Part shown: positions 1 through 38,761 of the stretch, one piece after another
Layout: the number at the start of each line of letters is the position of its first letter
Position numbering within the stretch: position 1 is the stretch's first letter
From: a virus
Length of the DNA: 38,761 bases
IMG/VR virus record: IMGVR_UViG_3300010397_000037
Coordinates: 1 to 38,761 of that record
Reading direction: 5' to 3' (one strand)
Position numbers and translations under genes: made by a program
The notes under the pieces: model-generated
What the model saw: only the letters and a program-made list of their open reading frames with translations
Told to the model about the DNA's origin: nothing
Databases searched by the model: none

Positions 1-123
1 GCGCTACGTGGTGGTGCCCGAGGATGCACCGAAGCGGCCGACGAAGGCGCAATGGAACGCCGCAAAGCCCAGCCCGGCAAGCGTCGAGGCGATGAACTGG
101 TGGACCGGCTTCCAGAAGACCGC
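1..123. repeat. Terminal direct repeat, left copy
   Basis: These bases are identical to 38639-38761 at the other end of the text. The repeat lies inside a protein-coding gene whose frame continues exactly across the join, so it is most simply the overlap left when a circular or circularly permuted genome is assembled as a linear contig. The length could also be a true terminal redundancy, but a short exact repeat in the middle of a gene argues against a packaging-site terminus. Confidence 0.95.
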
Positions 124-688
124 CGGCGATCGCGAGATCGTAGCCAACGAAGACTATGGAATCACGCAGTCGCAGCTGAAGGCGGTGCAGGCCGACAGCG
201 AATTGGCCGACCTGTTCTCGCAAGGCTACGGCGAGGCATCGCTCTTCTGGATCGACGATGCAACCGGCGTCTACTGCAAGGCGCGGCCCGACTGGGTTCG
301 CCCGCGAGCCACGCAACGCGTCCAGCTCGCCGACCTGAAGGCGATGGCTGACGACACGCCGCAGGGCTTCTCGCGCTCCGTGGCGCGCATGGGCTACCAT
401 CGGCAGCAGGCGCACTACAAAGCCGGTTTCGAGGCCTGCACGGGCTTCATTGTCGAGGATTTCGTGTTCGCCGTCGTGTCCAGCGTGCCGCCCGTGCTGG
501 CGGTCCCGTACCGACTGATCCCCGAGGTGATCGAGCAAGCCGAGCAAGAGCGCATGGAGTTGCTGGAGCTGTACGCCGATTGCCTCAAACGCGACCGTTG
601 GCCGGCGTACAGCGCTGAAGAGCGCATGGTCGACCTGCCGAAGTTCGCCAAGCGTTCGATGGAACTGGAGATCGCATATGCCGAATGA
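1..688 (+). CDS. RecE/DUF3799-like PD-(D/E)XK exonuclease, C-terminal part
   Basis: This is the continuation of the gene that starts at 38433; joined across the circle it encodes 297 residues. It resembles the phage exodeoxyribonuclease VIII-like family (PDDEXK-like, DUF3799), which resects double-stranded ends for recombination. The visible signature is a segment matching the family pattern around CKARPDW, then DLKAMADDTPQGF, which carries the D-x-K metal and catalytic pair, then YHRQQAHY, the Q-x-x-x-Y motif typical of RecB-like nucleases. It overlaps the next gene by 11 bp, suggesting translational coupling with a recombination partner. The family call is firm; activity is inferred. Confidence 0.85.
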   Translation, partial: RYVVVPEDAPKRPTKAQWNAAKPSPASVEAMNWWTGFQKTAGDREIVANEDYGITQSQLKAVQADSELADLFSQGYGEASLFWIDDATGVYCKARPDWVRPRATQRVQLADLKAMADDTPQGFSRSVARMGYHRQQAHYKAGFEACTGFIVEDFVFAVVSSVPPVLAVPYRLIPEVIEQAEQERMELLELYADCLKRDRWPAYSAEERMVDLPKFAKRSMELEIAYAE

Positions 689-1394
689 CGTGAAAGACCT
701 GCGCTCGACCATCATCCCGCGCTCGGATCAGACCAACGCGGACGACCTGGTGACCGGCCCGAAGACGATCCGCGTCACCGACGTGACCATCGGATCGACT
801 GCGGAACAGCCGGTGTCGGTGCACTACGAAGGCGGTGAAGGCCGCCCCTTCAAGCCCTGCAAGACGATGCGCCGCGTGCTCATCTGCGGCTGGGGTCCGG
901 ACGGGAATGACTGGATCGGACGCTCCATGACGCTGTATCACGATCCGAAGGTTCGCTTCGGTGGTGACGAGGTCGGCGGCATTCGCATCAGCCACATGAC
1001 TGACATCGATCGCGACATCGAGGTTCGACTGACGGCGACGCGCGGGAAGAAGGCGTTACACGTCATCAAGCGACTTGATTCCCCGCTGGCCGGCATGCTT
1101 ACCGACATCGAGAACTCGCCCGATGCGGCGTCGCTGAAGGACAACTTCGGCGCGTCTTACAAGCACATGAAGGGCAACGAGCCGGCGCGCGCATCGTTGA
1201 AGGCTGCGTACGACAAGCGTCTGGCTGCGCTGACCGCCGCGGCCCCGAAGACGCTCGAGCAGTTCTCCGAGGATGTCGACGCAGCGGCTGACGAAGCTAC
1301 AGCTCAGAAGGTGCTCGACGAGGCCAAGCTGGTGCTGACGACGACCGACTTCGAGACGCTACAGAAGAACTTCGACATGGCTTGGAGGGCATAG
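678..1394 (+). CDS. Phage protein paired with the exonuclease (possible recombination partner)
   Basis: 238 residues. The start ATG overlaps the exonuclease stop, with a CTGGAG ribosome site eight bases upstream. The N-terminal half is rich in beta-type sequence with a recognisable block RVLICGWG and then WIGRSMTLYHDP and GGIRISHM, which I know from hypothetical proteins beside phage exonucleases; this half could be an OB-like fold. The C-terminal half is helical and alanine-rich, ending with a degenerate coiled-coil-like segment. Position suggests a single-strand binding or annealing role, but no classical RecT, Erf or SSB motif is visible, so function is unproven. Confidence 0.75.
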   Translation: MPNDVKDLRSTIIPRSDQTNADDLVTGPKTIRVTDVTIGSTAEQPVSVHYEGGEGRPFKPCKTMRRVLICGWGPDGNDWIGRSMTLYHDPKVRFGGDEVGGIRISHMTDIDRDIEVRLTATRGKKALHVIKRLDSPLAGMLTDIENSPDAASLKDNFGASYKHMKGNEPARASLKAAYDKRLAALTAAAPKTLEQFSEDVDAAADEATAQKVLDEAKLVLTTTDFETLQKNFDMAWRA

Positions 1395-1470
1395 CCATCT
1401 GAGCTGATCTCCGCGTTCGGCGCAGAGCGTGGCGTCGAGTGGTCGGAGCCTGAATTGTAAAAGTCTCACT

Positions 1471-1500
1471 GCAAGCACATGGCTCGGCTACACTGCTTGC
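1471..1500 (+). promoter_or_regulatory. Putative leaderless promoter with flanking inverted repeat
   Basis: A -10-like TACACT at 1489-1494 ends six bases before the ATG at 1501, and there is no Shine-Dalgarno sequence in between, so a transcript would begin at or next to the start codon. The segment is bracketed by GCAAGC (1471-1476) and GCTTGC (1495-1500), an inverted repeat with an 18-base gap that could be a dimeric repressor site. No good -35 is visible at 17 bp. The preceding 76 bases after 1394 show nothing else. Confidence 0.4.
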
Positions 1501-1659
1501 ATGAACACAAACACGAAGCTCAGCAAGGCATGGCGCGAGACGCAGCGCAAGGCTGGGTTTGTCCCGAAGCTGGTATGGGTGCATCCGGAAGACTGGGAGC
1601 CTGTGCTGGCACTTTTGCAATCACTGAAGCGCAGGCGCGCTGAGAAGGTGAGCTCATGA
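1501..1659 (+). CDS. Small basic phage protein, 52 aa
   Basis: 52 residues, strongly basic, with a basic helix (KAWRETQRKAG), a short strand (KLVWVHPEDW) and a second helix ending in KRRR. This strand-then-helix pattern loosely recalls ribbon-helix-helix DNA-binding proteins, but the second helix needed for the full fold is not obvious. I chose ATG 1501 rather than upstream codons because the -10-like element lies directly before it. The stop overlaps the next start as ATGA, so the two genes form one unit. A regulatory role is only a guess. Confidence 0.6.
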   Translation: MNTNTKLSKAWRETQRKAGFVPKLVWVHPEDWEPVLALLQSLKRRRAEKVSS

Positions 1660-1940
1660 TCACAAACATCGAACACCGTCAAACCAACCGCCGTAAGCTG
1701 CGCATTCAGCGCGCATACGACAGGTTCTATGTCAATCCGAACCGCATCCGTGATGCCGGCTACATGCAGCGCAAGGAGACTGAGTTGCGCTCTATGGAGG
1801 CAGCGCTTTACGTTACAAGAAGCGACATCATGTCATTCGTTGCGCATTACACGGCGCGCCGAGCCGTCGACGAATACGGCTCAAGCGACGCTTACAGCGA
1901 CGCCTATGACTCGTCATTCTTCACTGGCGTTGGCGCCTGA
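1656..1940 (+). CDS. Hypothetical basic protein, 94 aa
   Basis: 94 residues, not recognised. The first half is arginine-rich with a helical pattern (RKLRIQRAYDRFY); the C-terminal quarter is acidic and rich in Ser, Asp and Tyr (SSDAYSDAYDSS). Such a basic body with an acidic tail is common in small nucleic-acid or protein-binding phage factors, but no family can be named. Start ATG overlaps the previous stop by four bases, with GGTGAG just upstream as ribosome site. Confidence 0.65.
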   Translation: MITNIEHRQTNRRKLRIQRAYDRFYVNPNRIRDAGYMQRKETELRSMEAALYVTRSDIMSFVAHYTARRAVDEYGSSDAYSDAYDSSFFTGVGA

Positions 1941-2059
1941 TCACCCGCCGTCCGTGAAGCCACGTGAGCGCTCCATCTTCCCGGGAAATCGGGGTGAGGG
2001 GACGGAGCGCAATAGCCCCGGTTGCGCGGGGGACGGCGACCTACACCAAGGAAAGAACC
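1941..2059 (+). other. Structured untranslated leader
   Basis: This 119-base spacer can form a hairpin between GCGCTCC (1968-1974) and GGAGCGC (2004-2010), with a TCCCGGGA palindrome inside, followed by a second GC-rich hairpin between CCCC (2016-2019) and GGGG (2028-2031). There is no T-run, so it is not a classic intrinsic terminator. It may protect or process the mRNA ahead of the gene at 2060, whose ribosome site AAGGAAAG (2049-2056) follows the second hairpin. Confidence 0.4.
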
Positions 2060-2638
2060 ATGAGCAATAACACCGACAGCCGCAACGTCCACACTGATGC
2101 CCTCGCCACGCTGGGCACGATCATCGATGACACGCAGAAGCGTGATGCGATCCACCTCGCGGTGATACCGATGCAGGCGAAGCAGCAACTCCGACCCGGC
2201 GCGCATCTGGACGTTGACGGCGACATCACGACGAATGGTGTCGGCATCGTCGATCCATTCCTGCGTGAGCCGGTCAAGCCGGGCCAGTGGTTCTGGCTGG
2301 TGATCTATCCGCGCGTTATCACGTCGCTGAGGCACGTTTGGTCGCACCCGGCGTTCGGCGAGGAGGCGGGCTCGGCACCTGTGCAACCGACCCGAACCGC
2401 ATCCGAACAGTGGATGATGATATGGGCGCGCAAGCACATGTCGGGCGACTACTACGGTGACAAAGGCAGGCTCAGCGATGAAAGCGCCTATGCGGCGGCG
2501 CTGGAAGCCGGCCGTGATCTCCACCTCGGCCCCTACGAGAATGCGCGCGACCACATCGACAACGAGTGGTGGGCGCATTGGGAGGCGATCACCGGCGAGG
2601 TCGGCCAGCGCGGCGAGTATTTTTCCTGCTCCTGCTGA
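2060..2638 (+). CDS. Conserved phage hypothetical protein, 192 aa
   Basis: 192 residues starting at ATG 2060 behind AAGGAAAG. The sequence has a recognisable block, VKPGQWFWLVIYPRVITSLRH followed by VWSHPAF, that I associate with hypothetical proteins of several phages; no catalytic motif is seen. A tryptophan-rich C-terminus (NEWWAHWEAITG) precedes a Cys-x-Cys end. It stands first after the structured leader and is followed, after 23 bases, by the next gene. Probably a cytoplasmic accessory protein; function unknown. Confidence 0.75.
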   Translation: MSNNTDSRNVHTDALATLGTIIDDTQKRDAIHLAVIPMQAKQQLRPGAHLDVDGDITTNGVGIVDPFLREPVKPGQWFWLVIYPRVITSLRHVWSHPAFGEEAGSAPVQPTRTASEQWMMIWARKHMSGDYYGDKGRLSDESAYAAALEAGRDLHLGPYENARDHIDNEWWAHWEAITGEVGQRGEYFSCSC

Positions 2639-2661
2639 CCTACTACCTGAGGACCACCATC

Positions 2662-3309
2662 ATGCACTACTGCCTTGAAATTCTGATGCCACCGACCGAT
2701 GACGTGAAGGCGGCGGTCGATAAGATCCTAGCTCCGTTCAGCGAGAACCACGATGAAGAAGATGGCGCTAACAGAGGCGCTTTCTGGGACTGGTATCAAC
2801 TCGGCGGCAGATATTCAGGCAGCAAGATTGAGGCGGCAGTCGGCGAGGAGAAGCTGTCTGCGTTCCGCGCGGCATTGATGGAGCGCGGCGTCACGATATC
2901 CGGCGTCGTTTGGGGCAAGGAAGAGCTATCGCCGGCTTCGCAAATTCCATCGGTTGATGCGTTATGGCGCGAGATGTGCCCCGGAGCTGGCAGTGTCTGC
3001 CCGCTTTTCAAACACTCCGGTGATCAGATGCCCATGGATGTCTGCCGTCTCGACGAAGTTCCGGAGAAGCTGACGGCGTTCTCGTTCATCCACGCGGCCG
3101 ATGGCTTCGGCAATGCCCTCAGCGCGCAGACGCTGCTGCACAAGACCATCTGGAACGGCGCTACGCATCAGGAGACCACGTGGGACGGCAGCGTGAAGAC
3201 TGCGATCGACCAGGCGATCAAGCAGTGCGAGCACTACAGGGATAAGTACAAGGCGAAGGTGATGCCGCAGCCGGATTGGCTCGTCGTCACGGTCGATTAT
3301 CACTCCTGA
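2662..3309 (+). CDS. Hypothetical protein, 215 aa
   Basis: 215 residues from ATG 2662, with GAGGA at 2649-2653 as ribosome site; an upstream in-frame ATG would add an unlikely arginine- and leucine-rich segment overlapping the previous gene. The protein begins MHYCLEILMPPTDD and has a central FWDWYQLGGRYSG block; such WDW-x-x-x-GGR segments occur in phage and bacterial hypothetical proteins that I cannot link to a function. No signal peptide or membrane segment. Confidence 0.7.
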   Translation: MHYCLEILMPPTDDVKAAVDKILAPFSENHDEEDGANRGAFWDWYQLGGRYSGSKIEAAVGEEKLSAFRAALMERGVTISGVVWGKEELSPASQIPSVDALWREMCPGAGSVCPLFKHSGDQMPMDVCRLDEVPEKLTAFSFIHAADGFGNALSAQTLLHKTIWNGATHQETTWDGSVKTAIDQAIKQCEHYRDKYKAKVMPQPDWLVVTVDYHS

Positions 3310-3328
3310 CCACCAAGGAATGACCACC

Positions 3329-4942
3329 ATGAGCACAACCGAAGCGCTGACCGTGCAGGTCGCTGAGCAGAGAGAGCCCATCATCACGACCGAATACGAC
3401 ATGTTCGGCGGCGTCGATGTCAAGGTCGACGGCTGGACCTACGTCCACATCAACTACGACTACCGCTACACCGACAACGCGGCGCGCGCATCGCTGGCCG
3501 AGAAGATCGCAGCAATGCTGTCAGGCGCCGCTCTTGCAGCCGCAGCACCCAGCCCGGCAGCAGAGCCCGACTTCGATGCCTCGCCGTGCGAGCGCTGCGA
3601 CGGGGAGGGATGGCACTGGCAGGAGCATCAAGTTGCGGAGCGCGCGACCGATGTGCAGACCTTGAAGACTCACTGCGACCTGTGCGGAGGCCTCGGTTGG
3701 AGTGGGCCAGACGCAGAGAAGAAATTCGAGGCCGAACGCAGCAAAGTCGCCGCCCCCATGCTCAACGGCCTGACCGAAGCGAAGCCGAGCTACCGCGACA
3801 AGGCGCAGAAGCTGCTGGATGCAGCGCACGACTTCTGGCAGTCGTCGAGCCCACGCGTCGCTGTTCGATGGCTTTCTGCATCCGACGATGCGCTGGTGAT
3901 CTTCACCCGCGGCGAGTACCGAAAAACGCTGATGAGCAACATCGACAAGCTTCCTGGCGAGAACGTCACATGGCTGATCGGTGAGGCCGACGAAGACCGC
4001 CCTGAACTGCACCACGGGCAACGCGCCGCATCGGAGACAGCCGAGACGGCATCGGTTGTGGGGCTGACGCAGGGTGAGCATGACGTGATGTGGCGAGCGA
4101 TGCGCAGGGCCGCCAAGATCGTTCGGCCGAGCGCTGATGAAGCGTTCTCGCGTCGGCAATTCGAGGCCTTCCATGCTGGCCGCAAGAACCGAGGTGCGAA
4201 GCGTCGCTCCGAGATGTTCAAGCAACTGGAAGACGGCACCTACGCTGACGAATCCGAGTCGCGGCACTGGTGGACATGGCGTACCGCGGTCGAGTTCGCT
4301 CTCGACGTGCTCGCTCGACAACCTGCCACCGATCCCGCAATGCGGGCGGTCAACGAATCCGCCGCTCGCATGGAAGCCGACATAGAGAAGATGCGGACCG
4401 GCGACACATCGGGCCTCGACCCGGAAATGCTGGCCCTCGCGGAACAGGTGATCGTTGCGAAGGGTGAGGTGCCGGCCGAGCCGAGCGCCGAGGAGGCTCC
4501 ACTTCTGTCCGAAGAGTGGCTTCGTGCAGCTCGCTCCGAAGTTCGCGAATCGCCTGAGGCTGAGCACACGGTTTGGTGGATTCTCTTGGCGCGTCGGATC
4601 GAGAAAGAAATCGGTGACGGCTATCGCAGGCTCCACTCCGCATGCGAGGGTCAGAAGGACGAGCTGCTGCGCACTTGGCACGTTCTTCATTCCTACGGCA
4701 AGCACCCGGGCCGCACCGACGACAAGTTGCACGAGGTGGTGCGCAAGGCAATCGCCCCTCCCGCCCGGGATGCGGGGCTGAGCGAACAGCAGATCGAACG
4801 CGCGTGGCGCCTTGGCTTCCGAGCCGCGTGTGACGCTGAGCGTCTGGACTCCGATGAGGAGTGGGGGTTCAAGGCTGCGAACGTGGTCGAGGAAGTCGCA
4901 GCCATTGCCACCACCAACCAGGAGCCCAACCATGCCCCGTGA
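3329..4942 (+). CDS. Large accessory protein with DnaJ-like Cys-rich zinc motifs, 537 aa
   Basis: 537 residues. I chose ATG 3329 because the Shine-Dalgarno AAGGA (3315-3319) is nine bases before it but touches the alternative ATG at 3320. Residues 87-94 (CERCDGEG) and 116-123 (CDLCGGLG) are two C-x-x-C-x-G-x-G motifs as in the DnaJ zinc domain, here only one pair, so probably one zinc site. The rest is helical and acidic, with repeated-looking WxRAxR segments (VMWRAMRRAAK, EQQIERAWRLGFRAA) that may be small duplicated modules. No J domain, so not a co-chaperone in the usual sense. Function unknown. Confidence 0.7.
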   Translation: MSTTEALTVQVAEQREPIITTEYDMFGGVDVKVDGWTYVHINYDYRYTDNAARASLAEKIAAMLSGAALAAAAPSPAAEPDFDASPCERCDGEGWHWQEHQVAERATDVQTLKTHCDLCGGLGWSGPDAEKKFEAERSKVAAPMLNGLTEAKPSYRDKAQKLLDAAHDFWQSSSPRVAVRWLSASDDALVIFTRGEYRKTLMSNIDKLPGENVTWLIGEADEDRPELHHGQRAASETAETASVVGLTQGEHDVMWRAMRRAAKIVRPSADEAFSRRQFEAFHAGRKNRGAKRRSEMFKQLEDGTYADESESRHWWTWRTAVEFALDVLARQPATDPAMRAVNESAARMEADIEKMRTGDTSGLDPEMLALAEQVIVAKGEVPAEPSAEEAPLLSEEWLRAARSEVRESPEAEHTVWWILLARRIEKEIGDGYRRLHSACEGQKDELLRTWHVLHSYGKHPGRTDDKLHEVVRKAIAPPARDAGLSEQQIERAWRLGFRAACDAERLDSDEEWGFKAANVVEEVAAIATTNQEPNHAP

Positions 4943-5132
4943 AGCATCAGACACCACGAAGCTCGCGAACGCGGGCCGCCGGATTCGCGACCTGGAGCGC
5001 ATCGAGAAAAACCTGACGGCCGAGCGAAACGCTTGGCGCAAGCGCGCTGAGGTGGCGGAGGCCGCGGTCGCTGAGTGGAAGCAGCGCTTCGACAAGCTGC
5101 TGGATCGGACGCCGCAGGAGCCCCGCTCATGA
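4932..5132 (+). CDS. Small coiled-coil protein, 66 aa
   Basis: 66 residues. The ATG lies 11 bases inside the previous gene, with CAGGAG a short distance upstream. Nearly the entire chain is a predicted amphipathic helix (RIRDLERIEKNLTAERNAW, then RAEVAEAAVAEWKQRFDKLL), so a coiled-coil dimer is likely. Small phage coiled-coils often act as adaptors, but nothing here shows a partner. Its stop overlaps the next start (ATGA), placing it in a tight run of seven small genes up to the tRNAs. Confidence 0.65.
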   Translation: MPREASDTTKLANAGRRIRDLERIEKNLTAERNAWRKRAEVAEAAVAEWKQRFDKLLDRTPQEPRS

Positions 5133-5497
5133 GCACTGATCCGAGAGACGAAGCGCTGAAGCGCATCGAGGCCTATGGGCGCCGAGTGCGCCTTTATACT
5201 GAAGACCCGTGCGGCGAGACAACAGCAGAGCTGATAGACGCAAAAGCCGCACTCACGGCCTACACCGAAAACAGGCTCGCCGAAATCTCCCGCCTCACTG
5301 CTGAGCTGGAGGAGGCAAGGAAGGATGCGGGGAGGTATCGGTGGCTGCGCAACGAATCGCGAAAGATGGGCAACAGAGTCCCTCACATCAGCCAGCACCC
5401 ATTCATCGAGTGGCTCGACGAGACTGAATATCCGTACTGGCCCGAGGTCGGCCTCGATGCAGCTATCGACGCAGCCATGACGAAGGAGAAGCCGTGA
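5129..5497 (+). CDS. Phage protein with RYRWLR motif, 122 aa
   Basis: 122 residues. The N-terminal half is a long helix with coiled-coil pattern ending in DAGRYRWLRNES, the hallmark of a widespread group of phage hypothetical proteins in which (D/E)-A-x-R-Y-R-W-L-R follows a coiled coil. The C-terminus (WPEVGLDAAIDAAM) also matches that group. Role unknown. CAGGAG lies eight bases before the ATG, which overlaps the upstream stop as ATGA. Confidence 0.7.
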   Translation: MSTDPRDEALKRIEAYGRRVRLYTEDPCGETTAELIDAKAALTAYTENRLAEISRLTAELEEARKDAGRYRWLRNESRKMGNRVPHISQHPFIEWLDETEYPYWPEVGLDAAIDAAMTKEKP

Positions 5498-5685
5498 CCA
5501 AAGACGAATTCACCGCCGCTTACGCTGAAGCTTCCGAAATTCTCGTGAGCGATCTCCTGAAGGACTTTATCGTGATGCCGTGCGCGTGTGATTGGCGTGG
5601 CTGCAGCGGCTGGGCTGTCATCAACAACTCGCCATTGGCCATCAAGACACACCAGCGATTGTTCGCGCCGGAGGAGAAGCCTTGA
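5494..5685 (+). CDS. Small cysteine-containing protein, 63 aa
   Basis: 63 residues starting with GTG directly behind AAGGAG; GTG overlaps the upstream TGA. The central CACDWRGCSGW holds three cysteines close together and could bind a metal, though one more ligand would be needed. The end is PEEKP, like the ends of the neighbouring small proteins (KEKP), because the ribosome site of the next gene (GGAGAAG) is encoded there. Function unknown. Confidence 0.6.
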   Translation: MTKDEFTAAYAEASEILVSDLLKDFIVMPCACDWRGCSGWAVINNSPLAIKTHQRLFAPEEKP

Positions 5686-5837
5686 AAAACTATCACATCA
5701 CGTTCGGTATCTTCGGAGTGACGCTGCTCCTAGGGGTTGTCGCTCTGATCGATGGCTCAGAGCAGCTCGCCTCCGCGTATTTCGGTGGCGCTGCTGGCTG
5801 GTTCGGCTACGGACTGCAGGAGATGCGCAATGGCTGA
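5682..5837 (+). CDS. Small two-helix membrane protein, 51 aa
   Basis: 51 residues with a TTG start at 5682, chosen because a strong GGAGGAGAAG site lies just upstream and TTG overlaps the previous stop. Two hydrophobic stretches (ITFGIFGVTLLLGVVALI and a glycine-rich SAYFGGAAGWFGYGL) suggest an inner-membrane hairpin. Such proteins in early phage operons may act in superinfection exclusion or membrane stress, but no family is recognised. It could also be a second holin-like protein, far from the lysis cassette. Confidence 0.6.
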   Translation: MKNYHITFGIFGVTLLLGVVALIDGSEQLASAYFGGAAGWFGYGLQEMRNG

Positions 5838-6033
5838 CTACAAGATCGGTGTCGAGGTGTACCCAATGATCGTGCCGAAGCCAACCGGTGGATTTGGCGT
5901 CATATCGGATCGGCGCTCTGTTGCCTTCCTGACCGAGGGCCAGATGCGTGAAGCTCTCGCTCGGTTCGATCGGCTGAAGGACGAGTACGAGGCAAGCCGC
6001 GCACCAAAGGAGAAGCCCAATGGGAGCCTCTGA
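5830..6033 (+). CDS. Hypothetical protein, 67 aa
   Basis: 67 residues from ATG 5830, inside the end of the membrane-protein gene. A short beta-like half (YKIGVEVYPMIV, GGFGVISDRRSVAFL) is followed by a helix (EGQMREALARFDRLKDEYEA) and a charged tail. This compact beta-helix arrangement is unlike a DNA-binding fold and I do not recognise it. Function unknown. Confidence 0.6.
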   Translation: MADYKIGVEVYPMIVPKPTGGFGVISDRRSVAFLTEGQMREALARFDRLKDEYEASRAPKEKPNGSL

Positions 6034-6307
6034 CGCCAGCGATCTCGGACGCATGCAGCGCGACTCCGATTGGTACATGCCTCAGTTCGTGCGCCACGCG
6101 CTTGGCGGCTTCCAGGCCTGCGGTCCGAAGTGCGGATGGAACGTTGGCAACCTTGCGCCGCGTGAGCCACTCCGAGAATGCCAGGAACTCGTCGACAGGC
6201 TGAACGACATGCCAGACCAGCGGGAGGCACTGCGCATCGCTATGGAGCACCCGTGGTTCCTGGACAAGACTGCGCTGGGCCGGCAGGGGCCGTATCAGTT
6301 CGATTGA
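6020..6307 (+). CDS. Hypothetical protein, 95 aa, last gene before tRNAs
   Basis: 95 residues from ATG 6020 with AAGGAGAAG directly upstream. Cysteine-x-x-x-Cys (ACGPKCGW) in the middle and a helical C-terminal half (ECQELVDRLNDM, REALRIAMEH). Not recognised. It is the final protein-coding gene of the rightward arm; 93 bases later the tRNA cluster begins, so its mRNA probably also carries the tRNAs. Confidence 0.65.
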   Translation: MGASDASDLGRMQRDSDWYMPQFVRHALGGFQACGPKCGWNVGNLAPREPLRECQELVDRLNDMPDQREALRIAMEHPWFLDKTALGRQGPYQFD

Positions 6308-6400
6308 CCTACAATAACCCCGTCACGTCAAGACGATGTTGGTGGGTAGCCGACCGCCACCCCGAGCGTAGAGGGGCATCCAAGCTGAAAGGCTTGGACT
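6308..6400 (+). other. Hairpin-rich spacer before tRNA genes
   Basis: The spacer holds three successive possible hairpins in the rightward RNA: GGTGG with CCACC, CCCC-GAGCGTAGA-GGGG, and CCAAGC-TGAAAG-GCTTGG, the last ending a few bases before the first tRNA. No T-run follows, so I do not call a terminator. It has no T-arm consensus and is not a fourth tRNA. Processing signals for the tRNA precursor are a reasonable guess. Confidence 0.4.
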
Positions 6401-6493
6401 GGATGGTTGGCCGACTGGTAAGGCCCCGGTCTCGAAAACCGAGTGGACGGCTTGTAAACCGTCGAGTGGGTTCGATTCCTACATCATCCGCCA
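6401..6493 (+). tRNA. tRNA-Ser (anticodon CGA)
   Basis: Class II tRNA of 93 bases with encoded CCA. Acceptor GGATGGT pairs with ATCATCC (one G-U); D stem GCC/GGC; anticodon loop CTCGAAA gives CGA, reading UCG; long variable arm GACGG/CCGTC; T arm GTGGG-TTCGATT-CCTAC. The outermost anticodon-stem pair is mismatched (C with A), the other four pair. The long variable arm and anticodon make the serine identity safe. Confidence 0.93.
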
Positions 6494-6494
6494 A

Positions 6495-6584
6495 GGAAGG
6501 TTGCCAGAGTGGCAATGGGTCGGCTTGCTAAGCCGTAGCCGGTCAGCGATGGCCGCGAAGGTTCAATCCCTTCACCTTCCACCA
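6495..6584 (+). tRNA. tRNA-Ser (anticodon GCT)
   Basis: Class II tRNA of 90 bases, one base after the preceding tRNA. Acceptor GGAAGGT and ACCTTCC pair perfectly, discriminator A, CCA encoded. D stem CCA/TGG; anticodon loop TTGCTAA gives GCT, reading AGC and AGU; long variable arm around GCC/GGC; T arm GAAGG-TTCAATC-CCTTC is perfect. As in its neighbour, the first anticodon-stem pair is a mismatch (T with T), a shared oddity suggesting common descent. Confidence 0.93.
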
Positions 6585-6585
6585 T

Positions 6586-6660
6586 GCGTCCGTAGCTCAA
6601 CGGAAGAGCTGTGGTATTCTAGGCCATCGGTTGCGGGTTCGAATCCTGCCGGACTCGCCA
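6586..6660 (+). tRNA. tRNA-Arg (anticodon TCT)
   Basis: Class I tRNA of 75 bases with CCA. Acceptor GCGTCCG against CGGACTC pairs except position 2 (C with T). D arm GCTC/GAGC is perfect; anticodon loop ATTCTAG gives TCT, reading AGA and AGG, rare codons in GC-rich bacteria; T arm GCGGG-TTCGAAT-CCTGC. Its last base is immediately followed by the stop codon of the converging Rz gene, so the two transcription arms meet with no spacer. Confidence 0.9.
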
Positions 6661-7083
6661 TCACTTCAGCGAGTCGACGAACTCGCGGCACGCTCGGTAG
6701 TCGGCGCGGAGTCGGTCGGCTTCGGCCCCGAGTCGCAGCAGAGCCTCTCGATTCTCGACAGGTAGCTCTCGGTCGGGACGGGTCCCAGCACCGGACGCTG
6801 AAACTGCTGCGGAGCGCACTGAGGCACTGACGCGCAGCCGGCGCAGAGCATCAGCAAGCTGGTCGCCAGTGCGTAGGTTTTCTGCATCTCGGTTCTCCTG
6901 AATGCGGAAGGTGTTGGCTGCGTTCTTGGCGCGCTCGGCAGAAGCTGCTGCCTCGGATGCGATCCTGGCCTTCTCCTGGCTTGCGATCACCGCGGAGCTG
7001 CCATCCCTGCGGCCCTGCACGTACGACGCGCCCACAGCCCCGCTGAGGGCCAGCACGGAGGCAAGGATGGCCCATGGACTCAC
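6661..7083 (-). CDS. Rz: i-spanin, Rz-like
   Basis: 140 residues with a GTG start overlapping the endolysin stop (GTGA). An N-terminal signal-anchor (WAILASVLALSGAVGASYV) is followed by a long periplasmic helix rich in Ala, Glu and Arg (EKARIASEAAASAERAKNAA), the standard inner-membrane spanin plan. It would pair with the lipoprotein encoded inside it to fuse inner and outer membranes at lysis. The gene order holin, endolysin, Rz/Rz1 supports the call; sequence alone is diverged. Confidence 0.85.
   Translation of the reverse strand: MSPWAILASVLALSGAVGASYVQGRRDGSSAVIASQEKARIASEAAASAERAKNAANTFRIQENRDAENLRTGDQLADALRRLRVSASVRSAAVSASGAGTRPDRELPVENREALLRLGAEADRLRADYRACREFVDSLK
6666..6887 (-). CDS. 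Rz1: o-spanin lipoprotein, Rz1-like, embedded in Rz
   Basis: 73 residues read in another frame entirely within Rz. It opens with MQKTYALATSLLML and a lipobox-like CAGC, so Cys18 would be acylated and anchored to the outer membrane; the -3 position is Cys rather than the usual Leu. The mature part is proline- and glutamine-rich (PQCAPQQFQRPVLGPVP), typical of Rz1. The fully nested arrangement equals that of lambda Rz1. Confidence 0.85.
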   Translation of the reverse strand: MQKTYALATSLLMLCAGCASVPQCAPQQFQRPVLGPVPTESYLSRIERLCCDSGPKPTDSAPTTERAASSSTR

Positions 7084-7508
7084 GGATAAAAGACTCGATT
7101 CCCGGACCGCGGCGGCAGCGACTGCACGTGAGCCCAGCCCTTCGTTGCGCTCGGGTGCTCCATCCAGAGGCCGATATGCGCCAAGGTAGCCTGCCCATCG
7201 TGGCCGATCAGCCAGTCGTCGATGTCGCCGTCCGGGTCGTACAGGTCGATCGCGTCGCCGGTCATGTGCTTCGAGTTCGTCGCCGCGCCGGCCGTCGCTG
7301 AGTTCACCGCGGGAGGCCGCCAGCCACTGCTGATGATCGTCCCTGTCTTCGGGTTGGTATGCAGCTGCACGCCGGCGGCAAGCAGTCGCGCGAGTAGATC
7401 GTTCGTCAGCGCCACCATGCGCTGGGCGTGCTGGCGGATGTCTAGCGTCATCGCGAGCGGGTACGTCTCGTCGCGGCCCATCCAGTAGTCAGTGAGAGTG
7501 ATGTTCAT
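7080..7508 (-). CDS. Endolysin, peptidase M15 (VanY/L-Ala-D-Glu type)
   Basis: 142 residues. The zinc motif SKHMTGDAID (residues 79-88; His81, Asp88) matches the S-x-H-x-x-G-x-A-x-D signature of M15 metallopeptidases, and WAHV (His127) supplies the third zinc ligand. SSGWRPP at about residue 60 is the usual substrate-binding arginine block. It would cleave peptidoglycan peptide stems. No signal peptide, so release depends on a holin. I start at ATG 7508 (ATGA overlap with the upstream gene) rather than an upstream codon that would prepend an arginine-rich shadow segment. Confidence 0.9.
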   Translation of the reverse strand: MNITLTDYWMGRDETYPLAMTLDIRQHAQRMVALTNDLLARLLAAGVQLHTNPKTGTIISSGWRPPAVNSATAGAATNSKHMTGDAIDLYDPDGDIDDWLIGHDGQATLAHIGLWMEHPSATKGWAHVQSLPPRSGNRVFYP

Positions 7509-7771
7509 CGCGCGGCCCTCCGTAGCGTTCCCATGATCTCGCGCCGGCGTCCCAGCAGCACCGCCAGCAGCAGCAGGTTCACCAGCAGCACCAGCACGTT
7601 GGCCCGCGCCCAGTCGTAGAGCGTGCATCCGAGCCACCAGCCGCACCAGAGCACGATCGCCCACACGGCGAGCCTGGCCAGCCACATCCCGCGATGCGGC
7701 ATTGCGAATGCCGCCGGCACAGTGCACGCGAGGATTGCCGCGCAGATCAGCGCGTTGATGATGTCAGGCAT
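7505..7771 (-). CDS. Putative holin, 88 aa membrane protein
   Basis: 88 residues with up to three hydrophobic segments (INALICAAILACTVPAAFA, LARLAVWAIVLWCGWWLG, NVLVLLVNLLLLAVLLG) and a basic tail (RRREIMGTLRRAAR), the pattern of small holins. It directly precedes the endolysin in the transcript with a four-base overlap. Which of the three neighbouring membrane proteins is the actual holin cannot be decided from sequence; this and the next are the best candidates. Confidence 0.7.
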   Translation of the reverse strand: MPDIINALICAAILACTVPAAFAMPHRGMWLARLAVWAIVLWCGWWLGCTLYDWARANVLVLLVNLLLLAVLLGRRREIMGTLRRAAR

Positions 7772-8171
7772 TGCCGGACTCCTTCGTTGATGTGTCGAAC
7801 CTGGCCAGCAGCCACTTCTGCAGCAGTCCGGCGATGGGCTGCGCGAAGCCGCCCAGGAACGCGCCGACCGCGAGCCGCACCGCGCCCGGCGGAACCTCGG
7901 CGAGCGCGAACGTTCGCACCACCCACGGCGCCATCAGCAGGGTACCGATCGTGCTGAGCAGCGTGCTGCCGATCGCCACCAGCACCAGCTGCCGGATCGA
8001 GGTGTTGTCCTTCGTGGGCAGCAGCGTGCGCACGATCACGCAGCCGGCGACGCCGCCGACCATGCCGCCCATCAGCAGCATCGGGTCGAACCCGAACGCC
8101 GCGCAGAACGGGGCGACGACGGCCCCAGTTGCGACGCAGACCGCCGCGGTTGTCGTGGCTTCAGCCATCAT
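7764..8171 (-). CDS. Membrane protein in lysis cassette, possible holin/antiholin
   Basis: 135 residues from ATG 8171 (or the adjacent ATG 8168), behind GGGGAG. About four hydrophobic segments: TTAAVCVATGAVVAPFCAAF, PMLLMGGMVGGVAGCVIV, LVLVAIGSTLLSTIGTLLMA and VGAFLGGFAQPIAGLLQ. The C-terminus is short and charged. A glycine-rich four-helix protein beside an endolysin often forms or regulates the holin lesion. An upstream in-frame ATG exists but adds a non-hydrophobic segment without a ribosome site. Confidence 0.65.
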   Translation of the reverse strand: MMAEATTTAAVCVATGAVVAPFCAAFGFDPMLLMGGMVGGVAGCVIVRTLLPTKDNTSIRQLVLVAIGSTLLSTIGTLLMAPWVVRTFALAEVPPGAVRLAVGAFLGGFAQPIAGLLQKWLLARFDTSTKESGNA

Positions 8172-8565
8172 CGTTCTCCCCTGCGAGTAGATAGGCGACT
8201 CGCGCGGCTGCGAAAGCTGCCGCGATGACACCGAGTCGGTAGGGACCATCGCCGCACAGCCCGGCGAAGAGTTCAGTTCCGGGCGGCGGCGCTGTCATCG
8301 GGTGAGCCAGTCGGCAGCCCGCGCGCTCCAAGTCTTCAACGATGCCCCACAGGATGAGAGGCCAGACCAGAGGACGGCGAGCAAGAAGCCCGCACAGAAG
8401 CAGCACAGCAGCCCCGCCAAGGCCGCGCAGGACGTACTCCCAGGCTCGGGCTGCAGCGGCTGCTTTGTCCCCATAGCCGCTTGCGATCGGATCGCCCAGG
8501 TAGTGCATGGTGACGACGGCAGCGAGGATCGCTACAGCGAGCCCGGCGCCCTCATTCCTCGCCAT
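8161..8565 (-). CDS. Membrane protein in lysis cassette, 134 aa
   Basis: 134 residues with about three hydrophobic segments (GLAVAILAAVVTMHYLG, LGGAAVLLLCGLLARRPLVW, LGVIAAAFAAARVAYLLAG). The middle carries charged residues (GIVEDLERAGCRL). Not a recognised holin family; it may be an accessory or antiholin. Its start overlaps the stop of a 35-codon gene by 14 bases and its stop overlaps the next start, so it belongs to the lysis transcript. Confidence 0.6.
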   Translation of the reverse strand: MARNEGAGLAVAILAAVVTMHYLGDPIASGYGDKAAAAARAWEYVLRGLGGAAVLLLCGLLARRPLVWPLILWGIVEDLERAGCRLAHPMTAPPPGTELFAGLCGDGPYRLGVIAAAFAAARVAYLLAGENDDG

Positions 8566-8659
8566 GGCCGCCGCCGCCCTGCGTCGTCACCGGCGGCGGG
8601 TCGATCTTGTTCGCGACGGCACGCAGCAGGTTCGCGAAGTAGGTCTTGAGCTTGGTCAT
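8552..8659 (-). CDS. Small protein between tail fibre and lysis genes, 35 aa
   Basis: 35 residues, MTKLKTYFANLLRAVANKID followed by PPP and a GGGG-rich tail. A good GAGGA ribosome site lies ahead of the ATG and the stop falls inside the next gene, both in keeping with a real gene. The N-terminal half is a basic amphipathic helix that could lie on the membrane, as pinholin regulators and some antiholins do. No family recognised. Confidence 0.6.
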   Translation of the reverse strand: MTKLKTYFANLLRAVANKIDPPPVTTQGGGGHGEE

Positions 8660-8668
8660 GATGGTTCC

Positions 8669-10684
8669 TCAGCTTGTCATCCGAATACGCCACACACCGG
8701 CGGCGGCATCGCCAACGATTTCAGCGGAGCTGCCAGCCACGGCAGCAAGTATCGCCGTAGCAGCTGCTGCGCCGGTCTTGTTTGAGACATTGGCCGTTGC
8801 AGACACGACGGTGTTCGCCGTCTCCGTCGTGATGGTCAGGCGCTGTTCACCGCTCTGAGTCGTCGCCGGCAGCGTCAACGTGCAGACCCCGGCGAAGTTC
8901 ACGCGGATGTCGCGATCCGATGGCAGCACGGTATAGGTCGCAGTGTTCACCAGCTTGATGCCTGTCGGCTGGGCAACGCGCTTGTCCTGCAGCTGCGCGC
9001 CGCTCTCGCGCGACGTTGGCGGCGTTCCAATCCACGTCGGGTCGGTGTTGATGAACGAGCCACTGCCGCCGGCATCGACCCAGCTTGCGGACGCTGCGGA
9101 GCCATTGTCTCGGCCGATCTGGCAACTCCACAGGCGCACTGCACCGCTTGTTGCGGGGGCGATGTTCCGGAATGCCGAGTTGCCGCCGAGTCCTGAATTC
9201 AGGCACCGCACATTGGTCATCGACAGATCGAATGCGGCTGCAGCCGAGTTGACGATGTTGTAGCCCTGCGAGTCGGAAATGTTGCTGTCGTTGATCACCA
9301 CGCGGCCAGTCGAAAGGCCGGTGCTGCGAAGGCCGTTCGACGTGCTGTTGCTGATGTCGATGTGATCTAGCGTGAGATCGAAGGCGTTCGCGCCGGCCAG
9401 GGTGATGCCGTTCGCCGCACCGTCAATCGTGACCGCGCTGATCTTCGCGGCAACCCCGTTCAGGATGATTGCGTCCGCCGTCTGTCCCACACCGGCGCTC
9501 GAGAACAGGGAAAGCGAGTCGATCAGCATGCGGCCCTTGTTGGAGCCATTGGCGCCGCAGTTCAGCAGATCCAGCAGGCCGACCGTACCGAGATTGCCAG
9601 GCAGGGAGGTGACGATCATGTCGCCGATCGTCCATCCGTTGCAGTTCTGCAGCTTGATCAGCGGCCCGCGATTGTGGGTGTAGGCATGCACACCGCTCAC
9701 CGAGACCTGATTGCTACCCAGCGTGTCCGTCGTCTGATCGATCACCGCATCGAAGCAGTTGTACAGCGAGATGTCGCGGAAGTCGATGTCATAATTTCCG
9801 GCGCCATCGAGGTAGAAAACGCCCTTCATGTTCTCTGCCGTGATCCGGCTGACATGATAGTTCTGCAGTCCGCCTCGGAAGAAGCCCGTGTTCGCCGTGC
9901 CGAAGTCGACCCACAGGTCAGTCATCGAGCCGGAGAAGATGCACTGAGCGGATCCGTCAGAGCCGCCACCCTCCTTCGCATAGACGCCGATCCCTGTGTA
10001 GCCGATGTCGCTCCAGAAGCGCATGCGCTCGATCGAGAACTTGCCGTCGTTGTTCTGATTGATGATCAGCGCGTTGATGCTGACCGGTGCCGTGGCGATG
10101 CTGACTGCATTCGGAGCCAGGTAGGTTCCGACGCGATGCCCGACAAGCTTCAGGTTCTGCGTGCCGCCAGACTTGACCAGAAGCGGCTGATCCAGGCGGG
10201 CAATACCTTGATTGAAATTGATGGTGGAAAACCCACTATCCATCGCGGCTTGGATGCCGATCCGCACATCAGCGTGGAAGGTGCCAGCGGTATAGGCGGC
10301 TTGGCCGGCCGCAGACATGAAGTCGAAAATATTGCAAGTGTCGCGCTCTTTGTCTTGAAGGGTTCTTGAGATGGCTCCAGTGCCAGCCTGCAGGAAGCCT
10401 ATAAGAGAAGATCCTCCCGACGCTGCAAGCTGGGTTAGCAGCGCAGCCTGCTCCCATCGAACAGCATCACCATTGGTAGTTGCTGCCGCAAGACCGGTGA
10501 TCTTGAAGCCGCCCATTGGGATATTTGCAAGAGCTGGAGATTGTCCATCACGGGTGAAACAGTTCGCAAAACCATTCGCGAAGTCCGTCATCGTGTTGTT
10601 TTGCACAGTCGATGAGATGGTCGTTCCCGTAACGACAGGGTTCCCAGCTACAAGGGTGAATCCTCCAATTCCATTGAACGGCAT
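8669..10684 (-). CDS. Tailspike/receptor-binding protein with beta-helix, 671 aa
   Basis: 671 residues. The first ~65 (MPFNGIGGFTLVAGNPVV and onward to MGGFKITG) form an attachment domain nearly identical in plan to that of the neighbouring fibre. Residues about 110-520 look like a right-handed beta-helix of the pectate-lyase-like superfamily: repeating short strands with V/I-x-I and N/D turns (LVGHRVGTYL, AAKISAVTIDGAANGITL, DLTLDHIDISNSTSNGL). The C-terminal ~100 residues are a smaller beta domain. It would bind and perhaps degrade host surface polysaccharide. Catalytic residues cannot be assigned by eye. Confidence 0.85.
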   Translation of the reverse strand: MPFNGIGGFTLVAGNPVVTGTTISSTVQNNTMTDFANGFANCFTRDGQSPALANIPMGGFKITGLAAATTNGDAVRWEQAALLTQLAASGGSSLIGFLQAGTGAISRTLQDKERDTCNIFDFMSAAGQAAYTAGTFHADVRIGIQAAMDSGFSTINFNQGIARLDQPLLVKSGGTQNLKLVGHRVGTYLAPNAVSIATAPVSINALIINQNNDGKFSIERMRFWSDIGYTGIGVYAKEGGGSDGSAQCIFSGSMTDLWVDFGTANTGFFRGGLQNYHVSRITAENMKGVFYLDGAGNYDIDFRDISLYNCFDAVIDQTTDTLGSNQVSVSGVHAYTHNRGPLIKLQNCNGWTIGDMIVTSLPGNLGTVGLLDLLNCGANGSNKGRMLIDSLSLFSSAGVGQTADAIILNGVAAKISAVTIDGAANGITLAGANAFDLTLDHIDISNSTSNGLRSTGLSTGRVVINDSNISDSQGYNIVNSAAAAFDLSMTNVRCLNSGLGGNSAFRNIAPATSGAVRLWSCQIGRDNGSAASASWVDAGGSGSFINTDPTWIGTPPTSRESGAQLQDKRVAQPTGIKLVNTATYTVLPSDRDIRVNFAGVCTLTLPATTQSGEQRLTITTETANTVVSATANVSNKTGAAAATAILAAVAGSSAEIVGDAAAGVWRIRMTS

Positions 10685-10686
10685 GC

Positions 10687-11406
10687 TTATCCCCAGAAGG
10701 TAACAGAGAACGCAGACCCGATCAGCAAATTCAGCCCAACCCCGCCGGTGCCCATTGCGATCTTCACGCGCAATGTGTCATTGGCGGCTAGCGAGAATTG
10801 GTGAGATCCCGTCATGTCGAATGGGTTGCTGCCGGCATTAATTGGCGAGGATTCGGTTGCCTGAGAGAGGCGAACGGCATCAGTTGCGGATGCAGTAGTT
10901 GCATTATTCTTCGACATGTAAGCATTATCCATCGTCGTCGCAGATATGCCGTTATTCTGCAAGCGGAGCGATGTCGTAACAAGATAAACACCAGCAACAG
11001 GAGCTGTGAATATCCCAGTTGTCGTGTCGTAATTTGATGCCCTGTCGATCACTTCGCTATCAAAAACAACCGTGCTGACCGTGCTGACTGGTATCGTCAA
11101 ATTCGATCCAGTTCTGTGGGCGACAACTGAAGAAACGCTTGGCTTTGTGATGTACCCAAGAGAAGCACTTTGCCCATAGACGATGTATTCCCCTGCGCCG
11201 GAGGCGTTCGCGGCTCCAGTATGGCGCTGACCACCCATCGGAAGATTTGCGGTAGGCGGTGACTGACCATCCCGTGTCACGCAGTTTCCAAAACCATTGG
11301 CGAAGTCGCTCATGGTGTTGTTTTGCGTGACGGAGCTGATGTTCGTACCGGTAACGACAGGGTTTCCTGCAACTAGCGTGAACGAGCCTGTTCCAGAGAA
11401 CGGCAT
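10687..11406 (-). CDS. Second tail fibre with C1q/TNF-like tip, 239 aa
   Basis: 239 residues starting at ATG 11406. The N-terminal ~65 residues (FTLVAGNPVVTGTNISS, NTMSDFANGFGNC, TRDGQSPPTANLPMGG) are paralogous to the tailspike's. The C-terminal ~130 residues resemble a C1q-like jelly roll, with DTTTGIFTAPVAGVYLVTTS as the conserved core strand (FTAPVAGVY is typical). Such tips trimerise and bind receptors. It is just upstream of the tailspike gene in the transcript. Probably one of two fibres on a common baseplate site. Confidence 0.85.
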   Translation of the reverse strand: MPFSGTGSFTLVAGNPVVTGTNISSVTQNNTMSDFANGFGNCVTRDGQSPPTANLPMGGQRHTGAANASGAGEYIVYGQSASLGYITKPSVSSVVAHRTGSNLTIPVSTVSTVVFDSEVIDRASNYDTTTGIFTAPVAGVYLVTTSLRLQNNGISATTMDNAYMSKNNATTASATDAVRLSQATESSPINAGSNPFDMTGSHQFSLAANDTLRVKIAMGTGGVGLNLLIGSAFSVTFWG

Positions 11407-11407
11407 G

Positions 11408-13147
11408 CTATTGCCTCCCTTGAATGTTTTGCGGCTGCTGCAGGAGCGCCTGATAATCCATCTCAGGAGTTGCAGCAAGCAGCCGGGCGAGCATGTTTGC
11501 CTTGTAGTCCGGCTGCTGCATGGCTTGATAGTGCTTGGAAAGCAACAGGGCCTGTGCTGCTGGCGGTACGACGAACGGGGCCGCAGCTCCGATCACGCCG
11601 CCGACCGGTCCGCCGGCTGCAGCACCACCACCGCCCATCAGTGCAGAGGCCAGAGCGGCGCTCTTGCTGACTCCCTGGCTTCCAACAACCTGCGGGGTCT
11701 GGTTGGCCTTCTTGAAGGTGTTTGCAAAGCGTCCGATCGTCTCAAGATCACCAGACAGAGGCGCACCCTTCTGCAGCTCGCGAGCGATAGCATTCGGGTC
11801 GACGCTACCGCTTCCAGAGCGGATTGCGTCCTCCACCGTGTGGGTTTTTGCCATGAGCTGGCGAGCTTCCCTGAAGTTCTTGACCAAATCCGGGTTCTGC
11901 GTAGCTGGTATGCCGCGTTCGATTTGGTCCTCTATTGCAGTAGCTGCCGCGCGCTGAGCCTTGCCTAGGGCCGCATCGCCAGATGTAAACGACTTCGATG
12001 CATCGTCGCGCAGGATCTGCGTCATCTTGAGTGCGTCACCCGCATCGAAGCTGCGGCGACGCAAAGGCGCCAGCATTTCTGATACATCGTTCCGGACGGC
12101 GCCAGGGAATGAACGAGCCGCACCCTGATACTGCTGCTCTATTTTGTTTAGGTCATCACGATATAGGCGACCGCTGCTAATCTGTCCGAGCTGCTCAACC
12201 GGCTTATATCCTTGGTTGTAAGCATCCTTTCGGACGGACTGCATCGCCTCCTCAGTCAACGGAACATTTTCAGGAAGACCGGTCGCCTTCCGGGCGAGAG
12301 CATCCGTTACCTGCGTGTTCTTGGAAGAGACAGCTTGCTGCGTCGCCACCTTGCCGGCGATGCTCTCAAGCACTCGGTTCGTTGCGCTCGGGTTGATCGT
12401 GGATGGCGGAATCTGATAGCCAGCATCCATTGCCCGCTTCAGCGTCTCATCTCGCTCCATGTTGCGGAGCTTCTCCGCTTGGAGGGATGCGATTTTTGAG
12501 CGTGCCGCATTGCCTGCAATGTTGGAGGCTGCGATTGGCAGCATGCCGGCTGCAGCAGCAATGGCTGGATCATCCGGGAGCTTGTCCGCAGCATATTGAG
12601 AAGCCGCGCCAGAAGCTACGGCGGTCGGAATCTGAGAAGGAGCAACAGGAGCGCCAAGCGCTCTCCCTGACGCGAGAGCGCCACCAGCCGCTGCACCACC
12701 CGAGTACATGAGACGCGATGCTTCATCGTTCGGATTCTGGTTGTCGATCAGGTTTGTGCCATACGGCAGTTTGCGAATCTGGTTCGCAATCCACTGAGAT
12801 GAACCGAAAACACCAGAGCGGTCTGGGTTGACCTCAAGCACCTCAGGTACCTTGCCGCCATTGAACTTGGAGGCGATATAGCCAACTCCAGAGCGCCCAA
12901 GGTCCAGGACGTTCGCAACAGTGTCCACCGGCACGCCAAGGGTGCCAGGGATCATTCCGTAGTTAGCCCCAGCCGCTGCATTGGAGGCTCGCTGAAAATT
13001 GCTTGGATGCTGCTCCGCTTGCTCGGCTGGCTTTTGTGTCTTGAACTGAGATTGCGCGAACGCCAACACCTGATCTTGGGTTGCCCCATCAGGTGCGGTG
13101 ACCTCGAATTTCTGTCCGTCCGGCGAGGTGACTTGATATTTTGGCAT
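11408..13147 (-). CDS. DNA ejection/internal virion protein, 579 aa
   Basis: 579 residues from ATG 13147. The N-terminus PKYQVTSPDGQKFEVTAPDG is a duplicated Y/F-x-V-T-(S/A)-P-D-G beta module found at the start of many podovirus ejection proteins. Residues about 150-200 are alanine/glycine-rich and weakly hydrophobic (GGAAAGGALASGRALGAP, AAAAGMLPIAASNIAG), as expected for a protein that inserts in the host envelope; the middle is long-helical. A second Gly/Ala stretch lies near the C-terminus. Function by family plan and position among tail-proximal genes. Confidence 0.7.
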   Translation of the reverse strand: MPKYQVTSPDGQKFEVTAPDGATQDQVLAFAQSQFKTQKPAEQAEQHPSNFQRASNAAAGANYGMIPGTLGVPVDTVANVLDLGRSGVGYIASKFNGGKVPEVLEVNPDRSGVFGSSQWIANQIRKLPYGTNLIDNQNPNDEASRLMYSGGAAAGGALASGRALGAPVAPSQIPTAVASGAASQYAADKLPDDPAIAAAAGMLPIAASNIAGNAARSKIASLQAEKLRNMERDETLKRAMDAGYQIPPSTINPSATNRVLESIAGKVATQQAVSSKNTQVTDALARKATGLPENVPLTEEAMQSVRKDAYNQGYKPVEQLGQISSGRLYRDDLNKIEQQYQGAARSFPGAVRNDVSEMLAPLRRRSFDAGDALKMTQILRDDASKSFTSGDAALGKAQRAAATAIEDQIERGIPATQNPDLVKNFREARQLMAKTHTVEDAIRSGSGSVDPNAIARELQKGAPLSGDLETIGRFANTFKKANQTPQVVGSQGVSKSAALASALMGGGGAAAGGPVGGVIGAAAPFVVPPAAQALLLSKHYQAMQQPDYKANMLARLLAATPEMDYQALLQQPQNIQGRQ

Positions 13148-14478
13148 CAGGGCACCGGATTGATTGACCATCCACCATTGGACGGAGCCGCACCGCCAGA
13201 TTGCTCAGCCGGCATTTGCGGAGCCTCATAGAAGGGGGCAACCGTCTTGAACTCAGGCTTGTCGCGAACGCTGTTCATGCGGCGTTCGTGCTGGGCATAG
13301 TTGAACCGCGCAGCACGTTCGGAAGCCTTTGCAAGCTGCTTCAGCTCGGCTGCAGTCAGGTCCGTGATGTCACCAGACATTGCCTTCTCTGCAAGCTTGC
13401 CTTCGCTCTCGGTGATCGCGCCCTGCCCCTTCATCTGCTGACGGCCCTGCAAAGTCAGTTCAGCAAGCCCGCGGATCGCAGAGCGGGTGTTCGCGAGCTT
13501 CTCCGCATCATCAGCGCCGGCTACACCGAACGTGTCGAAAATCTGCGTAGCCTTGAGCTTCGTGTTTGCGCCAGGGCCGACGAACAACTTATTCGAGTCG
13601 ACGGCCTTGACGACACGTTGAGCCGCATCGACCTGTTTGACTGCCGCCTCAGCCTGGGATGCGGAATCCTTCATCATCGGACCGACCTGTGCCGCCAAGC
13701 TCTCGCCCGTCTTGACATCAGTCTTGACATTGACGTTCGATGCCCCGGCCTTCGCCTTTTCCTTGCTGTACTGCTGGAATGGCACGTTCGGCACCATCGA
13801 ACCGTCGGGTCCGACACCAAAAGGCTTGTTAACGTCCTGCGGTGCAACAGCCCGCGGTGCTGCCGTGTACGGATTCACGAAGACCCCGTTCACGTTCTCC
13901 AGCTTGTCGCGCTGGCTGATGGTTCCATTTGCGCCCTGCAGGTACTTCACATTCCCTTGCTTGTCCAACACATAGGCGCGGCCGTTTTGATCGACTTCCG
14001 GCTTTTGCGAGTACTCAGGTGCCGACTTCTGAGAAAGCGCCATCGCCATCTTTGCCATCTCAGGATCAATCGCCATGCCCTGCATACCCCAGTTGAACAT
14101 GTCTTTCTGAGTTGGCTGGGTTGCGGGAGCGGTTTCTAGCTGGCCATACTGAGCCATGGACGGATCAATTGCGCCCATGTCCATGGTCTTCGCAGGAGTG
14201 GCCTGCGGAAGGCCTTCCATCCATTCTTGCTTCTTGGTAGCAATGGCTTGTGCAAGCGCCTTCTGCTTGCTGTCCGCCTGACCCTGCATCAGTCCGCCGC
14301 CGATCTGCGAAAGAAAGCTCGCGAGGCCACTAAGCTTGCTCGGGCCGACGTAGTGACCCGACACCATCTGTCCTTGGCTTCCTTGCTGACCAATAGCCTG
14401 CAGGGCCTGCGCAAGCTTACGCTGCTGATCGATGTCAAGCTGTTGGGACTGGATGCCGTATGGATTGAAATCAGCCAT
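13147..14478 (-). CDS. Internal virion/ejection protein, 443 aa
   Basis: 443 residues, glutamine- and alanine-rich. An N-terminal helical segment (QQLDIDQQRKLAQALQAIGQ) with a glycine-rich hinge (LASFLSQIGGGLMQG) resembles the start of other podovirus ejection proteins; the C-terminal 180 residues are helical (AAQVGPMMKDSASQAEAAVK, ELKQLAKASERAARF). The start overlaps the ferritin/HO-like gene and the stop overlaps the next ejection gene. Specific role (pore, chaperone or DNA motor) is not visible. Confidence 0.7.
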   Translation of the reverse strand: MADFNPYGIQSQQLDIDQQRKLAQALQAIGQQGSQGQMVSGHYVGPSKLSGLASFLSQIGGGLMQGQADSKQKALAQAIATKKQEWMEGLPQATPAKTMDMGAIDPSMAQYGQLETAPATQPTQKDMFNWGMQGMAIDPEMAKMAMALSQKSAPEYSQKPEVDQNGRAYVLDKQGNVKYLQGANGTISQRDKLENVNGVFVNPYTAAPRAVAPQDVNKPFGVGPDGSMVPNVPFQQYSKEKAKAGASNVNVKTDVKTGESLAAQVGPMMKDSASQAEAAVKQVDAAQRVVKAVDSNKLFVGPGANTKLKATQIFDTFGVAGADDAEKLANTRSAIRGLAELTLQGRQQMKGQGAITESEGKLAEKAMSGDITDLTAAELKQLAKASERAARFNYAQHERRMNSVRDKPEFKTVAPFYEAPQMPAEQSGGAAPSNGGWSINPVP

Positions 14479-15007
14479 TGTGAGACACCAAATAATAGGC
14501 CGTCTGGATCGCGTTCATCTCGATCAGCTTCGCATGTTCTGGGTGGGCCTTGATTTCCTCTTGAATATCTTTGTGGTGCTCAACATCTGCCATCACGTGA
14601 TGCCGCCACGTGCGCATGATCTTCCGGCCGTGGATGATCTCCATGGCGTTGATGAAATCGAGTGTCGGACCGTTTCCCTCCAGCACAGCCATGTATCCGA
14701 GCAGCGCTGCCGGGTGTTCATGCTTGATCAGGTAGTACTGACTGCCAGCGATTGCTGCCGCGAGTGGGCTATAGGCCGGAGTGAATCCGAGATCCTCCAG
14801 CAACCAATCGGCGTGATTCTTCTCCTCCTCCAGATGAGCGGAGTAGTAGTCACGGAGGCGGCAATCATGAAGCTCGGAGATGGCCTCAGACAGCAGGCGC
14901 TCGCTTGCCTTGATGATCTGATAGGAGAAAGACAGTTTGCTGACGAGCGCATCTCCATCGCTCCAGTCGACTGGCTTTGCGCTGCGGATGATGGTTTGCG
15001 CATCCAT
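14471..15007 (-). CDS. Haem-oxygenase-like (Tena/PqqC/HDO-type) helical protein
   Basis: 178 residues starting at ATG 15007 (TGATG overlap with the upstream stop). The chain looks all-helical with metal-type motifs in the order expected for haem-oxygenase-like diiron enzymes: an E-rich helix HLEEEKNHADW (Glu60-62, His65), a central Glu in VLEGNGP (Glu110), and H-x-x-x-D-x-x-H in HHVMADVEHH (His137, Asp141, His144). Such proteins oxidise small molecules with a diiron centre, or act as structural relatives. The gene sits among virion genes; it may be a virion or host-takeover protein. The fold call is by motif only. Confidence 0.6.
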   Translation of the reverse strand: MDAQTIIRSAKPVDWSDGDALVSKLSFSYQIIKASERLLSEAISELHDCRLRDYYSAHLEEEKNHADWLLEDLGFTPAYSPLAAAIAGSQYYLIKHEHPAALLGYMAVLEGNGPTLDFINAMEIIHGRKIMRTWRHHVMADVEHHKDIQEEIKAHPEHAKLIEMNAIQTAYYLVSHNG

Positions 15008-15765
15008 CAGAACATGAAGGCCGCAGCCAACCCGCCGAGTTGTCCGACAGTGCTCCACGTCTGCCCGTTGGCCGCGTTGTTGGCGTTTGTGCTTGCCAGC
15101 TGAGAGTTGTACTGGTTCTGCATAGCGCCCGTCATGTCAACCCCTGTTTTCGGAGCGCCACTGAAGTTCGGGTTCTGAACCTGAGAACCGGAACGAAGTG
15201 CGTTCAGCTCATTGAGCGGAAGTTGACGAAGATAGCTTTGCTCATCGAATGCACTCTTGCGGGCCCCGGTGTCGAGATTGATGCCTTGCAGCGCAGCCTG
15301 CGAATAGGCGTCATTCTTGTTTTGTCCGGCAAGATTGATCTCGTTGTTGTACGCCTCTGAGCCAGGCATGATGCCTTGATTGGCGAGCCGGTTTCGGAGC
15401 TGCTCATCGCTGCGGTCGAACTGCGGTTGCAGGCGAGCCATGATGGCTTGCTGCCCCGTCATTCCAGCATTGACGGGGGCGGATGGCAGAGACGAAGTAT
15501 CGAACCCCTGACCGAGCATCTGCCCGACACGATTTGTTGCGGAGCCCTGAAGATTCCCGAGCTGCAGAGATGTCTGGTTCTGCTGATCCAGCAGCTTCTG
15601 CTGATCGGGGCTCAGCGTGACATTGTTCGTGTACGTGCCATCAGGGCCTTGAGACCAGGTCTGATTGCCGTAAGGAGTCGTGTAGTTGTTGCGCTGACTG
15701 TCTGCCGTGGCTTTTGCCGCTGCCGTGTAGTCAGGCGCTGCAGGTGCGCTGCTCTTGCCGCCCAT
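15007..15765 (-). CDS. Podovirus virion protein, tail/ejection module, 252 aa
   Basis: 252 residues beginning MGGKSSAPAAPDYTAAAKAT and then TTPYGNQTW, a signature shared by many podovirus structural proteins of this position. Q/N-rich throughout (SPDQQKLLDQQNQTSLQLG, AGQNKNDAYSQAALQG), with a short hydrophobic C-terminus (GGLAAAFMF). I take it as a virion component between nozzle and ejection proteins; mass spectrometry of relatives usually finds it in particles, but I cannot say where it sits. Confidence 0.7.
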   Translation of the reverse strand: MGGKSSAPAAPDYTAAAKATADSQRNNYTTPYGNQTWSQGPDGTYTNNVTLSPDQQKLLDQQNQTSLQLGNLQGSATNRVGQMLGQGFDTSSLPSAPVNAGMTGQQAIMARLQPQFDRSDEQLRNRLANQGIMPGSEAYNNEINLAGQNKNDAYSQAALQGINLDTGARKSAFDEQSYLRQLPLNELNALRSGSQVQNPNFSGAPKTGVDMTGAMQNQYNSQLASTNANNAANGQTWSTVGQLGGLAAAFMF

Positions 15766-16177
15766 GTCGTTCCTCCAGTTGCAGAAATCTGCATTCCGAA
15801 GGTGACATGCTGTAAATGCACAAGTCGCCTACAGGCCCCGCGCCGGGGATTACACATTGCAGCTTGAAACCCAAGTGCTCATCGAAGCGACGAGCGGCCA
15901 GATTCGAGCCATCCACAAGTCCTATCAACTGGTTCACCTTGAGCTGCCTGAAAGGGTAGTCAAAGCAAACCCTCAGATACTCTCGGTTCATCCATGAACC
16001 TTCACCAGCCACATGCATACAGATGCTGCGGCCGTTGTAGTTATCATACATCACGCCTGCAATCAATCGGCCATCTTGCTCAAGTCCTATCGCCTGACCA
16101 AGGCCATCCGGCTGACCTCCGGTCCTCTCGCAAACCCAACGCGAGACGCGAGAATGGTCAAAGACGATGGTTTTCAC
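15731..16177 (-). CDS. GNAT-like protein of T7 gp13 type, 148 aa
   Basis: 148 residues with GTG start (TAGTG overlap with the nozzle gene). The LIGLVDGSNLAARRFDEHLG segment matches the N-x-x-A-x-x-x-(F/Y)-x-x-x-G-F block that closes the acetyl-CoA site of GNAT acetyltransferases, and DGRLIAGVMYDNYNG matches an upstream strand pair. Such genes recur in podovirus tail modules and in T7 correspond to the small internal protein gp13. Whether it still transfers acetyl groups is uncertain: the P-loop motif is weak. The C-terminus overlaps the next gene by 35 bp. Confidence 0.7.
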   Translation of the reverse strand: MKTIVFDHSRVSRWVCERTGGQPDGLGQAIGLEQDGRLIAGVMYDNYNGRSICMHVAGEGSWMNREYLRVCFDYPFRQLKVNQLIGLVDGSNLAARRFDEHLGFKLQCVIPGAGPVGDLCIYSMSPSECRFLQLEERHGRQEQRTCSA

Positions 16178-17733
16178 TACACGATGCCGCCATATTCAAG
16201 GACGAAATCAGTTGAAGCCCATTGTAGCTGCGATGCGAGGCTAGATGTCTTCATCCGGAGCGCTGCGGCATAGCCCACGCCTTGAATGTTCAGCCAATCC
16301 TTACGCAAGGATAGATCGCCACCCCAAACGGCACCGTCCCACACGCTTGAATCCCAAATTCCTATATTGCCGATGCTAGAGAAAGTTGGCGAGTTCAGGA
16401 CGGCATTCAGGTCGAAATCTATCGCCACCCCTAGCGAGACACCGACAGAAGGGCTGTCTGCATAGAGAATCGGGCGAGCCAGCAGGAATCTCTTTTGAGA
16501 CGTGTTTGCGCCGAAGTAGCTGAAGGCCTGTGTCGCATCTCCTGAGATCGACAGGCCGTTGTCAGAGGTTCCAGAGAACGCATGACACACTTTCCCAGGC
16601 GATCCGAAGTACATCTCTTCATTGAACATCTCCCAGGTTGTCGTGTTCCACCCAAGGAATCTGCACCATGCCCCTGTGATCGAGTTCATGACGTACTGAT
16701 ACGTCGTCGTGCTGTTGTATGGCACGTTCAGGATCACCATGTTGTTTTTTGGGTAAACATGACATTCCCATCCGAACAGACTACCGGAAATAGTTACCGA
16801 CTCGCTCATGGCCTGCTGAATCTTGTCTGTCAGACTGATGCCCGTATTGACGCGAGACGACATCAGGGCTTTGGAAAGCGGCATCAGGCCGTCCTGACAA
16901 ATGAGGATCAGGTCGGAGCCGTATTTGGCGAAACAACGCCGGCCGACTGGCGATCCGATGGTGTAGACGCCCACAAGCGCGAAAGTGGAGGCTGACGACG
17001 GGTCCGTGCCGCGATAGACAGCCACCTGACCCTGCGAGGTGATGAATACCGCATGGTCGTCCATTCCGTAGCCTGCATCGATGGTCCATGTGGCCATCGC
17101 CATCAAGTAGCCGCCATCGGTAAACAGTGACGTGAAGTCAATTGCGCTTGCTGCGCCACCAATGGACGAGGTAGGCAGATACCACACCTTCAGAGAGCTT
17201 TTCTCGGTGAAGAAGATGCGGTTCTTCCACAGATTGACGTGAATGAGGTTGGTTGTCGTGACGCCCGTAATCGCAGGCGTTGATGCACCATCAATGGCTG
17301 TCCAGGTGGCTCCATTGTAGAGCTGAGGCTTGTCCGCGCCGTTCACGAGGTACAGGAACTGGCCGCCAGCCGTTGAGATGTTCGTGTGCTGCCAGCGAGC
17401 GCTGGTTTGTCCAGTGACGACTGGAGCACCAACAGCGCCGGCTGCAGTCACATCGTAGATGTTGTTGCCAGATGCCGCGAATAGCTTCTGAGTAGATACC
17501 CCGTTGTATGCAACCAGCGTTTCAGGAGTCCCGGTGATGCCGGTAACGTGGTTGGTGTAGCCCTCCCTGAGGGAGACAACTGTGGCTTTCGGAAAGAAGT
17601 TGTCCAGCACGACCGCATCACTAGGCGGCATGTTGGAGATTGGGTCGCGGGCATTCCAGCCTCCAACCGGAGCCGGAATGGATGCAGTTTTACTGACCTG
17701 CCGCTTGTTGGTCGGGATGCCTACTCTGCGCAT
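16177..17733 (-). CDS. Tail nozzle protein (T7 gp12/P22 gp10-like)
   Basis: 518 residues, almost entirely beta, with repeating aromatic and glycine turns (LVAYNGVSTQKLFAASGNNI, FLYLVNGADKPQLYNGATW, HAVFITSQGQVAVYRG) like a blade-type propeller. In podoviruses this size and order (adaptor, then nozzle) marks the hexameric tail nozzle that plugs DNA and carries fibres. The N-terminal PAPVGGWNARDPI is characteristic of the family. The position between the adaptor and ejection genes fits. Confidence 0.75.
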   Translation of the reverse strand: MRRVGIPTNKRQVSKTASIPAPVGGWNARDPISNMPPSDAVVLDNFFPKATVVSLREGYTNHVTGITGTPETLVAYNGVSTQKLFAASGNNIYDVTAAGAVGAPVVTGQTSARWQHTNISTAGGQFLYLVNGADKPQLYNGATWTAIDGASTPAITGVTTTNLIHVNLWKNRIFFTEKSSLKVWYLPTSSIGGAASAIDFTSLFTDGGYLMAMATWTIDAGYGMDDHAVFITSQGQVAVYRGTDPSSASTFALVGVYTIGSPVGRRCFAKYGSDLILICQDGLMPLSKALMSSRVNTGISLTDKIQQAMSESVTISGSLFGWECHVYPKNNMVILNVPYNSTTTYQYVMNSITGAWCRFLGWNTTTWEMFNEEMYFGSPGKVCHAFSGTSDNGLSISGDATQAFSYFGANTSQKRFLLARPILYADSPSVGVSLGVAIDFDLNAVLNSPTFSSIGNIGIWDSSVWDGAVWGGDLSLRKDWLNIQGVGYAAALRMKTSSLASQLQWASTDFVLEYGGIV

Positions 17734-17736
17734 AGA

Positions 17737-18636
17737 TCAACCCGCCGGCCAGTTGCCTGCCGGGATATTCCATGGGCCAATGAGAATTGAACTCTGGCGC
17801 GGCGCCATGTTCAGGCGAGGCGCCGACTTGTTCTGAGAAGTGCAGCGCTCCAGCATGTATTGATAGTCGCGCTCCACGATCGACGATTCAAATCCCTTCT
17901 CTTGCCGCCAAAGCTTCTTTGCACCAAGGATCATCAGCGAGTCATCGTAGATGCATGAGTCCGTGTCGAGCGTGAAGCCTGACTTGTTCGAGCCCGTCAG
18001 CGGAATGACCCAGGCATTCGACAGGTACTCAAACGACAGGACCTCTCCATTCGGCGGATTCGGATTCACTGCGAACTTGTCGCCTGCGATACGAAAGCGA
18101 AGCCATGGGCCAGTTGAAACGATGCCGCCCTGCAGATAGCCCCACTGCTGGCTCGTAGCAGGGCCTGCCATGGGCCAATGCTGCGTGCGATCCCATTCAG
18201 TCTGCGGGATCTGCTTTTCCCAATCGCTCGGCAGTGAATAGCGAACCTTGGAGAACGTCACTGCTCCTGAGCCAGAAGTCAGGGCAGCCTGATTCAGCGT
18301 GATCTGCGTAGGGCTATCGACAGACACGATGTCAGCATACGACGGGAGCGACGTGTTCGATGCGTTCCAGTCCGTCGAAAGCTGTGCCGTTGAAGGAATA
18401 CCCGTCATGACCAGCGAGCCGGCCGTCAACGTCCCCGTCGAGTCAAAGGCGCTCGTCGTGAACACGTAGGTCTTCAGCAGTTCCTGCCATTCGAAATCGC
18501 GCGCCAGGTCTTTTCCAAGTCGGTTGATGAAAGAGAAGATCTGCTGAATCTGCGTGTCAGGATTGGAGATAACGGCGTTAGGAGCCGGAAGGCCCAGCTC
18601 GCTAGTGATCTGCTGAACGAGCTGTAGCAGGTTCAC
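17737..18636 (-). CDS. Head-to-tail adaptor-like protein (T7 gp11-type tail tubular A)
   Basis: 299 residues from a GTG start. The first 60 residues are helical (NLLQLVQQITSELGLP, FSFINRLGKDLARDFEW), as in tail tubular A/adaptor proteins that seat on the portal ring; the remainder is beta-rich with a WxxLLKTYVF segment common in the group. Gene order nozzle-adaptor is the usual one. It has no signal peptide. Function is by similarity of layout; the exact family name is less sure. Confidence 0.65.
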   Translation of the reverse strand: MNLLQLVQQITSELGLPAPNAVISNPDTQIQQIFSFINRLGKDLARDFEWQELLKTYVFTTSAFDSTGTLTAGSLVMTGIPSTAQLSTDWNASNTSLPSYADIVSVDSPTQITLNQAALTSGSGAVTFSKVRYSLPSDWEKQIPQTEWDRTQHWPMAGPATSQQWGYLQGGIVSTGPWLRFRIAGDKFAVNPNPPNGEVLSFEYLSNAWVIPLTGSNKSGFTLDTDSCIYDDSLMILGAKKLWRQEKGFESSIVERDYQYMLERCTSQNKSAPRLNMAPRQSSILIGPWNIPAGNWPAG

Positions 18637-18639
18637 GGG

Positions 18640-19185
18640 TTAGGCCTCGGCTGCTTCTTTCCTCGGCCGGCCAGGGCCGCGCTTTTCAGGCTCCGCCTGT
18701 GCGGAAGTCAATGCGGCGAGCTGAGTCTGCATTTCTGCGAGCTGGGCCTTCAGGCCTGCGTTTTCGTCGACTTCTCCCTTGGCCTTTTCGAGTGCACCCT
18801 TAGCCTTGAGTCGCAGCTCCATGGCACCCATGCCGACCTTCTGGCACTGCGTGTCGGTCAGAGTCGACATCTGTTCCACCGTGTGAACGCCGAGGTACTT
18901 CAGGTTGCGGACCTGAGCCGTGGTGACAACCGGCCAATCTTCCAGGCGCCAACCCTTGATCTCTTGCGAAAGACCCGCCTCGAAACGGCCCCACTGCACG
19001 GCAAAGCGCTGCTTGTGATGATCTTCGGCTCGGGTGTCGATCTGGTTGTTGATGTCACCGGGGATGTTGATGCGAACGAACGGGACTTCCACGTGAACCG
19101 GGTAGCCGCGAGCTTTGCTTTCAAACTCGGAGGGCATCGCGCCCATGTAGAACTCGACAAAGAGATTGTCGTCCGTGCGTTGCAT
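18640..19185 (-). CDS. Virion-module protein with C-terminal AT-hook, 181 aa
   Basis: 181 residues. The N-terminal ~65 residues are a beta domain (LFVEFYMGAMPSEFESKARG). The middle (VRNLKYLGVHTVEQMSTLTD) looks like a helix-hairpin-helix unit, followed by an alanine-rich coiled coil and the end EKRGPGRPRKEA, in which GRPRK is an AT-hook that grips the minor groove. It may connect packaged DNA with the head-tail region. Read 3 bases before the adaptor gene and just downstream of a strong terminator hairpin, so it may need readthrough or a separate start. Confidence 0.7.
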   Translation of the reverse strand: MQRTDDNLFVEFYMGAMPSEFESKARGYPVHVEVPFVRINIPGDINNQIDTRAEDHHKQRFAVQWGRFEAGLSQEIKGWRLEDWPVVTTAQVRNLKYLGVHTVEQMSTLTDTQCQKVGMGAMELRLKAKGALEKAKGEVDENAGLKAQLAEMQTQLAALTSAQAEPEKRGPGRPRKEAAEA

Positions 19186-19195
19186 GTGTGCTCCA

Positions 19196-19216
19196 GAAAA
19201 TAGGCCCCGAAGGGCC
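19196..19216 (-). terminator. Intrinsic terminator after capsid/decoration genes
   Basis: In the leftward transcript, GGCCC-TTCG-GGGCC forms a five-pair hairpin with the very stable UUCG loop, followed by TATTTTC. It lies 13 bases past the stop of the 128-residue decoration-like protein. The U-run is imperfect and the stem short, so partial termination is expected, giving more capsid and decoration mRNA than adaptor, nozzle and fibre mRNA. Confidence 0.7.
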
Positions 19217-19229
19217 GAAGGACCAAGGA

Positions 19230-19616
19230 TCAGGCGAGAGAGCCGCCCCAGTAGGTGCCATTGCCCTTGGCGATGAAGTAACCCACCTTGCCAGCCGCCA
19301 CCGAGACGCCCGCATTGGCTGCAGCCGTGCCGATTGAGAAGCCGAGTGGCGGATACACAAGCAGGGCGTTGGCGCCTTGGTTTGCGACAAGGAAGGCATC
19401 GCCGGTTGCCGGCGCATTCACTGCAGTAGGTGCAGGCAGAAGCGCGCCAGTCGATGCGGCAACGGTCGTGAACTCGGTGAACTCGTTCTGGAGAGGGTAC
19501 GCGGTTGCCTGGGTAGCACCGGTCGCCGTAGCGCCGGCGGTGCCATACCCATTGATCGCATTCGCCTGACCAGCCGAGAGCCCACCGCCCATGAGAGTGC
19601 GAAGGAATCCAGGCAT
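19230..19616 (-). CDS. Head decoration-like protein, 128 aa
   Basis: 128 residues starting at ATG 19616 behind AAGGAG. Glycine-, alanine- and threonine-rich with regular beta pattern (GAGTATATGATQAT-type, then VVAASTGALLPAPT, LLVYPPLGFSIGT, VAAGKVGYFIAKG), similar in style to small capsid decoration/stabilising proteins. It follows a similar short protein, so the two may decorate the head together or be one major and one minor form. The upstream in-frame extension is ignored because it lacks a ribosome site. Confidence 0.6.
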   Translation of the reverse strand: MPGFLRTLMGGGLSAGQANAINGYGTAGATATGATQATAYPLQNEFTEFTTVAASTGALLPAPTAVNAPATGDAFLVANQGANALLVYPPLGFSIGTAAANAGVSVAAGKVGYFIAKGNGTYWGGSLA

Positions 19617-19626
19617 GGTCAGCTCC

Positions 19627-19926
19627 TTACACCGAGGCCTTCGAGAACCAACCTTGGTCCCCGGCTGCCATCGTGGTTGCAGGAGAGGTGTAGGCCCCAC
19701 CCGAGTTCGTTGCGAGGAACGTGGAGGCATTCACCGTGCACACGGCCGTCGACGCAGTGATGGCGCCGTTGGCCTGTGCATAGACATACAGCTTGCCATC
19801 GTTGCCAAAGACCTCCTGACCGAGACGCGCGTTTGGACGCAGAGCACCCGAGGCGAGATCAGCCGCAAGCGAGATCGTCTTCAGATCCGCGCCGACGCTG
19901 TTGGATACATTGAAAGGGGTTGCCAT
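19627..19926 (-). CDS. Head decoration-like protein, 99 aa
   Basis: 99 residues from ATG 19926, eleven bases after the capsid gene and behind AAGGAG-type sequence. The plan, MATPFNVSNS, ISLAADLASGALRPNARLG, GKLYVYAQANGAITASTAV and a Ser/Thr-rich end, resembles proteins of the DUF2190-like decoration class that stick to HK97-fold capsids. The name is by position and composition; structure or virion analysis would be needed to confirm it. Confidence 0.6.
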   Translation of the reverse strand: MATPFNVSNSVGADLKTISLAADLASGALRPNARLGQEVFGNDGKLYVYAQANGAITASTAVCTVNASTFLATNSGGAYTSPATTMAAGDQGWFSKASV

Positions 19927-19937
19927 GTCGTTTCTCC

Positions 19938-20930
19938 TTAAGCGACGAGCTTGCCTTGGAACTGTTCGCCCGAGCAAGTGAGATTGCCGGCCCAGCCCAT
20001 CAGCTTCACGATTGCATCTTGGTTCACGGACTGGCGATCGCCACCAATCGGAACCATGTTGCGGTCACGGTGCGGGCGGAAAAAGATGTACTTCGTGTTC
20101 AGGAAGTACATGGTGTTCGCAGTGATCGAACCACCGATACCGCCATCCAGCACCACATCAACAGCCTTGCCGGCACCGAAGTACTTCAGCGAGGTGAAAC
20201 CAGCCGCAGCCAGCTTCTCATCCGTCACGCGCTGGATGCTTTGCAGCGATTCCAGATAGAGGCGGTAGTAGTTGTTGTCCGCAACCGCGGTGTCAGCCGA
20301 GTCCGTGCCGCGAACCAGTTGCAGAGCAACGCGATTCATGTAGCTTTGGATGTTGGCCGAGGTCGCCGGGGCGCCGCCGTCAGTCGCAGCCGAGAAGGCC
20401 ACGTTCCGCCAGAAAGCCCAGGTAGCACGGTTGATACCGCCGTAGGTGCCGGTCGTCGGAGTGGATGAGATCGCAGCAGCCAGACCGGTAATGTCCTTGC
20501 CGCTGTTGCCCGTACCGTCCGAGTACAGGCCTGCGCTCAGTTGGTTCTGCAGTTGAGCCTCGGCCACCTGAATCCGGCCTTCCAACAGATCGATGATCTG
20601 CTCCTTGCCGGAGTTCTGCAGCATTTCCAGGCCCGAGATCGTCACCGCAGCGGAATACTGCTTGATGTCGTACTGGGCGAAGGAGATCGGGCTGTTCGGC
20701 GTGATGTCCACCACGTCATAACCACTGTACGAACCGGCATTCTGCGTGTTGGGGTCGTTGTACATGATCTCTTGCGTGATCACGTTACCGCCGCTGAACG
20801 GCTTCACGTTGCCACGCTCATTCATGCGCATCAGAAGAACGTTGTTCTTCATCACGTTGTCGGCAAGTTTGCCGGTTCGGGATTGGATCGTAGTTGCGAC
20901 GATGTCGGCTACGTTTGCAAAAGAAGGCAT
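19938..20930 (-). CDS. Major capsid protein (HK97-like), 330 aa
   Basis: 330 residues. Not resembling the P22 or T7 coat by eye, but the composition (alternating helix and beta, central EGRIQVAEAQLQNQLSAGLY spine-helix-like segment, DVVLDGGIGGSI strand, C-terminal RPHRDRNMVPIGGDRQSVNQ) fits the HK97 coat fold, and position between scaffold and decoration proteins is decisive. GGAG lies ahead of the ATG. No N-terminal delta-domain is visible; the separate scaffold gene upstream serves that role. Confidence 0.85.
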   Translation of the reverse strand: MPSFANVADIVATTIQSRTGKLADNVMKNNVLLMRMNERGNVKPFSGGNVITQEIMYNDPNTQNAGSYSGYDVVDITPNSPISFAQYDIKQYSAAVTISGLEMLQNSGKEQIIDLLEGRIQVAEAQLQNQLSAGLYSDGTGNSGKDITGLAAAISSTPTTGTYGGINRATWAFWRNVAFSAATDGGAPATSANIQSYMNRVALQLVRGTDSADTAVADNNYYRLYLESLQSIQRVTDEKLAAAGFTSLKYFGAGKAVDVVLDGGIGGSITANTMYFLNTKYIFFRPHRDRNMVPIGGDRQSVNQDAIVKLMGWAGNLTCSGEQFQGKLVA

Positions 20931-20943
20931 TTAGTGCTCCAAG

Positions 20944-21981
20944 TCAGAAGAATTTGTCAGCCGCCGCTTCAATCTCGGCGCGCAACGAGTCTTTCGGGCC
21001 TGTAGCCGAACCAGATGCCGGAGAACTTCCCTTGACGCCAACTGCTGCAGTCTTTGCGCGCTGCACGTGGGATGTTTCCTGCGCCTTTCTAGCCGCTTCT
21101 TCCGTCTGTTGTTTCAGCAGGTTGGAGCGGATATCGGGTCGAACCCACACGGCCATGTCGTAGGCTTCCTTGAGAGATTTGGCTCGCCCGTTTTCAAGGA
21201 GCATTGCCATATCGTCCCGAACTGCCTCGAAGTGCTGGTTTGCCGGATCAGCCTTGAACTGTTCAATGGCACTCGTAAGGGTGCTACTTTCCTGTTCCTG
21301 CTGCTGGCGAAGCCAACTTTCCTGCTGCTGACGGAGCTGACTTAGCTCTTGCTGCAAATGCAGATACTGCGGATCTGGCTGAGGAGCGTCCTTGATGTGG
21401 TCAAGGCTCACTCCATATTGCTGAGCCAGCTCGGCGAAGTACCGTGCCTTTTCTTGCGGAGGACTATAGCGCAGTTTGTGGTCTGCTGCCAACAGTGTTT
21501 GGAACGCTTGAACCGGAGTAACCCCAAGCTCTTGAAATGTGCGCTCAAACGGCTTTGCTGCTTCACCGAAGCTGCGCCCAAAGTCAGCCGCTTGCTTGTA
21601 TTGCTGGATACCCATGCGGGCATCGTTTTCCCGCTTCTCGATCTCGGCGCGAATCTCCGGGTCCAGGGTTGCGAACTTCGCAGCCGCCGCTGGGCGCCAC
21701 GTGTTGGGAGCCTTGATAGCATCGGTCTGAGCTTCTGGCTTCTGAACATCAGGATTCGAAGCGTCCGGAGTTACCGGGGACTTCAACTCCGGCTGCTTGG
21801 TGATCTTCGCTTCCTCGACCGGCTCCGACTTCGCTGCGAACCGGCCTTTCTCGTCACGAGCGCGCGCATCTGCTTCGGCTTGAGTTTCCTGCTGCACATT
21901 AGCGACAGGAGTCGACTCGACCACAGGTGCAGTTTCGGCGCTCTCAAATGCTGTTTCGAGTGCTTCGCGAAGATCGCTCAT
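20944..21981 (-). CDS. Capsid scaffolding protein, 345 aa
   Basis: 345 residues, highly charged and glutamine-rich, mostly coiled-coil (LHLQQELSQLRQQQESWLRQ, followed by QEQES) with an acidic disordered N-terminus and a basic C-terminal hook (SLRAEIEAAADKFF). This is the typical layout of a scaffold that binds the coat protein with its C-terminal helix-turn-helix and leaves the prohead. The ATG overlaps the upstream stop and the gene directly precedes the coat gene. Confidence 0.8.
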   Translation of the reverse strand: MSDLREALETAFESAETAPVVESTPVANVQQETQAEADARARDEKGRFAAKSEPVEEAKITKQPELKSPVTPDASNPDVQKPEAQTDAIKAPNTWRPAAAAKFATLDPEIRAEIEKRENDARMGIQQYKQAADFGRSFGEAAKPFERTFQELGVTPVQAFQTLLAADHKLRYSPPQEKARYFAELAQQYGVSLDHIKDAPQPDPQYLHLQQELSQLRQQQESWLRQQQEQESSTLTSAIEQFKADPANQHFEAVRDDMAMLLENGRAKSLKEAYDMAVWVRPDIRSNLLKQQTEEAARKAQETSHVQRAKTAAVGVKGSSPASGSATGPKDSLRAEIEAAADKFF

Positions 21982-22301
21982 AGACCCATTCCATTGGCTA
22001 CTTTGTACAAATCAACCTTGATGTCGCTCGACTTCGTCGGCTGCTGATTGACGGGGATCTTTTCGTTGCCTACTTCGACCAACCCGTGCTTCTTCAGGTG
22101 TTCGCGATGTTGTGCGCGACCACCAATCATTTCTCCGGTCGCCATAGACCGGTAAGGCTGAATGTCCGCGATGACCATTGGCGCGCAGACGGCCCGGAAC
22201 ATCTTCTTTCCGCAGTGATGGGGTAGGCTGTCCATCTCACGAAGCGGAAGGTACACATCCTGCGTATGGCCGCAGTCGCACATCGCCTTGTAAATGGGCA
22301 T
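21978..22301 (-). CDS. Zinc-ribbon protein, FmdB-like, 107 aa
   Basis: 107 residues. MPIYKAMCDCGHTQDVYLPL and the later HHCGKKMFRAVC give a C-x-C...C...C zinc ribbon of the FmdB regulatory family, which begins MP-x-Y-x-x-x-C. In phages this small gene commonly sits between portal and scaffold. The C-terminal half is basic and helical (HREHLKKHGLVEVG). Possible head assembly accessory; the family is clear, role unknown. Confidence 0.75.
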   Translation of the reverse strand: MPIYKAMCDCGHTQDVYLPLREMDSLPHHCGKKMFRAVCAPMVIADIQPYRSMATGEMIGGRAQHREHLKKHGLVEVGNEKIPVNQQPTKSSDIKVDLYKVANGMGL

Positions 22302-24418
22302 CAGTCGTCGCCCTTCAGCTCTTGCGTAGCCTCAGCCGTCGCAGCAGCCGTAGCCGTGTCGTTCATCTTCACTGCTGCGGAGATGTTCGCGACTTCGATC
22401 TTGGTTGCAGCATCAAGCTCAGCCTTCCATTGATCGAAGGACAGGCGGGCAGCTTCAAGTGCCTTCTCATGCTGCATCGCCATCGCCTCCATCTGTGCGG
22501 CTGCCTGCTGCTTGAACTGCTCAAGAGCGCCGGCTTGTTGCTGCTCCATCTGCATGCGCTGCATTTCCATCTGCGTCATCGCCAGCTCAGCTTGGCTCTT
22601 CTGCATCTCGACCTGAGCCTTGGCCTGTTCGGATTGCGCCTTGATCTGGGCAACCTGTGCGTCAACCTGAGACTTTTGCGCGTCAGCTTGGGCCTTGATG
22701 GCTTCGGGGCTCGGTGGCGCAGGCGGCTTGGGCGCCGCCATCTTGGTCAGCGCCTCTTCGAACGAAGCCTCCAGCGGCTCAGCCGTCTTCCATGCGCGCA
22801 CGGCAAACATGAGCATCTCGCCCATCAACGGGGCGATCTCCGGCACTTGCTGAGCCGCCTGCACTGCCTCACGCAGAAAGCCTCCAGCGGCCGTCAGGAA
22901 CTCCATGCGGCCCTGGCGTTCACTGATCTCATCCATTTCAGCCAGCGAGTCAGCAGTGACCTCGATGGCGAAGTTCCGCATGGGCTCGTTGCGGAGCATG
23001 GCGAGAGCTTGCGGGATGAACGGCTGATCCTTCGTGTCTTGGATGCCCGACATCTTGATCAGGCTGTCATCCGAGTAGAAGGAGCACATGATCTGCGCCT
23101 TGATGCGGATGATGTCGGATGCGAACCTAGCCACATCTTTCTTCATGTCATCCAGGCGCATGGAGGCAAACTGTGCCTTGATCTGCTGCGCGCCTAGTGT
23201 TTCGCTGGCCTGAGATGCGCCACGCAGAATGTCCGAGATGCCGGTGACCTCGTAGATAACCTGCTTGATCTGATCACGCGCTAGATAGAGCTGATTGAGG
23301 GCCTGCACGACCATTTCCAGCGGAACCCAATCAATCGCCCCCTTTATACCGCCCTTCTCGGCGAACATTGCCCAAGTGTCGACGGGAATCATTGTGTTAT
23401 CCGTTCCCTCGGTGAACATCCGAGAGATCGCCTGTTGGGATGCGTCATAGACGCCAACGACTTTGCAGGCCTTTACGAGATAGCTGATGCGGGTCGTGAC
23501 CTCGTCCAGTTCGCGAGCCTGGTCCTGATACTCGACGTAGTCAGGCACCGGCACCATTTGGTCTGTGGTCGTCGTGGCATAGAGAGGCTTGGGGCAAGGA
23601 AAGAAGCCGTCCAGCTCCAGCGGATCATCCTTGATATCTAGGCACTTCGGATATCCCTCGGCGTACCAGTAAACTTTGCCGTCAGTCTTGCTCCAGATCT
23701 CCCAAATCTTCGCCTTCTTCATGCGGTCGGCGTTGGGGTCTGTCTTCTCATCTAGACCCAGCGGAACATGGGAGCGCGGCACATCAGTGAACTCCTCGCC
23801 GAACCGCTCTACGATCTCTTCCTTGCCCATGTAGACGCGGCGAGCGACCCACCCGCACTCTTCCCAGGTCCGAGCAGGAGCCATGCGGAAGTCTTCCCAG
23901 TAGACATAGTCCACCGGGGTGCATTCGTATTTCAGCGTCTCTTGCGTCTCTGCAGCCTCTTGTGCGGGCGTCTCGACATCCTCCGTCACCTGAGTGGCTA
24001 CACCGAAGTGCGGCTCATAGCGAACCCAGCAGACGCCACGACCCGGCAACAGCCGGTCAAGGATGGCATTGCGCATCCCTGAATCGAAGTCGTTGTAAAA
24101 CTCCAGCTCATACTGCAAGGCACGCTCAAGGATGGCCGATGCAGTACGGGCTACGTCGCTGCGATCCTTGTTGCGGCGCGATACAGCCGCCTTGGGCTTG
24201 CGCGAGTAAACTGCAGGCATCAGCGTGCGGACATTGCTCCACAACACGTTGTAGCGCCTGTCTTCGCTGTCGATGGCATCCCGCTCATCCCGATAGCGCT
24301 TGACGATCTTGCGTGAGCGCTCAACCCACTTGTCATCCGTCTTCTTGGCGAACTTGAGTTCAGAGCCCCAGCGAAGCGCCGGGTCTTGAGCTTCTGGCTG
24401 ATCGGGTTTGTCTGCCAT
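22301..24418 (-). CDS. Portal protein, 705 aa
   Basis: 705 residues from ATG 24418 (TAATG overlap). The first ~500 residues have the helical and beta layout of podovirus portals, with recognisable segments RYNVLWSNVRTLMPAVYSRKP, DPLELDGFFPCP and TGISDILRG, the last a typical portal core motif (Y-E-V-T-G-I-S-D-I-x-R-G). The C-terminal ~170 residues are an extended coiled-coil rich in Gln and Ala (QAKAQVEMQKSQAELAMTQM), the barrel seen in P22-like portals. The complex forms the dodecameric DNA gate. Confidence 0.92.
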   Translation of the reverse strand: MADKPDQPEAQDPALRWGSELKFAKKTDDKWVERSRKIVKRYRDERDAIDSEDRRYNVLWSNVRTLMPAVYSRKPKAAVSRRNKDRSDVARTASAILERALQYELEFYNDFDSGMRNAILDRLLPGRGVCWVRYEPHFGVATQVTEDVETPAQEAAETQETLKYECTPVDYVYWEDFRMAPARTWEECGWVARRVYMGKEEIVERFGEEFTDVPRSHVPLGLDEKTDPNADRMKKAKIWEIWSKTDGKVYWYAEGYPKCLDIKDDPLELDGFFPCPKPLYATTTTDQMVPVPDYVEYQDQARELDEVTTRISYLVKACKVVGVYDASQQAISRMFTEGTDNTMIPVDTWAMFAEKGGIKGAIDWVPLEMVVQALNQLYLARDQIKQVIYEVTGISDILRGASQASETLGAQQIKAQFASMRLDDMKKDVARFASDIIRIKAQIMCSFYSDDSLIKMSGIQDTKDQPFIPQALAMLRNEPMRNFAIEVTADSLAEMDEISERQGRMEFLTAAGGFLREAVQAAQQVPEIAPLMGEMLMFAVRAWKTAEPLEASFEEALTKMAAPKPPAPPSPEAIKAQADAQKSQVDAQVAQIKAQSEQAKAQVEMQKSQAELAMTQMEMQRMQMEQQQAGALEQFKQQAAAQMEAMAMQHEKALEAARLSFDQWKAELDAATKIEVANISAAVKMNDTATAAATAEATQELKGDD

Positions 24419-25119
24419 TACATCAGGACTTCTTGGCCTGCGCGATAACTGAAAGACGGTGTCCCGGTGTTCTGTACCGTTCGCAACCTGACGTAGTAGT
24501 TTGCCGGCACGAACCCAGTGCAAACTTTGGTCGTGGGCTGAACACCTTGGAGCGTGACCGCTAGCGTATAGGTTTGCCCGTCACCACAGATACTTACGGT
24601 CTGCACGTTGGCCGTGAACCCGGAATCGCTTGCGATCTCGAAGATGATGTCACAGTTCTGGCCGCCTGCAATGCTGGCCGTGATGGTGCACTGAATGCTG
24701 TAGATGCCGAGCGCTCCACGCGTTGTGCTGATCTGGAAAATAGTGTTCAGAGAACGGCTTGCAGCCGATTGTGAAGGCGTTGCGGGGGCCGGAGTACCCG
24801 TCAGATCACCATAATTCCCCGTGAACGCAACCGTTGCGAAGCTAGGCTTGCCAGCAAGAGTAGTCCAATTCGGCGGAACGCTGTCCAGCACGCCACTTCC
24901 CAAAGTCAGGTTCGAGCCTAGAGTCACAGCCCCAGGGAGAAGAGTGGAGGAATTGAAGTAGAACAGCGCATCCGAAACAGGAAACGCGACAAGTCGATTC
25001 AGGGTGCCGTTGTCCGTCGCGTTGCGCTGCATGAATAGCATGTCATTCGCCGCCCCGATAGCCAGGGACGGAAGAAGCACCAGTGCGGCCAGAAGCCGCT
25101 TCAAATGAGTCGAATCCAT
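24418..25119 (-). CDS. Exported fibre-like protein with signal peptide, 233 aa
   Basis: 233 residues. The N-terminus (basic KR, then LLAALVLLPSLAIGA, then AND) is a classic Sec signal peptide with an AxA-like cleavage site, unexpected in the head module. The mature part contains two repeats of the phage-fibre motif W/Y-x-x-L-x-G-x-P (NWTTLAGKPSFATVAFTGN and YGDLTGTP) and a beta-rich C-terminus. It may be a head or tail fibre whose hydrophobic end is not a real signal, or a protein exported for adhesion or exclusion. It overlaps the upstream gene by 19 bases. Confidence 0.65.
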   Translation of the reverse strand: MDSTHLKRLLAALVLLPSLAIGAANDMLFMQRNATDNGTLNRLVAFPVSDALFYFNSSTLLPGAVTLGSNLTLGSGVLDSVPPNWTTLAGKPSFATVAFTGNYGDLTGTPAPATPSQSAASRSLNTIFQISTTRGALGIYSIQCTITASIAGGQNCDIIFEIASDSGFTANVQTVSICGDGQTYTLAVTLQGVQPTTKVCTGFVPANYYVRLRTVQNTGTPSFSYRAGQEVLM

Positions 25120-25457
25120 GTGTTTGCTGCAATCTTGCGGTACGTCACACAGTCGTCCGCGTTGAAGTTTGAGTATGGGTTACGCACGGTGCCACCCGAG
25201 TATGAAACAGTCGTGATGCCGCGCAAGGATGCAATCGAGATGTTCTGTCCGATCCGCGAGACAGCATCAGCGGGGATTGCAACGGTAGCAGCCGTGAGAT
25301 TCGCGCCAGCACTCAGCACCAACGTTGCCTCATTCGAGTCCTGCGTCATCGTCGTCGTTCCGCCCTCTGTAGGCGTCGCATTCTGAATCCGATTGGCAGA
25401 TGCTGCCGCTCCCCCTGCGCCTAACGGCGTCTGTGAGTAGCCTCCCTTGAGTGCCAT
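25101..25457 (-). CDS. Small virion-like protein, 118 aa
   Basis: 118 residues behind GAGGGG. Low-complexity N-terminus (MALKGGYSQTPLGAGGAAAS) followed by a beta-rich body (ATLVLSAGANLTAATVAIPA, ISIASLRGITTVSYSGGTV). The style is of a head-fibre or decoration subunit, and the gene stands between terminase and portal along with two other small structural-looking genes. Not recognised as a named family. Confidence 0.6.
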   Translation of the reverse strand: MALKGGYSQTPLGAGGAAASANRIQNATPTEGGTTTMTQDSNEATLVLSAGANLTAATVAIPADAVSRIGQNISIASLRGITTVSYSGGTVRNPYSNFNADDCVTYRKIAANTWIRLI

Positions 25458-25459
25458 GG

Positions 25460-25765
25460 TTACGACCCCTCACCAGGAGTAATAAACACGGTTGCCGTCT
25501 CAGTGGCATCACAGATCGACGCAACACCAGTTGCCTCAGGCGGCTTCGTGAAGACCTCGGTATTGCCGGGTCCAACTGGCGTATCTGTAGTGGTGGCCGT
25601 TTGAGCGCCAACACCCCATCGAATGAAAGCCTTATTCGGACCGCCGTTGTATACACGAATCTGAGCGGACTGGATTACCAGCGCACCCGGAGTGTTGGCG
25701 GCAGTCACCGCCAGTCTGACCGTGTTCGCATGGGAAGGCGTGAAAGGCGAGTTCAGTGCTGGCAC
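25460..25765 (-). CDS. Small virion-like protein, 101 aa
   Basis: 101 residues from GTG 25765, which overlaps the terminase stop (TAGTG). Beta-rich with VRLAVTAANTPGALVIQSAQ, IRVYNGGPNKAFIRWG and TVFITPGEGS; this pattern occurs in small phage proteins that I take for head or neck ornaments. It ends two bases before the next start. No catalytic motif. Structural function is inferred only from composition and place. Confidence 0.6.
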   Translation of the reverse strand: MPALNSPFTPSHANTVRLAVTAANTPGALVIQSAQIRVYNGGPNKAFIRWGVGAQTATTTDTPVGPGNTEVFTKPPEATGVASICDATETATVFITPGEGS

Positions 25766-27111
25766 TAGATCCTCCGAGATTTCTTGGGAGTGTCGCGCCA
25801 GAGTTCCTCCAACGGACGCGTAACTATACGCCCATTCTTGGACTCAATGGCGAACTTCGGCTCTTCTGCCTCTTTCTTCGGCTCGGCCATCTGCATCACC
25901 TGGCAACCGTATGCGAATCCATCAGATGGGTGAGAGGCCCAATTATGGATCGGATCTCGGCTGAATACGTTCAACTCCTCATTCCACTCAAACTCCCATG
26001 CTGTGAGTCCATCAATGCCAGCCTCGCATGCTGTCTTGTTGAACTCGCATGTTTCGATGACCTGACGAGCCGCTCCGATCTGATCCATCTTCTTGGATTG
26101 AGGCACGACCTTCACCTTACCCGGGAATGCGGTCAGGAACTTCTCTGCCGTGGTGTGCTTGCTCTGGAATGTCTTGGCCCGAGCATCGTGCGGAAGCCAG
26201 ATGTTCCCAAGATGACCGTCGCTCAACTCAAGGATCTTGTCTCGAATGATGGGTATCCAGTCGTCCGCGTCCAGCCCACTGTCACCCAAGTATCCGAGCA
26301 ATCGATACCCGCCCAAGCAGCGCTGCCAGAACCACCATGATGCAGTGTCCCTGAATCCGATGTCGCTGGATACGTCGATAGGAGCACCGCCGCAGTCGAA
26401 TGTGACGCCATCGTGGATGCGACCTTCTCTCTCAGCCTTGTTGACCCAGCGAGCCAGGATAGCCCCGATGCCAGCTCCGTATGCTCCATTCCAGACGTGC
26501 TCAGCCTTGTCCGGATCGTTCTTGAAGTCGCGCTCCATCTCCTTGCGCAGCTCTTCAGGAAACCATGGGTTATCACGCCAGTTGATCGTGACGCAGCAGA
26601 AGTCCGGATCACCTTCGTTCAGGCGGAAGAAGGCATCAACCGGGTCAGTCTTGTACCGAGGGTTCCAGCTGAACCACAGCTCAGAGCCGGCCCTGCGAAT
26701 GGTCGGGCGAAGCATGTCGAGAGAGTGCTGAGACAGCGTCTGCGCCTCCTCAACCCATGCAATGTCGTATCCCTCAAGCGACTTGATGTTGTCTGCGTTG
26801 TAGGACTGCATGCCCTTGAAGACGATCAACGAGCCATCAGGCCCTCGTATCTCGCCTTCTACCTCTTGGAACATGGGCTGCAGCCCAAGCTTGGCGATCT
26901 TGTCTAGGATGAGCTGCTTGACCGAGTCCTTGATGGAGTTCTGCACCTCACGGATACAGACGGCTCGGGTAGGGCGTTGGTAGCAGCGTAGAACTATCTG
27001 CTCAGCGAAGAAGTGTGACTTTGCGCCTCCTCGTCCACCCTTGGCGCCCTTGTATCGGCGCGGATAGAGGAATGGCTTTAGCTTGCGGGGAACATCAACC
27101 CTGATTGCCAT
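25765..27111 (-). CDS. terL: Terminase large subunit, 448 aa
   Basis: 448 residues from ATG 27111. The ATPase P-loop is GAKGGRGGAKS (residues about 22-32), the Walker B strand DIAWVEEA (116-123). The C-terminal nuclease carries the aspartates DIGFRDTASW and a WLPHDAR segment of the RNase H-like fold. This is the T4/P22-like packaging motor that cuts and pumps DNA into proheads. Closest in style to headful-packaging enzymes (T4/P22 group), which agrees with the circularly permuted assembly, but that needs alignment. Confidence 0.93.
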   Translation of the reverse strand: MAIRVDVPRKLKPFLYPRRYKGAKGGRGGAKSHFFAEQIVLRCYQRPTRAVCIREVQNSIKDSVKQLILDKIAKLGLQPMFQEVEGEIRGPDGSLIVFKGMQSYNADNIKSLEGYDIAWVEEAQTLSQHSLDMLRPTIRRAGSELWFSWNPRYKTDPVDAFFRLNEGDPDFCCVTINWRDNPWFPEELRKEMERDFKNDPDKAEHVWNGAYGAGIGAILARWVNKAEREGRIHDGVTFDCGGAPIDVSSDIGFRDTASWWFWQRCLGGYRLLGYLGDSGLDADDWIPIIRDKILELSDGHLGNIWLPHDARAKTFQSKHTTAEKFLTAFPGKVKVVPQSKKMDQIGAARQVIETCEFNKTACEAGIDGLTAWEFEWNEELNVFSRDPIHNWASHPSDGFAYGCQVMQMAEPKKEAEEPKFAIESKNGRIVTRPLEELWRDTPKKSRRI

Positions 27112-27400
27112 CGACGATGTGCATCTCGATAGCCTGGCGAACTGGCCCACCACCTTCGCCCGTCAGCTCCGTGCGAGCGAGCTTTGGGACATGGTATTCG
27201 ACGACGCTCTGAAACAGCTCGAATGCCTTGGCGGGGTTCGGTGGAATGATGTACTCGCCTTTGGCATCGGGCTTAGGAACGCCTTGGGCGATCTGATCTA
27301 GCCATCCCTGCAGCTTCCCTGCATTGCCATCAACAAACGCGCCTATGGCATCTCTAGCGGCCTGCGTTGCCTTGTTTGGTGATCCTTTCGGGCGAGCCAT
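27095..27400 (-). CDS. terS: Terminase small subunit, 101 aa
   Basis: 101 residues. The N-terminus ARPKGSPNKATQAARDAIGA matches the DNA-recognition start of many small terminases (G-R-P-K-G-x-x-N-K-x-T), followed by helices that would oligomerise into a ring. It overlaps terL by 17 bases. GAGAG before the ATG is a moderate ribosome site. A palindromic promoter or operator region lies just upstream. Confidence 0.88.
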   Translation of the reverse strand: MARPKGSPNKATQAARDAIGAFVDGNAGKLQGWLDQIAQGVPKPDAKGEYIIPPNPAKAFELFQSVVEYHVPKLARTELTGEGGGPVRQAIEMHIVDGNQG

Positions 27401-27420
27401 GTATCTCTCAGTTGTTTATG

Positions 27421-27437
27421 TGTATACGAAGTATACA
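27421..27437 (-). promoter_or_regulatory. Perfect palindrome overlapping a -10-like element
   Basis: TGTATAC-GAA-GTATACA is a perfect 7-bp inverted repeat around three bases. On the leftward strand its first arm contains TATACT, a good -10 hexamer, so a repressor bound here would block RNA polymerase at the head of the packaging and structural genes. The 39-base gap holds nothing else. No -35 of quality is present, so activator dependence is possible. Confidence 0.5.
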
Positions 27438-27439
27438 GA

Positions 27440-27778
27440 TTACTCGTTATCGTCGGCGCACTCGGGCAGCAGCAATGAAAGATCGTGCCCGTTATCTACG
27501 CCTTCCGGTAGCTCAACACTGCATTCTTGGTGAATGCAGTCGATCATCCCGTCTCGCTTCAGGTTTACCGTTACATGCCATGTCTGTGCGTCACAGAACT
27601 GCGCTTGATTGAACTTGATGACGCGCACTGATGTTGGACGTAGCGTAGAGATGAAGGCTTGCGCAACCTCATCCATCGGGCGACCCTTCAGGTATGGAAG
27701 CACAGCCACGCTGATGTAGCCATAGCTCTTTCGTTCTTCTTGTGAGGCTTCAGGCAGCCAGATTGCAAAGTCACTCAT
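27440..27778 (-). CDS. Hypothetical protein, 112 aa
   Basis: 112 residues, not recognised. Mixed alpha/beta with SYGYISVAVLPYLKG, RPTSVRVIKFNQAQFCDAQT and an acidic end (LLLPECADDNE). ATGA overlap with the upstream zinc-finger gene. It is the last gene before the terminase promoter region. An acidic C-terminus may mimic DNA, but this is speculative. Confidence 0.6.
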   Translation of the reverse strand: MSDFAIWLPEASQEERKSYGYISVAVLPYLKGRPMDEVAQAFISTLRPTSVRVIKFNQAQFCDAQTWHVTVNLKRDGMIDCIHQECSVELPEGVDNGHDLSLLLPECADDNE

Positions 27779-27954
27779 ACATCATGCCCCGGGTTCGCCT
27801 TGACCGCATGCGCCAATGTCTCATAGCCGTGCGACTTTAGGTGATCGTCGTATTCCTCTCGCTTCACCACTGCCATGCACAGAACGCAGAGCTTGGTCTG
27901 CGCTTCTTCCTTGTCTACGAGGATGTCGCTTTGAGTGGTGGTGTCAGGCTGCAT
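27775..27954 (-). CDS. C2H2 zinc-finger protein, 59 aa
   Basis: 59 residues starting at ATG 27954 with GGAGAG ahead; a longer in-frame start is less likely. CVLCMAVVKREEYDDHLKSH has the spacing C-x2-C-x11-H-x3-H of a classical C2H2 finger, rare in bacterial viruses but known (Ros/MucR and phage relatives use similar spacing). The remainder is acidic. It may bind DNA or RNA in late-gene control. Four zinc ligands are all present. Confidence 0.65.
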   Translation of the reverse strand: MQPDTTTQSDILVDKEEAQTKLCVLCMAVVKREEYDDHLKSHGYETLAHAVKANPGHDV

Positions 27955-28246
27955 TACGACTCTCCACATGTTGTCCTGCTTCCAACCGGCGCAAGACCTC
28001 TTCGGTCATCTTCTTGCGCTCGCCTCGGGTGCGGATGTATTCGATCTGTTCCCGGAATGAGCCCAGCCGGTAGGTCGTCATGCAGTGCTGCACATTGCTT
28101 CCGAATATCGGGACGGAACGCCAGTCACGGGACCAAACCAGGAAGCCGAGCGCCGACAACAGCCGGTAGAAATTCGGCATCTGATGGTTCGGGTAGTCCT
28201 TGGTCGCGTGGATCACGACCGCGTATCCAAAGATCGACTTACGCAT
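27944..28246 (-). CDS. Hypothetical protein, 100 aa
   Basis: 100 residues with tyrosine/tryptophan-rich core (NFYRLLSALGFLVWSRDWRS) and a basic helical C-terminus (YIRTRGERKKMTEEVLRRLE). Not recognised. It overlaps both neighbours by 8-11 bases in a polycistronic chain. Basic helix could bind nucleic acid; no other evidence. Confidence 0.6.
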   Translation of the reverse strand: MRKSIFGYAVVIHATKDYPNHQMPNFYRLLSALGFLVWSRDWRSVPIFGSNVQHCMTTYRLGSFREQIEYIRTRGERKKMTEEVLRRLEAGQHVESRNAA

Positions 28247-28496
28247 TCGGGATCTCCGGGAGATCGTCTTGCCAATCTTGGCTTAGAATCTCCACCAGCA
28301 CCATACCTGCAAGAGGCTGCCATCCTGTGATCTCGTCCATAGGATAGGTGCCGAACCGCATGAACTGGCCGCTTGGGCTCTTCTTGGCTGGATCGATGGT
28401 CACTTGGTAGTGAACCACCCGGCCGGCGTTCTCAGTGAATCGAACGATGCCAAGCGTTTTCTTGTCGATCTGATCGATCATCAACGCGTCAGTCAT
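28239..28496 (-). CDS. Hypothetical protein, 85 aa
   Basis: 85 residues from ATG 28496; the upstream in-frame extension lies within the neighbouring gene and lacks a ribosome site. Beta-rich (TLGIVRFTENAGRVVHYQVT) with a central basic loop (PAKKSPSGQFMRFG). Not recognised. Could be a small single-strand or RNA-binding fold, but no signature is seen. Confidence 0.6.
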   Translation of the reverse strand: MTDALMIDQIDKKTLGIVRFTENAGRVVHYQVTIDPAKKSPSGQFMRFGTYPMDEITGWQPLAGMVLVEILSQDWQDDLPEIPNA

Positions 28497-28677
28497 GGTT
28501 TTGCTCCCGCATCCATCGAGGCTTTGCACCTCTGCCAGTCCATGTTTCACCGTTCACACCAAAGAACTTCGGCTCCAGCTTCTTCCCCTTGAGTGGGCTT
28601 GCTTGGTAGTCCTTTAGAGTCAATCCATGCTCTCGGATGATCCTCTGTACTTCGGTGATGGCTTCTTCTTTCGTCAT
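28489..28677 (-). CDS. H-NS-like nucleoid protein, C-terminal DNA-binding type
   Basis: 62 residues. GETWTGRGAKPRWM (residues 43-56) is the DNA-binding loop of H-NS-family proteins (T-W-(T/S)-G-R-G-x-x-P-x-W), which inserts in AT-rich minor grooves. The N-terminal 35 residues are one short helix, far shorter than the H-NS oligomerisation domain. A -10 TATACT sits eight bases before the ATG and there is no Shine-Dalgarno, so the mRNA may be leaderless. It may displace or modify host H-NS silencing (inference). Confidence 0.75.
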   Translation of the reverse strand: MTKEEAITEVQRIIREHGLTLKDYQASPLKGKKLEPKFFGVNGETWTGRGAKPRWMREQNHD

Positions 28678-28685
28678 GAAGAGAG

Positions 28686-28691
28686 AGTATA
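28686..28691 (-). promoter_or_regulatory. -10-like TATACT of a putative leaderless promoter
   Basis: TATACT matches the -10 consensus at five of six bases and lies eight bases before the H-NS-like ATG; the bases between are all pyrimidine, so there is no ribosome site. Immediately upstream, GCGG-GTAAT-CCGC could form a hairpin. No good -35 at 17 bp, so strength is uncertain. Confidence 0.4.
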
Positions 28692-28707
28692 GCGGATTAC
28701 CCGCCGA

Positions 28708-29124
28708 TCAATCGGTTTCTCGCGAAAACTCGATCAACGCTTGGATGAAGTATTCCCATTGCTCAGGATCGAACTCCACCTTCAAGACCTGTTCTTCGTC
28801 CCGATAGATGCCGCAGCTTTCGAGCGTTTGATGCAGCCGCCACCATGCGCCACGGATCGAAGTTCCCCATTCAAGACGTTCCGCGAAGAACGGCATGTTG
28901 CACATCAGCAGATACCACTTGTAGTTCTCCTCATCCTTGATGTAGTCGAATGTTTCCTTCCTGCTGATTGCATTACATACCTCGACGGCCTTGCTTGCAA
29001 ACAGCTCAGACATGGCGCCGTCGTATGTCGTGAAATCGAATATATAGTCGGACAAGTATTCGAGCCTCGTCAGCTCGTGAGAATAATTTGCCATCAACCA
29101 GCTATGTCGCAAAAGCTCAATCAT
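28708..29124 (-). CDS. Hypothetical protein, 138 aa
   Basis: 138 residues, mainly helical and rich in aromatic residues (YLSDYIFDFTTYDGAM, ENYKWYLLMCNMPFFAERLE, RGAWWRLHQTLESCG). An acidic, tryptophan-rich end (FDPEQWEYFIQALIEFS). I have seen similar hypothetical proteins in proteobacterial phages but no function is known to me. ATGA overlap with the next upstream gene. Confidence 0.6.
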   Translation of the reverse strand: MIELLRHSWLMANYSHELTRLEYLSDYIFDFTTYDGAMSELFASKAVEVCNAISRKETFDYIKDEENYKWYLLMCNMPFFAERLEWGTSIRGAWWRLHQTLESCGIYRDEEQVLKVEFDPEQWEYFIQALIEFSRETD

Positions 29125-29327
29125 CGCCTACTCGCCTCCCATACGTGAAAGATTGCCAGTGCCTGTGTGACCTGCGGTGTGCAGTTATCTGGGCTTGTTC
29201 TGGCTAGGTTCATCAGCGCTCGCCCCAGAAGGTTCACTAGTTCGGTTTCATTCCATTGCGGAGACTCATCGGGGCCGATTGATTGTTGGAACTCTCTTGC
29301 TTGGGCCATTTCTTCGATGACGTTCAT
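29121..29327 (-). CDS. Hypothetical protein, 68 aa, first gene after the ncRNA
   Basis: 68 residues (MNVIEEMAQAREFQQSIG..). Helical, acidic N-terminus, not recognised. The ATG and its GGGGA ribosome site are inside a hairpin that directly follows the structured RNA: the site is in the loop and the start codon in the stem, so translation could respond to RNA folding. Confidence 0.6.
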   Translation of the reverse strand: MNVIEEMAQAREFQQSIGPDESPQWNETELVNLLGRALMNLARTSPDNCTPQVTQALAIFHVWEASRR

Positions 29328-29348
29328 TCAATTCCCCGTCGTTGAATG
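29325..29348 (-). promoter_or_regulatory. Hairpin presenting ribosome site and start codon
   Basis: In the leftward RNA, CATTCAA (29348-29342) pairs perfectly with TTGAATG (29331-29325), which contains the start codon at 29327; the loop CGACGGGGAA holds the ribosome-binding sequence. It abuts the closing stem of the third ncRNA domain, so it could be coaxially stacked with it. It may switch translation of the downstream gene or mark the 3' border of the ncRNA. Confidence 0.5.
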
Positions 29349-29829
29349 CTTTCAGATGCTGACCGGAGATGATCCCGGCTTGACCCTAGGATTGCGCCTA
29401 GGCCATGCTCCATCTACCCCGCCACAGGGTCACTGATCGTCGAGCTACGTCTACTAACTGCGTTAGTCGCCATCGGGGGCTAGCCGGGAGGCTGCACATC
29501 ATCACTGTGCACTCAGCATCTGAAAGAACTCTGTTCTGGAGGCAGGTCTTGATACCTGCTATTGAACTAGGCTGGCTTCGATCCAGCGCCCTAAGCTTGG
29601 CAGCCTCGCTCTACCTGACTGAGCTACTATTTCCACTCGCCCGATTTCTTGCCAGTCCTCGGGTCCGCTGCGTGTCCTTCCATGCCGCTCCAGAACAGAA
29701 TTCTCTGAATGCTTTGTGTTGCTCCCCTTTGCGGGTATCGGTTCAGAGCAACTAGAGAGCCGGGCCTTGCCAAGAAATTTCGCGTTTCCGCGTTTGCTCT
29801 TATCTCAGCGCACCGAGCAACACAAAGCA
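29349..29829 (-). ncRNA. Large structured non-coding RNA, three stem-closed domains
   Basis: The 529-bp gap at 29328-29856 has no plausible gene. The leftward RNA folds into three tandem domains. Domain I: 15-bp stem 29829-29815/29724-29710, with inner AGAGCAA/TTGCTCT, a CGCG-GAAA-CGCG GNRA hairpin and CCC-GCAAA-GGG. Domain II: 17-bp stem 29704-29688/29541-29525 with one U-G pair, enclosing a tRNA-like fold and hairpin GCAGGT-ATCAAG-ACCTGC. Domain III: 14-bp stem 29526-29513/29362-29349, with hairpins TGCACA/TGTGCA, ACTAAC/GTTAGT, CCTAGG/CCTAGG and CCGG/CCGG. Five unpaired bases separate I and II; II and III abut. Such ornate architecture recalls phage RNAs like GOLLD and ROOL, but identity is untested. 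A promoter-like element places the 5' end at domain I. Confidence 0.8.
29563..29633 (-). ncRNA. tRNA-like domain lacking an anticodon
   Basis: 71 bases in the leftward RNA. Acceptor GAAATAG/CTAGTTC (one A-G mismatch), U8-A9, D stem GCTC/GAGC with loop AGTCAGGTA containing the invariant GG, variable loop AGGGC giving the G15-C48 pair, T arm GCTGG-ATCGAAG-CCAGC with C56, G57 and A58, discriminator A. The anticodon stem AGGCT/AGCTT pairs fully (one G-U) but its loop is GCCA, four instead of seven bases, so no anticodon can be presented. A replaces T at position 54, and ATA stands where CCA would be. It cannot decode; it may recruit RNase P or tRNA-binding factors, or serve as a structural strut. 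Confidence 0.75.
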
Positions 29830-29838
29830 CTCACCTAC

Positions 29839-29867
29839 ACTATGCCGTATTCCTCTTCATAACGCAA
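29839..29867 (-). promoter_or_regulatory. Candidate promoter of the structured RNA
   Basis: TTGCGT (29867-29862) and CATAGT (29844-29839) are separated by exactly 17 bases. The predicted start, about seven bases on, falls at 29832-29830, one to three bases before the closing stem of domain I. The hexamers match consensus at only three and four of six bases, so the element is weak or activator-dependent; its position is the main support. It overlaps the end of the nuclease gene. Confidence 0.4.
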
Positions 29868-30162
29868 TCCCTTTCGGCCGTCCAGCCAGCAACACCGGCA
29901 CATCCTCCACCCGCATGACCACGTGCACAGGCCAGATCGCGTGGAAGTCGACCTGGTCCTTGGTGAGCTTGCGTTCGCTCGGCGACTTGCGGCCATCCTT
30001 CACCTCGACCAGCCACAGCTTACCCGTCGATCGCTGATGCACCAGCAGGTCAGGCACGCCACAGCCTACTGCAGCCAGGCTCTGCACGTCGCATCCGCAT
30101 GCCCTGAAACATCCGACGATCTCGGCGTGGTTGGCGTCTACTCTGGCGGCTCGGCGGGTCAT
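29857..30162 (-). CDS. VRR-NUC/Holliday-junction-resolvase-like nuclease, 101 aa
   Basis: 101 residues from ATG 30162. GVPDLLVHQRSTGKLWLVEVKDG holds the PD...E-x-K triad of the PD-(D/E)XK superfamily (Asp38, Glu53, Lys55) and RVDANHAEIVGCF the preceding helix, as in small VRR-NUC and phage resolvase-like nucleases. It may resolve branched replication or packaging DNA. Its stop lies near the promoter of the structured RNA. Its start lies just inside the upstream gene, which overlaps it by four bases. Confidence 0.8.
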   Translation of the reverse strand: MTRRAARVDANHAEIVGCFRACGCDVQSLAAVGCGVPDLLVHQRSTGKLWLVEVKDGRKSPSERKLTKDQVDFHAIWPVHVVMRVEDVPVLLAGRPKGIAL

Positions 30163-30374
30163 GGTGCTGCCTTTGGGAGGCTTGAGCGAGCGCAATCAAT
30201 GATCGCCGCGTCACAAGCATCGACGGCATGCTGCAGGCGCATACAGGCCTCACCGAGCGTGTAGACGTTCGCGGCCGGCACGTTCTCCAGTGGGATTGCT
30301 CTGCCACCCACGACAGCTCGGGCTGCGTCTGCCATCTTTCCGGCCAGCTCTAGCAATTTGCGGTCATTGCTCAC
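30159..30374 (-). CDS. Small helical protein, 71 aa
   Basis: 71 residues from GTG 30374 (GTGA overlap with the gene upstream). An upstream reading frame exists but is arginine-rich shadow. The product (SNDRKLLELAGKMADAARAV and CMRLQHAVDACDAAIIDCAR) is a two-helix protein with four cysteines in the second half. Not recognised. Confidence 0.6.
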   Translation of the reverse strand: MSNDRKLLELAGKMADAARAVVGGRAIPLENVPAANVYTLGEACMRLQHAVDACDAAIIDCARSSLPKAAP

Positions 30375-30664
30375 GACAGCCACCCCGCCCGAGCAGCAGC
30401 GTGCAGCAGCAATCCGCTCACCGCAGCCGCCAGAACGAGCGCCAAGGCGATGTTCAGGCCTGTCCAGGGGCTGGGTAGCTGCTGGTGGAATTCGTCCGGT
30501 GTGACACCGAGATCTAGCGGCTCCTCGCGCTCGCCGAATTCGAGCCTTGTGCGAGGGTCGTTGCGTGCGCCGAGCCAATATTTCTTGGCCCAGTCTTCCA
30601 TGCCATCGGGCAGGTACTCGTCGTATGCGCGGCCTTGGTTTGAGCCGTAGTCGATATTGCTCAT
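30371..30664 (-). CDS. C-terminally anchored membrane protein, 97 aa
   Basis: 97 residues from ATG 30664 behind AAGGAG. A soluble acidic N-terminal part (DEYLPDGMEDWAKKYWLGAR) is followed by one strong transmembrane segment (GLNIALALVLAAAVSGLLLH) near the C-terminus. It would sit in the inner membrane with its bulk in the cytoplasm. Not recognised; superinfection exclusion or host-membrane targeting are options. Confidence 0.65.
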   Translation of the reverse strand: MSNIDYGSNQGRAYDEYLPDGMEDWAKKYWLGARNDPRTRLEFGEREEPLDLGVTPDEFHQQLPSPWTGLNIALALVLAAAVSGLLLHAAARAGWLS

Positions 30665-30713
30665 GCTCGCTCCTTCGGTGAATGCGCGGGCGCGCGCGGG
30701 ATGGGTGCAGGGT

Positions 30714-30965
30714 TCATAGCGGCACCAGTGGCAGCTCCATCCAGTGCGTTGGCAACTCACTGCCTTCAAGGCGCCCGCAGCCTCGATAGTCGCCATAGAA
30801 CCAGCCTTCGCTGAACAACGTGTCTTCATTGCAGGCTTCGGTCTCTGCTTCGGTAGCGAAGCTGTCGAACGAAGTGAAGATTCCGGTGAACACACCCGCG
30901 TCATCGCGGAACAGAAGCACCTCGCGGTACTTCGGCGCAGTCTCAATCGGTTGCCACTCGCTCAT
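30714..30965 (-). CDS. DUF551-domain protein, 83 aa
   Basis: 83 residues. MSEWQPIETAPKYREVLLF and the closing W-M-E-L-P-L-V-P are the signature start and end of the phage and prophage DUF551 family, whose members read M-x-x-W-x-P-I-x-x-x-P. The middle contains an acidic insertion. Function of the family is unknown; it is nearly always in early or accessory phage operons, as here. The 49 bases downstream of it before the next gene are empty. Confidence 0.8.
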   Translation of the reverse strand: MSEWQPIETAPKYREVLLFRDDAGVFTGIFTSFDSFATEAETEACNEDTLFSEGWFYGDYRGCGRLEGSELPTHWMELPLVPL

Positions 30966-31174
30966 GCTGCCTCCAGCGCTTCAGCCACGAAGCACAGGAA
31001 CATCCCCCACTCTTCGTCGGTCATGTTGTAGAACTGCTCCAGACCAAAATCTGTCAACTCATGCGGCCTCAGCCACCCGTATGCGACCTCATGGGCCTCG
31101 CAGTTTTCATCGGTCCATTCCGATACAAGCGGGCGCTTTGCCAAGCTCCGCAGCTTCTGGCTGATCGTCCTCAT
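30962..31174 (-). CDS. Small early protein, paralogue A, 70 aa
   Basis: 70 residues from ATG 31174. It begins MRTISQKLR and ends EWGMFLCFVAEALEA, and shares this frame with the protein at 31410-31607 (MKTISDRLR ... CMFLLFVAEALET); the cores differ. Two paralogues flank the winged-helix gene, so a local duplication is likely. The conserved ends may be one interface, the middle specific. Function unknown. Confidence 0.65.
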   Translation of the reverse strand: MRTISQKLRSLAKRPLVSEWTDENCEAHEVAYGWLRPHELTDFGLEQFYNMTDEEWGMFLCFVAEALEAA

Positions 31175-31413
31175 TCTGCACCCCCTTCCTTCGCCAGCAC
31201 CCAAGCAATCGGCAACTCGCCGTCCAGCCGCTTCACGAGCCCGCGCTTCTCGAGGCGCTTGAGCGAGTTCAGGACCAGCGAGGATTGGCTGGCTCGGCTG
31301 ACACCGCCTGCGATGTGACCAGCCCAGGCCGCAACATTGCGCGTCGAGCTGCCCCACTTCGGGTGGAGGGTCGCTAGGATCTTCTCCTCGTAGGGCGTGA
31401 GGTGGGTGGTCAT
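31171..31413 (-). CDS. Winged-helix-like regulator, 80 aa
   Basis: 80 residues. LTPYEEKILATLHP and then SRASQSSLVLNSLKRLEKRGLV follow the pattern of a MarR/PadR-type winged helix: helix, recognition helix with L-x-x-L-x-x-x-G-L-V, then a short wing (KRLDGELPIAWVL). It probably binds DNA as a dimer and could act on the operator near the divergent promoters. ATGA coupled on both sides. Confidence in the fold is moderate. Confidence 0.6.
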   Translation of the reverse strand: MTTHLTPYEEKILATLHPKWGSSTRNVAAWAGHIAGGVSRASQSSLVLNSLKRLEKRGLVKRLDGELPIAWVLAKEGGAE

Positions 31414-31607
31414 GGTGTCTCCAGTGCTTCGGCCACGAACAGCAGGAACATGCAGCGTTCATCGAGGGTGAGGTCTAGCCAGCGCTCGGTATCGAGATCC
31501 TTCCATTCGAAAACCACATCCTGAATATGGGTTGGCATCCACCAGAAATTCGGGACGCCGCCCTTGACGAACGCGAACTCGCGCAGCCTATCGCTGATGG
31601 TCTTCAT
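31410..31607 (-). CDS. Small early protein, paralogue B, 65 aa
   Basis: 65 residues: MKTISDRLREFAFVKGGVPN, then a tryptophan-rich core (FWWMPTHIQDVVFEWKDLDT), then MFLLFVAEALETP. Paralogous at both ends to the protein encoded just beyond the winged-helix gene. The ATG overlaps the helicase stop. Role unknown. Confidence 0.65.
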   Translation of the reverse strand: MKTISDRLREFAFVKGGVPNFWWMPTHIQDVVFEWKDLDTERWLDLTLDERCMFLLFVAEALETP

Positions 31608-32545
31608 TCGGTCATTCCTTGCAGTTGGTAGGGCCTGACTTCACTGTGTCGGTTGTCGACGAATCGCATACTGACCTCATCGAACCACAGCGAGAGCTTG
31701 CCCTCCCACGGACCGTGACGCTGCTTGTCGACGATCGCCATCGCGTCGGGCTTGACTAGCGCCTCTTCGTCGTTCGGATTGCGGTTCAGCGCCTCGTGCT
31801 TGGCCTTATTCCACCAGACGAGCACGACGTTGCTGGCCTGGTCGGAGATCGAGCTCGAGCCCTTGATGTCGTACTTCGACGGCGGCAGCGTCTCGCCACT
31901 GGTGCTGGGCTTGCGGCAGTGGGCGACGAGGTGGATGTGCAAGCCGGTGTCCTTCGCGAGCTGCGTCAGGTCCGTGATGAAGGACTTCGTGTCATCCATC
32001 GACTCCTCGGAGGTGACGCACTTCATGAGGCTGTCGAGGAACACGTGCTTGCCCTTGAGTTCCTCGGCGAAGTAGCGGCACAGGCCGAGCGCCTGGGTGG
32101 GACTGATGCGGCCGACGTGGTCGAAGAGCCACAGCCGCCTGTCGGTCCAGTCGTGGAAGGCCGCGAGCCATGCTTCGCTGGGGCGGTTGGTGCCCGATGC
32201 CTGGCGCGACATGCGCACCATCGTGTCGGCCGGCTCCATCTCCATGGACGCGATCAGGACGCGCTCGCCGGTGTTGCATAGGTCGAGGGCCACCTGGCCG
32301 GTGAACATCGACTTCCGGTGCCCGTTGAATCCGGCCCACACGGTCACATTGCCCGGCGGGAACTCGAGGTAGCTGCCGACCTTGGTCGAAGTCATGTGCG
32401 AATGCCTGCTGCCGGCTTCCTTGCGCTGGAACGATCGGACCACGTCGTCGAAGAAGTCGCGAGCTGGGCGCACCTTCTGCGCGTGCTCGGTCTCGGCTTC
32501 GTACGCGGCGAAGTCGATGCTGTCGGGGGTCAGTCGGCCAGCCAT
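31604..32545 (-). CDS. DnaB-like replicative helicase, 313 aa
   Basis: 313 residues from ATG 32545. RecA-type core: Walker A GFNGHRKS (residues 72-79), Walker B KHVFLDSL (Asp171), and the SMEMEP segment and a late KPDAMAIVDKQRHGP that match DnaB/gp4 C-terminal helicases; HCRKP is the H4-like site. No primase or N-terminal collar is present, so this is a short hexameric helicase, probably loaded by the initiator encoded just upstream in the transcript. AAGGGAG precedes the start. Confidence 0.88.
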   Translation of the reverse strand: MAGRLTPDSIDFAAYEAETEHAQKVRPARDFFDDVVRSFQRKEAGSRHSHMTSTKVGSYLEFPPGNVTVWAGFNGHRKSMFTGQVALDLCNTGERVLIASMEMEPADTMVRMSRQASGTNRPSEAWLAAFHDWTDRRLWLFDHVGRISPTQALGLCRYFAEELKGKHVFLDSLMKCVTSEESMDDTKSFITDLTQLAKDTGLHIHLVAHCRKPSTSGETLPPSKYDIKGSSSISDQASNVVLVWWNKAKHEALNRNPNDEEALVKPDAMAIVDKQRHGPWEGKLSLWFDEVSMRFVDNRHSEVRPYQLQGMTE

Positions 32546-32898
32546 GTGACGACTCCCTTCGTGTCGGTGACTTCGACGATCGGGAAGTGCCGCCATTCGC
32601 CAATGCCGATGTCATGGTGACGGACGGTGATCAACCTCGACGGCTCAACCTTCGCGATCGCCTCGGCGACTACAGCCAGCCGGATCTTGTTGAACCCGTT
32701 CACCTGAACGTCAAGCCCCGCAAGACACCTCAGGTCCATCGTGCGCACGTTCTTTGTCTCGTCGAGGTACAGGTGCGGGAGCTCGGGATTGAACGGGACG
32801 CCCTTGCCGTAGAGGATCTGGAACTCGAGGTCGATGTAGACCTTCATCGGTGCGAAGCCGCGGCGGCGCATCTCGCGCAGGTGGTCGAAGTCACGCAT
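32530..32898 (-). CDS. Hypothetical protein between helicase and initiator, 122 aa
   Basis: 122 residues from ATG 32898 (TGATG overlap with the initiator stop). Mixed fold: MKVYIDLEFQILYGKG, NVRTMDLRCLAGLDVQVNGF and an H-H-D-rich centre (VRHHDIGIGEWRHFP). Not recognised. Because it is tightly coupled between initiator and helicase genes, a helicase loader or single-strand-binding role is worth testing, but the sequence gives no motif. Confidence 0.6.
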   Translation of the reverse strand: MRDFDHLREMRRRGFAPMKVYIDLEFQILYGKGVPFNPELPHLYLDETKNVRTMDLRCLAGLDVQVNGFNKIRLAVVAEAIAKVEPSRLITVRHHDIGIGEWRHFPIVEVTDTKGVVTWLAD

Positions 32899-33698
32899 CA
32901 CTTGGCACCCCCGAAGATGTCGCCGGTAGGCGATGGCTTGCTTCGATCATGCAGCCACTCGGCCTTGAAGCTCTGCCATCCGCGTTCGGTGCTGATGCGG
33001 ATCGCTTCAGCCACGCTCAACTGCGCCTTCTTGGCTTCGCGCAGGATGGCGTCCCACGCGGTTCCCGTGAGGACTGCCTTCTTTGCCTTCCGAATTGCGA
33101 GCCAGTCTTCGGCGACCTTCAGGTCAACACCTGCGGCCGTCAGGTCCGCCTTGGTGAGCAGCCTGCTGCGTGTGCTTCTCTTCTCTTCTTCTGCTTCTGC
33201 TTCTTCTTTGGTGACGGAACGTGACGCGTCACGCGTGACGGTGTTCGTGTCACGCGTGACGGACGCCGAAGCCTGCTGCGCTTTTCGCTCCCGATATCGG
33301 GCCGATCGGACAGCGGCGCCCATGTCCTTGTCGCGGTACTTCATGTAGTTCAAGACCACATACCCGCCATCGACACGGACGAGGCGGCGGCCCTCAAAAT
33401 CGCTCGAACGACTCTCGGGATCCGGTGCGCCGAGCTTCTCGAGGGCGTCCATGCCGGCAGCCTGATCCGCCATCGACATTCGCACGATGCCAGGGCCGGC
33501 GGCCTGCACGAAGCCGTACCAGCCTGGCGGCACGACGAAGCCGGTCTGCTCCAGCGATCGCACCTCGAACTGAGGCATCGGCTCGCGGATCTCGATCGGC
33601 TGCGCCATGAGAAGAGCGGTGATGAAAACGTCGCGCGGCTCGCGCTCGACCCAAAGCGTGGAGTTGAGGATTCCACAGTCCAATTTGACGAATGCCAT
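32898..33698 (-). CDS. Replication initiation protein (lambda O-type), 266 aa
   Basis: 266 residues. The N-terminus MAFVKLDCGILNSTLWVERE and the downstream WYGFVQAAGPGIVRM and RLVRVDGGYVVLNYMKYRDK are characteristic of phage replisome-organiser/initiator proteins. A linker rich in Ser, Thr and Glu (SVTRD repeats, then EEAEAEEEKR) follows, ending in a helical C-terminus. Four palindromic sites lie in or beside the gene, three under the linker, so the protein probably binds its own gene, as lambda O does. Confidence 0.85.
   Translation of the reverse strand: MAFVKLDCGILNSTLWVEREPRDVFITALLMAQPIEIREPMPQFEVRSLEQTGFVVPPGWYGFVQAAGPGIVRMSMADQAAGMDALEKLGAPDPESRSSDFEGRRLVRVDGGYVVLNYMKYRDKDMGAAVRSARYRERKAQQASASVTRDTNTVTRDASRSVTKEEAEAEEEKRSTRSRLLTKADLTAAGVDLKVAEDWLAIRKAKKAVLTGTAWDAILREAKKAQLSVAEAIRISTERGWQSFKAEWLHDRSKPSPTGDIFGGAK
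33175..33260. other. Probable replication origin: iterons plus pyrimidine tract
   Basis: Inside the initiator gene, GTGACGCGTCAC (33221-33232), GTCACGCGTGAC (33228-33239) and a second GTCACGCGTGAC (33249-33260) are 12-bp perfect palindromes; an extra GTGAC half-site lies at 33211-33215. They are next to a 36-base almost pure pyrimidine run (33175-33210), which could be the strand-opening element. The layout copies lambda ori: iterons inside the initiator gene beside a purine/pyrimidine tract. Confidence 0.75.
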
Positions 33699-33702
33699 GG
33701 CG

Positions 33703-34056
33703 CTATGGTGTCACGTCGTCACGCGTGACGCAACGACTATTTTGCGCACACCTCTGCAGCGCCGCCACCTTCCGCTCATACCGCGTCGGCTGGTGGACGT
33801 ACTTGGGCCTGGGCAGCTCGAGCCAGACCAGCGGGTGCATGTCGGCCTTGAGGTTGTTGCAGCGGCGGCAGGACAGGCGGAGGTTCTCGAGCTCGTCGGT
33901 TCCGCCGAGCACGGTCGGCATCCAGTGGTCGAGCGTCGCCCCAAGCGCGCTGGTGTCCCCGTAGCGCTTCAACGGCACGTCGCAGTAGCAGCAGACCGCG
34001 TTACCGCACTGCGGCCATAGCTGGCGGACCTTGGCGCGACGGGTGCGGGCGTCCAT
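33703..34056 (-). CDS. HNH endonuclease, 117 aa
   Basis: 117 residues from ATG 34056 (TGATG). Zinc cysteines C-x2-C at residues 22-25 and CRRC at 63-66; the HNH core is LDHWMPTVLGG (Asp43-His44), with ENLRLSCRRCNNLK completing it. Such enzymes next to replication genes act in packaging, homing or DNA processing. Its last residues include VTRD, encoded by one origin-type palindrome, so nuclease and iteron overlap. Confidence 0.88.
   Translation of the reverse strand: MDARTRRAKVRQLWPQCGNAVCCYCDVPLKRYGDTSALGATLDHWMPTVLGGTDELENLRLSCRRCNNLKADMHPLVWLELPRPKYVHQPTRYERKVAALQRCAQNSRCVTRDDVTP
33718..33729. repeat. Fourth origin-type palindrome, at start of initiator gene
   Basis: GTCACGCGTGAC identical to the iterons inside the initiator, 20 bases before that gene's start, with a further half-site GTCACG at 33710-33715 closer to it. 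Located just where the initiator protein could repress its own translation or transcription, or where a second initiator complex could form. Confidence 0.7.
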
Positions 34057-34538
34057 CAGGCGAACGGCACCAGTGGCGTGTCGTAGCCGAGCATCAGCGG
34101 GTGCATCGGATCGTTCGTGGCAGTGAACCCGAAGCACATCACCGGCTTGCGTGTCGCGATCAACTTGCGCTTGAGCGCGTCGAGCTCATGGCGCAGATCG
34201 ATCGGCACCTTTCCTCGAGATCCCCAGCATGGAACCAGGATGTCAGCCTCGGCCGCCATGATGTCGATGTATTCGTCGTTCTGACGGCCCTGCGGCATGT
34301 ATGTCGAGGAGAGCACCTTCACATCGGTAGCGCGAAATGCGAAGACGTTGCCGACGATGAATCGACTGCCGCCCCAGCGCTTCATGAAGCCGATCCACTT
34401 GCGCACCGTGGCGTCGTCGAGGTTCGCATCAGCCGTGCTCGGGTTGATGCCGAAGAATGCATAGACCGGGCCTTCCATGCCGACCGCGCGATCCAGGCGG
34501 TAGCGGTACTGGCCGCATGGGCTGATGACTGCACTCAC
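34056..34538 (-). CDS. DUF1643-family protein, 160 aa
   Basis: 160 residues from GTG 34538. YAFFGINPSTADANLDDATVRK-type sequence, then RWGGSRFIVGNVFAFRATD, is diagnostic of DUF1643, a small alpha/beta family widespread in phages and mobile elements. A conserved N-P-S and D-D and later CWGSRGK suggest an active site, possibly nucleotide-related, but activity is not established. It lies at the start of the replication gene block. Confidence 0.85.
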   Translation of the reverse strand: MSAVISPCGQYRYRLDRAVGMEGPVYAFFGINPSTADANLDDATVRKWIGFMKRWGGSRFIVGNVFAFRATDVKVLSSTYMPQGRQNDEYIDIMAAEADILVPCWGSRGKVPIDLRHELDALKRKLIATRKPVMCFGFTATNDPMHPLMLGYDTPLVPFA

Positions 34539-34813
34539 GCCTTCACCTCCCGACCGCTCTTGCGCTGAGCGATGGCGTTGACTTCGTCGGCGCCGTCTGT
34601 GTCGCGGAGAGAATGAACCCATGCGATTGGAACAAACCGTGTCGTGCCTTCGCCCGTCGGCAGGTCTTGATCAACCTCGATCGCCCTTGCGATCCCGACA
34701 TGCATGAACTTAAGTTCACCAAGGACACAAATGCATTGAACAATCTTCCCGAGATTCAACCCCTTGAGACTATGGACGATGATGCCAAGTTCGCCCGCTT
34801 TGATCTCGCTCAT
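34535..34813 (-). CDS. Hypothetical protein, 92 aa
   Basis: 92 residues behind AAGGAGGCGCA. Beta-rich: GELGIIVHSLKGLNLGKIV, then ICVLGELKFMHVGIAR, then FVPIAWVHSLRD, with a basic C-terminus. Such KOW-like barrels bind nucleic acid or ribosomes in other proteins, but I cannot assign it. Stop overlaps the DUF1643 start (GTGA). Confidence 0.6.
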   Translation of the reverse strand: MSEIKAGELGIIVHSLKGLNLGKIVQCICVLGELKFMHVGIARAIEVDQDLPTGEGTTRFVPIAWVHSLRDTDGADEVNAIAQRKSGREVKA

Positions 34814-35106
34814 TGCGCCTCCTTCGGCTGGTAGCCGATCGAACGCACCACATGGCGCGCATCCATGCGACTGGCGAACCAGCGCGACAGTTCGCGAGAG
34901 TCATCCTGCAACAAGCCGGGCGGCCATCCGGTCTTGCCGCCACCGCGCCGAAACGCATACGCAGCCTGATCGTCGACGGCAGCGCAAGCCTCGCGCCACG
35001 AAATCAAGCATGCCGGCTCATACGTCTGCGGCGCCACGACAGCGGCGACCGGTTGCGAATCGGACTTGCGGCGCAGGTCCGCGGCTACGGAGTGAAGGGT
35101 GATCAT
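34810..35106 (-). CDS. Hypothetical protein, 98 aa
   Basis: 98 residues from ATG 35106 with AAGGAG. Basic, with RRGGGKTGWPPGLL in the middle resembling a nucleotide or nucleic-acid loop, though not a true Walker A (G-G-G-K-T lacks the preceding strand). WREACAAVDDQAAYAFR and the end RHVVRSIGYQPKEA are unremarkable. Not recognised. Confidence 0.6.
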   Translation of the reverse strand: MITLHSVAADLRRKSDSQPVAAVVAPQTYEPACLISWREACAAVDDQAAYAFRRGGGKTGWPPGLLQDDSRELSRWFASRMDARHVVRSIGYQPKEAQ

Positions 35107-35375
35107 GATTGCTCCTTCTTGCAGCCCATGGCATCGCACTCACTGGGCGTCTTGCACGCATCCGGGAAGCACTGCCCAGGTGTGAAGTGCGATTCCAGCA
35201 TCTCGCGGATCCGCGTCACGTTCAGGCGCCCGTCGCCGACCGCCACTGCGTCATCGCACTCGTCGAGCAACAGCTTCACGACCGCGCAGTCGTCCTCGAA
35301 TTGGTCGCTTCGCCCGCTGGCGTAGGCCTGCGTCAGAGCGTCCATTCCGTCATCCGTTTCTTCGTCAAAGTTCAT
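35103..35375 (-). CDS. Acidic hypothetical protein, 90 aa
   Basis: 90 residues from ATG 35375. Very acidic N-terminal half (NFDEETDDGMDALTQAYASG, later FEDDCAVVKLLLDECDDAVA), then a basic, cysteine-containing C-terminus (CFPDACKTPSECDAMGCKKE) with four cysteines, perhaps a zinc site. Early, second or third in the transcript; acidic early phage proteins often antagonise host nucleases or sigma factors, but there is no further evidence. Confidence 0.6.
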   Translation of the reverse strand: MNFDEETDDGMDALTQAYASGRSDQFEDDCAVVKLLLDECDDAVAVGDGRLNVTRIREMLESHFTPGQCFPDACKTPSECDAMGCKKEQS

Positions 35376-35437
35376 TGCCTCGTCTCCGGTTGCGACGCCT
35401 GGCACAGCTGCTGGGCGTACTGGTGGGCGGTGATCAT
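35372..35437 (-). CDS. Tiny ORF, 21 aa, coupled at both ends
   Basis: 21 residues: M, ITAHQYAQQLCQASQPETR, Q. It begins with ATGA overlap onto the upstream gene's stop, is preceded by a strong AGGAGG ribosome site, and its stop overlaps the next start as ATGA. The 66 bases would otherwise be an unexplained gap. This coupling is why I think it is translated; it may act only to pass ribosomes on to the next gene. Confidence 0.5.
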   Translation of the reverse strand: MITAHQYAQQLCQASQPETRQ

Positions 35438-35604
35438 TTCAGAACCTCCTCTCGATAGATCCGCTTGACCCAATTCTCCAAGCGCTTCAGGTCGATGACA
35501 ACCGGTGCGCCTGGCGGATTCTTGGCGGGGCAAATGAAGAGCTGCCCGTTCTTCGCTTCGATTCGAACCGAGCCGGCGACGATGGATTGAGGTGGTGTTT
35601 GCAT
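35434..35604 (-). CDS. First leftward gene, 56 aa
   Basis: 56 residues from ATG 35604; the reading frame is open much further upstream, but that part contains the operator, so I do not extend it. Basic C-terminus (LKRLENWVKRIYREEVLK) after a beta-like half (GSVRIEAKNGQLFICPAKNP). It is the first gene after the divergent operator and may be a regulator; only a weak Shine-Dalgarno is present. Not recognised. Confidence 0.55.
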   Translation of the reverse strand: MQTPPQSIVAGSVRIEAKNGQLFICPAKNPPGAPVVIDLKRLENWVKRIYREEVLK

Positions 35605-35636
35605 GCTCAAATCTTGGATGAACGTGGCTGCGATTG

Positions 35637-35689
35637 CTATTTGTCTTTTGCTATCGCATGCGTCTGATGCAATAGCTAAAAGCAAATAG
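35637..35689. promoter_or_regulatory. Large divergent operator with four half-sites
   Basis: A 53-bp imperfect inverted repeat: two 23-base arms (35637-35659 and 35667-35689) with 19 of 23 identities, separated by GCGTCTG. Each arm holds two copies of a (T)GCTAT-type motif, e.g. GCTATTT and GCTATCGCA on one side, and their mirror images on the other. It lies between the first leftward gene (start 35604) and the first rightward gene (start 35752), so one protein could control both arms. No strong promoter hexamers are seen on either strand of the gap 35605-35751; those present are weak. Confidence 0.65.
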
Positions 35690-35751
35690 TCAGCAAGGCG
35701 AGGCAAAGCTAAAGTTCACTCCATCGATCAAGCAACGCAACGGAGCACACC

Positions 35752-35931
35752 ATGACTACCAAGCTGCAACTGACCTGCACCCTCAGCGACGCGAAGCTGA
35801 CCCTTTCTCGCGCCGCACAAGGCGAAACCTTCGTCAACCCGAACGCCGTCAAGCAAGCTCGTGAAGTGGTGGCTTACTGGACGAACCTGCGGGCCAAGCA
35901 AGCCGCTACCAAGGCCCGCCGCGCCGCCTGA
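35752..35931 (+). CDS. First rightward gene, basic 59-aa protein
   Basis: 59 residues from ATG 35752 with CGGAG nine bases before it. MTTKLQLTCTLSDAKLTL is a short strand pair; the remainder is helical with a highly basic end (AKQAATKARRAA), likely nucleic-acid binding. As the immediate-early gene of the rightward arm it may be the regulator that acts on the operator, though there is no HTH signature. Confidence 0.65.
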   Translation: MTTKLQLTCTLSDAKLTLSRAAQGETFVNPNAVKQAREVVAYWTNLRAKQAATKARRAA

Positions 35932-35937
35932 ACACCC

Positions 35938-35951
35938 GGGGCTCCGGCCCC
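35938..35951 (+). other. GC hairpin in early leader
   Basis: GGGGC-TCCG-GCCCC is a perfect stem of five with a UNCG-type loop, seven bases after the stop of the first rightward gene. It is followed by TCCTAACC and not by a T-run, so it is more likely an mRNA stabiliser or a weak attenuator than a terminator. Confidence 0.45.
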
Positions 35952-35982
35952 TCCTAACCACCCAAGCCACGGAGAACACACC

Positions 35983-36099
35983 ATGTATCGCATCTATCAC
36001 CCGGTCAGCGGCGTCAAGGTCATCAAGGCACGCAGCATGGGCGAGGCCTGTTGGATGTACCCGAGCGCGTACAGCGTCGAAGTGTTCGTGTTCGCCTAA
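35983..36099 (+). CDS. Tiny protein, 38 aa
   Basis: 38 residues: MYRIYHPVSGVKVIKARSMG then EACWMYPSAYSVEVFVFA. CGGAGA precedes the ATG and codon use agrees with its neighbours. The chain looks like a small mixed strand-helix-strand unit with a hydrophobic end. Such early tiny proteins are often host inhibitors, without evidence here. Confidence 0.6.
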   Translation: MYRIYHPVSGVKVIKARSMGEACWMYPSAYSVEVFVFA

Positions 36100-36125
36100 C
36101 CACCCATACCTGTACGGAGATTGAA

Positions 36126-36404
36126 ATGAGCAAGCCTGTCACCTACCGCTTTGACGCTCACCGGTTCTACGCGGATCACGAGCGCTACAACACGGGCGCT
36201 GGCTTGAGCTTCTTTACCGAAGATCTGGCGCAGGCCACGGGGGTGTTCGAGACGTACCGCCGCGACGAGAAAGACGCCTACAGTGTTGAGGTCACGCGCT
36301 GCGACACCGGCGAGGTGCTGATGCGTCACGGCCCTTCGATGCAGGACGCGGAGCGCTCGATGACTCGCGCGTGGGCACGCCGCTTCGGTCGCAATCCGAA
36401 CTGA
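36126..36404 (+). CDS. Hypothetical early protein, 92 aa
   Basis: 92 residues from ATG 36126 behind CGGAG. Beta-alpha layout with aromatic patches (YRFDAHRFYADHERYNTG, LSFFTEDLAQATGVFETYRR) and a basic, arginine-rich C-terminal helix (RSMTRAWARRFGRNP). Not recognised. It stands in a row of similar-sized early genes with evenly placed ribosome sites. Confidence 0.6.
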   Translation: MSKPVTYRFDAHRFYADHERYNTGAGLSFFTEDLAQATGVFETYRRDEKDAYSVEVTRCDTGEVLMRHGPSMQDAERSMTRAWARRFGRNPN

Positions 36405-36451
36405 ACCCGCGCCACCTCCTGACCTCACCCCATCAACTGAAAGAGAACGCC

Positions 36452-36664
36452 ATGAGCCACTACCACCTCACCGGCATCGACCGCAAGGGCCGCCTTGTGA
36501 TTGCAGAGGTCGACGCGCCCACCCAGCAAGAAGCGCTTGCTCAGGTCTTCGCAGAGCACGACGTGCCGAGCCTGACCTGCAGCAAGGGGCATGTCGTCAC
36601 GCAGGACTGCTGCAGCTTCAAGGCTCTGGCGGATGTGGCGGATAGCGGATTCGGGGGGCTGTGA
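36452..36664 (+). CDS. Hypothetical early protein, 70 aa
   Basis: 70 residues. MSHYHLTGIDRKGRLVIAEV is a beta hairpin; then APTQQEALAQVFAEHDVP and a double-cysteine segment (CSKGHVVTQDCCSFKALADV). Possible zinc or redox site with three cysteines and one histidine. Not recognised. Stop overlaps the next gene's start. Confidence 0.6.
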   Translation: MSHYHLTGIDRKGRLVIAEVDAPTQQEALAQVFAEHDVPSLTCSKGHVVTQDCCSFKALADVADSGFGGL

Positions 36665-37125
36665 TGAGCCCGCGCCACATCTGCTACGCCGCATCTTTCC
36701 TGATCGGCCTTGCGCTGGGTCAGTGCACGCAGCCTGCGCACGCCGAGCCGCTGACGGTCGGGCTGCATATCCACTCGGTGCACGTGCCGGCGAAGGACAC
36801 CGACAACAATTCGAACTGGGGCCTGTACGGTCGCACTGCTGACGGCCTGACGTTCGGTGGGTACAGGAACACGCTGCGCCGCAACAGCTTCTACCTCGGC
36901 CAGACGTTCGAGCACCGCGGCTTCGGCCTGACGCTCGGTGCGATCACCGGCTACAAGATCAAGGACGGCGAAGGCTGGTCGCGCAACTACCTGGCGCCGC
37001 TCGCTGCCGTCTCCTACGCGCCGCCGGTGCAGATCCTCGGCGCAACACCGCGTGCAACGCTCGTACCGGGCCATCTGGTCAAGGCACGGACGGTGCTGCA
37101 TTTCTCTCTCGAGCACAGCTTCTGA
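36664..37125 (+). CDS. Secreted, outer-membrane-barrel-like protein, 153 aa
   Basis: 153 residues from ATG 36664 (TGATG); GTG 36661 is the alternative. Signal peptide: basic RH, hydrophobic AASFLIGLALGQ, with an AHA-type cut before EPLTVG. The mature ~127 residues alternate polar and hydrophobic with many Gly/Tyr turns (WGLYGRTADGLTFGGYR, GFGLTLGAITGYK) and end VLHFSLEHSF, where the C-terminal Phe with hydrophobics at -5, -7 and -9 matches the sorting signal of outer-membrane barrels. Size suits an eight-strand barrel. A phage-encoded outer-membrane protein could block superinfection by masking receptors. Confidence 0.75.
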   Translation: MSPRHICYAASFLIGLALGQCTQPAHAEPLTVGLHIHSVHVPAKDTDNNSNWGLYGRTADGLTFGGYRNTLRRNSFYLGQTFEHRGFGLTLGAITGYKIKDGEGWSRNYLAPLAAVSYAPPVQILGATPRATLVPGHLVKARTVLHFSLEHSF

Positions 37126-37137
37126 ACGGAGATCGAC

Positions 37138-37737
37138 ATGACCATCACCATCCTCAAGGCCGAGCAATTCCGGCCCCTCGGCAAGCCCATCCCCCGCCCC
37201 GCAGCACCAGCCCCTGAGCCGGTGCAGATCAAGCCGGGGATCTGGAAGAACCCGGACGGGAAGCTGGAGACGCGCAATCCGGCTGTTGACCTGATCGTCA
37301 ACGGCGGCGGCAAGCCTGCGCCGAAAGTGACTCCGGCGACGATCGGCGTTGATCTCACGGCCGGCTCCGATCAGGCCTGCATCACTGTGTGGGAGTTGTC
37401 GCGCGAACTCGGCTGCAAGGCCTCCAAGGTGATGATCGCTTGCATGCGCTACGGCCAGCAAGTCACGCTGAATCAAGCCATCGATGGCGACCTCGCTGAT
37501 CTGGTGCGCGAGGAGCTCGCCGAGCCTCCGCTTCCTGTGCTGCCGAATGCGCTGGGCGACGGGTGGTTCGATATGCATGCCGACATGCCTGACCTCGCTG
37601 GCGGTTCGTATCAGTTCCGTCATGTTCGCGGACTCGGTATTGTGGCTGCTTCTTTTCACACCTCATTGAGGACCCTGTTTCAGCCGCACGAATACGCGTC
37701 CTTCCAGTACCGCCCCTTCCCCCAGGAGGCCGTATGA
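37138..37737 (+). CDS. Protein with IF2-N-like domain, 199 aa
   Basis: 199 residues behind AACGGAG. Residues about 75-130, ITVWELSRELGCKASKVMIA, CMRYGQQVTLNQAIDGDLAD and LVREELAE, follow the pattern of the IF-2 N-terminal winged module (V-x-E-L-A-x-E-L-G...A-x-V-I-x-x-L-M-x-x-G-x-x-V-T-x-N-Q). It may bind rRNA or DNA. The first 60 residues are proline-rich and the last 60 are unassigned (GDGWFDMHADMPDLAGGSY). Role unknown. Confidence 0.65.
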   Translation: MTITILKAEQFRPLGKPIPRPAAPAPEPVQIKPGIWKNPDGKLETRNPAVDLIVNGGGKPAPKVTPATIGVDLTAGSDQACITVWELSRELGCKASKVMIACMRYGQQVTLNQAIDGDLADLVREELAEPPLPVLPNALGDGWFDMHADMPDLAGGSYQFRHVRGLGIVAASFHTSLRTLFQPHEYASFQYRPFPQEAV

Positions 37738-38111
37738 ACCCGCTCGACAAGGCCGACGCCGCAACCGAGCGCAACCGCCTGCAGCGCGAGCGAATCGAGG
37801 TGCTGCGGGAGTCGCTGAAGATCGAGCTGCTGGCGGCGATGGCGAACGGCGAGGGTGTGCTGCGGGAGTACCGGAACGACATGCGAGCCGGTAGCATCGT
37901 GAAGCATTACTTCGTCGTGCGCGATCTGCCATCAATGCTCCGAGACTTGCTCGACGAAGTGAAGAAGGGCGAGAACGAATCGGCCCTGATGCGCGCGCTG
38001 GTCAACGTCCTGCAGCACTCTGAGTGCCCCGAGGTCGCATCGTGGCGCCTGCTGGCCGCGTCGCAGTACGCGGAACGGGCAGAGGACATTGCGGGGATGG
38101 AGGAGCAATGA
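37734..38111 (+). CDS. Hypothetical helical protein, 125 aa
   Basis: 125 residues, ATGA overlap with the previous stop. Long helices (ERNRLQRERIEVLRESLKIE, SMLRDLLDEVKKGENESALM) with alternating charges; mainly coiled-coil-like. Not recognised. The end (ASQYAERAEDIAGMEEQ) is acidic and the next gene starts inside it. Confidence 0.6.
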   Translation: MNPLDKADAATERNRLQRERIEVLRESLKIELLAAMANGEGVLREYRNDMRAGSIVKHYFVVRDLPSMLRDLLDEVKKGENESALMRALVNVLQHSECPEVASWRLLAASQYAERAEDIAGMEEQ

Positions 38112-38314
38112 GCGAACAGCACACGCCAGAGCAGGCCGCCGCCGACATGCGCCGATACGCACGCGCATTGCGCTCCGGCAGCTATGTCTCCGCAGCATAT
38201 ATCGAGCACGCGTGGGGCCTGTACGGCTACAGCCCCGAGATCGTCTCAACCGTGCTGAGCGCTGTTGCGACCGGCCTTCCGCTCGAAGCCGCGATCGACG
38301 AGGCAACGTCATGA
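38108..38314 (+). CDS. Hypothetical protein, 68 aa
   Basis: 68 residues, all helical: TPEQAAADMRRYARALRSGS, then YVSAAYIEHAWGLYGYSPEI and VSTVLSAVATGLPLEAAIDE. Not recognised. Overlaps its neighbours as ATGA at both ends. The hydrophobic middle helix is not long enough to span a membrane. Confidence 0.6.
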   Translation: MSEQHTPEQAAADMRRYARALRSGSYVSAAYIEHAWGLYGYSPEIVSTVLSAVATGLPLEAAIDEATS

Positions 38315-38433
38315 TCCCCGCAGCCGACGAAGCCCGTCACGCGCGACACCGGGCCGAGGTGAACGGCACGAAGCCTGGCTTCTGGCGGGCGCTGTGGGAT
38401 TGGCTTTTGCAACCTTCACCATGGAGAGACTGA
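38311..38433 (+). CDS. Small basic protein before exonuclease, 40 aa
   Basis: 40 residues: MIPAADEARHARHRAEVNGT, then KPGFWRALWDWLLQPSPWRD. A tryptophan-rich hydrophobic C-terminal half after a basic start. The ATG overlaps the previous stop and the stop overlaps the exonuclease start (TGATG), so coupling to the exonuclease is likely. Function unknown. Confidence 0.6.
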   Translation: MIPAADEARHARHRAEVNGTKPGFWRALWDWLLQPSPWRD

Positions 38434-38761
38434 TGACGAACACACGGCCGATGGGCCTGATCAAGGACATGCCTTTCGAGGAGTACCACGCTGTCGACGC
38501 ACTGAGCGCGTCCGGCATGCGCGAACTCGCCCGCTCGGCCTGGCATTACCGCAACCGCGTGCCGATCACGCCGACGCGCGCCATGCTGAATGGCACGCTA
38601 GTGCACTGCGCACAACTCGAGCCCGGCGCGCTGTCGGAGCGCTACGTGGTGGTGCCCGAGGATGCACCGAAGCGGCCGACGAAGGCGCAATGGAACGCCG
38701 CAAAGCCCAGCCCGGCAAGCGTCGAGGCGATGAACTGGTGGACCGGCTTCCAGAAGACCGC
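38433..38761 (+). CDS. RecE/DUF3799-like exonuclease, N-terminal part
   Basis: This is the first part of the gene that continues at the window start. The first residues (MTNTRPMGLIKDMPFEEYHA) and the segment SASGMRELARSAWHYRNRVP resemble the start of DUF3799 exonucleases, where a small lid helix precedes the nuclease core. GTLVHCAQLEPGALSERY (His58) matches the family's first motif, G-T-x-x-H-x-x-x-L-E-P. Codon phase across the overlap is exact, giving a 297-residue protein when joined. Confidence 0.85.
   Translation, partial: MTNTRPMGLIKDMPFEEYHAVDALSASGMRELARSAWHYRNRVPITPTRAMLNGTLVHCAQLEPGALSERYVVVPEDAPKRPTKAQWNAAKPSPASVEAMNWWTGFQKT
38639..38761. repeat. Terminal direct repeat, right copy
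   Basis: Identical to 1-123; see the left copy. The overlap of two contig ends marks a closed circular map, so all genes are complete and the order given is circular. Confidence 0.95.

Follow-up and report, generated by a model that had tools for sequence, protein, structure and literature searches.

The window analysed here is a stretch of viral DNA of 38,761 nucleotides (IMG/VR record IMGVR_UViG_3300010397_000037, positions 1 to 38,761), and it contains at positions 29,349 to 29,829 a gap of 481 bases between genes, which raises the question of what such a gap encodes. The first-pass annotation had proposed a structured and probably new phage RNA in the leftward transcript, a proposal that is strongly supported by the compensatory changes occurring in relatives. 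What the gap encodes is a series of structured RNA modules, and of these modules at least two fall into large phage families not described before. The parts of this RNA and its candidate promoter are as follows.

29349-29829, minus strand: whole three-module noncoding RNA, delimited by its stems and fold
29839-29867, minus strand: candidate sigma-70 promoter; -10 CATAGT (29839-29844), 17-nt spacer, -35 TTGCGT (29862-29867)
29710-29829, minus strand: domain 1, with a 15-bp closing stem and an inner part without assigned type
29815-29829 and 29710-29724, minus strand: arms of stem 1, 15 bp, perfect
29527-29704, minus strand: domain 2, a type I module with a 17-bp closing stem (model R1)
29688-29704 and 29527-29543, minus strand: arms of stem 2, 17 bp, with one U.G pair on the minus strand
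29670-29685, minus strand: type I hairpin A, GCAUG GAAGGA CACGC, with one A.C mismatch in the stem
29560-29669, minus strand: variable insert of domain 2, 110 nt
29563-29633, minus strand: tRNA-like element in this insert (Rfam tRNA, 42 bits, no CCA)
29542-29559, minus strand: type I hairpin B, GCAGG UAUCAAGA CCUGC
29349-29526, minus strand: domain 3, a type II module with a 14-bp closing stem (model R2)
29513-29526 and 29349-29362, minus strand: arms of stem 3, 14 bp, perfect
29494-29510, minus strand: type II hairpin A, GCACA GUGAUGA UGUGC, after the 3-nt linker AGT
29380-29493, minus strand: variable insert of domain 3, 114 nt
29362-29379, minus strand: type II hairpin B, GCCGG GAUCAUCU CCGGU

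A direct check of the inverted repeats on the minus strand found the three tandem stems of 15, 17 and 14 bp where the first-pass annotation had placed them, together with the single U.G pair that it had noticed in stem 2, and the few or no bases that it had described between the domains amount to 5 nt between domains 1 and 2 and 0 nt between domains 2 and 3. Across all 38,761 bases of the window, only five inverted repeats are perfect over 12 bp or more within a span of at most 400 bases; three of the five correspond to stems 1 to 3, in tandem inside 481 nt. The two others, of 15 and 13 bp, are located at 18588-18751 and 33227-33261, respectively. The 481-nt RNA of the minus strand folds with a calculated energy of -191 kcal/mol (z -3.5), a value equalled by none of 100 shuffled sequences. 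The plus strand folds almost equally well (z -3.8), so that folding energy is uninformative on the strand; the sense strand emerges from the family-wide count of wobble pairs in the frame helices, where 47 G.U against 13 A.C favour the minus strand. The description of the gap as the only large one of the genome was too loose, since a tRNA cluster occupies positions 6401-6660 of the window (plus strand), with the three genes Ser(CGA), Ser(GCT) and Arg(TCT).

Depending on the domain, the modules belong to distinct types. Model R1 matches domain 2 at 29534-29695 with 78.9 bits (E about 1e-15), the window being one of the 100 seed sequences of this model; hairpin A, preceded there by the 2-nt linker CG, exposes a loop that is almost invariant across the family. 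Model R2, built from a seed of seven sequences from which the window was excluded, has its only window match in domain 3 (29355-29520, 67.6 bits, E=4.5e-18), a member of a second family built on the type I plan. An assignment of domain 3 to type I, with an insignificant R1 match (9.7 bits, E=0.17), was superseded by the type II model. Domain 1 matches neither R1 nor R2, and a stem much like its own encloses a type II module instead in L488, the orthologous locus. The candidate promoter, a comparatively weak one (position-specific score 7.3), lies 9 nt before the stem and would place the start approximately at the first base of domain 1. In L488, 42 nt of this region show 88% conservation, with TATAGT as -10, and the candidate was absent from a stricter consensus scan of the window.

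The type I family was recognized from loci fetched by their terminase protein, in which long inverted repeats upstream of the terminase had inner ends matching domain 2. They share GCGGCGTNGAAGGANACGC, which follows the 5' stem arm, and GCNGGTATCAAGNCCNGC, which precedes the 3' arm; scanning viral contigs with each motif gave at least 120 matches per motif, and pairing of the motifs gave at least 121 copies with distinct frames. Type I is an RNA family outside Rfam 15, present in well over 100 viral contigs. Each module consists of a closing stem of nearly any sequence, a linker of 2-3 nt, hairpin A, an insert, hairpin B and the second stem arm. Among 100 aligned copies, the closing stem and hairpins A and B are paired in 97.6% of cells, against 74.2% in shuffled and 29-42% in slid versions, and the covariation score reaches 0.58 against 0.12 for shuffled sequences. 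As many as 16 of the 18 pairs change on both sides, including all eight closing-stem columns, each with several pair types. This covariation is decisive, and the computation establishes both the family and its architecture. The perfect closing stem measures 7-9 bp in 72 of the 121 listed copies, with a lesser group at 16.

Model R1 recovers most of the motif loci. It also finds copies, none of them annotated as RNA, in the following named phages: Caulobacter phage DMCA (an isolated phage of the laboratory host strain CB15; module at 25553-25687), Pseudanabaena phage Pan3, Komagataeibacter phage phiKX1, Alcaligenes phage QDWS595 and Acidovorax phage AP1. A stringent pattern retrieved ten bacterial genomes, of which nine belong to Alpha- or Betaproteobacteria and the tenth is a Verrucomicrobiota MAG. 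In the phylum of one of these ten, 4 of the 398 genomes sampled are matched by R1, among them the pattern-positive genome itself. The type I consensus query found no match among complete E. coli genomes. Where hosts can be recognized, the frame occurs for the most part in phages of Alpha- and Betaproteobacteria, and there are also cases with links to a cyanobacterium and to a Verrucomicrobiota genome. Protein coding was rejected, a conserved reading frame overlapping only 5 of 118 listed copies. BLAST of the window RNA against phages and plasmids returned short hits only, and a published description of these modules was not found in the literature searched, in which subscription journals were thinly covered. 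As to the earlier comparison with GOLLD and ROOL, cmscan against Rfam, both with the gathering score and up to E<=5, gave no match of the window RNA to GOLLD, ROOL or OLE, and the sole known family returned is tRNA, inside domain 2. Rfam scans at further loci were likewise used to reject a known RNA family. Instead of a single ornate RNA resembling GOLLD or ROOL, the locus holds several distinct modules, of different types, one after another, with no support for membership of these Rfam families.

Hairpin B of domain 3, used as a scan query before motif pairing, led to type II, whose family and architecture are both established computationally: a stem, an AAT-like linker, GCGCAGUGAUGAUGCGC, the insert and GCCGGGAUCAUCUCCGG. 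Loops A and B of type II are complementary over 5 bases (GAUGA/UCAUC), and in domain 3 the UCAUC of loop B likewise faces the GAUGA of loop A; random loops of such lengths would show a complementarity of 5 bases with a probability of about 1%. The loop change observed in L200 is ambiguous because a second register pairs too. In type III, loop A reads GGCUGA and loop B AGAUCAGCA, again complementary over five bases (GCUGA/UCAGC). In L488, the flanking proteins are 87% and 67% identical to those of the window in their best segments and the upstream DNA is 88% conserved; this locus keeps the outer stems of domains 1 and 3 of the window, but around a type II and a type III module. Both type III loops of L488 have changed together, to GGUCGA and AGAUCGACA (GUCGA/UCGAC), whereas mixed pairs of L488 and standard loops match at only two bases, which is a clean compensatory loop change. 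Type III is based on roughly a dozen modules together with this single compensatory change. Loops A and B of type I share only 2-3 complementary bases, so that a loop contact remains putative in this type. As to arrays, a further closed domain of at least 10 bp occurs within 30 nt downstream of 16 of 111 copies (window included) and of 9 of 333 random positions, and in L094, L111 and L163 a type III-like module comes directly after type I.

The inserts, of 41 to 254 nt, differ from one phage to another to such an extent that only 11 of 7,260 pairs among the listed copies are similar, three self-overlaps included. Their replacement in type I is established by L024 and L098, in which flanking proteins 82-96% identical lie at nearly equal distances and the frames are 96% identical, around inserts of 51 and 113 nt whose similarity is at chance level. 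Inserts have been replaced likewise between L102 and L109 and between L024 and L027; they are kept in the pairs L109/L193 and L101/L180, and replacement is therefore frequent, not constant. Downstream of the swapped insert, L024 (about 3140-3245) and its counterpart in L098 share about 100 nt nearly identical in sequence (CACCCAACAACGTGARGCATATTACTAGG...), possibly a further constant RNA domain. The inserts of L189:5177-5316 and L288:10861-11010 are 90% alike over 51 nt in different frames, which may reflect a transfer of payload. Inserts fold barely better than shuffled sequence (mean z -0.35 vs -0.11 for controls).

The tRNA model matches three inserts only, those of the window, L289 and phage Pan3. 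The window element scores 42 bits for a cut-off of 29, and the Pan3 match is partial (34.9 bits). The anticodon arm is shortened in the elements of the window and L289; in the alignment, that of the window forms a 6-nt loop on a 4-bp stem, not the 7-nt loop and 5-bp stem of a functional tRNA, and ARAGORN makes no tRNA call there. The other inserts scanned match nothing in Rfam, most of them being devoid of any known resemblance, and tRNA genes were unmatched in 30 of 44 records searched, which leaves a general link to tRNA unproven. A VIPR guide RNA was discarded as a candidate, repeated GGY-NN units occurring in 0 of 121 inserts.

An exchange of payload under a fixed frame suggests a changing target, and we tentatively favour the possibility that the modules are interchangeable trans-acting RNA cartridges, in which a constant frame carries an exchanged payload engaging host factors, perhaps as decoys in defence. 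Each module would be closed by a stem of nearly indifferent sequence, at the base of which the two conserved hairpins would meet via their loops to form the constant frame displaying the insert. The RNA would have a promoter of its own, with transcription beginning at the stem's first base, or would be transcribed as part of an operon, and would probably be trimmed to the stem. Selection would keep the frame while related phages exchange the payload. The weak folding of the inserts, the detection of tRNA-like payloads in three inserts only, the 2-3 complementary loop bases of type I and the ambiguous loop change of L200 count against this reading. As to partners and function, a trans role during infection appears most likely, with the payload binding a host factor, perhaps as a decoy for host defence or tRNA-handling proteins; some payloads look like tRNAs that lack the usual anticodon arm, and the link of a given insert to a given host defence is putative. 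A broader version, which we regard as rather doubtful, would see a superfamily of such cartridges in tailed phages, with at least three frame types, a loop-locked frame, rapidly exchanged payloads neutralizing defence or tRNA-handling factors, and an array in which the fixed stem positions stay while modules of different types are shuffled between them. To our knowledge, known RNA designs do not include a conserved frame whose insert is different in nearly every phage. Should the payloads act on host factors, they would represent an RNA counterpart of phage anti-defence proteins as well as a natural display scaffold.

Copies lie between genes and are mostly co-directional with them (same strand 59 vs 15 upstream and 59 vs 24 downstream), with terminase, repressors and recombination proteins among the neighbours. 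A rival reading is a cis-acting leader at the head of an operon, either a put-like antitermination element as in HK022 or a 5' stabilizer or attenuator. Sigma-70-like sites, 25 of which fall in the bin 0-9 nt before the stem against 3-11 in each other bin, put the start at the stem. The share of copies with a same-strand gene beginning within 90 nt is 31% (33 of 106), against 16% of control positions (29 of 186), which leaves room for a cis role, and the RNA lies on the same strand within 3 kb upstream of the large terminase in 5 of the 19 phages with a detected large terminase, as it does in the window. A leader nevertheless seems unlikely to us: 24 of the 83 copies that could be scored have their next conserved gene on the other strand, the RNA of Caulobacter phage DMCA faces convergent genes, and replacement of the insert would be hard to explain. 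A conserved cis-regulated gene was also sought and rejected, the downstream proteins being unrelated to one another. A C-rich Rho signal downstream was likewise rejected, the composition matching that of the surroundings. The frequent position upstream of the terminase, the usual single copy per genome and the complementary loops of types II and III, which could equally act between molecules, would also suit an analogue of the phi29 packaging RNA, whose loops would gather several copies on the terminase. Most copies are, however, far from the terminase, payload swapping is left unexplained, and L002, a close relative with a helicase 95% identical to that of the window, has different small genes where the RNA would sit, and the RNA is therefore dispensable; the window RNA gave no Rfam match to phi29 pRNA, and we consider a packaging role very improbable.

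Loop complementarity, together with the phage location, would also be consistent with an assembly RNA of the GOLLD/ROOL sort, whose loops would join copies into a cage or array with the insert enclosed or displayed, especially as GOLLD in some cases has tRNAs in its linker and uses RNA contacts to assemble (PMC12286853). The modules are, however, below GOLLD in size, at about 90-300 nt, and the lack of a match in Rfam also speaks against this reading, which has a low probability, comparable to that of the leader. A base-pairing small RNA, with the insert as antisense regulator and the frame as a mere stabilizer, would agree with the standalone promoter-like sites and with inserts that are weakly folded and different in each phage; in 39% of inserts, against 16% of shuffled ones, a helix anchored immediately before hairpin B scores at least 6, and this enrichment argues against such a regulator, which we hold to be highly unlikely.

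The cartridge reading can be compared with several known systems. GOLLD and ROOL are likewise large structured noncoding RNAs of phages and prophages, of unknown function and with constant and variable parts, but the modules described here are small and separable, with another conserved core, swappable inserts and no Rfam match except tRNA. A lead is offered by tRNA and tmRNA, whose cloverleaf order and spacing recur in type I: a stem, a 2-nt linker, hairpin A with GG in its loop, the insert in place of the anticodon arm, and hairpin B with U-C-R-A in its loop, followed after 0 nt by the stem. Type I differs from them by an 8-nt loop B, the lack of CCA, a stem of 6-24 bp and an arbitrary insert; the full T-loop signature is lost in types II and III, and the frame is unmatched in Rfam. 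Bacterial Y RNAs (YrlA) combine a long stem with a tRNA-like module, as do the phage modules, which nevertheless have no Rfam match to them; a Y RNA acting with a phage-encoded Ro60 was rejected, TROVE (Ro60) proteins occurring in 0 of 38 carrier or related records. Phage tRNAs rescue phages from retron or PrrC defence provided that they have the right anticodon (PMC11555353). As the payloads here may be, these are tRNA-shaped phage RNAs directed against host defence, but they are working tRNAs, whereas the tRNA-like payloads here have no normal anticodon arm.

Some further observations were made at related loci. A second widespread motif, TGACAGCCGGGAAAGACCGGC, has at least 120 matches in viral contigs and may be another phage RNA; model R1 did not detect it as type I. 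It was noted at L144:4951-4971, near position 3001 of L301, and in L303, L305, L306 and L308; the phages mEp390, Alexa, P7641, ESP2949-1 and Pokken have it in noncoding gaps, in some cases close to tRNAs. Large-terminase matches with internal stop codons occur in L302 (DMCA), L208, L307 and L322; the DMCA match (696-2351) contains 5 TGA, which may be an alignment effect or recoding. Known RNAs also lie close to type I modules: a tmRNA in a viral contig (L163:3426-3728, beta and permuted tmRNA models) just upstream of one, an abiF RNA match (L119:7856-7891, 41.1 bits) about 12 nt downstream of another, and an int-alpA RNA match (L098:2275-2347) in the same region as a type I and a type III module.
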